From: Singulisphaera sp. GP187
Lineage (GTDB): Bacteria > Chloroflexota > Chloroflexia > Chloroflexales > Roseiflexaceae
DNA length: 34,040 nt
Assembly: GCA_943328915.2 (NCBI GenBank)
Contig: CALQBW020000010.1
Location: forward strand, 1 to 34,040
Reading direction: 5' to 3'
Shown: in pieces, positions 1 to 34,040 of the stretch
Position numbering within the stretch: the first letter of the stretch is position 1
How the letters are laid out: every line of letters begins with the position of its first letter
Position numbers and translations under genes: made by a program
Notes under the pieces: generated by a model
Seen by the model: only the letters and a program-made list of their open reading frames with translations
Told to the model about the DNA's origin: nothing
The model's database searches: none

Positions 1-205
1 CCATGTTTTCGAAGGGGTCTTTGAGTTCGATTTCTTTGGCTACCGTGACACCGTCATGGGTGACGACCGGTGATCCGAACTTCTTGTCGATGGCGACGTT
101 GCGCCCGCGGGGTCCCAATGTCGTCTTGACGGCATCGGCGACAGCATCGACTCCACGCTTGAGGGCGCGTCGTGCTTCTTCATTAAAATACAACTGCTTT
201 GCCAT
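1..205 (-). CDS. groL: Chaperonin GroEL (Hsp60), N-terminal fragment cut by the window edge
   Basis: Only the first 68 residues are in the window; the gene continues past position 1. The peptide starts [18 protein letters not shown] and contains TTLGPRGRN and [15 protein letters not shown], the highly conserved apical start of GroEL, where the TLGPRGRN and DGVT stretches contribute to the nucleotide site. GroEL forms the double-ring ATP-dependent folding chamber in the cytoplasm and works with the GroES lid encoded just upstream. The ATG at 203-205 follows a GAGGAG ribosome site at normal spacing. The 38-base gap after groES and the lack of a terminator there indicate one groES-groEL transcript, under the promoter and CIRCE operator at 617-679. 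Identity is secure although most of the gene is not seen. Confidence 0.95.
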
Positions 206-243
206 GAAGTGTGATCTCCTCAGTGCTTCCTAGTTAACTTTGA

Positions 244-549
244 TTATGCCTCGATGACGCCGAGAATGTCTTTTTCAGCCAACACGAGATAATCGATTTC
301 GTCGACTTTGTATTCAGTACCACTGTACTTCGCAAACAAGACACGGTCGCCGGTCTTGACGCTCATTGGTACCAATTGGCCATTGTCGGTGCGACGACCT
401 TCGCCGACTGCGACAACTTCGCCCTCCATAGGACGTTCTTTGCTGGCGGTGTCTGGGATGAACAACCCACCCTTGGTCTTTTCCTCGCGTTCGGCCGGCT
501 TTACTACAACACGGTCTGCCAACGGTCGGATGCGGAAGTTTGCAGCCAT
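244..549 (-). CDS. groES: Co-chaperonin GroES (Hsp10)
   Basis: This 101-residue protein has the full GroES layout. A basic start ([15 protein letters not shown]) is followed by the mobile loop that binds GroEL ([17 protein letters not shown], about residues 24-40), the roof-loop stretch [11 protein letters not shown], and a C-terminal strand ending [14 protein letters not shown]. It caps the GroEL ring during ATP-dependent folding. Reading can be extended 11 codons upstream to 582, but the ATG at 547-549 is preceded by a GAGGGG ribosome site, matches the family length of 95-100 residues, and begins exactly where family homology begins. It is the first gene of the groES-groEL operon. Confidence 0.96.
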
Positions 550-616
550 AGTGACGCTTCCCCTCATCTGCGATATATACATTTAGCAGTCAAACAACTT
601 CACTGCTAACTAACTA

Positions 617-645
617 ACTATAGATAATGCATCGGTGCTTGTCAA
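617..645 (-). promoter_or_regulatory. Sigma-70-type promoter of groES-groEL
   Basis: Read on the minus strand, TTGACA (640-645) and TATAGT (617-622) are separated by 17 bases, a near-consensus housekeeping promoter. Transcription would start near 610, about 60 bases before the groES ATG. The -10 box runs straight into a (TTAG)3 tetranucleotide repeat at about 606-619, within the predicted start region. The CIRCE element lies just upstream of the -35 box. Confidence 0.75.
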
Positions 646-652
646 GCAAAAA

Positions 653-679
653 TTAGCACTCTCTGTGGTCGAGTGCAAA
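653..679 (-). promoter_or_regulatory. CIRCE operator (HrcA binding site)
   Basis: The plus strand reads TTAGCACTC, nine bases, then GAGTGCAAA. The consensus CIRCE is TTAGCACTC-N9-GAGTGCTAA, so there is one mismatch in 18 and the spacing is exact. HrcA repressor binds this inverted repeat and releases it on heat shock, which fits the groES-groEL operon downstream. The element sits 7 bases upstream of the -35 hexamer of the best promoter rather than over the transcription start. No hrcA gene is in the window. Confidence 0.88.
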
Positions 680-751
680 TTTCTTATGCAGAATTAATAA
701 ATCAGACAATTTTTTGCAGGCATTACGCGTGCAGAGAGAATGAAAAGGATG

Positions 752-791
752 AAAAAAACGAGCGTGCCAGCGTCGCTGGCACGCTCGTTTT
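752..791 (-). terminator. Rho-independent terminator of the RmlA gene
   Basis: A perfect 17-bp stem (755-771 with 775-791) has a 3-base loop. On the minus strand it is followed by a run of T (seven in total from 758 to 752, partly inside the stem). It lies 11 bases after the rmlA stop. The right arm ends in TTTT on the plus strand, so it may also work in the other direction. Confidence 0.85.
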
Positions 792-802
792 GAGTGGATT
801 GC

Positions 803-1870
803 TTACAGCACGTCGACGTGGCTGTGGTCACCGAGCACAAGTCGATAGGCGCTGGGACGAAGCGTCGAGCGGGACACTTCGACGTGACGACCGATCAAGC
901 TATCGCAGAGCCGCCCTGGGATATCGTTGATACTACAATGTTCAAGCACAATCGAATGTTCAATTTCGCTGTTTTGGATGGTGCAATGATGATAAATGGC
1001 AGTAAATGGCCCGACATATGAATTGACAATACGGGTGCCTTCACCAATGATCGCTGGGCCACGAATGGTGCTGTTGATTACTTCGGCGCCGGCTTCAATG
1101 ATGACTTTGCCGATCAACCGCGATGCATCATCGACCGTACCGAGTTGCTGCGCATTGAGTTCTTCGAGGATGAGGCGATTTGCTTCGAGCATGTCATCTT
1201 TTTTGCCGGTGTCAATCCACCAGCCGTGATGAATATAAGGAAAGACAGTTTTTTGACCATCGACGAGTGCTTGAATGGCATCAGTGATTTCGAGTTCTCC
1301 CCGCCATGATGGTTTGATCGAATCGATTGCATGCCAGATTGTTTTGTCAAACATGTAGATGCCCACCAAGGCGAGGTTTGATTTGGGCTCTTTGGGCTTT
1401 TCGACAAGGCGCAAAATACTGCCATCGGGGTTGAGTTCGGCGACGCCATATGAACGAGGATTGGGGACTTCTTTGAGGACGATTTGGGCGTTATAATCGC
1501 TGTTTTGGAATTGTTGGATCAGCCCTGAAATGCCCCCTTGGATACAGTTGTCACCCAGGAACATCACAAAGCGTTCATCCCCGAGGAATGGGTGGGCGAT
1601 TTTGACGGCATGTGCCAGCCCAGACGGTGCGTCTTGTTGGATGTAGGCAATGTTGACGCCCCAGCGCTCGCCGCTCCCGACGGCCGCTTCGACTTCGGCG
1701 GCGGTATCGCCGACGATGATGCCAATATCGGTGATGCCGGCGTCACGGATGGTTTCGATAACGCGGAAGAGCACGGGCTTGTTGGCGACGGGAACGAGTT
1801 GTTTGGCACTGGTATACGTGATGGGGCGGAGGCGGGTGCCCTTGCCACCGCTCAAAATCAAACCCTTCAT
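803..1870 (-). CDS. rmlA: Glucose-1-phosphate thymidylyltransferase, long (StrD-type) form
   Basis: This 355-residue nucleotidyltransferase makes dTDP-glucose from dTTP and glucose-1-phosphate, the entry step to dTDP-rhamnose and other dTDP-sugars used in surface polysaccharides. The N-terminal half is a nucleotidyl-transferase fold with GGKGTRLRP (residues 8-16), the substrate lysine in SAKQLVP (K23) and the LGDN metal-site motif (105-108). From about residue 245 to the end there is a left-handed beta-helix of hexapeptide-like repeats (IIEAGAEVINSTI, RIVNSYVGPFTAI). That domain marks the long form of about 355 residues, rather than the 290-residue RfbA. The ATG follows AAAGGA. It has its own terminator downstream, and another separates it from the upstream NlpC gene, so it appears to be a single-gene unit. 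No rmlB, rmlC or rmlD is visible nearby. The exact nucleotide used (dTTP or UTP) is inferred from the family. Confidence 0.88.
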   Translation of the reverse strand: MKGLILSGGKGTRLRPITYTSAKQLVPVANKPVLFRVIETIRDAGITDIGIIVGDTAAEVEAAVGSGERWGVNIAYIQQDAPSGLAHAVKIAHPFLGDERFVMFLGDNCIQGGISGLIQQFQNSDYNAQIVLKEVPNPRSYGVAELNPDGSILRLVEKPKEPKSNLALVGIYMFDKTIWHAIDSIKPSWRGELEITDAIQALVDGQKTVFPYIHHGWWIDTGKKDDMLEANRLILEELNAQQLGTVDDASRLIGKVIIEAGAEVINSTIRGPAIIGEGTRIVNSYVGPFTAIYHHCTIQNSEIEHSIVLEHCSINDIPGRLCDSLIGRHVEVSRSTLRPSAYRLVLGDHSHVDVL

Positions 1871-1933
1871 GGTTTATCCTTTACTTGTGATAATGATTGC
1901 CTATAGTGTACACAGAAATGCGCGACTCTGCAT

Positions 1934-1966
1934 CAAAAACCGAGTGGGTAGCGGCCTCACTCGGTT
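1934..1966 (-). terminator. Rho-independent terminator of the NlpC/P60 gene
   Basis: On the minus strand a 9-bp stem (1938-1946 paired with 1958-1966) with an 11-base loop is followed by TTTTT (the stem ends in two of these). It lies 20 bases after the stop of the NlpC/P60 gene and before the rmlA start. Confidence 0.75.
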
Positions 1967-1987
1967 GTGTGTGTTTAGATAGATGGG

Positions 1988-3574
1988 TTAGCGGCGAATC
2001 CGCACGGCGCCATAGTAGTGGCTCAGCCAATAATTATCATAGATGTTGGAGACTTGGACGCCGTACCGTGGCGTCATGGCGTGGACCATTTTGCCACCAC
2101 CGATATACATCGAAACGTGGGTAATCCCACGACGACCACTAGTACGGACAAAAAATAGCATATCCCCTGGTGCGAGATTCTCGAGGCCGTTTATCTGGAC
2201 CCCATTGCTGGCATTGAATTGTGATGCCGCTAAGCGGGGGACACTCACCCCGACCTGCTTAAAGGCGTACAACATCAAGCCGCTACAATCAAAGCCACTT
2301 TTTGGGGTGGTGCCACCCCAGACATAGCGATACCCTACAAATTGCAAGGCAATATTGGCGACATCACTACTCGTTGACACATTGGTGTATTTGGAGCGTA
2401 CCGGTGCGACGGGTAAGGCGGGGAAGTCGGTCGTATTGGGGACGCGGCGTAGGACGTGTGATGAGACATTCAGCAGGTCTTTAAAAATCCACGCTTTCTT
2501 TTTGTTGAAACTAACCTGAATCCAGTCTTTGTATTTGCCAATCAAATCGAGGCGTTGTCCCTTGTTGACCATGTCGATTTTGGCATGGCGTGAATCAGGA
2601 CCACGGCGCAAATTGACTTGATCACCCGTAATGACGCCAATCAAATCGGGTGAAGGGTCGGGGATTGTTTCGGCATTAATGACGCGTTTGGTGACTTCGG
2701 GAGTAGATTCGAGGAAGTCGGCGCGGACCCAGCCATCGGTGTTGTTGTCGACGGCGATGTGGTACCAATCTTGGTAGCGCTCGATTAATTCGACATTGGC
2801 ATTGAGGGTGAGTGTGGTGACGGCAACGTAGTTTGTGCCGGGACCGTCGCGCACGGTCAGGCCAGCTTCGCGCACGTTAGCGAGGCGCGGTGGGGGCGGC
2901 GGAGGAACTTCATTGTCAAAAACATCAAAAATAGTATTGGCGGCGTTATCGGGCAACGAGAGTAGTTCACCAGCCATCCAATAGACTTGGGTGTCAATGC
3001 GTTCTCGGACTTGGTACCAGTCACCATATTTGCCGATCACTTGGAGCGGTGCACCGGCCGTAGCTCTGATCACAGGATCGTAATTGGTGCCAGGGCCGTT
3101 ACGCATAAAGGCGCGATCGACCAGGACGGTGACGGGCACAATCACGGGAGACATTACTTGATTGCGCGACACCACGGACAATGGGACGGGGAGGTCTTCG
3201 CTTTCGGCGATGGGATTGTCGCCTTGTACGGCCCCGGGTGCGATTGTTAGTGGGGCAACTTCGACGGTGAAGTCATTGGTGGTGCTATTGGTGGTAACGA
3301 TGAGATTTGTTGTCCCTTGGACAATATTGCTCCGGCTTACGAGCAATGCGAGTGGAATAATCGCAATCACCAAAATATGCATGATGACCCGTGCCGGAAT
3401 ACGTTCGAGGAAGGCTTCGGGATGGGTGATGATGTTATTTAATGTAGGAATGCGGTCTGTGATACTTGTCATGCCATCAACGCGAACAAAATCTTGGCGG
3501 CGACGGAGGGCTCTGGTGACGAGCTCACGTTCTCTGGCATTGTGTGGTGGTATTTTATTTCTGTTATCGACCAT
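1988..3574 (-). CDS. Membrane-anchored NlpC/P60 endopeptidase with three SH3b domains
   Basis: This 528-residue protein is probably a cell-wall hydrolase that cleaves peptide stems of peptidoglycan. A 60-residue basic cytoplasmic tail is followed by one membrane helix (about residues 63-80), a Thr/Asn-rich linker, three bacterial SH3 domains (about 148-207, 232-291 and 311-371, each with an R-x-GPGTNY- or RRGPD-type start) and a C-terminal NlpC/P60 domain (about 403-528). Catalytic residues are visible: Cys430 in FDCSGL, His486 in ITHVSMYIG and His498 in MVHAM. A six-proline run (225-229 region) separates SH3 domains 1 and 2. The reading frame opens at 3634, but I chose the ATG at 3572-3574 because GGGAG lies 10 bases upstream and the promoter predicts a start of transcription near 3635. 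The SH3 domains probably bind the wall; substrate specificity is not visible. Confidence 0.9.
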   Translation of the reverse strand: MVDNRNKIPPHNARERELVTRALRRRQDFVRVDGMTSITDRIPTLNNIITHPEAFLERIPARVIMHILVIAIIPLALLVSRSNIVQGTTNLIVTTNSTTNDFTVEVAPLTIAPGAVQGDNPIAESEDLPVPLSVVSRNQVMSPVIVPVTVLVDRAFMRNGPGTNYDPVIRATAGAPLQVIGKYGDWYQVRERIDTQVYWMAGELLSLPDNAANTIFDVFDNEVPPPPPPRLANVREAGLTVRDGPGTNYVAVTTLTLNANVELIERYQDWYHIAVDNNTDGWVRADFLESTPEVTKRVINAETIPDPSPDLIGVITGDQVNLRRGPDSRHAKIDMVNKGQRLDLIGKYKDWIQVSFNKKKAWIFKDLLNVSSHVLRRVPNTTDFPALPVAPVRSKYTNVSTSSDVANIALQFVGYRYVWGGTTPKSGFDCSGLMLYAFKQVGVSVPRLAASQFNASNGVQINGLENLAPGDMLFFVRTSGRRGITHVSMYIGGGKMVHAMTPRYGVQVSNIYDNYWLSHYYGAVRIRR

Positions 3575-3641
3575 GCAGTGAGTGCTCCCAATGGTGAACG
3601 ATTGCATCTTGTCAAACAATAAACAGTCAAACAATCAAATT

Positions 3642-3669
3642 ATTATATATACACAGTCTAAGCGTACAA
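3642..3669 (-). promoter_or_regulatory. Candidate promoter of the NlpC/P60 gene
   Basis: On the minus strand TTGTAC (3664-3669) and a perfect TATAAT (3642-3647) are 16 bases apart. Transcription would begin near 3635, about 60 bases before the chosen ATG. The -10 box is perfect and the -35 box matches 4 of 6. Confidence 0.55.
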
Positions 3670-3958
3670 TGAGAATAAATGAGACATTGGGCATTACAAT
3701 GCAATGAATATTTCGTAAAATTGCATCAATGCCTAGGCGAGTATATCACGGAATTACGCCATGATTCAACTTTGGAATGGGTCAAACTTGGTTCACAGAT
3801 AATTATGTCGTATTTGCGAATGAGACCTGTTGACGGAAATGTGCGGCGATTTATTGTTGGCACGTGCGACGGATGGCTGCATTCAATGAACATTGGCGAA
3901 AGAGGATGAGCCAATACCGGCTTATTCACGTTTTCGCTAGACTGTTTTCACCAAACAA
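3670..3958. other. Intergenic region without a recognised gene
   Basis: This stretch lies between birA (which ends at 3959 on the minus strand) and the NlpC promoter. The only open frame, plus strand 3679-3909, has no ribosome site or family resemblance. A short imperfect hairpin (ATTGGC 3892-3897 with GCCAAT 3910-3915) is present but lacks a T tract. I see no clear terminator for the birA operon. Confidence 0.5.
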
Positions 3959-4774
3959 TTACGCAAATTGGACAATCCCTGAATGCACTACTTCAACGCC
4001 GTTGGGGGTGGCAACGATGATACTCCCATCGTCGTTGAGGTGGGTAACGATACCACTGAGTTGCGAATTGTGACGGGTAATGGTGATGGTGTTACCGACA
4101 ATCTGCACGAGTTGACGCCAGCGTGATTGGTAGGCGGTGGGGTTATGTTTGAGTTGTTGGTAGACCAGATCAAATGCGTTGAGTTGGGTGACGAGGATAT
4201 CTGCTCTGGTGATCGATTGGGCGGTCCAATGGCAGATGGCACTACTTTGCCGGGCCAAATCGACATGGTCACTATATTGTTTTGGATGGTCAAGCACATT
4301 GACGCCCCAGCCAATGCAGATTGAATCAACGCGTTGGGCGACTATCCGTGCTTCGCACAACACTCCGGCAAGTTTACGGCGTTGGGTGCCGGCCATCAGG
4401 GTGATATCATTGGGCCATTTGATGTGGACGGGGATGCTGGTGTATTGGGCGACGGTTTCTGCCAATACTGCGACAAATGCATTGATGATATAGGCAGTGT
4501 GGGCAGGCTCCAGCCAATGCGGGCGCAAGAGGAGCGAACAAAGGATGGCTTGACCGGGCATATCATTCCATTGGCGACCGTGTTGGCCACGGCCATGGGT
4601 TTGGTGTTCGGCGAGCACTACGAGACCCTCGGCCCGACCGGAAGCGGCCGCAGCGCGGATTACGTCGTTGGTTGAGGTTGTTTGATGGAGGCGCACCAAT
4701 TCCTGTCCTATCACTGTTGTGGTCAGACGTGGTCGGATGAGGGCAAGTTCAAGGTCAGAAGGGAAGATTGTCAT
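3959..4774 (-). CDS. birA: Biotin--[acetyl-CoA-carboxylase] ligase, monofunctional
   Basis: This 271-residue enzyme activates biotin with ATP and attaches it to the carrier lysine of biotin carboxylases. Family motifs are clear: TTSTND (32-37), the biotinyl-AMP loop GRGQHGR (61-67, usually GRGRRGR), KWPND (119-123) and KLAGVLCE (134-141). A small C-terminal beta domain follows (about 225-271). There is no N-terminal helix-turn-helix domain, so unlike E. coli BirA it should not act as a repressor. It is the last gene of the greA-lysS operon. Its ATG lies inside the end of the upstream doc-like gene (20-base overlap), and no proper ribosome site is visible (only AGAGG about 15 bases upstream), so translation probably depends on coupling to that gene. 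Confidence 0.9.
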   Translation of the reverse strand: MTIFPSDLELALIRPRLTTTVIGQELVRLHQTTSTNDVIRAAAASGRAEGLVVLAEHQTHGRGQHGRQWNDMPGQAILCSLLLRPHWLEPAHTAYIINAFVAVLAETVAQYTSIPVHIKWPNDITLMAGTQRRKLAGVLCEARIVAQRVDSICIGWGVNVLDHPKQYSDHVDLARQSSAICHWTAQSITRADILVTQLNAFDLVYQQLKHNPTAYQSRWRQLVQIVGNTITITRHNSQLSGIVTHLNDDGSIIVATPNGVEVVHSGIVQFA

Positions 4775-5147
4775 TTGGGGTAAGGGTTGCCTCTAACCAT
4801 TCATGAAAGGTGCTTCCGTCTGGGGCAGAATAGAGGGGCATCAACGCGTTGACGATGTCACTATGAGGAATAGACAGTTGGTACCCATAATTGTCGCACC
4901 AAAAGAGTAACACGAGGAGTGCGGTAGTTTCGTTGTGACTTACAAAGGGGTGTTGGCGCACGAGATTGTAGGTGAATGCGGCGATTTTGGCAATAGGAGT
5001 GGGGTAACGAGGGATGCCAAATAAGATTTGGTCGGGCGAAGCGATGACGTTGTCAAGCGTGTCACTTGAGGAAATCCCAAAACATCCTCCGTAACGTTCG
5101 ATGACGATAGTATGCAAGTCGAGGAGTTGGGATTTGCTGAGTCGCAT
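4755..5147 (-). CDS. doc: Doc-like (Fic-fold, death-on-curing family) protein with degenerate catalytic motif
   Basis: This 130-residue protein follows the Doc family pattern along its length: LSKSQLLDLHTIVIERYGG (3-21), a middle TLDNVIASPDQILFG segment, YPTPIAKIAAFTYNLVRQHPF, then a hydrophobic helix. Doc toxins phosphorylate elongation factor Tu and need the motif HxFx(D/E)(A/G)NKR. Here the region reads HPFVSHNETTA (residues 66-76): the histidine, phenylalanine and asparagine remain, but the acidic residue is Ser, the small residue is His, and the Lys-Arg pair is Glu-Thr. I checked these codons directly in the DNA. The protein may be inactive as a kinase, or may use altered chemistry. It starts 4 bases after the AbrB-like gene, the usual antitoxin-toxin order, and overlaps birA by 20 bases. 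Fold assignment is confident; activity is unknown. Confidence 0.8.
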   Translation of the reverse strand: MRLSKSQLLDLHTIVIERYGGCFGISSSDTLDNVIASPDQILFGIPRYPTPIAKIAAFTYNLVRQHPFVSHNETTALLVLLFWCDNYGYQLSIPHSDIVNALMPLYSAPDGSTFHEWLEATLTPNDNLPF

Positions 5148-5151
5148 TGGT

Positions 5152-5370
5152 CTACTCGAGCCCAGCCAAGCGGCGGAATGCTTTGTCGTAATTGTCTATG
5201 ACGGGCTCAGCCCACTCACGCAAAGATTGCGAGCGTGGTTTGCGCAAGAGCACTTCACGGTCAGTAAATACTAATTCGACCGTATCGAGGTTGCCGAGGT
5301 TTGCGGCTTTTAGCCAACCTTGGACAACGGGGGGTAAATTTTCGACTTCTATGACGAATTGTGTAGGCAT
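5152..5370 (-). CDS. Small AbrB/MazE-like protein, probable antitoxin partner of the Doc-like gene
   Basis: This 72-residue protein starts MPTQFVIEVENLPPVVQGWL. Its first half resembles an AbrB/MazE swapped-hairpin DNA-binding fold: an xxLPPxxxxWLxAANLG segment followed by TVELVFTDREVLLRKP. The second half is a charged helix (SLREWAEPVIDNYDKAFRRLAGLE), the kind of tail antitoxins use to grip a toxin. It lies 10 bases after lysS and 4 bases before the doc-like gene. The ATG at 5368-5370 has GAAGGG 13 bases upstream, overlapping the lysS stop; the longer open frame to 5733 runs backwards through lysS in another frame and is not used. The function rests mainly on gene order and weak fold resemblance. 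Confidence 0.65.
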   Translation of the reverse strand: MPTQFVIEVENLPPVVQGWLKAANLGNLDTVELVFTDREVLLRKPRSQSLREWAEPVIDNYDKAFRRLAGLE

Positions 5371-5380
5371 GCGGGTTCGA

Positions 5381-6853
5381 CTACCCTTCGCGGGGACGTA
5401 AATGCGGAAACACGACGACATCGCGGATTGTTGCTTGATTGGCAAAAACCATTGCCATGCGATCGATACCCATTCCGAGGCCGCCTGTGGGGGGCATGCC
5501 ATACATGAGGGCATTGATATAGTCGTTATCGAGCTGATGGGCTTCGTCGTCGCCTTTGGCTTGGTCTTGGAGTTGACCGAGGAACCGTTGCTCTTGGTCA
5601 AAGGGGTCATTGAGCTCGCTATAGCCATTGCCGATTTCCATCCCGGCCACAATTGCTTCAAAGCGTTCGGTGATGGCAGGATCATGGGCGTGGCGTTTGG
5701 CGAGGGGTGAAAGTTCGACAGGATGATCAACAATAAAAGTCGGTTGGATCAAGCTAGGTTGAATGATTTCGCTAAATAATTCATCGACTTGTTTTGCCCA
5801 ACTTGGCTTGGTTTCAATTGGCAATTTGCGTTCACGGATAGCGGCAATAAGTGCATCGTGGGTTTTGGTGGTCAAAATATCAATGCCTGTGCGTTCGAGG
5901 ATCGACCCGGGTATGGAGACGCGTTGCCATTTTGGGCCAAAGTCGATGGTGTGTTCTTGGTATTGGATGACGGTGCCACCGGTGAGGTGAATAGCAGTTT
6001 GGCGACATACGTCTTCGACCAAGTCCATCATATCGTTGTAATCCCCAAAGGCTTGGTAGCATTCCATCATGGTGAATTCGGGGTTGTGGGTGCGGTCGAC
6101 CCCTTCGTTGCGGAAGACTTTGCTGATTTCGTAGACGCGCTCAAAGCCACCGACGATCATGCGTTTGAGGTAGAGCTCGACGGCAATCCGCAAATAGAGA
6201 TCTTGTTTGAGTTGATTATGAAAGGTGGTAAACGGACGGGCTGTGGCACCGCCATAAATTGGTTGGAGCACGGGGGTTTCGACCTCAAGGAAGCCCCGTT
6301 CGTCGAGCACTTTGCGCATCATGCGCATGACTTGGGCGCGGGTGCGGAAGTTGGCGCGTACATCGTGATTGACAATCATGTCGAGGTAGCGTTCGCGCAA
6401 ACGGGCTTCGGTGTCGGTGAGCCCATGCCATTTATCGGGTGGTGGGTTTATGGCTTTGCTGAGGAGGACGATGTGGTTAACAAACACCGATGCTTCGCCG
6501 GCATTGGTACGCCGTAAAGAGCCACTTGCTTGGATAATATCAAAGGTGTCGATATCATTGGCGAAGCGGTCAAACCATTCGTCGCCGACTTCGGCGCGGC
6601 TCAACCAGAGCTGGATGCGGCCATGTTCATCTTCGATATGGGCAAATGCTAATTTGCCCATGATGCGTCGTGCCCCAACAATTCGCCCAACTACGGTGAC
6701 AAGGGCGTTTTGGGTTATCATTTCGTCAAAATTGGCAATTATCGCAGGAATAGCATGTGTGCGTTGCGAACGTGCAGGGTACCCTTCGATACCGGCAGCA
6801 CGGAGACGAGTGAGTTTATCGGCACGTTGTTGTTGCAGTTCGTTGAGTTCCAT
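5381..6853 (-). CDS. lysS: Lysyl-tRNA synthetase, class II
   Basis: This 490-residue enzyme charges tRNA-Lys in the cytoplasm. An N-terminal OB-fold anticodon-binding domain (about 50-135) precedes the class II catalytic core. Visible are motif 1 around [17 protein letters not shown] (187-203), motif 2 [15 protein letters not shown] (246-260) and motif 3 GLGMGIDRM (458-466). The length is normal. It follows greA after 16 bases on the same strand, a pairing seen in several bacterial phyla, and is followed closely by the AbrB-like/doc-like pair. The annotated ATG at 6851-6853 starts the typical N-terminal helix ([14 protein letters not shown]). Confidence 0.96.
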
Positions 6854-6869
6854 GGTGCACCTTATCTGA

Positions 6870-7343
6870 TTATTTAATTGCTTTAATCACGCACTTCATC
6901 GGGCCACTCGGTGCATGAATGACCACTTTGTCTTTTACTTTGCGACCAATCAAGGCGACGCCGAGTGGTGATTCATTTGAAATCATCCCTTCGGCAGGAC
7001 TTGATTCAGCACTACCGACAATCCGGTATTCTTCGTCGTCGTCTTCGCCATCGTATCGGATGGTGACTGTCGAACCAATCCGGATTTCTTTGATGTTCCC
7101 TGGTTCGTCTTCGATGATTTGATGACGTGCCAACACATCACGAATTTCTTTGATACGGCCTTCGTTGAATCCAGATTCTTTTTTGGCGTCTTCGTATTCA
7201 CCACTCTCAGAAATATCGCCGAGTTCCTTGGCTTGGTTAATCCGTAAGGCGATCTCACGTCGCAACACGGTTTCCTTTTCGCGTAATTCAGCTTCGAGTT
7301 TGGCTTTGCCTTCGGGTGTCAAATAAAAAATGCGATCGCTCAT
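6870..7343 (-). CDS. greA: Transcription elongation factor GreA
   Basis: This 157-residue protein enters the secondary channel of RNA polymerase and triggers cleavage of backtracked RNA. The N-terminal coiled coil (about 8-75) carries the acidic tip [15 protein letters not shown], with the catalytic acidic pair of the DxSENxEY type (here DISESGEY). The C-terminal FKBP-like domain ends [18 protein letters not shown]. The frame opens at 7379, but the ATG at 7341-7343 has GAGGGG 7 bases upstream and gives the usual family length. It is the first gene of the operon running to birA, transcribed from 7451-7479 through a leader with a strong hairpin. Confidence 0.95.
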
Positions 7344-7383
7344 TATGGTGCCCCTCTGCAATTCACTGTGGAACAGCAATATA

Positions 7384-7415
7384 TAACAACAAAACTGAGA
7401 GTATCACTCTCAGTT
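7384..7415 (-). promoter_or_regulatory. greA leader hairpin with T-rich tail (possible attenuator)
   Basis: A perfect 10-bp inverted repeat (7393-7402 with 7406-7415, 3-base loop) lies between the greA promoter and its ATG. On the minus strand it is followed by TTTTGTTGTT, which resembles a weak intrinsic terminator. It could stop part of the transcription before greA or act as a binding site. E. coli greA is also known to have a terminator in its leader, but any equivalence here is inference. Confidence 0.5.
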
Positions 7416-7450
7416 AACGCATCACAGACTGCCACGCCAATAATAGATTT

Positions 7451-7479
7451 ATTATACTTTATTTGTAACGATTCTGCAA
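7451..7479 (-). promoter_or_regulatory. Promoter of the greA-lysS-birA operon
   Basis: On the minus strand TTGCAG (7474-7479) and perfect TATAAT (7451-7456) are 17 bases apart. Transcription would start near 7444, leaving a leader of about 100 bases before the greA ATG. It is back to back with the tRNA-Gly promoter at 7494-7522. Confidence 0.75.
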
Positions 7480-7493
7480 TTTGGGATTTGGGT

Positions 7494-7522
7494 TTGACGT
7501 AGGCTATTGAGTTGCGTACAAT
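7494..7522 (+). promoter_or_regulatory. Promoter of the tRNA-Gly gene
   Basis: TTGACG (7494-7499) and TACAAT (7517-7522) are exactly 17 bases apart. Transcription would start near 7529, about 9 bases before the mature tRNA 5' end. Confidence 0.75.
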
Positions 7523-7537
7523 GGAATAATTACCAAT

Positions 7538-7611
7538 GCGGGAGTGGCGTAGTGGTAACGTAGGAGCCTTCCAAGTTCATGTCGAGAGTTCGATTCTCTC
7601 CTCCCGTACCA
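7538..7611 (+). tRNA. tRNA-Gly (anticodon TCC)
   Basis: The 74-base cloverleaf includes an encoded CCA (7609-7611). The acceptor stem is 7538-7544 with 7601-7607, the D arm about 7547-7561, and the anticodon arm 7563-7579 with loop CTTCCAA, giving anticodon TCC at 7570-7572. The T arm is GAGAG-TTCGATT-CTCTC (7584-7600). The discriminator is A7608. Three pairs are unusual: G1-U72 at the end of the acceptor stem, a G27-A43 mismatch at the base of the anticodon stem, and G30-U40. It has its own promoter and terminator, so it is a single-gene unit reading GGA codons. Confidence 0.9.
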
Positions 7612-7617
7612 AACCAA

Positions 7618-7659
7618 CAGCACCCAGTATTGATTCGTCAATACTGGGTGCTGTTTTTT
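7618..7659 (+). terminator. Rho-independent terminator of tRNA-Gly
   Basis: A perfect 16-bp stem (7618-7633 with 7638-7653) is closed by a stable TTCG tetraloop and followed by six T residues (7654-7659). It begins 6 bases after the encoded CCA. Confidence 0.93.
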
Positions 7660-7671
7660 GTGTCTGCGTCC

Positions 7672-7922
7672 TTATTCCTGCACAGCTGCCATCACTTGCG
7701 AAATCCCACCAATAAACGTCTGCATCATCTACGCAAAACTCGCATCGAGATCGACGGCCATGCCAAATCCGCCCTTATTTCGAGTGTAGCAAAGCCGGGC
7801 ACCAAACTGTGCAATCCTGGTAGGGTATCAATCAAATCCTGCGCAAAAAGCGGGTAGTGCGTAAGAATTTGCGAGAACACCTGCAGTAATTCAGGGCGCC
7901 ATTGCCGGTTCGGTAAGGGGCA
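7672..7922 (-). pseudogene. Probable frameshifted remnant of a small gene downstream of the DoxX-like gene
   Basis: No intact frame exists here, but the minus strand reads like a broken protein. An ATG overlaps the DoxX stop (TAATG) and gives MPLTEPAMAP before a stop. One frame over, the sequence continues ELLQVFSQILTHYPLFAQDL and IDTLPGLHSLVPGFATLE. A second shift gives GGFGMAVDLDASFA, a TAG stop, then MMQTFIGGISQVMAAVQE and TAA at about 7672. Pieced together this would be a protein of about 90 residues with amphipathic helices. I do not recognise the family. Two frameshifts and one in-frame stop argue for decay; sequencing errors or chance are alternatives. Confidence 0.4.
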
Positions 7923-8276
7923 TTACCAGCGCCCGTAGGCCACTGCGAGTGACAGGGCAAAGAAGACCACATTCATGATGATGCCACGGGTGTCATGCGC
8001 GCGCGCGTGGACAATCATGGCCAACACCATGATGACGGCAAAGCCGAGAGCAGCCCAGGCTGTCAGGAAGGGGAAAATGCCGGTGGCGTAGGGGACGATG
8101 ATACCGATAGCGCCAAAGAGTTCGGTCACACCAATAAAGAGAATGAAGCTAGCGGGGGCTTCTTTGGCCCAATCAAATGCGGTGCGGGCTTTGGCGGGCT
8201 GGAAGGTTTTGACAAACCCAGCCATCCCAAAAATAAACGCCAAAATGGCTTGTGCTATCCACAGGGCAATATGCAT
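7923..8276 (-). CDS. DoxX-like integral membrane protein
   Basis: This 117-residue protein has four predicted membrane helices (about 4-22, 43-62, 69-88 and 98-115) in the DoxX-like arrangement, with an early FGMAGFVKTFQP turn and PASFILFIGVTELFGAIGI in helix 2. DoxX-like proteins are small membrane proteins, some linked to respiratory quinone or thiosulfate chemistry, but the role of this subgroup is not established. The ATG at 8274-8276 follows GGAG at 6 bases; the frame extends four codons further to a TTG that I do not prefer. It lies 54 bases after ileS on the same strand, past a stem-loop, so it may be read through from ileS at reduced level. Confidence 0.8.
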   Translation of the reverse strand: MHIALWIAQAILAFIFGMAGFVKTFQPAKARTAFDWAKEAPASFILFIGVTELFGAIGIIVPYATGIFPFLTAWAALGFAVIMVLAMIVHARAHDTRGIIMNVVFFALSLAVAYGRW

Positions 8277-8286
8277 ACGGTACTCC

Positions 8287-8320
8287 AAAATCCCGCGTCT
8301 GCATGGTGCAGACGCGGGAT
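8287..8320 (-). terminator. Stem-loop between ileS and the DoxX-like gene (partial terminator)
   Basis: A perfect 14-bp GC-rich stem (8290-8303 with 8307-8320, loop 3) lies 10 bases after the ileS stop. On the minus strand it ends in only four T residues, and GGAG, the ribosome site of the next gene, follows at once. It may end most ileS transcription or stabilise its 3' end. Confidence 0.55.
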
Positions 8321-8330
8321 GGGTGTGTGG

Positions 8331-11300
8331 TTATTCGGCTTTGCTGACGGCAATGGTGAGGGTTTTGTCGTCGAGTTCTAAGGTTTCGCTATGGGCGCCG
8401 GGCAGGCCTTTGCCTAGCACAAGCTGCTCAGCCAAGGTTTCGCTACACATATAGTCGTGCCAGGTAGCGATGGTGGCGGTGAGCAACGGATCATTGTCGA
8501 CGCCGTCGATGACGACGTTGATGCGGTCCGAAATCGCGAAGCCGGCGTTTTTGCGGGCATCTTGGATGTAGCGCACCACTTCACGGGCGATACCTTCGGC
8601 CACCAAATCGGGGGTGAGGGTGGTATCGAGGGCGGCCAGGACGCCGTTTGCTTCGGCGACGGCATAGCCATCGGGTGACGATGTCTCTACCAATACTTCG
8701 TCGGGTGCGATGGTCAAGGTTTGGCCATCGACCACCAGATCAAATGACAGACCGTTTTCGACGGCGATGGCATACGCGCGAGCACTGTCGTTGTCGAGGG
8801 CTTTGAGGGCTTCGGTCAAGGCAGGTACCAGTTTGCCGTATTTTTTGCCGACCACGCGTAAATTGGGTTTGAAGCGGTAATCGATAAAGGTGGCACCGGT
8901 TTCGAGCCAGCGTATCGCTTTGACGTTGAGCTCTTCGCGCAGGTCGCCTTCAAAGGCGGGCAGGCTGGCGGCCACATTGGTGGGAACGCGCACCAACATG
9001 AGGGGCAGGGGTTGGCGGATTTTGGTGGCGGCACTGCGGCGGGCAGCCCGACCCAAGCCGACAATGGTTTGCACCACGTCGATGCTTTGCACCAGGGCAT
9101 CGTCGCTCCAGGCGGGCACACTCACCGGCCAGCTGGCCATGTGGACCGAATTAATGGCGTTGGGAGCTTTGCTGAGCACCAAATTGGCATAAATCTCTTC
9201 GGCCATAAAGGGCATGAATGGGGCGAGGAGTTTACTCAACGTGACCAAGCAGGTATACAAGGTGGCGTAGGCGGCTTGGGTGTCGGCGTCGTTGGCGGTC
9301 TTCCAGAAGCGTCGGCGACTGCGACGGACATACCAGTTGGACATTTCTTCGACGAAGCGCTCAATGGCTTTGGCGGGGGCATGGATGTCGTAGCCGTCGA
9401 GTTCGTTGGTGACGGTACGCACCAAATTGTCGAGGCGGGCTAAGGCCCAGCGGTCGAGGGGATTGGTGAGGGTGGCGATGTCGAGGGTTAGGCTTCCGTC
9501 GGCGTTGAGCAGGCCAGCAGGCGTCCAGCCATCGAGGTTGGCATACGTCACAAAAAACGAATAGGTGTTCCAAAGGGTCAAGGTGAATTGGCGCAACATA
9601 TCGCCAATGAGCTCACGCGAGAAGCGGCGGGGGTTGTAGGGTGGTGCCGAGGCAAACATGTACCAGCGCACGGCGTCAGTACCGAATTCGTTGATGATGT
9701 CCCACGGGTTGACGATATTGCCCTTTGACTTGGACATTTTTTCGCCTTTGCCGTCAAGGATATGCCCCAAACAAATTACGTTTTTGAAGGCAGGACGGTC
9801 AAACAGCAACGTCGACACGGCGTGCAGGGTATAGAACCAGCCGCGGGTTTGGTCGATGGCTTCGGAGATGTAGTCGGCTTGGCCGGCGTACTGCTCGAAG
9901 AGTTCTTTGTTTTCGAAGGGGTAGTGCCACTGTGCAACTGGCATGGCGCCTGAGTCAAACCAGCAGTCGGCCACATCGGGGATGCGGCGCATGGTGCCGT
10001 GGATGGGATCTTCCCAGGTGATTTCGTCGACATAGGGGCGATGCAAGTCGAGGTCGCTCAGCGAGCGCCCCACTTTTTCTGAAAGTTCGGCTACCGAGCC
10101 GATACATTCACTATGGAGACCGTCGGCCGAAATCCAAATGGGCAACGGGGTTCCCCAATAGCGTTCGCGGCTAATGGCCCAGTCGATGTTGTTGGACAAC
10201 CAGTTACCAAAGCGACCGTTTTTGATGTGCTCTGGCACCCATTGCACTTCTTGGTTGGTGGCAACCAAACGATCTTTGAGGGCGGTGGTGCGGATGTACC
10301 AGCTGGGTTTGGCATAGAACAACAGCGGTGTCTTGCAGCGCCAACAGAACGGGTAGGTATGCTTGACGCGGGCACTTTTGAACAAATCGCCCCGCTCTTT
10401 GAGCACCTTGGTGATGACGGGGTCGGCCGCCTTAAAAAACAGGTTCGCGAAGCCAAGTGACTCGAACTGAGGCATTGTATTGCCACTCAAATCGACCGAA
10501 AAGAGCGTGGGCAAGCCATGTTTACGACCGACGTCGAGGTCACCATAGGCGGGGGCAATATGGACGATGCCGGTACCGTCGTCGAGCGAGACGAAGTCGT
10601 CGCCGATGACACGGTAGCCTTGGGTGAGGTCGGGGGTGTCGCCGGGGCCAGGGACACCATCAAACAAGCGGGTGTAGCGGGCGTCGGTGAGTTGGCTCCC
10701 GGTATAGGTGGCGAGGATGGTATGGTGTTCACCGAGTACTTTTTCGGCGAGGCTGGCGGCCAAGATAACTTTTTCGCGTTTGTCGTCTGGGCCGGTCTCG
10801 GCGAGCACATAGTCGGCATCGGGGTTGACGGCGAGGGCCACGTTGGCGGGCAGGGTCCAAGGAGTGGTAGTCCATGCGAGAAATGCGGCCCCGGCGAGCG
10901 CGGCATCGAGTGGGTGGCCACTGGGGTCAAGGCGGAAGCGGAGCCAGACCGAAGGGTCATCGACGTCGTCTTCGTAGCCTTGGTTGACTTCGGCGTCGCT
11001 CAGGGTGGTGCCACAGCGCGGGCAGTGCATGGTGACTTTGTAGTCGCGGAAGAGCAAATCGCGATCCCAGAATTGGCGCAGGATCCACCAGAGTGATTCG
11101 ATATAGGAATTATCGAAGGTACTGTAGGGTTTTTCCATGTCGATCCAATAGGCGATGCGGTCGGTCATTTTTTCCCATTCGCCGATATAGGTCAACACGC
11201 TGTTTTTGCATTCGGCATTGAAGTTGGCGATACCGTAGCGTTCGATGTCGGGTTTACCGGCAAAGCCCAGCTTTTTTTCGACTTCTATTTCGACGGGGAG

Positions 11301-11573
11301 GCCGTGGGTATCCCAGCCGCCACGGGCACCGATGACGTATTGGCCACACATGCGGTGGTAGCGGATGATGATGTCTTTGGAAACGCGGGCTTCGACGTGG
11401 TGCACACCGGGTTTGCCGTTGGCGGTCGGTGGCCCTTCATAAAAAATAAATGGCTTGGCGTGATCGCCGTGCGCAAGGGCGTGGCGCTTGATGTCGTTCA
11501 CGCGCCAAAACTCGCCGATGCGATCTTCGAGTGCGACAAACGACGCACGCGTGTCAACTGCACGAAATGTCAT
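8331..11573 (-). CDS. ileS: Isoleucyl-tRNA synthetase, eukaryote-like (IleRS2) class
   Basis: This 1080-residue class I synthetase charges tRNA-Ile. The signature HIGH box appears as GVHH (56-59) in GPPTANGKPGVHHVEARV, followed by GWDTHGLPVEIEVEKKLGF. The KMSKS loop is at 612-616. Between them lies the editing (CP1) domain; cysteine pairs occur in CPRCG and CWRCK. The GPPTANG context and length point to the IleRS2 class, which in known cases resists mupirocin; resistance here is inference. The open frame extends 80 codons upstream, but that extension is the T-box leader, not protein. The ATG at 11571-11573 has AAGGGG upstream and starts the usual MTFRAVDTRASF region. Expression should respond to uncharged tRNA-Ile through the T-box. 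Confidence 0.95.
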   Translation of the reverse strand: MTFRAVDTRASFVALEDRIGEFWRVNDIKRHALAHGDHAKPFIFYEGPPTANGKPGVHHVEARVSKDIIIRYHRMCGQYVIGARGGWDTHGLPVEIEVEKKLGFAGKPDIERYGIANFNAECKNSVLTYIGEWEKMTDRIAYWIDMEKPYSTFDNSYIESLWWILRQFWDRDLLFRDYKVTMHCPRCGTTLSDAEVNQGYEDDVDDPSVWLRFRLDPSGHPLDAALAGAAFLAWTTTPWTLPANVALAVNPDADYVLAETGPDDKREKVILAASLAEKVLGEHHTILATYTGSQLTDARYTRLFDGVPGPGDTPDLTQGYRVIGDDFVSLDDGTGIVHIAPAYGDLDVGRKHGLPTLFSVDLSGNTMPQFESLGFANLFFKAADPVITKVLKERGDLFKSARVKHTYPFCWRCKTPLLFYAKPSWYIRTTALKDRLVATNQEVQWVPEHIKNGRFGNWLSNNIDWAISRERYWGTPLPIWISADGLHSECIGSVAELSEKVGRSLSDLDLHRPYVDEITWEDPIHGTMRRIPDVADCWFDSGAMPVAQWHYPFENKELFEQYAGQADYISEAIDQTRGWFYTLHAVSTLLFDRPAFKNVICLGHILDGKGEKMSKSKGNIVNPWDIINEFGTDAVRWYMFASAPPYNPRRFSRELIGDMLRQFTLTLWNTYSFFVTYANLDGWTPAGLLNADGSLTLDIATLTNPLDRWALARLDNLVRTVTNELDGYDIHAPAKAIERFVEEMSNWYVRRSRRRFWKTANDADTQAAYATLYTCLVTLSKLLAPFMPFMAEEIYANLVLSKAPNAINSVHMASWPVSVPAWSDDALVQSIDVVQTIVGLGRAARRSAATKIRQPLPLMLVRVPTNVAASLPAFEGDLREELNVKAIRWLETGATFIDYRFKPNLRVVGKKYGKLVPALTEALKALDNDSARAYAIAVENGLSFDLVVDGQTLTIAPDEVLVETSSPDGYAVAEANGVLAALDTTLTPDLVAEGIAREVVRYIQDARKNAGFAISDRINVVIDGVDNDPLLTATIATWHDYMCSETLAEQLVLGKGLPGAHSETLELDDKTLTIAVSKAE

Positions 11574-11608
11574 ACAATTCCCCTTTTGGTGTGTCAAAAA
11601 AGTGACAC

Positions 11609-11866
11609 AAAAACCCCCGCCCCAAACAGGGACGAGGTGCAGTGACCCCGCGGTACCACCCTGATTGCCACATACGCGTGGCCACTTTGTGAGCGCGAAC
11701 ACGCTCTGCCCCGGTGACGGAGGGCACCCGGTCGGCTTACACACAGCGTCGGCTGCTTGGGCCTCCTGCTCAGAAGGGATACCGGTCAGTGTCGTTGATG
11801 CGCCTCTCACCAATTGCGCATTCGCTGATCAAACGGATAACTGCCGACGTGTCTTCGTCATTGCTT
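11609..11866 (-). promoter_or_regulatory. ileS: T-box riboswitch leader of ileS
   Basis: On the minus strand the diagnostic T-box AGGGTGGTACCGCG lies at 11649-11662. After it comes a 9-bp terminator hairpin (11629-11637 with 11615-11623) and TTTTT (11609-11613), so control is by transcription attenuation. Upstream, the Stem I top hairpin ATGCGC...GCGCAT has a loop containing GGTGAGAG (about 11797-11822). A candidate specifier ATC (isoleucine) is at 11778-11780. Uncharged tRNA-Ile would pair with the specifier and T-box and favour the antiterminator. A second ATC at 11797-11799 lies within the stem and is less likely. Confidence 0.9.
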
Positions 11867-11872
11867 GTGCGC

Positions 11873-11878
11873 ATTATA
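11873..11878 (-). promoter_or_regulatory. -10 box of the ileS T-box transcript
   Basis: A perfect TATAAT on the minus strand lies about 7 bases before the predicted leader start. The -35 region is weak (TTTCAA at 17 bases), so the full promoter is only partly supported. Confidence 0.5.
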
Positions 11879-11960
11879 CCGTATTTTTTGTAAAGTTGAA
11901 ATAGGAAGTGCTTGTGAAACGATGATGAGCAAGCAGGGTCAACAGACACAAAAATACGTT

Positions 11961-11990
11961 TTGCTCTATTATTGTTTGGTGTGCTATACT
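11961..11990 (+). promoter_or_regulatory. Extended -10 promoter of the zinc-ribbon miniprotein
   Basis: TTGCTC (11961-11966) and TATACT (11985-11990) are 18 bases apart, with an upstream TGC giving an extended -10 (TGCTATACT). The 13 bases TTGGTGTGCTATA are identical to those in the korA promoter at 14388-14400. Confidence 0.6.
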
Positions 11991-12033
11991 GTCGTTATGT
12001 TTTCGTATTCATTGAGATACATGGAGTATAATC

Positions 12034-12228
12034 ATGGCCAAAGAAACCAAAGGTAAGTCAAAGACAGACGTGACGTCACGTGACAAAAGTGGTCGTGCCA
12101 CCGTGCACACTTGTGTCAACTGCAACGAACGCATCATGAACGACCGTGAAATGATTGTGTTGATGGATGATCGCCGTCGCAACAAGACGTACCACCACCG
12201 CACATGTCACCAAAAGACCTTGGGTTAA
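12034..12228 (+). CDS. 64-residue zinc-ribbon-like protein of unknown function
   Basis: This small basic protein has a Lys/Ser/Thr-rich N-terminus (residues 1-22) and a possible metal site made of C27-x-x-C30 (HTCVNCNE) and a C-terminal HHRTCH (H54, H55, C58, H59). The middle is RIMNDREMIVLMDDRRRNKTYHH. I do not recognise the family. The ATG has GGAG at 7 bases. The gene has its own extended -10 promoter and a strong terminator 16 bases after its stop, so it is a self-contained unit and not a shadow frame. It stands divergent from the ileS T-box leader. Size, charge and the Cys/His pattern would suit a ribosome- or nucleic-acid-associated protein, but that is a guess. Confidence 0.75.
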   Translation: MAKETKGKSKTDVTSRDKSGRATVHTCVNCNERIMNDREMIVLMDDRRRNKTYHHRTCHQKTLG

Positions 12229-12244
12229 TCCCAATTGGTCACGG

Positions 12245-12286
12245 AACGTCGGAGCTTTCTAATCGAAAGCTCCGACGTTTTTGTTT
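12245..12286 (+). terminator. Rho-independent terminator of the zinc-ribbon gene
   Basis: A perfect 15-bp stem (12245-12259 with 12265-12279) with a 5-base loop is followed by TTTTGTTTT. It lies 16 bases after the stop codon and 10 bases from the convergent Hsp70-like gene. Confidence 0.92.
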
Positions 12287-12295
12287 TAGGGAATG

Positions 12296-13678
12296 TTATT
12301 TTTGGAGTTGGGCAAACAACGTATCATCTGCGGCGGCGATACCAAGCCCTTGGGCCACACCAGTGAAGGGGTCCATTTCGACCATGGCGGCACTGCCAAA
12401 GCGTTGCGTCAGCATGCGCACAAACGCCGGGATGCGCGATGACCCGCCGGTGCGGAGCACCACGTTGATGTCGTTGTGGGTCAATTGGGCGGCGCTGATC
12501 GCACGGTCGACACAGGCAGCCACGGCACGGATGTCGGGGCCAATCAACCGCTCAAAATCCCAACGCTCGATAGGTTGCTCGATAGCAATCCCCGGTACAT
12601 GCAGCGACACATTTGTGTTGTCTTCGCTACTCAAGCGTACTTTTGCTTGTTCGACGGCTTCAAAGAGCGGTAACCCATAGTTTTGATTGACCAATACCTT
12701 CAGTTGAGCGACTAAATCAGGTTGGGTACTGGTATGGAGCAAATCTTCGATCATCGGCATATATTTGGGGTGGGATAACTCAAATATACTTTGCCATTCG
12801 CTGAGGCGGTCAGAAATTGCCGCGGGGAATGGCATGCGTTGGCTACCGATTTTTGATTCGACGCCAAAGTGCGAAAGTAATTTGCCCATCATAATGCGTT
12901 GATCCATCACGTCGCCGCCAACAGGCACACCGTCATTGCTGAGGACACGACTTCCGCCACGGCCATCGGTTGCAATAATCGTGACGTCGAGGGTACCACC
13001 ACCAAAGTCAAACACCAAAGCGCGTTGGTTGGCAGCGGCGGTGCGGGCATAGGCCACCGCGGCGGCATTGGGTTCGGGCAAAAAGGCGAATTGTGGTAAG
13101 GCGGCGAGTTGGCAGGCTTCGCGCATGCGGTCGATGGCGATTAGGTCATGATCGGGGTTGTGGGAGTAGTGGACCGGGCGCCCGATGACCATGCGGGTGA
13201 CTTTATTGCCAAGGATGACTTCGATGCGGTCGACGATCATGCGCAGTACGATAGCGATGAGTTCTTCGATGCGGTAGGGCGTGCCAAAGACGTTGGTATC
13301 GACGAAGGCACTATCGCGCAGATGGGATTTGAGTGATTGAAACAAGCGTCCAGGAATGTTTTGATCGATTAGGGCGCCTATGCTTTGGAATATAATTGCC
13401 CCGTTGCCATCGAGTAATTCAGTTTTGCCGAAATCTTGCCAGGCGTATTCGATGGTGCGGCCCACATTGGCATGGGTGAAACGGTTGATGGCTTCGCGAC
13501 CGATGAAACGCTCTCCGGGTTCGGGATTGCGGTCAGTGCCGCCCCTGGCAATGAACAACGTTGTACGCATGACAAGGGGATTGGCGCTAAATGGGTCGAG
13601 TGGCAACAAGGTAACGGACGAACCGTCATAAATTGCTACACTAGAGTTAGTAGTTCCGAAGTCTAATCCGACATACAT
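12296..13678 (-). CDS. Hsp70-family actin-like ATPase (YegD-like)
   Basis: This 460-residue protein consists almost only of the Hsp70/actin ATPase fold. Phosphate-1 motif VGLDFGTTNSSVAIYD is at 3-18, phosphate-2 motif LVFDFGGGTLDVTII at 221-235, and the adenosine motif VVLRTGGSSRIPAF at 406-419. An Hsp70-specific PEPNAAAVAYA (201-211) is present. The substrate-binding domain of DnaK is missing, as in the YegD subgroup, so it may be a specialised chaperone or a regulatory ATPase; its target is unknown. The ATG at 13676-13678 has GAGAGG 10 bases upstream. Its start is only 16 bases from the divergent pyrE start. Confidence 0.87.
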   Translation of the reverse strand: MYVGLDFGTTNSSVAIYDGSSVTLLPLDPFSANPLVMRTTLFIARGGTDRNPEPGERFIGREAINRFTHANVGRTIEYAWQDFGKTELLDGNGAIIFQSIGALIDQNIPGRLFQSLKSHLRDSAFVDTNVFGTPYRIEELIAIVLRMIVDRIEVILGNKVTRMVIGRPVHYSHNPDHDLIAIDRMREACQLAALPQFAFLPEPNAAAVAYARTAAANQRALVFDFGGGTLDVTIIATDGRGGSRVLSNDGVPVGGDVMDQRIMMGKLLSHFGVESKIGSQRMPFPAAISDRLSEWQSIFELSHPKYMPMIEDLLHTSTQPDLVAQLKVLVNQNYGLPLFEAVEQAKVRLSSEDNTNVSLHVPGIAIEQPIERWDFERLIGPDIRAVAACVDRAISAAQLTHNDINVVLRTGGSSRIPAFVRMLTQRFGSAAMVEMDPFTGVAQGLGIAAADDTLFAQLQK

Positions 13679-13694
13679 AGTGAAGGAGCCTCTC

Positions 13695-14312
13695 ATGTCG
13701 AATCAATCCCAAGTGGCATTGGCGTTGTTGCGAGCGCATGCGGTGTTATTGCGCCCCCACGAGCCATTTACCTTTGCATCAGGGATTAAGTCGCCGATTT
13801 ACTGTGACAATCGCTTGTTAATTGGTGATGTGGCCACGCGGCAAATTATCAGCGATGCCTTTGCAGCTCTTGTTTCTGATTGCGATGTCGTGGCTGGTAC
13901 CGCCACCGCAGGTATCCCCTGGGCGGCATGGGTGGCAGAGCGGGCTGAACGCCCGATGGCCTATGTGCGGAGTGGTGCCAAAACACACGGTCGTGGACGC
14001 CAAGTCGAGGGCGCCGACATCAAAGGCAAACGCGTGATGTTACTCGAAGATACCGTGTCGACGGGCGAAAGCGCCGTCACGGCAATCGAGGCATTATACA
14101 CCGAAGGGGCGAGTGCTGTGACTTGTGCGTGTATCTTTACCTATGGTTGGCAAGCCACATTTGACCGGTTTGTGGCGGCCAACGCCCCCTTGACTCCGTT
14201 GACGTGGTTAACACCATTGCTCGAGGTCGCGGTGGCTGAACGGTTCATCAAAGGTGACGATCGTGCCTTGGTGGAATCGTGGTCGGCCAATCCACAAGGA
14301 TGGCTTGCGTAG
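13695..14312 (+). CDS. pyrE: Orotate phosphoribosyltransferase
   Basis: This 205-residue enzyme joins orotate to PRPP to form orotidine monophosphate in pyrimidine synthesis. The PRPP-binding motif VMLLEDTVSTGES spans 114-126, and the N-terminal FTFASGIKSPIYCDNR (26-40) is typical of PyrE. The flexible catalytic loop around RSGAKTHGRGRQVEG (92-106) carries the expected Lys and His. The ATG at 13695 follows GAAGGAG at 7 bases; an in-frame GTG at 13680 is possible but not preferred. It stands alone, without other pyr genes, and diverges from the Hsp70-like gene at very close range. No clear promoter was found; one would have to lie within the Hsp70-like coding region. Confidence 0.93.
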   Translation: MSNQSQVALALLRAHAVLLRPHEPFTFASGIKSPIYCDNRLLIGDVATRQIISDAFAALVSDCDVVAGTATAGIPWAAWVAERAERPMAYVRSGAKTHGRGRQVEGADIKGKRVMLLEDTVSTGESAVTAIEALYTEGASAVTCACIFTYGWQATFDRFVAANAPLTPLTWLTPLLEVAVAERFIKGDDRALVESWSANPQGWLA

Positions 14313-14371
14313 CTGAATCTTGATTGTCGATATGTTCATTGCTGTGAGTGCATCAAATGCGCCGGTTTGGG

Positions 14372-14402
14372 TTGCAAGCAAAGTTTATTGGTGTGCTATA
14401 AT
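14372..14402 (+). promoter_or_regulatory. Extended -10 promoter of korAB
   Basis: TATAAT (14397-14402) is preceded by TGC, giving a perfect extended -10. TTGCAA (14372-14377) lies 19 bases upstream, a longer spacing than usual. Transcription would start near 14409, about 29 bases before the korA ATG. Confidence 0.65.
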
Positions 14403-14437
14403 TATCGGCGCATAATGGCAAATCATGGGAGTCTGGC

Positions 14438-16288
14438 ATGACAATAATTGACCCCGCTGTCCAGTCATCAACGTATGATTCGCATACTCCAATCATCAAC
14501 GATTTTACGATCGTGGTGGCGACCGAAAATGGTTCGGGGAGTCAGACAGCCAACAACGCCCTCATTCGTGCCATTTTCAAAATGGGTATTCCGGTGAGCG
14601 GCAAAAACTTGTTCCCTTCGAATATCCAAGGCTTACCAACGTGGTACGCCATCCGGGTGAGTAAGCTTGGGTATACGGCCCGACGTGAACATTCTGAAAT
14701 TTTGATTGCCTTTAATCCCCGGACGTCTGACGAAGATTTAGCCAAACTCCCTAGTGGCGGCGTCTGTATCCACCCTGCAGATCTCAAATTCACCACCCCA
14801 CGGAGTGATGTGGTTTCGTACCCGGTACCGGTCAAAGAATTCCTCAAAGAACTCAACCCACCCCAGAGCCTGCGTGATTACATCATCAATATGGCCTATG
14901 TGGGTGTATTGACCGAGTTGTTGGGGATTGATCGTGGTCAAATCGAAGAAGCGCTCATGCACCACTTTAATGGTAAGCGCAAAGCGGTTGACATGAATTT
15001 GGGCATGGTTGATTTGGCGATGAACTATGTGCGCGCCAATTTGCCCAAGCAGGACCCCTTCCGGGTGGCGGCTATGGACGCAACGGGCGGCCAAATTTTA
15101 ATCGACGGCAATACGGCAGCGGGAATTGGCGCAGTAGTTGCTGGTGTGTCTGTGGTGGCATGGTACCCAATTACCCCTTCTACAAGCTTGGTCGATGCGA
15201 TTTCTGATTATGCACCCAAGCTCCGCCCTGCCGAAGATGGCAAAGTCAACTATGCCATCATCCAAGCCGAAGACGAACTCGCTGCAGCCGGGATTATCGT
15301 GGGTGCCGGTTGGGCAGGTAGCCGTGCAATGACGGCAACTTCTGGCCCTGGACTTTCGCTAATGAACGAATTCGGTGGTTTGGCGTATTTCGCAGAAGTC
15401 CCGATTGTGATTTGGGATATTATGCGGATGGGGCCATCGACTGGGTTGCCGACCCGTGTCTCGCAGGGTGATATTTTGTCGGCCTACTATTTGGGGCATG
15501 GCGATAGTCGACACGTGTGTTTGTTGCCGGGGTCGATGCAAGAATGCTTCGATTTCGCGAGCGTGGCCTTTGATTTGGCCGAGCAATTGCAAACACCGGT
15601 ATTGGTATTGAGCGACCTCGATTTGGGGATGAACAATTGGATGACGAAGCCATTTGACTACCCCACGCAGCCACTCCAACGCGGGAAAGTATTACACACC
15701 GAATCATTTGAAACGTTTTTGGCGGAACATAACAATCAATGGGGGCGATACCGCGATGTTGATGGTGATGGCATCCCCTACCGCACCATCCCCGGCAATC
15801 AACACCCCCGCGCTGCCTGGCTTGGTCGCGGCACCGGGCACAACGAAAGTGCAATGTATAGCGAGCGCAATGATGACTGGAAGCGCAACATGGACCGCTT
15901 GTCGCAAAAACATGAAACTGCCCGAGCGCTCGTTCCCGCACCGATTGTTGACGTCAAGACCGGTGCATCGGTAGGGATTATCGCCTATGGTTCGAGCTAT
16001 GATGCCGTGCGGGAAGCACGTGATTATCTGCGGAACCACGGTGTCGATAGTAGCTCCTTGCGTCTGCGGGCATTGCCGTTTAACGATGATGTGACCAAGT
16101 TTGTCGCAGATCATGATGAAGTCTATGTGGTGGAATTGAACCAAGATAGCCAGATGCTGCAATTACTGTGTAGTCATGTGCCAGCCTTGGCAGGCAAACT
16201 GCGTGCCGTCAATTTGTGTGACGGGTTGCCGTTGACTGCCGAATTTGTGACCAATCGTATCCTTCAGCACCGTGGCGTCGTACGCTAA
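14438..16288 (+). CDS. korA: 2-oxoacid:acceptor (ferredoxin) oxidoreductase, fused gamma-alpha subunit
   Basis: This 616-residue protein joins the gamma domain (about 22-195: VVATENGSGSQTANNALIRA) to the alpha (pyrimidine-binding) domain that begins around 222 with the hallmark YPITPSTS (243-250). The C-terminal third resembles domain II of the family, with VGIIAYGSSYDAVREA. Together with KorB it oxidises a 2-oxoacid, probably 2-oxoglutarate or pyruvate, to the acyl-CoA plus CO2, passing electrons to ferredoxin; it may also run in reverse. The gamma-alpha fusion is known in two-subunit KOR-type enzymes. The ATG follows GGGAG at 6 bases. korB starts 16 bases after its stop. The exact substrate cannot be read from the sequence. 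Confidence 0.92.
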   Translation: MTIIDPAVQSSTYDSHTPIINDFTIVVATENGSGSQTANNALIRAIFKMGIPVSGKNLFPSNIQGLPTWYAIRVSKLGYTARREHSEILIAFNPRTSDEDLAKLPSGGVCIHPADLKFTTPRSDVVSYPVPVKEFLKELNPPQSLRDYIINMAYVGVLTELLGIDRGQIEEALMHHFNGKRKAVDMNLGMVDLAMNYVRANLPKQDPFRVAAMDATGGQILIDGNTAAGIGAVVAGVSVVAWYPITPSTSLVDAISDYAPKLRPAEDGKVNYAIIQAEDELAAAGIIVGAGWAGSRAMTATSGPGLSLMNEFGGLAYFAEVPIVIWDIMRMGPSTGLPTRVSQGDILSAYYLGHGDSRHVCLLPGSMQECFDFASVAFDLAEQLQTPVLVLSDLDLGMNNWMTKPFDYPTQPLQRGKVLHTESFETFLAEHNNQWGRYRDVDGDGIPYRTIPGNQHPRAAWLGRGTGHNESAMYSERNDDWKRNMDRLSQKHETARALVPAPIVDVKTGASVGIIAYGSSYDAVREARDYLRNHGVDSSSLRLRALPFNDDVTKFVADHDEVYVVELNQDSQMLQLLCSHVPALAGKLRAVNLCDGLPLTAEFVTNRILQHRGVVR

Positions 16289-16304
16289 TAAACGAGGTAC
16301 TCTA

Positions 16305-17336
16305 ATGACAGCTGTAACGAATCGTCCAACTAATCGTATCGGACTTACCAGCCAAGACTACCAAGGTGGCACGACCACGTTGTGCGCCGGTTGTGGTCAT
16401 AATTCGGTCACAAGCCAAATCATCGCTGCCTGTTACGATTTGTCGCTTGACCCGCGCCAAGTGGTCAAAATGAGCGGCATCGGGTGCTCGAGCAAGACTC
16501 CTGCATATTTCCTCGGGCGCTCGTTTGGTTTTAACACGCTCCACGGTCGAATGCCGTCGGTAACCACCGGCGTGACCTTAGCAAACCGTACCTTGTTGCC
16601 CATTGGTATTAGTGGTGATGGTGACACGGGGAGCATCGGTTTTGGGCAATTCAAACACATGATGCGACGCAATGTATCGATGGTTTATATCGTCGAAAAC
16701 AATGGCGTTTATGGGTTGACCAAAGGCCAACATTCAGCCACCGCTGATATCGGTCAAGACCTCAAGTACGCTGGGATTAATGAATTACCGCCTATTGATA
16801 TTTGTGCTGAAGCCTTGGCAGCTGATTGTGGCTTTGTAGCCCGTTCATTTGCCGGTGACGCCAAACAGGTGCGTGAATTGCTCAAGGCGGCCTTGTGCTA
16901 CGAAGGCACGGCAGTGATTGACATTATCAGTCCCTGTGTGACCTTTAATAACCAAGATGCTTCGACCAAAAGCTATACCTATGGCAAAGAGCACGAAGAG
17001 CGTATCCAAGATATTACCTTCATCCCAAGCTATAGCGAAGTCCAAGTCGACTACGAACCAGGGACAGAACAAATGGTTCGGTTGCATGATGGTCCGATGA
17101 TTAAGTTGCGCAAATTGGCCCGTGATTATGACGCAACCGATCGTTGGCAGGCCATGAAGTTGATGGAAGAAGCTCGTACGGCGAATGAATTCGTCACCGG
17201 TTTGATTTATATCAACGAAGCCCGTGCGACGTTGCCCCAAATGATGAACCTCAGCGATACTCCATTGGCATATACGGAAGAAGCACTCCTGCGCCCGAGC
17301 CGCGATGCCTTTGCAAGTGTCATGTCAGAATTCTAA
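16305..17336 (+). CDS. korB: 2-oxoacid:acceptor (ferredoxin) oxidoreductase, beta subunit
   Basis: This 343-residue thiamine-diphosphate-binding subunit pairs with KorA. The TPP motif runs GDGDTGSIGFGQFKHMMRRN (105-124) to ENNGVYG (131-137). Four cysteines in family positions can hold the [4Fe-4S] cluster: C27 and C30 (CAGCGHN), C61 (GIGCSSKT) and C211 (SPCVTFNN). No extra ferredoxin domain is fused, so an external ferredoxin must accept the electrons. The frame opens at 16272, but the ATG at 16305 with CGAGG upstream lies cleanly after the korA stop. A terminator at 17353-17387 ends the two-gene operon. Confidence 0.93.
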   Translation: MTAVTNRPTNRIGLTSQDYQGGTTTLCAGCGHNSVTSQIIAACYDLSLDPRQVVKMSGIGCSSKTPAYFLGRSFGFNTLHGRMPSVTTGVTLANRTLLPIGISGDGDTGSIGFGQFKHMMRRNVSMVYIVENNGVYGLTKGQHSATADIGQDLKYAGINELPPIDICAEALAADCGFVARSFAGDAKQVRELLKAALCYEGTAVIDIISPCVTFNNQDASTKSYTYGKEHEERIQDITFIPSYSEVQVDYEPGTEQMVRLHDGPMIKLRKLARDYDATDRWQAMKLMEEARTANEFVTGLIYINEARATLPQMMNLSDTPLAYTEEALLRPSRDAFASVMSEF

Positions 17337-17352
17337 TTTTGAGTCGTGGTGT

Positions 17353-17387
17353 GCATGCGCTGGCAATGTGTCGGCGCATGCTTTTTT
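17353..17387 (+). terminator. Rho-independent terminator of korAB
   Basis: An 8-bp stem (GCATGCGC 17353-17360 with GCGCATGC 17374-17381) with a 13-base loop is followed by six T residues (17382-17387). The ribosome site of the next gene follows almost directly. Confidence 0.8.
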
Positions 17388-17399
17388 ATGGAGTAACGC

Positions 17400-17750
17400 A
17401 TGAGCTTGATTTATCATCTTGTGACGACGACGCGCTGGCACCAATGGCCGAGTGACCAACCCTATTTGCCGGCAGAATACGCCATTGATGGCTTTGTGCA
17501 TTGTACGGCTGGCGATGAATTAATGATTGCGGTGGCTAATCGGTTTTATCAACACGTGCCGGGGGATTATTTGTTGTTGGTGATTGACACTGAATACTTG
17601 ACCAGCCTACTCAAATGGGAAGCGCCCAGCCCGGGGGATACGTTGGCAGCACGCTTCCCGCATATTTATGGGCCAATTAACCGCGATGCGGTAGTGGCAA
17701 CCAAATCAATCCTTCGTGGCAACGATGGCCGATTTTTGACCATTGTGTAA
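17400..17750 (+). CDS. DUF952 family protein
   Basis: This 116-residue protein carries the DUF952 signs: a start of the form IYHLVTTTRW, then IDGFVHCTAGDEL (29-41), a central VIDTEYL strand and the conserved FPHIYGPINRDAV near residues 86-98. The His/Cys in FVHC and the FPHIYGP motif are the conserved core of the family, whose biochemical role is unknown. Length is typical. The ATG follows GGAG at 6 bases, right behind the korAB terminator, so it may be served by read-through. Confidence 0.85.
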   Translation: MSLIYHLVTTTRWHQWPSDQPYLPAEYAIDGFVHCTAGDELMIAVANRFYQHVPGDYLLLVIDTEYLTSLLKWEAPSPGDTLAARFPHIYGPINRDAVVATKSILRGNDGRFLTIV

Positions 17751-17799
17751 TTTGAAAAAGGTTGTATACGTGGGTTTTCTGCAGCGGATTTCTGCATGC

Positions 17800-17822
17800 T
17801 ATCCCATGCGGGATAGTATAAT
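17800..17822 (+). promoter_or_regulatory. Inverted repeat next to a perfect -10 box
   Basis: TATCCC (17800-17805) and GGGATA (17810-17815) form an inverted repeat with a 4-base centre. TATAAT begins one base further on (17817-17822). No matching -35 is seen, because the repeat occupies the spacer. This could be an operator inside an alternative promoter for the VanW gene. Confidence 0.35.
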
Positions 17823-17890
17823 TATCACGGTGTACATATTTTATTTAAAATAATTAATTACAAACTATGAAGAATAGTACTACATTTGAG

Positions 17891-17919
17891 TTGACAATAA
17901 AAATAATGAATGCTAGTAT
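17891..17919 (+). promoter_or_regulatory. Promoter of the VanW gene
   Basis: A perfect TTGACA (17891-17896) and TAGTAT (17914-17919) are 17 bases apart; the -10 also has an upstream TGC. Transcription would start near 17926, only about 23 bases before the chosen ATG. Confidence 0.8.
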
Positions 17920-17948
17920 GGCAAGTAAGAATCAGCAGGATTACGTCA

Positions 17949-19880
17949 ATGCCACCACGTTATGCGCAAAAATACGGACCAATCCAGCGGCGGCGTAATG
18001 GATTTACGCCGCCGTCAAGTCCCATGCCGCAAGCGACTCCCGTGCGCGAAACGCGGGTAGTTGGTGGTGGGATAACAGGGTGGCTGACGCGGACATATGA
18101 CCACGCGAGCAGTAATGACATCCGCGGGGTGGTAATCATAGCGGTGGTATTGGTATTGCTGGCAGTATTTGTCCCCTATTTGTTACCAAACAGTGAGCCG
18201 ACGGTGAGCACGGGTGTGACGTTGCAAGGCGTGGGGATGAGTGGCTTGACGCGGAACATGTTGACGGAGCGCATCAGTAAACGGTACGAAACATTTCTGA
18301 ATGAGCCGGTCACGTTAGTATATGGCGACAAAATATGGCATCCGAGTGCACCTGATTTAGGGATTTCGATCGATATTCGTCAGACCAGCAACGAATTATT
18401 GGGGATGAGTACCGGGCGTGGTTTGGGGATCTTGTTCCACACAACCTGGTTGCGTTGGCAAGGGATATTAGATGTCGGCCCACATGTTGTGGTGAACGCC
18501 GCAAAACTACAGAATTATTTGGTGCAAATTACCAAAGAAATTGATCAACCGGTCCAAGGATCTGACATTGTGATTGATGGCCAGACGGGAGCCGTGCAAG
18601 CAATTCCTGCGCAAATGGGGCATCAACTGTTAGTTGAGCAGACGATGGTTGAAATCTTGAATACAATCCGCACCGCGCAACCGCTGACGGTGACGGTACG
18701 TACCAATGTCCTAGCGCCAAGCACGGATGATAAAACATTGGCACTGAGTGTGAATAATGCCAAACAGTTTTTGAGTGCACCGATCGCGATTCGGTATGGG
18801 AAACAAAATTGGGTTTGGCAACGGGATGATTTGATACGGTTCATTGCAACAAACAAAACTGCGCGAGGTATAGAGGTGATTCCGGACGTACATGCGATTG
18901 CAACAGAAGTTGATCGAATGGCGCAATATATTGATACCGGGAGCGTTGAAGCGCGGGTAACGGTGGGTGACGGTCGTGCGACCATAGTCCAACCAAGTCG
19001 TCATGGTGTACGCCTTGATCGGGCTGCGGCGGTCCAAAAAATCAGTGATGCCTTTTTTAAGACGGATCGTGTCGTTGAATTGCCGACAGTGGAAGTTTTG
19101 CCACAGTTGAGCGCCAGCCAAATCGAAGCATTGCGTTTTGGGGATGTGTTGAGCACCGGCAGGAGCAGTTTTGTGGGATCGGCCAAATACCGGATAACCA
19201 ATATCGTGGCGGGTGCCAAACATATCAATGGTGTGTTAATTGCCCCTGGCGCGACGTTTTCGTTTAATACTGAAGTAGGTGAGATAAACGAGGCGAACGG
19301 ATTTGTCAAAGGATATGCGGTGGTCGGCAAACGGACCCAATTGGAATGGGGTGGAGGGGTTTGTCAGGTATCGACATCGTTGTTTCGGGCGGCGTTTTAT
19401 GCGGGGATGCCATTTACCGAATGGCATCCGCATCCGTTTTATATTAAATGGTATGACGATTATGCCTACCCTGATGTCGCTGGACCGGGGCTTGATGCAG
19501 CGATATACACGGGTGAGCTCGATTTGCGATTTGTCAACGATACGGCTCATTGGGTGATGATTGATACGACCGTAGATACAGAGAAGCAAATTCTCGACAT
19601 TACGTTGCGAGGGACAGCGACCGATCGAGCGGTACGCGTCGTCGGTCCCAAAATCACCAATACCATCCCTGCCCCCAAAGATCCGGTGTATGTTGATGAT
19701 CCGACGATTGCAACAGGCATAACCAAACAGTCAGACAAAGCCAAAGATGGCATCAGCGTTGTCGCGTATCGCATTATTACGGTCCACGGGAAAGACCTAC
19801 CGGGTGAAGAATTTGCGAGTAATTTTGCACCGTGGCCGAATATCTTTTTACGAGGGACTGGCCCTGCCATCAAGCCATGA
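17949..19880 (+). CDS. VanW-family membrane protein with YoaR-type N-terminal domains
   Basis: This 643-residue protein has a proline-rich basic tail (1-55), one membrane helix (about 60-80), a long extracellular region of tandem YoaR/peptidoglycan-binding-like repeats (about 85-390), and a VanW domain (about 405-560) with FSFNTEVGEI, GGGVCQVSTSLF and EWHPHPFYIKWYDDYAYP. VanW domains occur in glycopeptide-resistance clusters and in many wall-associated proteins, but the biochemical role is unresolved. The frame opens at 17910, but that lies inside the promoter; the ATG at 17949 has CAGGA upstream. The stop overlaps the next gene's ATG (ATGA). Confidence 0.88.
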   Translation: MPPRYAQKYGPIQRRRNGFTPPSSPMPQATPVRETRVVGGGITGWLTRTYDHASSNDIRGVVIIAVVLVLLAVFVPYLLPNSEPTVSTGVTLQGVGMSGLTRNMLTERISKRYETFLNEPVTLVYGDKIWHPSAPDLGISIDIRQTSNELLGMSTGRGLGILFHTTWLRWQGILDVGPHVVVNAAKLQNYLVQITKEIDQPVQGSDIVIDGQTGAVQAIPAQMGHQLLVEQTMVEILNTIRTAQPLTVTVRTNVLAPSTDDKTLALSVNNAKQFLSAPIAIRYGKQNWVWQRDDLIRFIATNKTARGIEVIPDVHAIATEVDRMAQYIDTGSVEARVTVGDGRATIVQPSRHGVRLDRAAAVQKISDAFFKTDRVVELPTVEVLPQLSASQIEALRFGDVLSTGRSSFVGSAKYRITNIVAGAKHINGVLIAPGATFSFNTEVGEINEANGFVKGYAVVGKRTQLEWGGGVCQVSTSLFRAAFYAGMPFTEWHPHPFYIKWYDDYAYPDVAGPGLDAAIYTGELDLRFVNDTAHWVMIDTTVDTEKQILDITLRGTATDRAVRVVGPKITNTIPAPKDPVYVDDPTIATGITKQSDKAKDGISVVAYRIITVHGKDLPGEEFASNFAPWPNIFLRGTGPAIKP

Positions 19881-21082
19881 CCAATCAACCATTTATGGCG
19901 GCAGTGCACTATACGCCGGCGTGCCAAAAACGACATGGTTGGCAAGAAATTGATTGGGCAGTGGTGCGCGAACACTTTGGTCAATTGGCCGAATTGGGGG
20001 TACGTCGTGTGGTATTGCGGCCGCCATGGGGGCAATTGCAGCCGCGTGCGCCGCGAATTGATCGTATCAGTATGGCCAACCTCGAGCGCTGTCTTGATGT
20101 CGCACAATCTGCCAAACTCACGGCAATGATATCGCTCCTGGGGGTGACGGCATGGGGAGCCTTTACGTTGCCTGAATGGCACAACAGCCCCGATGTCATC
20201 GGCTGGCTGCAAGGGCGCACCACACAGCCAATAGCCTCGCAAGGGGCACCGGTGATGATTGATGGGCGCTGGGAGCGCCTGCATATTGCCGATCCATTTT
20301 CGACCGAAGCGTATCAACAGGCGCATCAGTTGTTGATTCAGACGGTGATGGGGTATTTTGCAAGCCATAGTGCGGTAAGCCATTGGATTCTCGCAGAAGG
20401 TTGGAGTAATATCGCCCCAACCACCGCCGTCATTGCGCACGCATGGATGCACAAACTGGTTACCCATGCCCGGGCAGTGGCGCCACGGGCGACTCTGGTT
20501 GGTATGGTCGATGGTCCAGTGTTGCTCGGGCAACATGGGATTTCATTGGCGTTATTGGCAGAAAATTTTGATGCATTGGTCGTTGATAGCGCGCTGCCGT
20601 CACTTGGGCAACGGATGAAGCGAAGGTTGAGTGCGCCGGCGCTTTTTTTGCACAATGTGGTTGCGGGGCTGACGCACCGTCCCGTGTACCCATGGCTGGC
20701 ACCGACATTGCTGAGCACTACGGTGTCGAATTGGCAACAGATTGCGTGGCAACAACAAATACTTGATATCCCTGCACTCAGTGATGAGGATGATGGGAAG
20801 TATCACGAAGCGGTGTTGGCACAATTGCACCAAGCCGGTGCCCCAGGCGTGATAATGCCGATGCCATTTGCGATGCCGCATGGGAATACTGATATTTCAT
20901 TGCCGTGGTTGCGCCATGCGCAATCGCTCATCGATGCACGGGGCAATCTAACCGGCGGCGGTCAGGCGTTACAGCAGATGTTACAGAAGTCCCCAATGAT
21001 CGTACCATGTAGGTATGCGATTGATCGTGAGCGGTATGATTACCATCCGGTGCAAGAATTACAACGCTTGTGGCAGGAATAA
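19877..21082 (+). CDS. TIM-barrel protein resembling glycoside hydrolases
   Basis: This 401-residue protein starts at the ATG that overlaps the VanW stop (ATGA), so the two are translationally coupled. It resembles (beta/alpha)8 glycosidases of the GH5/GH42 type: LAELGVRRVVLRPPWGQLQP, then a helix-strand unit LDVAQSAKLTAMISLLGVT ending near LPEW, and later a strand SHWILAEGW where the Glu sits in the usual acid/base position. No signal peptide is visible, so it would act in the cytoplasm unless exported another way. I cannot confirm a second catalytic Glu or the substrate. The pairing with VanW suggests an envelope role; this is inference. Confidence 0.6.
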   Translation: MTNQPFMAAVHYTPACQKRHGWQEIDWAVVREHFGQLAELGVRRVVLRPPWGQLQPRAPRIDRISMANLERCLDVAQSAKLTAMISLLGVTAWGAFTLPEWHNSPDVIGWLQGRTTQPIASQGAPVMIDGRWERLHIADPFSTEAYQQAHQLLIQTVMGYFASHSAVSHWILAEGWSNIAPTTAVIAHAWMHKLVTHARAVAPRATLVGMVDGPVLLGQHGISLALLAENFDALVVDSALPSLGQRMKRRLSAPALFLHNVVAGLTHRPVYPWLAPTLLSTTVSNWQQIAWQQQILDIPALSDEDDGKYHEAVLAQLHQAGAPGVIMPMPFAMPHGNTDISLPWLRHAQSLIDARGNLTGGGQALQQMLQKSPMIVPCRYAIDRERYDYHPVQELQRLWQE

Positions 21083-21134
21083 AATCGGAAAATAAGTGGT
21101 GTGACAAAGTCTTTCCGTTGCGACTCGATTGGTT

Positions 21135-21143
21135 TGTTATAAT
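21135..21143 (+). promoter_or_regulatory. Extended -10 promoter upstream of the membrane-SH3 gene
   Basis: TGTTATAAT (21135-21143) is a perfect extended -10. The -35 region is poor. It lies 24 bases before the ATG at 21167, in the 84-base gap after the TIM-barrel gene. Confidence 0.55.
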
Positions 21144-21166
21144 ACGCAGAATGCAGCGAGGGGCCA

Positions 21167-21763
21167 ATGGATACCGCAGAAATGTATGAACGGGGCGTTG
21201 CTGACGCACATCGAGGTGAAGCAAACCCAACGTTTTATCATCAATACGAACCATACCGGCGTGCATACGATCAAACACGCTTGCATATGCGTAAGACGGG
21301 CACCATGCACATTGTTGATGTACCGCGAGTTGGGTTGAATTTGCTGCTTGTGGTGGCGATGGTCGTTATTGCAATAGGAGTCTATTATTTCACTACAAAG
21401 GGTGTTTTTGTGGCGACAAAAATCAAACCAACGGTGGTGATATTGCCCACCCTACCGGCCGCACAGCAGTTGTCATATGCTACCAACACGCCGTTACCTG
21501 CCACACCTGAGCCACTGGCACTCAAAAAAGGCGCGTATGCGGTGATTCAAAATACCAATGTCAATCCATTGCGGGTGCGGATATCGCCCTCGACGAATGC
21601 CAAAGTAGCGGCTTACATGCGCGACAATGAAGCAGTGCAGGTGCTTGAGGGACCGATTTTGGCAGATGGATTTGTCTGGTGGCAGATTTCGGGAGTATCA
21701 GGCACGGGTTGGAGTGCTGAACACAACAACAAAGGGGTTGTCTGGATAATTCCAGTTCCATAA
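21167..21763 (+). CDS. Single-pass membrane protein with extracellular SH3-like domain
   Basis: This 198-residue protein has a 50-residue charged cytoplasmic part, one membrane helix (about 55-76: LLLVVAMVVIAIGVYYF), a Thr/Pro-rich linker (about 85-120) and a C-terminal SH3b-like domain (about 124-198) reading AVIQNTNVNPLRVRISPSTN, then AYMRDNEAVQVLEGP and GWSAEHN. Such domains usually bind wall polymers or act as adaptors. No enzymatic domain is attached, in contrast to the NlpC protein at 1988-3574. The ATG follows a GAGGGG ribosome site. An MFS gene follows after 27 bases. Confidence 0.75.
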   Translation: MDTAEMYERGVADAHRGEANPTFYHQYEPYRRAYDQTRLHMRKTGTMHIVDVPRVGLNLLLVVAMVVIAIGVYYFTTKGVFVATKIKPTVVILPTLPAAQQLSYATNTPLPATPEPLALKKGAYAVIQNTNVNPLRVRISPSTNAKVAAYMRDNEAVQVLEGPILADGFVWWQISGVSGTGWSAEHNNKGVVWIIPVP

Positions 21764-21790
21764 TTTTTAGTACAAAAGGCTAGCATCACA

Positions 21791-23050
21791 ATGAGTACCG
21801 CACCGATTGTCGATCCAAAGATTGGTCAGCGCATCGCACAAATCTTGTTTATTACCCAGAGTCTGGGGTCGGCAGCGTTGATTTCGAACGCTACCGTGAA
21901 TCCCATTATTGGCTCCAAACTGGGCGGGGGTGATGTACTCGCCGGTGTGCCAGGCACATTGCTACTTATAGGTGCCGCAGTTGCTTCATACCCGGCGGGC
22001 ATGTTGATGCAGCGGGTTGGGCGCCGGCCCGGGTTGGCCTTGGGCTTTCTTGTGGGGAGTTTGGGGATGGGTATTGGTGGCTATGCGATTATCGCCCAAT
22101 CATTTACCATCTTCCTGCTGGGTTTGTTGTTGATTGGGGCCGCACGAGGCGCCGTCGACCAGAGTCGCTATGCCGCCGCAGATGCCAATTTGCCCGAAAA
22201 CCGCGCCCGTGCAATCAGTACCGTGGTGTTTGCCGGGACGGTGGGGGCGGTGGGTGGTCCGTTGTTGGTGGCACCATTGGGGAATCTGGTCAAATCATTG
22301 TTTGGCTTTGAGGTGCTGGCTGGGCCGATGATCGGTGGTGCGGCGCTTTTTTTGATAGCAGGAATTTTGATTACCGCATTCCTGCGCCCCGATCCTCGTG
22401 ACGTCGGTCGGATTATCACCGAAGCGCTCAAGCGTGACGATGATCCACCGGTCGCTAAGGCACGCCCATTGGGGGTGATTGCCCGCTTACCAGGGGTGCA
22501 GTTGGCGGCGCTGTCTATGTTGATTGGGCAGGCTATCATGGTGCTGGTGATGACGGTGACGTCGTTGCACATGAATCACAATCATCACACCTTGGCCGAT
22601 ATTTCGTTGGTCATTATGGCCCATACGTTGGGTATGTATGGGTTGTCGTTTGTGACCGGTACGATTGCTGATCGCTTTGGGCGGCCGGCAGTGGTGAGCA
22701 TTGGGGCGTTGATTTTAATTGCAGGATGTGTGGTAGCACCGTTGTCCGTGGACGTGTTGCCGTTGGCGATTGGGTTATTTTTGGTGGGCTTAGGTTGGAA
22801 TATGTGCTATATCGGTGGTTCATCGTTGTTGGCCGACAATCTGGCGCCCAACGAACGTGGACGTTACCAAGGGGCAGTTGAATTGACCGTCAATCTTTCT
22901 TCGGCGGCGAGCAGTCTCAGCAGTGGGTTTATTATTGCCGGCCTAGGCTTTACCACCTTGTGTATCATTGCCAGTGTGTTGACGTGTGCGCCGTTGGTGA
23001 TGGCGCTGTTGCAACGCGTCCGTGCGACACCTTTCGTACGTCCGGCCTAA
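21791..23050 (+). CDS. Major facilitator superfamily transporter
   Basis: This 419-residue protein has the repeating hydrophobic helices of a 12-helix MFS carrier. The motif-A-like loop MLMQRVGRRPGLALG follows helix 2, and a second copy, TIADRFGRPAVVSIG, marks the other half. A soluble loop between the halves (about 205-235) reads RPDPRDVGRIITEALKRDDD. It probably exports or imports a small solute with protons, but the substrate is not recognisable. A distant ribosome site (AAGG, 11 bases) precedes the ATG. The gene lies between a membrane-SH3 protein and a lipoprotein, apparently in one transcript. Confidence 0.88.
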   Translation: MSTAPIVDPKIGQRIAQILFITQSLGSAALISNATVNPIIGSKLGGGDVLAGVPGTLLLIGAAVASYPAGMLMQRVGRRPGLALGFLVGSLGMGIGGYAIIAQSFTIFLLGLLLIGAARGAVDQSRYAAADANLPENRARAISTVVFAGTVGAVGGPLLVAPLGNLVKSLFGFEVLAGPMIGGAALFLIAGILITAFLRPDPRDVGRIITEALKRDDDPPVAKARPLGVIARLPGVQLAALSMLIGQAIMVLVMTVTSLHMNHNHHTLADISLVIMAHTLGMYGLSFVTGTIADRFGRPAVVSIGALILIAGCVVAPLSVDVLPLAIGLFLVGLGWNMCYIGGSSLLADNLAPNERGRYQGAVELTVNLSSAASSLSSGFIIAGLGFTTLCIIASVLTCAPLVMALLQRVRATPFVRPA

Positions 23051-23054
23051 TTTA

Positions 23055-23666
23055 GTGCGCTACGGGTTGCTGTGTGTGGTGGTGTGGTTGTTGGTGGGGT
23101 GTGGCAGCACGCCACCAGTAGCCATGCCATTTGGCGCAGTTTTTTTACAAAAAAACAATACTGTAGTGCGATTAGCCGCGGTGATTATTGATCAAAAACC
23201 TGACCCGCAGCTGGGTGAATATGTGATTATTACGCCAGAAAATCTCCCACAGTTTGCGCCCGAACGTATGGCGGTGATGCTAACCGACAGCCAATATGCG
23301 GCAATACCGTGGCGGGATGATAATGGCGTGCGCTATGCGCCCATCATCATTGAAGGCACGGTACAGATGCAGACGGGGCAACGGCAATTGATTGAAGTCA
23401 GTGATATTGACACTACAATGCGGGAACAGACTGTGGCAAACCTCGATCGTAATCGCATTGTGCGGGTGATTGGGTTGTTGAATACGCATCCTAATGGGAT
23501 CTATTTGCATGATCGAACAGATCCAGCCCAGAGTCGGGCCTTCCGGCCAGCGTGGCGTGACAACGCCATACCGCTGCGGTTAGCAGAAGGGGCACCGTTG
23601 TTGGTGGAGGCGGTGCGAGTTGATGACGAGTTGATTCCACTGGTGATTGCCCCGGTGGTTAATTAA
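23055..23666 (+). CDS. Putative lipoprotein of unknown function
   Basis: Reading from GTG at 23055 gives 203 residues with a compact lipoprotein signal: RYG, a hydrophobic core LLCVVVWLLVG and the lipobox cysteine in LVGCGS. The mature protein (GSTPPVAMPFGAVFLQ...) is mostly beta-like and has no domain I recognise. The gene begins 4 bases after the MFS stop; an in-frame GTG at 23022 would instead overlap the MFS gene and add 11 residues before the signal. Neither start has a convincing ribosome site, which suggests coupling to the MFS gene. It ends just before a strong hairpin shared with the convergent ABC ATPase gene. Confidence 0.7.
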   Translation: MRYGLLCVVVWLLVGCGSTPPVAMPFGAVFLQKNNTVVRLAAVIIDQKPDPQLGEYVIITPENLPQFAPERMAVMLTDSQYAAIPWRDDNGVRYAPIIIEGTVQMQTGQRQLIEVSDIDTTMREQTVANLDRNRIVRVIGLLNTHPNGIYLHDRTDPAQSRAFRPAWRDNAIPLRLAEGAPLLVEAVRVDDELIPLVIAPVVN

Positions 23667-23667
23667 G

Positions 23668-23711
23668 CCCCAAAGCCCCGAGACCACACACGCGGTCTCG
23701 GGGCTTTGGGG
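23668..23711. terminator. Long hairpin between convergent genes
   Basis: A perfect 18-bp stem (23668-23685 with 23694-23711) with an 8-base loop fills the space between the lipoprotein and the ABC ATPase gene. No T tract follows on either strand, so it is a strong structure that may act in both directions without a classical tail. Confidence 0.65.
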
Positions 23712-23729
23712 GTGTCGTTACGCCACAAA

Positions 23730-24833
23730 TCAGATAATGGCTTTTTCGCTGTCGCGATCAAAGACGTGGAGCTTGGACATGTCGACCACGAGATCAATGC
23801 CTTTGCCAATGGTGGCACTGGTGCGGGGGTCGAGGCGGCTGACTATTTCTTTGCCGCCGTTTTCGACGAAGGCATAGACTTCGCTGCCGAGGGGTTCGCG
23901 CACGGTGACGTTGGCCTGCATGACGGCATTTTCTTCGACGCCACGGGGGACGTAGTGGGCGTCGTGGATGTTTTCGGGGCGGATGCCGAAGTAGACTTGC
24001 TTGCCGACATAGCCATCAAGTTTGGCGGCATGGGAGGCAGGCACTGGTAAGTTGAAGGGGCCCACGTCGACGACGAGGCCACCAGTGCCACGTCCGACGG
24101 TGGCTTCGAAGAAGTTCATTGACGGTGAACCAATGAAGCCGGCCACGAACATGTTGGCGGGATTGTCGTACAAATTCTGGGGGGTGTCGAGTTGTTGCAA
24201 CACGCCATCCTTCATGACGGCGATGCGGGTACCCATCGTCATGGCTTCGGTCTGGTCGTGGGTCACATAGATGAAGGTGGTCTTGAGGCGTTGGTGCAAC
24301 TTCGAAATTTCGGCGCGGGTTTGCACGCGCAATTTGGCATCGAGGTTGGACAATGGCTCGTCCATCAAGAAGACGGCTGGGTTACGCACAATGGCGCGAC
24401 CCAAGGCGACACGTTGGCGTTGACCACCCGAAAGGGCCTTGGGTTTGCGGTCGAGCAAATGCCCGATGGCCAGCATTTCGGCTGACTCTTTGACGCGGCG
24501 GTCGATTTCGTCTTTGGGGGTTTTGCGCAACTTGAGACCAAAGGCCATGTTGTCATAGACCGACATGTGGGGGTAGAGCGCATAGCTCTGGAAGACCATG
24601 GCGATGTCGCGGTCTTTGGGAGGGACGTCGGTGACATTGCGGTCGCCGATGTAGATGCCACCCTCGGTGATTTCTTCGAGGCCGGCCAAGCAGCGCAAAG
24701 CGGTGGTTTTGCCACAACCTGAAGGACCGACCAACACGAGGAATTCTTGGTCATTGATTTCGATGTTGAGGTCTTTGAGGGCCGAAAAGTCGCCGAAGCG
24801 CTTCCACACGTGATCGAACTTAATACCTGCCAT
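23730..24833 (-). CDS. ugpC: Sugar ABC transporter ATP-binding protein, UgpC/MsmX/MalK type
   Basis: This 367-residue ATPase powers carbohydrate import. Walker A GPSGCGKTT is at 36-44, Q-loop FQSYALYPHMSV at 81-92, signature LSGGQ at 134-138 and Walker B FLMDEP at 155-160, with the H-loop in YVTHDQTEAMTMG. The C-terminal regulatory OB-type domain (about 240-367), with FGIRPENIHDA, is typical of the MalK/UgpC family. The ATG follows GGAGG. No permease or binding-protein gene is adjacent, which suggests a multitask ATPase shared by several sugar importers, as known for MsmX. It is 34 bases downstream of a LacI-family gene and probably in its transcript. Confidence 0.92.
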   Translation of the reverse strand: MAGIKFDHVWKRFGDFSALKDLNIEINDQEFLVLVGPSGCGKTTALRCLAGLEEITEGGIYIGDRNVTDVPPKDRDIAMVFQSYALYPHMSVYDNMAFGLKLRKTPKDEIDRRVKESAEMLAIGHLLDRKPKALSGGQRQRVALGRAIVRNPAVFLMDEPLSNLDAKLRVQTRAEISKLHQRLKTTFIYVTHDQTEAMTMGTRIAVMKDGVLQQLDTPQNLYDNPANMFVAGFIGSPSMNFFEATVGRGTGGLVVDVGPFNLPVPASHAAKLDGYVGKQVYFGIRPENIHDAHYVPRGVEENAVMQANVTVREPLGSEVYAFVENGGKEIVSRLDPRTSATIGKGIDLVVDMSKLHVFDRDSEKAII

Positions 24834-24867
24834 GATGCGTTACCTCCATTGGTAAAAAATAAATCAA

Positions 24868-25893
24868 TCATTTGTCAGGTGACAAATGCGCAATAGCCGG
24901 AGGGGGAACCAAGCCCGTACTACCGCGTACGAGGAGCGTGGGGGCGAGGGACAGGGTGGACTCGGCGGGGTTGGTGTGACCAATCTGCGCGACCAAGAGC
25001 TGAACGGCTGCTAGCCCAATCGCAACGCGTGGTTGACGGATGGTGGTGAGCGGTGGTTGCAAGTAGGCTGCTGGCGGTAAATCGTCGAAGCCAATTAGGG
25101 ATACATCGCGCCCCACAACCAATCCGGCATCGCGAGCTGCGCGCATCGCACCATAGGCCAATTCATCGCTAGCGGCAATCACGGCGGTGGGTGGCTCTGG
25201 TAGTGCCAGTAACTCATCCATGGCCGCTTCGCCATCGGCTTCCCGGCGTCCACCGGCCACAATCCCACCATCGAGTAATTCGAGCTGGGCATCGGCCAAG
25301 GCAGCCAAAAAACCGTCGACGTACCAATCACTGGCGGCCAAGGCGAAATCGGGGGCAATCAAGGCAATCCGGCGATGACCGAGGCCTACCAAATGTGCCA
25401 CTGCCAGATCCATGCCCAAGCTGATATCGCTGGTTACCCAGGTATCCCCTTGGGGTCCGATACTCACACAGGCGATTTCGGCGTGGTGTAATGCCGTCAG
25501 GCGGGGGTCTTCGGGCTGGGGGTCACAGACGATGATGCCATCGACTTGGCCACTGCGGGCCACGGCAACACAACTTTTGGCGATGTCATCACTCATGGGT
25601 ATCAGCAATAATGCCAAGCCTTGCAGTGAGGCTGCCTGGGCCATGCCTGCCAAAATCTCGGCGGTGGCGGGATCGGCCAGCCGATCATAACCACTTGCCA
25701 TCGAAACACCCAACGTATGACTGCGTCCGCGCAAGGCACGAGCGGCATGGCGTGGCTGGTAATCGAGGGCTGCCACTGATTCCATTACCCGCGCCCGGGT
25801 TTCGGCGGGAATCGAGCCGAGGCCGTTTAATACGTACGAAACAGTGGCGGTTGAAACGCTGGCATGGGTTGCTACTTGACGTATCGTGACCAT
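24868..25893 (-). CDS. LacI-family transcriptional regulator
   Basis: This 341-residue regulator has an N-terminal helix-turn-helix (TIRQVATHASVSTATVSYVL, residues 3-22) with the hinge helix around RHAARALRG, and a periplasmic-binding-protein-like sensor domain from about 60 (TLGVSMASGYDRL...) to 330 (LIGFDDLPPAAYLQPPLTTIRQP). The ligand is probably a sugar but cannot be named. An AGTTAAACGGTTAACT palindrome directly downstream of its -10 box is the expected type of operator, so it should repress itself and the ABC ATPase gene that follows. A divergent threonine aldolase gene starts 126 bases away. Confidence 0.93.
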   Translation of the reverse strand: MVTIRQVATHASVSTATVSYVLNGLGSIPAETRARVMESVAALDYQPRHAARALRGRSHTLGVSMASGYDRLADPATAEILAGMAQAASLQGLALLLIPMSDDIAKSCVAVARSGQVDGIIVCDPQPEDPRLTALHHAEIACVSIGPQGDTWVTSDISLGMDLAVAHLVGLGHRRIALIAPDFALAASDWYVDGFLAALADAQLELLDGGIVAGGRREADGEAAMDELLALPEPPTAVIAASDELAYGAMRAARDAGLVVGRDVSLIGFDDLPPAAYLQPPLTTIRQPRVAIGLAAVQLLVAQIGHTNPAESTLSLAPTLLVRGSTGLVPPPAIAHLSPDK

Positions 25894-25917
25894 GTGTTTC
25901 GTCTGCTTTAGTGGGGG

Positions 25918-25933
25918 AGTTAAACGGTTAACT
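25918..25933. promoter_or_regulatory. LacI-type operator palindrome
   Basis: AGTTAA-ACGG-TTAACT has perfect 6-base arms around a central CG, the layout typical of LacI-family sites. It begins 2 bases after the -10 box of the lacI-type promoter and covers the expected transcription start, so binding should block initiation. Confidence 0.8.
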
Positions 25934-25935
25934 AA

Positions 25936-25964
25936 ATAATACGCAGAGACGGCGGATTTGTCAA
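25936..25964 (-). promoter_or_regulatory. Promoter of the LacI-family gene and ABC ATPase
   Basis: On the minus strand a perfect TTGACA (25959-25964) and TATTAT (25936-25941) are exactly 17 bases apart. The start, near 25929, falls inside the operator palindrome. Confidence 0.85.
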
Positions 25965-25983
25965 GTGGTAGTGAGATTGCGTA

Positions 25984-25989
25984 TATAAT
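25984..25989 (+). promoter_or_regulatory. -10 box of the threonine aldolase gene
   Basis: A perfect TATAAT lies 31 bases before the ATG. The nearest -35-like hexamer (TTGTCA, 25958-25963) is 20 bases away and overlaps the -35 of the divergent LacI promoter, so the two promoters may compete. Confidence 0.5.
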
Positions 25990-26019
25990 AGGTCATTACC
26001 CACTCAAAGGAGTCAATAG

Positions 26020-27102
26020 ATGTCAAACGTGATTGATTTGCGGAGCGATACCGTGACGATGCCGTCACCAGCTATGCGCCAAGCGATTTTTGATGCAGCC
26101 CTCGGTGATGATGTCTACGGCGATGATCCTACCGTTAATGCCCTCGAAAAACTCGCCGCCGCCAAAGTAGGCAAAGAAGCTGCCTTGCTGGTCACGAGCG
26201 GCACGATGGGAAATTTTTGTGCGGTGTTGGCGCATTGTGGTCGCGGTGATGAGGTCATTGTCGGCGACAAATGCCATATCTACAATCACGAAGCCGGTGG
26301 GGCATCGGTGCTCGGTGGTGTCGCCTATCATACAGTCGTAAATACGGATACCGGTGAACTGCCGTTGGCGGCGATTGCTGGCGCCATCCGTGACCGCGAA
26401 AATTCCCATGCGGCCATGACCCGCCTCGTCTGCCTCGAAAACACCCATGGTGGCTGTGGCGGCATCGTGGTTGCCACCAGTTATATGGCAGAAGTTAAAA
26501 AATTAGCCCATGCCAACGACCTCAAGGTACACCTCGATGGTGCGCGGGTCTTTAATGCGGCTGTGGCCTTGGGTGTCGATATCAAAGAAATCACGCAACA
26601 TGTCGACAGCGTGCAGTTTTGTATGTCAAAAGGCTTGTCTGCGCCGATTGGTTCGATTTTGGCGGGCGATGCTGATTTGATTCGCAAAGCACGCCGGTTG
26701 CGCAAAATGTTGGGCGGTGGTATGCGCCAAGCCGGGATTATCGCCGCGGCGGGAATTATCGCCATCACCGAAATGGTCGATCGCTTGGCGGAAGACCATG
26801 TCAATGCCCGTATCCTGGCGACAGGCCTTGCCACCATCCCGGGTATCACTGTCGATATGCACAAAGTCCAAACCGATATGGTCATCTTGACGATTACCGA
26901 TGGCCGCGATTTGGGCATGCTGATTGGTCAACTGAAAGACAATGGGATTTTGGTAGGGGGCTTCGGGCCAAACAGCATCCGTGCCGTGACCCACTACGGG
27001 ATTGACAGCAATCATATCGAAGCGACGTTAGAGACATTCCGCACCTTGATGAGTCAACCAGCGAGTGGTGGCAGTCACGCCGTAGAAGGTGCCTATCGCT
27101 AA
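26020..27102 (+). CDS. ltaE: Low-specificity L-threonine aldolase
   Basis: This 360-residue PLP enzyme splits L-threonine or L-allo-threonine into glycine and acetaldehyde. Family marks include IDLRSDTVTMP (5-15), the stacking histidine in YNHEAGG (H90), VHLDGARVFNA (170-180) and the PLP lysine in CMSKGLSAPIGS (K204). The C-terminal small domain runs from about 255 to 360, with a 15-residue tail rich in Ser and Gly that is longer than usual. The ATG follows AAAGGAG. It is a single-gene unit closed by a terminator at 27114-27147. Confidence 0.93.
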   Translation: MSNVIDLRSDTVTMPSPAMRQAIFDAALGDDVYGDDPTVNALEKLAAAKVGKEAALLVTSGTMGNFCAVLAHCGRGDEVIVGDKCHIYNHEAGGASVLGGVAYHTVVNTDTGELPLAAIAGAIRDRENSHAAMTRLVCLENTHGGCGGIVVATSYMAEVKKLAHANDLKVHLDGARVFNAAVALGVDIKEITQHVDSVQFCMSKGLSAPIGSILAGDADLIRKARRLRKMLGGGMRQAGIIAAAGIIAITEMVDRLAEDHVNARILATGLATIPGITVDMHKVQTDMVILTITDGRDLGMLIGQLKDNGILVGGFGPNSIRAVTHYGIDSNHIEATLETFRTLMSQPASGGSHAVEGAYR

Positions 27103-27113
27103 GCGAGCGTTTT

Positions 27114-27156
27114 ATCCCCACTCCACGATACGTCGTGGAGTGGGGATTTGTATTTG
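27114..27156 (+). terminator. Terminator-like hairpin after threonine aldolase
   Basis: A perfect 15-bp stem (27114-27128 with 27133-27147) with a TACG loop is followed by TTGTATTTGT, a T-rich but interrupted tail. It lies 11 bases after the stop codon and separates the gene from the convergent acyl-CoA dehydrogenase. Confidence 0.8.
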
Positions 27157-27195
27157 TAAATACCTTATCGAATGAAAAATCAGATATGTACTGTT

Positions 27196-28374
27196 TTATT
27201 GGGTGAGCCCGCGGCCGACCATTTCGAGGGCGGCGTCGTCGTTGGGTGGGTGGGTCAGGCCGGCACGCGCATCACGGAAGAAGCGCTCGAGGGGCAAGTC
27301 GCGGGTAATCCCAAAGCCTCCTGCGGCCCGCAAGGCGTGATCGGTGGCAATGACCGCTGCATTGGTAGCGGCGTATTTGGCGGCAGCGACACGTGGTCCG
27401 AGGGACATGCGAGCCGACGGATCGTTGCTCCAGGTGGCGGCCACGTCGTGGAGCAATGCACGGGCAGCTTGCAATGGAATGCTTGCTTCGCCAATCCGCC
27501 GTTGGATTGACGGTAAGGTAGCAATTGGTTTGCCCAAAGCAGTGGGGATGCGGGTTTTGGCGTAATGCACCACTGTATCAAGCGCCGCTTGGCCGATGCC
27601 CAAATAAACGGCTGCCAATGTTAATGCAAACCATGCCATCCCCGTCGGAGGCTCAACCGGGGAAGGGCTGCCGAGGGCTTTGCGATCGATGACCCAGGCA
27701 TCTGTGACGGCGACATTGTGGAAGACGACATCACCGCTCCCGCTGCTCCGCAGTGCCAAAGCGTCGGCCCACGTATCGATGATGGTCATTCCAGGGCTCC
27801 CGCCCCGCACAATCGCATTGGCCGTGCCGCCGTTGGGCATCGCGGTGCTCACGGGCAAGGCAACGGCGGTAATCAAATACGTGAGAGCGGGAGCCATGCT
27901 GACAAACAATTTGTGCCCGTTGATACGCCATTGGGTGCCATCCCACGTAGCGGTCGTATTGGGGAGCCCGCCGCGTGACGGACTACCGAGTTCTTTTTCG
28001 CTGGCGACGGCATTCACCAATGCCCCGTTTTGGACGATGTCGTGACAGATGGTGGCAAAAATATCTGTGGGATAATTGCGCATTTCGCCTATTCGCCCGA
28101 TGACGTGGATGGTCATATCGATGGCCATTGCGGTCGAGCCACATCCTTTGGCGAGCTCTTCTTGGCATAGCACCATGTCAAAAAGCGAAGCACCACGACC
28201 ACCAAATTCACGGGGCACGACGAACCCTAAATAGCCTGATTGGTGAAGGAGTTGATAAAACGGTGCGGGGAAAGTACCAGTGCGGTCATAGGAGTCGGCT
28301 TGCGGGGCAATCTGGGCAGCGACTTCTTTGGCGATGGCAACCATTTCTTGTTGGGCGGCAGTACGTGCTGGCAT
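27196..28374 (-). CDS. Acyl-CoA dehydrogenase family flavoprotein
   Basis: This 392-residue protein has the three-part acyl-CoA dehydrogenase layout: an N-terminal helical domain with GFVVPREFGGRGASLFDM (50-67), a central beta domain with NAVASEKELGSPSRGG, and a C-terminal helical bundle with ALRAAGGFGITRDLPLERFFRDARAG, where FAD contacts are made. It should take electrons from an acyl-CoA-like substrate using FAD, but the usual catalytic Glu cannot be placed with certainty; the C-terminal ARAGLTHPPNDDAALEMVGR stretch resembles a less studied subgroup. The start codon has only a weak GAGCGAG ribosome site. No other fatty-acid genes are adjacent. Confidence 0.82.
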   Translation of the reverse strand: MPARTAAQQEMVAIAKEVAAQIAPQADSYDRTGTFPAPFYQLLHQSGYLGFVVPREFGGRGASLFDMVLCQEELAKGCGSTAMAIDMTIHVIGRIGEMRNYPTDIFATICHDIVQNGALVNAVASEKELGSPSRGGLPNTTATWDGTQWRINGHKLFVSMAPALTYLITAVALPVSTAMPNGGTANAIVRGGSPGMTIIDTWADALALRSSGSGDVVFHNVAVTDAWVIDRKALGSPSPVEPPTGMAWFALTLAAVYLGIGQAALDTVVHYAKTRIPTALGKPIATLPSIQRRIGEASIPLQAARALLHDVAATWSNDPSARMSLGPRVAAAKYAATNAAVIATDHALRAAGGFGITRDLPLERFFRDARAGLTHPPNDDAALEMVGRGLTQ

Positions 28375-28429
28375 AACTCGCTCGATTTTCGTTCAAAACG
28401 GATGTGGGTGCGATAAACGACATACAGTT

Positions 28430-28438
28430 TGGTATACT
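28430..28438 (+). promoter_or_regulatory. Extended -10 promoter of dusB
   Basis: TGGTATACT (28430-28438) fits an extended -10. No good -35 is seen. Transcription would start near 28445, about 47 bases before the dusB ATG. Confidence 0.5.
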
Positions 28439-28491
28439 ACTCTGCAGTGACAAAAAGCGTTGGATTGTTGGATGGGAGGGAGATTGTTACC

Positions 28492-29502
28492 ATGTCTAGT
28501 GTATATCAACATTTAACCAATGAATATTACGTCGGGAATATTCGAATTTCACCCAATATTGTCTTGGCACCGATGGTAGGCGTGACGGACAGTGTGTTTC
28601 GGCGTACGATATTGAGCCTTGGGGGGTGTGGCTTGGTATCGAGTGAAATGACCAATGCAGCCAGTGTCAGCCCGCGGGCACGTTCACGCCACAATCAACT
28701 TGAGTTTATGCCCGAAGAACGGCCGATAACGATGCAACTCAGTGGCAACGACCCTGATTTGGTGGCAAGTGCTGCCAAAACAGTCGAAGAACTGGGCGCC
28801 GACATTCTTGATATCAACTGTGGTTGCCCGTCGCCCAAAGTGACCGGTGGTGGCCACGGATCGGCGCTGCTCAAAGATTTGGTCAAAATGGAAGCGTTGA
28901 TCAAAGCGGTGATTGCCGCGGTACAAATCCCTGTTACCCTCAAATATCGAGCCGGCTGGGATGATAATTCGCTCAACTACCTTGATACTGCCCGGATGGC
29001 TGAAGCCGCTGGAATCAAGGCATTGTCATTGCATCCGCGTACGCGCGCACAACTGTATACTGGCACTGCCGATTGGAGTCGTGTCCGTGAAGTGCGTGAG
29101 GTGGTCAAAATCCCCGTGCTTGGCTCGGGTGATGTCAAAGATGCCGCCGAAGCGCTGCGCCGCCTCGAAGTCTATAATGCGAGCGGGATTATGATTGGGC
29201 GCGGCGCCATGGAAAATCCGTGGATTTTCATGCAAATTGCGCAATTGCGTCGTGGCGAAGCGATGTTTGATCCGCAACCCAGCGATAAATGTGAGTTTAT
29301 GTTGCGTTACCTCGATATGATGATCGAAGATGCCGGTGAACGGATGGCCCTCAACAAAATCAAACAATTAATTGGCCAATTCGGTGTGGAATTGCCATAC
29401 TCGGCCAAATTACGCGAAACAGTGCACCGTTCTGAAACGGTGGTCGTAGCGCGTAGCCATATCGAAGCCTTTTTTGAACCATATATGACCGTCCAGGCCT
29501 GA
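28492..29502 (+). CDS. dusB: tRNA-dihydrouridine synthase (DusB type)
   Basis: This 336-residue FMN enzyme reduces uridine to dihydrouridine in the tRNA D-loop, using NADPH. The TIM-barrel start LAPMVGVTDSVFRRTI (25-40), the SEMTNA loop, and the catalytic Cys112 in NCGCPSPKVTGGGHGSALLK (109-128) are clear. FMN-binding motifs SLHPRTRAQLYTG and IGRGAMENPWIF follow, then a C-terminal helical RNA-binding domain. The frame opens at 28429, but GGGAGGGAG lies 9 bases before the ATG at 28492. A Gfo/Idh gene starts 38 bases after its stop and may share the transcript. Confidence 0.94.
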   Translation: MSSVYQHLTNEYYVGNIRISPNIVLAPMVGVTDSVFRRTILSLGGCGLVSSEMTNAASVSPRARSRHNQLEFMPEERPITMQLSGNDPDLVASAAKTVEELGADILDINCGCPSPKVTGGGHGSALLKDLVKMEALIKAVIAAVQIPVTLKYRAGWDDNSLNYLDTARMAEAAGIKALSLHPRTRAQLYTGTADWSRVREVREVVKIPVLGSGDVKDAAEALRRLEVYNASGIMIGRGAMENPWIFMQIAQLRRGEAMFDPQPSDKCEFMLRYLDMMIEDAGERMALNKIKQLIGQFGVELPYSAKLRETVHRSETVVVARSHIEAFFEPYMTVQA

Positions 29503-29540
29503 TTTTTGCAACGAACAATGACGGTGACAAGGAGGTCACG

Positions 29541-30530
29541 ATGCGCTATGGCGTAATTGGGGGTGGGGGCATGGGGAGTTATCATGCCCACAATATCACC
29601 CTGATACCCGGAGCCACTTTGGTAGCGTGTGCTGCCCCTGAGCTCAATGATGCCATTCGGGCAACGGCGCAACATGTCGGTGCGACCTGTTTTGCGAGTG
29701 CTATCGAAATCTGTGCGCGCACAGATATCGATGCCGTGGTGATTGCCACTCCCACAGACACCCATGCCCAAATAGCAGTGCTTGCGATGCAATCGGGCAA
29801 ACATGTATTGGTCGAAAAACCCTTGGCACGTACATTGGCAGATGCCCAGCGGATGATTGATGCGGCCAAACAGTACGGTGTGAAGTTGCAGTGTGGCCAA
29901 GTGGTGCGCTACTTCCGTGAATATGCGACTGCCCACCAACTAATAACCCGTGGTGACATCGGCACCGTGGGGGTGGCTCGCACCTCGCGTTGTGGCGCCT
30001 ATCCTGCGGCCAATACCTGGTTTGCCGACACGGCGCGCAGTGGCGGCGTGGCCCTCGATTTGTTGGTCCATGATCTCGACTGGTTGCGTTGGACATTTGG
30101 TGAAGTGACGCGGGTCTATGCCCGCGGGTTGATTGACCGCGCCATCCCCGACCGTGATACGGTGATGGTGATTCTGCGGTTTGCGAGTGGCGTGATTGGC
30201 TATGCCGAGGCCAACTGGTCATACCCAAACGGATTTCATACGTCGATCGAAGTGGCTGGCAGCAACGGAATTGTAGCGCATCGCAATGACGATGTCCTTG
30301 ATATCAAATTGCGCCCACAAGCAGGGAGTAGTGCCCGGCTGGCACAAGACCTCTTGGCTCTCGAAGACCCCTATTTGGCGCAATTAAACGACTTTAACCA
30401 GTGGTGTGCGGGTGGTACGGCACCACGGAGTACGGCGAACGATGGCTACGAAGCGTTGCGCTTGAGTTTGGCAGTACTCGAGAGCGTCCATACTGGTCGC
30501 CCAGTGCTCCTGCAAGGAGATGCATCATGA
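29541..30530 (+). CDS. Gfo/Idh/MocA family NAD(P)-dependent oxidoreductase (first of two)
   Basis: This 329-residue protein has a Rossmann start VIGGGGMGSYHAHN (5-18), the family EKP motif in LVEKPLA (90-96) and the catalytic-site segment GGVALDLLVHDLDWLRW (168-184) with His177. The second half is the beta-sheet substrate domain. Such enzymes oxidise sugars, inositols or related cyclic alcohols; the substrate is not readable here. A very strong ribosome site (AAGGAGGT) precedes the ATG. Its TGA stop overlaps the ATG of a second member of the same family, suggesting the two proteins are made together. Confidence 0.9.
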   Translation: MRYGVIGGGGMGSYHAHNITLIPGATLVACAAPELNDAIRATAQHVGATCFASAIEICARTDIDAVVIATPTDTHAQIAVLAMQSGKHVLVEKPLARTLADAQRMIDAAKQYGVKLQCGQVVRYFREYATAHQLITRGDIGTVGVARTSRCGAYPAANTWFADTARSGGVALDLLVHDLDWLRWTFGEVTRVYARGLIDRAIPDRDTVMVILRFASGVIGYAEANWSYPNGFHTSIEVAGSNGIVAHRNDDVLDIKLRPQAGSSARLAQDLLALEDPYLAQLNDFNQWCAGGTAPRSTANDGYEALRLSLAVLESVHTGRPVLLQGDAS

Positions 30531-31528
30531 ACAACCCCGTATTGCGCGTCGGGATTGCTGGTGTGGCCCATGGCCACGCGCATAGTTATATCACCGAGAC
30601 CCGTATGATTGCTGGCGCCACGGTGGCAGGCGTCTGGGATCCCGACGCAGGCCGGGCGCAAGTGTTTGGCACCCACTACCAAGTGCCGGTATTTACCACC
30701 CTTGATGGGTTGTTGCAGGCCTGCGATACCCTGATGATTGCCGCCGAAAACGCTAACCACCATGCGATTGCCATGGCCGCTGCGGCTGCGGGTAAACCCA
30801 CCTTATGTGAAAAACCGCTGGCCACGACGGTTGCTGATGCGCACGCGATGGTGCAGGCGTTTGCCGCTGCCAAGGTGCAGTTAGGTACGGCCTTCCCGGT
30901 GCGCTATAGCCCGGCAGTGCGTCGCCTGCGCGATACCGTGCAGGGCGGGAGCCTCGGTCAGACGCTGATGGTGCGCGCGACCAATCGTGGTACCTACCCA
31001 GGTGGCTGGTTTGGTGATCCGCTGTTGGCCGGTGGGGGTGCAGTGATGGATCATACCGTGCATGTTACCGATTTGGTGCGCTGGATTTGGCAAACAGAAG
31101 TTGTCGAGGTGTATGCCGAAGTAGCCACACGGCTGCACGATATCCCCGTAGATGATTGTGGTTTGATGCTGTTGACCCTCGCAGATGGTATGGTGGTGAG
31201 CCTGGATGCCAGTTGGTCACGCCCCGCCGAGAGCTACCCCACCTGGGGTGATGTCACCATGGAAGTGACGGCCCAACACGGGATTGTCAATCTCGACGTG
31301 TTTGGCCCACGGGTTGAGCTCTATCAAAAAACCACTGGCCGCGGGCAGTGGGTCGGGCACGGGGTGAATTTCGATGGGTTGATGATTGCCGATTGGCTGG
31401 CTGCCGTGCGCCAGGATCGTCCGGCCCCGATTAGTGGCGTCGACGGGCTGCGGGCAGTACAAGTGGTCGATGCGGCGTATCGTTCGGCAGCAAGTCACCT
31501 TCCGGAATTGATTGTCAATGTTGGCTAG
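30527..31528 (+). CDS. Gfo/Idh/MocA family oxidoreductase (second of two)
   Basis: This 333-residue protein starts at the ATG overlapping the previous stop (ATGA), with AAGGAG just upstream. The Rossmann start reads VGIAGVAHGHAHSY (8-21), lacking the usual GxGxxG glycine pattern, as in one subgroup of the family. EKP is at 95-97, and the catalytic region GGGAVMDHTVHVTDLVRW lies in the middle. It is only distantly like its neighbour, so this is not a recent duplication. The pair may act in successive steps on one sugar derivative or form a mixed complex; both are inference. A terminator follows at 31548-31583. Confidence 0.88.
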   Translation: MNNPVLRVGIAGVAHGHAHSYITETRMIAGATVAGVWDPDAGRAQVFGTHYQVPVFTTLDGLLQACDTLMIAAENANHHAIAMAAAAAGKPTLCEKPLATTVADAHAMVQAFAAAKVQLGTAFPVRYSPAVRRLRDTVQGGSLGQTLMVRATNRGTYPGGWFGDPLLAGGGAVMDHTVHVTDLVRWIWQTEVVEVYAEVATRLHDIPVDDCGLMLLTLADGMVVSLDASWSRPAESYPTWGDVTMEVTAQHGIVNLDVFGPRVELYQKTTGRGQWVGHGVNFDGLMIADWLAAVRQDRPAPISGVDGLRAVQVVDAAYRSAASHLPELIVNVG

Positions 31529-31547
31529 TTTGAAGTAATTGTGTGTT

Positions 31548-31583
31548 GACTGCCCATCCGCTTTGCGGATGGGCAGTCTTTTT
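31548..31583 (+). terminator. Rho-independent terminator after the Gfo/Idh pair
   Basis: A perfect 14-bp stem (31548-31561 with 31565-31578) with a TTT loop is followed by five T residues (31579-31583). It lies 19 bases after the stop codon. Confidence 0.93.
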
Positions 31584-31647
31584 GTATCCAAAGAGCAAAA
31601 ACGAATCGGGTACAATGAGGGTATCTATTTTGATTGAAAGGCCATTT

Positions 31648-32586
31648 ATGAAAATTCTCATCCCTGATTCGATTGAACTCACATTTCCCGTACGTGACGT
31701 TGATAATTACGTGGTTTATTCTATTACCGCACCATTTGCTCTGGAGCATGCTGATGCGCAAATACTGGTGTTGTGGGGCAATAGCGCCAACAATTTGGAT
31801 TCGGCGGTACACGATTTACCCAACCTGCAATTAGTCCAGACGTTAGCGGCTGGCCCAGATGCAGCCTTGGCGGCGGGATTTGCGCCACACATCACGATTT
31901 GTTCGGGGCGGTCATTGCACGACGGCCCCGTCGCCGAACATGCGTTGGCGATGATATTGTACCTCGTACGTGGCCTTGATTCGCTCACCGCAGCCCAACA
32001 GCACCAGCACTGGGATACGCGTCTTGGCAAAGACCAAACCATGCCGGCGACACGAGGGTTCTACACATTGGCCGGGGCGAATGTGGTCATCCTCGGGTAT
32101 GGCTCGATTGCCGCGACGTTGACGCCATTGTTGCAAGGGCTCGGCGCAACGGTGATTGGGGTGGCCACCAGCGCCGGTGAACGTTATGGCTACCCAGTCA
32201 TTGCCATGGCAGATACCCACAAGGTCTTGCCTCAGGCAGACGTGGTGCTGTCGTTGTTGCCGGCCTTGCCGACCACCGAGCAGCTGGTCAATGCCTCGTT
32301 TTTGGCGCAACTCAAATCGAGCGCAATATTTGTGAATGTGGGACGGGGCAAAACGGTCGATGAGGAGGCATTGGTGTCAGCTCTGACGACGAGGCGGTTG
32401 CGTGCGGCAGGGTTGGACGTGACCTATGTCGAGCCGCTCCCGGCGGCTTCGCCGCTTTGGACCTGTGCAAATCTGTTGTTGACGCCACACGTTGCGGGTG
32501 GTCGTCCCCAAGCGGCTGAAGCATTGGTACTGGCGCAGGTGGCTGCAGTACGAGCCGGCCAACCGGCACGGAACGTCGTGCGCTAA
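31648..32586 (+). CDS. D-isomer-specific 2-hydroxyacid dehydrogenase
   Basis: This 312-residue NAD(P)-dependent enzyme should interconvert a D-2-hydroxyacid and a 2-oxoacid. The nucleotide site is ILGYGSIA (148-155), with Ala in place of the last Gly of GxGxxG. The catalytic triad is in place: Arg233 in VNVGRGKTVDEE, Glu262 in DVTYVEPLP and His281 in LTPHVAGG. The N-terminal catalytic domain is short, as in glyoxylate/hydroxypyruvate reductase-like members. The frame opens at 31543, but the ATG at 31648 has GAAAGG 6 bases upstream and lies after the upstream terminator. Its stop overlaps the stop of the convergent glycosyltransferase by 3 bases (32583-32586 region). Confidence 0.88.
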   Translation: MKILIPDSIELTFPVRDVDNYVVYSITAPFALEHADAQILVLWGNSANNLDSAVHDLPNLQLVQTLAAGPDAALAAGFAPHITICSGRSLHDGPVAEHALAMILYLVRGLDSLTAAQQHQHWDTRLGKDQTMPATRGFYTLAGANVVILGYGSIAATLTPLLQGLGATVIGVATSAGERYGYPVIAMADTHKVLPQADVVLSLLPALPTTEQLVNASFLAQLKSSAIFVNVGRGKTVDEEALVSALTTRRLRAAGLDVTYVEPLPAASPLWTCANLLLTPHVAGGRPQAAEALVLAQVAAVRAGQPARNVVR

Positions 32587-33548
32587 AGATTTTGGTCGTT
32601 TTTTTCGATTTCGGCGCGGCGCAGGCGGTACAAAATTTCTTCTTCGACGCGTCGTACGCCGCCGATACGATCGGCAATCACTCCAAACAAAAAGATGATA
32701 AAGCCGATGATGAGCAACGTGCCACCAGCGACCAGTGCTTGGTCATTGGTCGCAACCAATCCATACGCACGAGCCACATACACATACAATGCCCGACCGA
32801 GCAACACAATCCCGACGACTAAGAAAGGGATTGCCAGGTACGAAAAACTTTTGAGTGGCTCATAGGTGGCATAGGTGCGCGCAATGGTGGCCGCTTGGCG
32901 CTTGATAAAATTCCAATTCCCCGTAAACAAGCGTGATTCGCGGGTAACCAAATTGGTTTTGATAGGCACATGATGAATCGCTAATTTTCGTTTGCCTGCT
33001 TGGATAAGTACTTCGATGGTATACGAAAAATCGCTGGTTACGAAGGTGCGCAACGCAGCTTCGCGGGTCAGCGCGCGGAATCCGCTCACGGTATCGGGTA
33101 CATCGGTGCCCGACGCCCAACGCACCACGCCGCTACCGACATATTGTAAAAACTTCTTGAGGGGCGAAAAATGGTCAAGTTGCTGCACCTGGCGATCTCC
33201 CACGACCATATCAGCGTGTTTGGCCAAAATAGGCGCCACCAGGTTGGGAATCTCGCTCCCTGGGTATTGATGGTCGGCGTCAGTATTGACGATGATGTCG
33301 GCCCCGAGGCGGAGACAATTGTCGATACCAGTCTGATAGGCATAAGCCAAGCCGCGTCGGGCCGTATGGCTGATGACATGATTGACGCCGGCTGCGCGCG
33401 CAATGGCTACAGTATCGTCGGTGCTCCCGTCGTCGATGAGCAAGACCTCGACCACATCGATGCCGGGGATTTGGCGGGGGATATTGCTGACCACCTCGGC
33501 GATGGTTTCGGCTTCATTGAGCGCCGGTATTTGGACGATGAGCTTCAT
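32583..33548 (-). CDS. Family 2 glycosyltransferase with C-terminal membrane helices
   Basis: This 321-residue protein has a GT-A domain of the polyprenyl-phosphate glycosyltransferase (DPM1-like) type: VQIPALNEAETI (5-16), the nucleotide-sugar site LIDDGSTDDT (37-46) and NTDADHQYP (88-96), where DAD holds the metal. Two membrane helices follow (about 233-258 and 268-292), then a charged cytoplasmic tail. It probably transfers a sugar to a lipid carrier or to a wall polymer at the inner face of the membrane. GGAG precedes the ATG at 6 bases. It starts 24 bases after the SDR gene on the same strand. Confidence 0.88.
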   Translation of the reverse strand: MKLIVQIPALNEAETIAEVVSNIPRQIPGIDVVEVLLIDDGSTDDTVAIARAAGVNHVISHTARRGLAYAYQTGIDNCLRLGADIIVNTDADHQYPGSEIPNLVAPILAKHADMVVGDRQVQQLDHFSPLKKFLQYVGSGVVRWASGTDVPDTVSGFRALTREAALRTFVTSDFSYTIEVLIQAGKRKLAIHHVPIKTNLVTRESRLFTGNWNFIKRQAATIARTYATYEPLKSFSYLAIPFLVVGIVLLGRALYVYVARAYGLVATNDQALVAGGTLLIIGFIIFLFGVIADRIGGVRRVEEEILYRLRRAEIEKNDQNL

Positions 33549-33572
33549 GACAATCTCCGTTTGTGCAAAAAA

Positions 33573-34040
33573 TCAAATCACCCGATCATTGCCACCATCA
33601 ATGGGGATTTGGGCGCCGGTGGTGCGTGAAAATATGTCGCCGCATAATGCCACAACGAGTTTGGCCACGTCGTGGCTCGTAATTGTGGTGTGTAAAATAT
33701 TGTTCTTTTTGTAATCGTCGATGCTCATACCATAATTGGCCGCACGGCTGGCAAGCACATCTTCGCTCCAAATGCCCGTATCAAAGACCTGGTTAGGGTG
33801 CACGACATTCACGCGAATTCCTACGTCACCCCATTCGAGCGCGGCAACGCGTGCGAGCTGGGTGATCGCTGCTTTTGACGCCGAATAGGCGGCAGCACCT
33901 GGCCCAGGAGCAGGTACGTTTTTTGAACCGATAATGACCACGCGGCCCCCCCCATGTGCTAAGGCGAGTAATGGTTGGCATTCGCGCATCAGGATCATGT
34001 TTGCATCGAGATTGATGGCCATGGTGCGCCGCCATTCATC
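33573..34040 (-). CDS. Short-chain dehydrogenase, C-terminal part, resembling bifunctional aldolase/SDR (RhaDE-like)
   Basis: The window holds the last 155 codons and the stop; the gene runs past position 34040. The SDR active site is visible: VVIIGSKN (catalytic Ser region), then AAYSASKAAI (catalytic YxxxK), GIRVNVVHPN and the C-terminal TTGAQIPIDGG. The combination SKNVPAPGPGAAAY, IWSEDVLASRAANYG and a following DDYKKNNIL matches what I recall of the dehydrogenase half of bifunctional rhamnulose-phosphate aldolase/lactaldehyde dehydrogenase proteins of about 680 residues. If so, the missing part should contain a class II aldolase domain. An ordinary SDR remains possible. Confidence 0.75.
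   Translation of the reverse strand, partial: DEWRRTMAINLDANMILMRECQPLLALAHGGGRVVIIGSKNVPAPGPGAAAYSASKAAITQLARVAALEWGDVGIRVNVVHPNQVFDTGIWSEDVLASRAANYGMSIDDYKKNNILHTTITSHDVAKLVVALCGDIFSRTTGAQIPIDGGNDRVI

Follow-up and report, generated by a model that had tools for sequence, protein, structure and literature searches.

Lys73 of Doc, from the P1 Phd-Doc pair, inverts the bound ATP and thereby makes the protein a kinase (PMC7180214). The catalytic motif of such kinases is HxFx(D/E)(A/G)NKRTA, with K73 and the His. The closest precedent for the locus described here is the enterobacterial FicT/FicA pair (EcFicT subfamily), which likewise combines a degenerate-motif Fic-fold "toxin" with a small cognate antitoxin on the chromosome, is inherited vertically with conserved synteny, and was proposed to have departed from classical toxin-antitoxin function (PMC5033356). 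FicT/FicA belongs to the FicT (AMP-transferase) branch, is found in Enterobacteriaceae and has a VbhA-type antitoxin, whereas the protein examined here, which we call pseudo-Doc, belongs to the Doc branch, is found in Chloroflexales, has a weakly AbrB/MazE-like partner (ANT), lies in the lysS operon and shows a wider loss of residues (Lys, Arg, Asp and mostly His). In the mazE-doc toxin-antitoxin systems such as TasAB, a small MazE/AbrB-like protein also precedes a Doc-like protein; TasAB is functional in E. coli and has relatives on the plasmids and chromosomes of many groups (PMC1626090). The present locus differs from TasAB in its degenerate motif, in a partner without the AbrB N-terminus and in its vertical inheritance. 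Finally, the Fic domain of Bartonella BepC was reported to act by binding and not by catalysis, as we propose for pseudo-Doc, although BepC is a secreted effector and its motif is near-canonical (PMC7842960). A search of the open-access literature, which is weak evidence of novelty, found nothing on Doc in Chloroflexus or on this Chloroflexales locus. Our best explanation, to which we assign a probability of about 0.58, is that pseudo-Doc is a domesticated, non-catalytic Doc from an ancestral toxin-antitoxin pair and that its complex with ANT acts by binding.

Pseudo-Doc in the window

In the window, by which we mean the whole 34,040-nucleotide stretch of DNA analysed, the pseudo-Doc ORF runs on the minus strand from an ATG at 5147 to a stop that ends at 4755, encoding 130 aa with zero internal stops (Table 1). 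The preliminary description, based on the sequence alone, had assigned this gene to the Doc family. Pfam Fic (PF02661) matched at 51 bits (cut-off 24; E value 2.7e-13), placing the protein in the Fic/Doc fold family. For TIGR01550 (DOC_P1), the top NCBIfam relative of all 36 aligned pseudo-Doc members, the window protein scored 26.9 bits, below the cut-off of 38.65 that delimits the Doc toxin subfamily. Structure prediction yielded an AlphaFold2 model with a pLDDT of 87.3 (input: the 36-sequence alignment) and a predicted Doc fold; the top Foldseek matches were P1 Doc bound to Phd, with TM scores of 0.77 (query) and 0.81 (target). Along with this fold, the locus shares with P1 Phd-Doc the residue numbering of the motif, which coincides by chance, and a partner gene just upstream. 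It differs from Phd-Doc in the loss of D70, K73 and R74, in a partner without demonstrated Phd likeness and in its location in a chromosomal housekeeping operon.

Table 1. Coordinates of the pseudo-Doc locus and its neighbours in the window.
Feature	Position	Strand	Remarks
pseudo-Doc, 130-aa Fic/Doc-fold protein	4755..5147	minus	ORF, Pfam and structure search; degenerate motif HPFVSHNETTA
degenerate Fic/Doc motif, residues 66-76	4920..4952	minus	K73 to E, R74 to T, D70 to S, A/G71 to H
ANT, 72-aa partner	5152..5370	minus	stop codon 4 bases before the pseudo-Doc ATG; weakly but significantly AbrB/MazE-antitoxin-like
lysS, lysyl-tRNA synthetase	5381..6853	minus	directly upstream, same operon
greA, transcription elongation factor	6870..7343	minus	upstream of lysS
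birA-like biotin-protein ligase	3959..4774	minus	5' end shares 20 bases with the 3' end of pseudo-Doc

The motif reads H66 P67 F68 V69 S70 H71 N72 E73 T74 T75 A76 (codons CAC CCC TTT GTA AGT CAC AAC GAA ACT ACC GCA), exactly the residues that the preliminary description had given in place of the canonical motif. That description had left open a sequencing error and had proposed to look for the motif in related genomes. A sequencing error was ruled out because congeneric species with 73-76% protein identity have QPFISHNETTA and thus share SHNETTA with the window protein, and complete single-contig genomes of other families contain related degenerate motifs.

The operon and the partner protein

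Because a scan of contigs gave a single close locus only, with a Roseiflexaceae metagenome-assembled genome as the closest named relative, the ortholog group was built from a search across genomes. A search of 60 relatives produced matches in 51 genomes, and pseudo-Doc orthologs, with degeneration common to them, were found in 64 of 82 Chloroflexales genomes. ANT is present in exactly the same 64 genomes, neither gene ever occurring alone, and in a draw of 400 genomes across the phylum it was confined to Chloroflexales. The operon order is greA-lysS-ANT-pseudo-Doc, with ANT encoding 71-72 aa. For 38 of the 40 loci fetched with flanks, spanning four families, the synteny lysS-ANT-pseudo-Doc was intact, and greA usually precedes it. 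One of the two exceptions is at a contig edge, and the other is a genome (G029) in which ANT and pseudo-Doc are on different contigs, pseudo-Doc being far from lysS, with both genes retained.

Neither gene was found in the remaining 18 of 82 genomes, several of which are uninformative since lysS is missing from the assembly or at a contig edge. In five others (G028, G031, G037, G059 and G405) lysS is present, both genes are gone and an SDR-like operon gene lies directly after lysS. Within one family, several genomes have lost the pair outright. In G037, a short stretch just behind lysS (L144:1420-1464) matches the C-terminus of pseudo-Doc (E 0.002) and may be a deletion scar, though this is suggestive only. 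In other families, pseudo-Doc is often followed in the operon by two further genes, one SDR/epimerase-like and the other coding for a PlsC-like acyltransferase whose long N-terminus is probably disordered (L029:6276-8625 and equivalents; both names were given by eye). In the window's own genus, the only one in which it was seen, the birA-like neighbour occupies this position. A strong terminator-like hairpin with a T-run (18 pairs) was also seen at 7616-7655 of the window, just after a tRNA gene at 7538-7608.

Pfam gave no match for the window's ANT, while the MazE_antitoxin family weakly matched 5 of 33 ANT sequences. In hhalign comparisons, the ANT profile aligned along almost the whole of its length with the ORF in the antitoxin position of tandem Doc cassettes (82%, pairwise E 1.1e-5). 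With AbrB-type ORFs that precede canonical Docs, its alignment begins at the LP helix (68.5%, pairwise E 4.6e-5). By these hhalign matches, the window's ANT having no Pfam match, the locus has the small antitoxin-related gene directly upstream that is typical of type II toxin-antitoxin systems. ANT and the aligned antitoxins have in common a C-terminal segment, Y..AF/LR.L, which may be where such antitoxins would hold Doc. The ANT model had a pLDDT of 77.8, and PDB searches for a fold match with the ANT profile and model gave chance matches only. A mirror-tree test was uninformative on coupling, as the correlation of ANT and Doc distances (0.75) was no better than that with lysS or greA.

These properties bear on the possibility that ANT and pseudo-Doc together bind DNA and autoregulate the greA-lysS operon, in which case pseudo-Doc, as the co-repressor, would tune ANT in the manner of Doc with Phd and only the toxic activity would be lost. 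The alignment of ANT with a DNA-binding class of Doc antitoxins, the fixed operon position and the existence of mazE-doc hybrids (PMC1626090) all favor such a role. However, the AbrB alignment starts only at the LP of the helix. AbrB/MazE antitoxins have a swapped-hairpin domain whose N-terminal strands make the DNA contacts, and nothing in ANT aligns with these strands; neither the modest confidence of the ANT model nor the structure searches help the case. We therefore regard autoregulation as unlikely.

Motif, descent and selection across the order

The motif was tallied for 63 of the 64 orthologs, and Arg74 for 62 rows. At position 73, the residues are Glu (48), Asp (9), Ser (3), Thr (2) and Gln (1), with Lys in 0/63; Arg74 is lost in all 62 orthologs tabulated, and the Asp at position 70 is kept in one and lost in 62 of 63. 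Position 66 is Arg in 31, His in 25 and Gln in 7, such that the catalytic His is gone in 38/63. The comparison Docs (n=60) retain the four residues nearly throughout (His 59, Asp 59, Lys 60, Arg 59). The roles that we assign to individual lost residues draw partly on general knowledge of the family. They draw also on published work (PMC7180214, PMC5651007, PMC5033356). With Lys, Arg, Asp and mostly His lost, phosphorylation of EF-Tu by the known route appears very unlikely.

The preliminary description had spoken of His and Asn as kept. This holds for both residues in the window protein, and N72 is invariant in all orthologs tallied, but the His is not a trait of the family. In the tree, the window's His66 (CAC) is nested among seven Gln sequences (CAA/CAG) of its own genus, so by parsimony it probably arose again from Gln and is not evidence for retained catalysis. 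Three residues outside the motif, D10, S27 and D29, are invariant only within the pseudo-Doc clade and show a constraint absent from canonical Docs.

Could pseudo-Doc have a different enzymatic chemistry, with some other nucleotide or group as the donor? P67, F68, N72 and T75 are invariant in 63/63 orthologs, the use of new donors has evolved among Fic-fold proteins and toxicity can persist in a degenerate Fic (PMC5651007). Had the active site been re-purposed, however, one would expect it to have become fixed, whereas positions 66, 69, 70, 71, 73 and 74 vary within the clade, with 66, 69 and 71 variable even inside one genus (HPFVSHNE, QPFQSNNE and QPFVSQNE), and more than half of the orthologs are without the general base. 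A new enzymatic activity thus seems quite unlikely.

The Doc loci read are of two kinds: the protein beside lysS, always degenerate, and a protein with the full motif HxFxDGNKRxA, which is located away from the lysS locus and often encoded by two tandem doc genes. Tandem doc-doc pairs behind one small antitoxin-like ORF are frequent among the canonical Chloroflexales Docs (L066-L074, L076, L078-L081 and L140; e.g. L074:2860-3776 and L070:2537-3417), and both copies have HxFxDGNKRxA wherever the motif is readable. Among 20 further loci from the 400-genome phylum draw, 19 of them outside the order, Lys73 is kept wherever the motif is readable and three loci depart at other motif positions. The window's genome has a second Fic/Doc sequence (contig C212, L171:1420-1581) with a near-canonical HPFFDGIKRLA and an in-frame TGA, which by its sequence is a decayed gene, in contrast to the intact pseudo-Doc.

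The presence of canonical Doc cassettes with an ANT-related antitoxin in many of these genomes, and the known neutralization of one Fic protein by another (PMC5651007), would fit a pseudo-Doc that serves as a decoy or antidote against active Docs by titrating the antitoxin or forming mixed dimers. We consider this improbable, given that pseudo-Doc is the sole Fic-domain protein found at E 1e-6 in two single-contig genomes (G047 and G054) and two near-complete ones (G049 and G053), and that the only other Doc found in the window's genome is broken by a stop.

The 63 pseudo-Docs form one clade even with the motif columns removed (SH-aLRT 99, from a quick method and few columns). Their pairwise distances track those of lysS and greA (r about 0.75), as vertical descent would predict. 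A search of plasmids and phages for pseudo-Doc relatives returned distant matches only (about 40% identity or less) and none that was close. A recent horizontal arrival was rejected on the basis of synteny and monophyly. The locus is vertical, syntenic and restricted to the order, unlike the scattered, mobile distribution that is typical of, though not strictly defining for, type II toxin-antitoxin systems.

Selection was examined by genus with the Nei-Gojobori method. The ten dN/dS medians for pseudo-Doc range from 0.05 to 0.29, and six of them do not exceed about 0.1; for the window's genus, the values are 0.18 for pseudo-Doc, 0.04 for ANT, 0.04 for lysS and 0.14 for birA. Pseudo-Doc is under purifying selection in every genus tested, and the reading frames are intact in all orthologs read. 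We looked for a canonical motif in close relatives combined with relaxed selection and found the reverse, all 63 orthologs read being degenerate, which bears out the earlier proposal that selection maintains an intact gene. A pseudogene was rejected by dN/dS: despite the loss of catalytic residues and the absence of the pair from several genomes of one family, it is highly improbable that pseudo-Doc is a decaying relic, since its frames are preserved, residues are invariant across the order and the truly decaying Doc of the same genome shows an in-frame stop.

Proposed history and significance

In our preferred reading, in which pseudo-Doc is a non-catalytic Doc that has been domesticated, the ancestral pair of antitoxin and Doc would have settled behind lysS in the Chloroflexales ancestor or early in the history of the order. 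Doc would then have been stripped of the Asp that binds Mg/ATP, of the Lys-Arg pair and, in the majority of lineages, of the catalytic His, and the two genes would have been inherited vertically ever since. The C-terminal helix of ANT may still hold pseudo-Doc in the way that Phd holds Doc, and the putative complex would act by protein-protein binding instead of EF-Tu phosphorylation. The likeliest site of action would be translation or its stress response, because of the operon (greA, lysS) and the ancestral target. More tentatively, at somewhat less than even odds, this order-wide, vertically inherited pair might be a non-enzymatic housekeeping complex tied to lysS/greA, perhaps binding EF-Tu or another translation factor. 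Several points weigh against the preferred reading. The mirror-tree test gave no sign of a special ANT-Doc coupling, Fic proteins with a degenerate motif can still be toxic, as is C. fetus Fic2, which needs its His (PMC5651007), and the invariant loop residues N72 and T75 could be the sign of an unusual ligand.

The value of chromosomal toxin-antitoxin pairs to their hosts is the subject of a long-running argument. The Chloroflexales locus offers a natural example: evolution has apparently removed the toxic chemistry but kept the pair across a bacterial order, linked in most genomes to core translation and transcription genes. Several complete genomes in which pseudo-Doc is the sole Fic-domain protein provide a clean setting for studying function apart from toxicity. 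Collectively, these observations point to a toxin pair that has been turned into a non-toxic component of the cell.

Follow-up and report, generated by a model that had tools for sequence, protein, structure and literature searches.

A small basic Chloroflexota protein with a conserved putative zinc site, probably ribosome-bound, and its altered second copies in relatives

The window (the whole stretch of DNA analysed, 34,040 nt) encodes a small basic protein that is best explained, with modest confidence on our part, as the zinc-stabilised form of a Chloroflexota protein that probably binds the ribosome and is zinc-swapped in relatives. The sequences of two lineages point to a spare copy located among zinc genes, preceded by a shared palindrome and with the zinc site weakened or removed. 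The zinc-ligand-bearing form is referred to as A, and the second copy in the window's own bacterial family as B. The gene, its conserved ligands, the two types of paralogue, their neighbours and the palindromes are read directly from the genomes. The window gene and its signals are:

11982..11990, + strand: extended -10 promoter element TGCTATACT, consensus TGNTATA[AC]T
12023..12026, + strand: Shine-Dalgarno GGAG, 7 nt 5' of the ATG
12034..12228, + strand: coding sequence of the 64-residue basic protein (A, the zinc-ligand-bearing form), from the ATG at 12034 to the stop at 12228
12112..12123, + strand: presumed ligands C27 and C30 (CVNC, codons 27-30); C27 invariant, C30 in at least 90%
12196..12207, + strand: presumed ligands H55 and C58 (HRTC, codons 55-58); H55 invariant (27 of 27)
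12243..12281, + strand: intrinsic terminator of 17 pairs

The window protein (MAKETKGKSKTDVTSRDKSGRATVHTCVNCNERIMNDREMIVLMDDRRRNKTYHHRTCHQKTLG) has a pI of 9.9 and a net charge of +7, in agreement with the preliminary description of a 64-residue basic protein. The self-contained single-gene unit proposed there, with its own extended -10 promoter and a very strong terminator, is borne out by the -10 element, the GGAG and the terminator stem; the fold of positions 12229-12295 has an energy of -32.4 kcal/mol and a z of -6.8. L002 and L003, the closest orthologues, share this stem, and other relatives have different stems. The pattern TGNTATAMT occurs five times in the window compared with 0.92 expected. 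Elements of this kind (TGNTATA[AC]T) lie 45-106 nt 5' of the start codon in all 19 A genes examined, which comprise the window's own, six more of the genus and twelve of the family. A consensus scan found no -35 element paired with the -10 of the window gene. All seven same-genus A genes have GGAG or GAGG upstream. The window gene looks to be transcribed alone, from an extended -10 promoter that looks constitutive. Comparison with the same-genus orthologue L007 showed 24 synonymous and 2 non-synonymous codon differences, indicating purifying selection on the protein.

The window gene is divergent from ileS, and a T-box leader of ileS (11625-11870, - strand; 74.3 bits, below the Rfam gathering threshold of 93) lies between the two genes. 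The convergent neighbour (12296-13696, - strand) encodes a short Hsp70-like protein of 466 residues, which is below the cut-off for each of the ten NCBIfam models listed. An Hsp70-like homologue is found about 2 kb or less from the A gene in four of six relatives' contexts (L059, L061, L062 and L063; not L060 or L064), and a gene for a retropepsin-like aspartyl protease adjoins or is near the A gene in four of the six (L060-L063; PF13650/PF13975 in L062). Most neighbour names in the contexts of the A genes and of the ligand-less copies described below were read by eye, and such reading revealed no gene for a ribosomal protein in the surroundings of the main copy.

The preliminary description recognised no family, and the window protein indeed has no match at cut-off in Pfam, NCBIfam or PHROGs, with sub-threshold matches in Pfam and none in the other two. 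Among the literature matches listed, no paper title naming this protein was found. With a single protein as query, relatives turned up in 20 of 158 genomes of the class; every one of these 20 belongs to the window's own bacterial family, which was represented by 26 genomes in the search. A profile search of the phylum found relatives in 71 of 400 Chloroflexota genomes. A further profile search found them in 79 of 400 at E <= 0.001, or in 74 after the removal of five genomes that had only matches with E > 1e-4 (four of these in frames longer than 300 residues). The large branch is Ktedonobacteria, with 41 loci (including Ktedonobacter, Thermogemmatispora, Dictyobacter and Thermosporothrix) in a scan of one genome per species across 84,980 species that used Ktedonobacteria-branch patterns only. 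No convincing match was found in G017, which is 100% complete and from the same bacterial family, in G012, in two same-genus genomes that are 90-91% complete (G005 and G006), or in five genomes (G024, G025, G030, G045 and G048) drawn from three further families of the order; every match in this absence search except the B copy of G003 was taken as chance. The protein family is lineage-specific and patchy within Chloroflexota, and the patchy distribution argues that it is not a core or universally needed ribosomal protein. Searches with the window protein in viral contigs and phages, with the Ktedonobacteria alignment in viral contigs and with a Thermogemmatispora relative in plasmids found no relatives.

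The aligned zinc-form proteins are 59-70 residues long, and the seven family proteins tested have pI values of 9.5-10. The broad alignment (A3) has 27 rows of zinc-form relatives and leaves out B and the ligand-less copies. C27 and H55 are invariant in all its rows and C30 is conserved in at least 90%; position 58 is Cys, but His in the Ktedonobacteria branch. The Cys and His residues, on whose conservation the preliminary description had staked its reading, are thus retained in homologues. The zinc ribbon named there is probably the wrong fold class, because the ligand pattern CxxC...HxxC (C27, C30, H55 and C58) looks like that of a treble clef, as does the AlphaFold2 model. This model, calculated with 29 sequences, has a mean pLDDT of 72, with 53-55 for the first 20 residues and 79-86 for the blocks of residues 21-60. 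The N-terminal tail of ~20 residues is probably unstructured. The zinc knuckle, together with a hairpin (40-45/50-55) and a helix (56-63) in the model, suggests a treble clef. The best match in Foldseek is PARP-1 Zn1, at a weak E of 0.13. The best match in VIA-align is a pre-60S chain, which we take to be RLP24 (eL24 type), with a Z of 4.0 and an rmsd of 2.1 over 41 residues; PARP-1 and eS26 are close behind, and the scores are low and tied. Being tied and weak, these matches of the model name a fold class and not a function. The model of the ligand-less form has a mean pLDDT of 80; it shows strands in the same region and lacks the C-terminal helix predicted for the window protein.

Several other resemblances were rejected. 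The Pfam matches of single relatives to Prok-RING_1 and zf_C2H2_13 (down to E 0.0002) were read as general zinc-finger resemblance, and the match checked for one such relative scored 18.1 bits against a cut-off of 26.5. Profile matches to LIM domains (E 0.004) were read as treble-clef resemblance. The phmmer matches to designed ankyrin repeats (best 0.0008) reflect a chance short motif, no stretch being significant alone. Identity with bL32 or bL33 was rejected, as the window protein has no such Pfam match, and so was a replacement of these proteins, as all 16 genomes examined have a separate bL32 and a separate bL33.

The paralogue B is present in 10 of the 26 genomes of the window's bacterial family, nine of which also have A. 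The window's own genome, which is 94% complete, yielded A but no detected B. The nine intact B proteins all show a replacement of the His ligand by Arg (YYRRDC or YYRREC), a knuckle that reads CxHC and a C-terminal extension with one conserved Cys. Since three Cys and the His of the CxHC are retained, B is not plainly ligand-less. The Cys that remain are enough for a metal, suggesting that the substitute in this bacterial family may bind zinc with higher affinity instead of dispensing with it.

All ten B loci contain zinc-starvation or ribosomal-protein genes. Neighbours of B include bS18 in seven loci (six of them with bL28) and ZigA in four, one locus belonging to both groups. Five loci have the arrangement B-bL28-bS18, one has an ABC-3 permease, bL28, bS18, B and ZigA, and three have B-ZigA, one of them with bL28 behind ZigA. 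One locus (L027, G019:C39) has a truncated B beside bS18, and no bL28 was found between the two. Pfam and NCBIfam identify bS18, bL28, FUR and ZigA (639.9 bits for ZigA, with a cut-off of 600); a protein of the FUR family is encoded near B at L054 8105-8566. The search for additional gene copies covered bS18 and showed two bS18 genes in each of the seven genomes in which bS18 adjoins B and one in each of the other six genomes searched. Among the B-adjacent proteins read, bS18 has one Cys in five cases and none in one, and bL28 has one Cys in six of six; by their sequences, both look like zinc-free forms.

Two further proteins recur in these surroundings. One, of ~200 residues, lies near ZigA, B or a ligand-less copy (L050 5906-6511, L054 7467-8024, L056 3005-3517, L057 620-1225 and L153 2713-3240); no Pfam family was found for the two tested, and it is perhaps another zinc-starvation gene. 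The other is a zf_Tbcl treble-clef protein with a sub-threshold cold-shock-like match, homologues of which lie near the B loci L050, L051, L052, L053, L056, L057 and L027.

A different kind of second copy is found in Ktedonobacter robiniae (L139) and strain brp13 (L140), where all four ligands are absent: the CxxC is DPIT, and YHKxHY is YNKDNY or YSKSSY. Normal copies are present in the same genomes (L123 in K. robiniae and L132 in brp13). Of the 29 genomes of that Ktedonobacteria family, 2 have a ligand-less copy, and each of the two has a single bS18 gene. L139 is followed by a CobW_C domain, and L140 is near two ABC-3 permeases. The COG0523 GTPase beside L139 consists only of the C-terminal half (CobW_C; L139 5273-5845); a short N-terminal-like COG0523 GTPase piece at L140 5238-5444 was read by eye and has no Pfam match. 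In a tree of 38 proteins, limited by few columns, B grouped with the A genes as a single clade (99/98); the ligand-less pair likewise grouped with the Ktedonobacteria zinc-form genes (100/98). As B and the ligand-less pair form separate clades in different branches, the two duplications look independent.

The palindrome TGATA-N5-TATCA, with at most one mismatch and within 150 nt upstream, precedes nine of ten B genes and both ligand-less genes, whereas it precedes one of 19 A genes and none of nine Ktedonobacteria zinc-form genes. For each of 11 second-copy genes, no more than 3 of 500 base shuffles were as good. The only B gene without the palindrome (L026) has at least one gene ahead of it in its row. 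The sole palindrome-bearing A gene is L012, in which the site overlaps the -10, and the brp13 zinc-form gene has a weak palindrome-like site at -146. Within the window's genus, the TTGACA promoter of B is overlapped by two palindromes of the type TTGATAGTNACTATCAA. Matches to TTGATAGTNACTATCAA with at most one mismatch occur in six places in eight same-genus genomes. Four of these are at B-ZigA, a fifth precedes another COG0523 gene, and the sixth, at a galactokinase gene, counts against perfect specificity of the palindrome. At most two mismatches gave 16 places in the eight genomes compared with 4 for a control pattern. No match was found in the window's genome. ZnuA of the same genus is preceded by a weaker tandem palindrome pair. 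Because they also stand before ZnuA and another COG0523 gene in one genus, the palindromes are probably Zur boxes, a putative assignment made from sequence.

Zinc binding, control by Zur, replacement and ribosome binding are what we infer from these comparisons. The window protein would have one treble-clef zinc site (C27, C30, H55 and C58) behind its N-terminal tail and would bind either the ribosome or an intermediate of its assembly, where the zinc knuckle would serve as a structural anchor. Zur in relatives would repress the second copy while zinc is plentiful. Upon zinc scarcity, the second copy would be made with the alternative bL28, the alternative bS18, ZigA and zinc import, and would replace the first copy. 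This substitute would work without ligands in two Ktedonobacteria, and in the window's bacterial family with the His ligand lost and a conserved C-terminal Cys gained. Ribosome binding appears the most likely role because of the basic tail and the loci common to bL28 and the extra bS18. The preliminary description had suggested a ribosome-associated or stress role. The former gains indirect support from the paralogue, which shares loci with bL28, the extra bS18 and ZigA; the latter can be narrowed to zinc starvation and would apply to the substitute copy, not to the copy in the window. The earlier guess thus becomes a specific, testable hypothesis.

The genomes indicate a candidate ribosomal protein, a zinc-free or remodelled spare of which seems to have arisen twice, beside zinc genes or spare ribosomal proteins. 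It is rare for a new ribosomal protein to be found in bacteria, and among the papers listed in a literature search on Chloroflexi ribosomes no title or abstract concerned one. We regard as tentative, and short of probable, the further proposal of an unrecognised Chloroflexota ribosomal protein with an eL24/eS26-like treble clef, whose zinc-starvation substitutes evolved twice (by loss of all ligands and by exchange of the His for a C-terminal Cys).

Other roles for the protein were weighed against the same data. A ribosome hibernation or assembly factor, bound only in some ribosome states and not a stable subunit, would account for the same context evidence as the ribosome-bound reading, and the single-gene unit and the patchy distribution are consistent with it. 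However, the promoter element of the main copy, present in 19 of 19 A genes, looks constitutive, and we consider such a factor unlikely. Less likely still is a zinc-finger transcription regulator, akin to DksA or binding RNA polymerase, whose zinc-independent paralogue would be controlled by Zur, on the model of DksA and DksA2. The available part of PMC2770081 places DksA paralogues without the C4 motif downstream of putative Zur sites, and the zf-dskA_traR model has a weak match of 13.2 bits in the window protein and, at E <= 1, matches in 9 of 27 family members (best 0.0016). The match in the window protein is below the Pfam gathering cut-off of 24.9 bits and spans the first CxxC only, the protein has no second CxxC, and the loci of the paralogue are shared with ribosomal-protein genes.

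A zinc buffer, or a client of the ZigA metallochaperone, would store or pass zinc, with B as a higher-affinity, thiolate-rich version. The CxHC and the C-terminal Cys of all nine intact B proteins would suit this function, as would the position of B next to ZigA in four of ten loci. But the Ktedonobacteria substitute is without any ligands, so that zinc storage could hardly be the function shared by both lineages, and we consider this explanation very improbable. For the preferred ribosome-bound reading, the existence of Zur-linked exceptions, such as the DksA paralogue, means that regulation alone is no proof of a ribosome role.

Comparisons with known systems place the protein family as follows. 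The model of the window protein shares the knuckle, hairpin and helix with eL24/RLP24, eS26 and PARP-1 Zn1, but the structure scores are low and tied, and the likeness is one of fold only. Zur-linked zinc-free paralogues are also known for non-ribosomal proteins such as DksA, according to the part of PMC2770081 available. As with DksA, a zinc-finger protein in the Chloroflexota family is accompanied by a ligand-less paralogue close to zinc genes; unlike DksA, the Chloroflexota protein has no second CxxC and only a sub-threshold Pfam match. The accessible portion of PMC3087516 describes C+ and C- forms of uS4, with Chloroflexi among the groups that have both, and records no Zur sites found near the uS4 paralogues. 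Both uS4 and the Chloroflexota family have C+/C--type forms of one protein, whereas uS4 is universal and the Chloroflexota family is not. The closest parallel in regulation would be the Zur regulons that, in the part of PMC6103462 available, swap several ribosomal proteins for zinc-free (C-) copies. The Chloroflexota protein differs from these C+/C- ribosomal proteins in being a candidate only, in matching no family of known ribosomal proteins, in its lineage-specific and patchy distribution, and in that one lineage has the ligands remodelled and not lost. It shares with them a small basic protein with a zinc knuckle, a second copy with altered or lost ligands, a palindromic putative operator, and loci with bL28, an extra bS18, ZigA and zinc transport.
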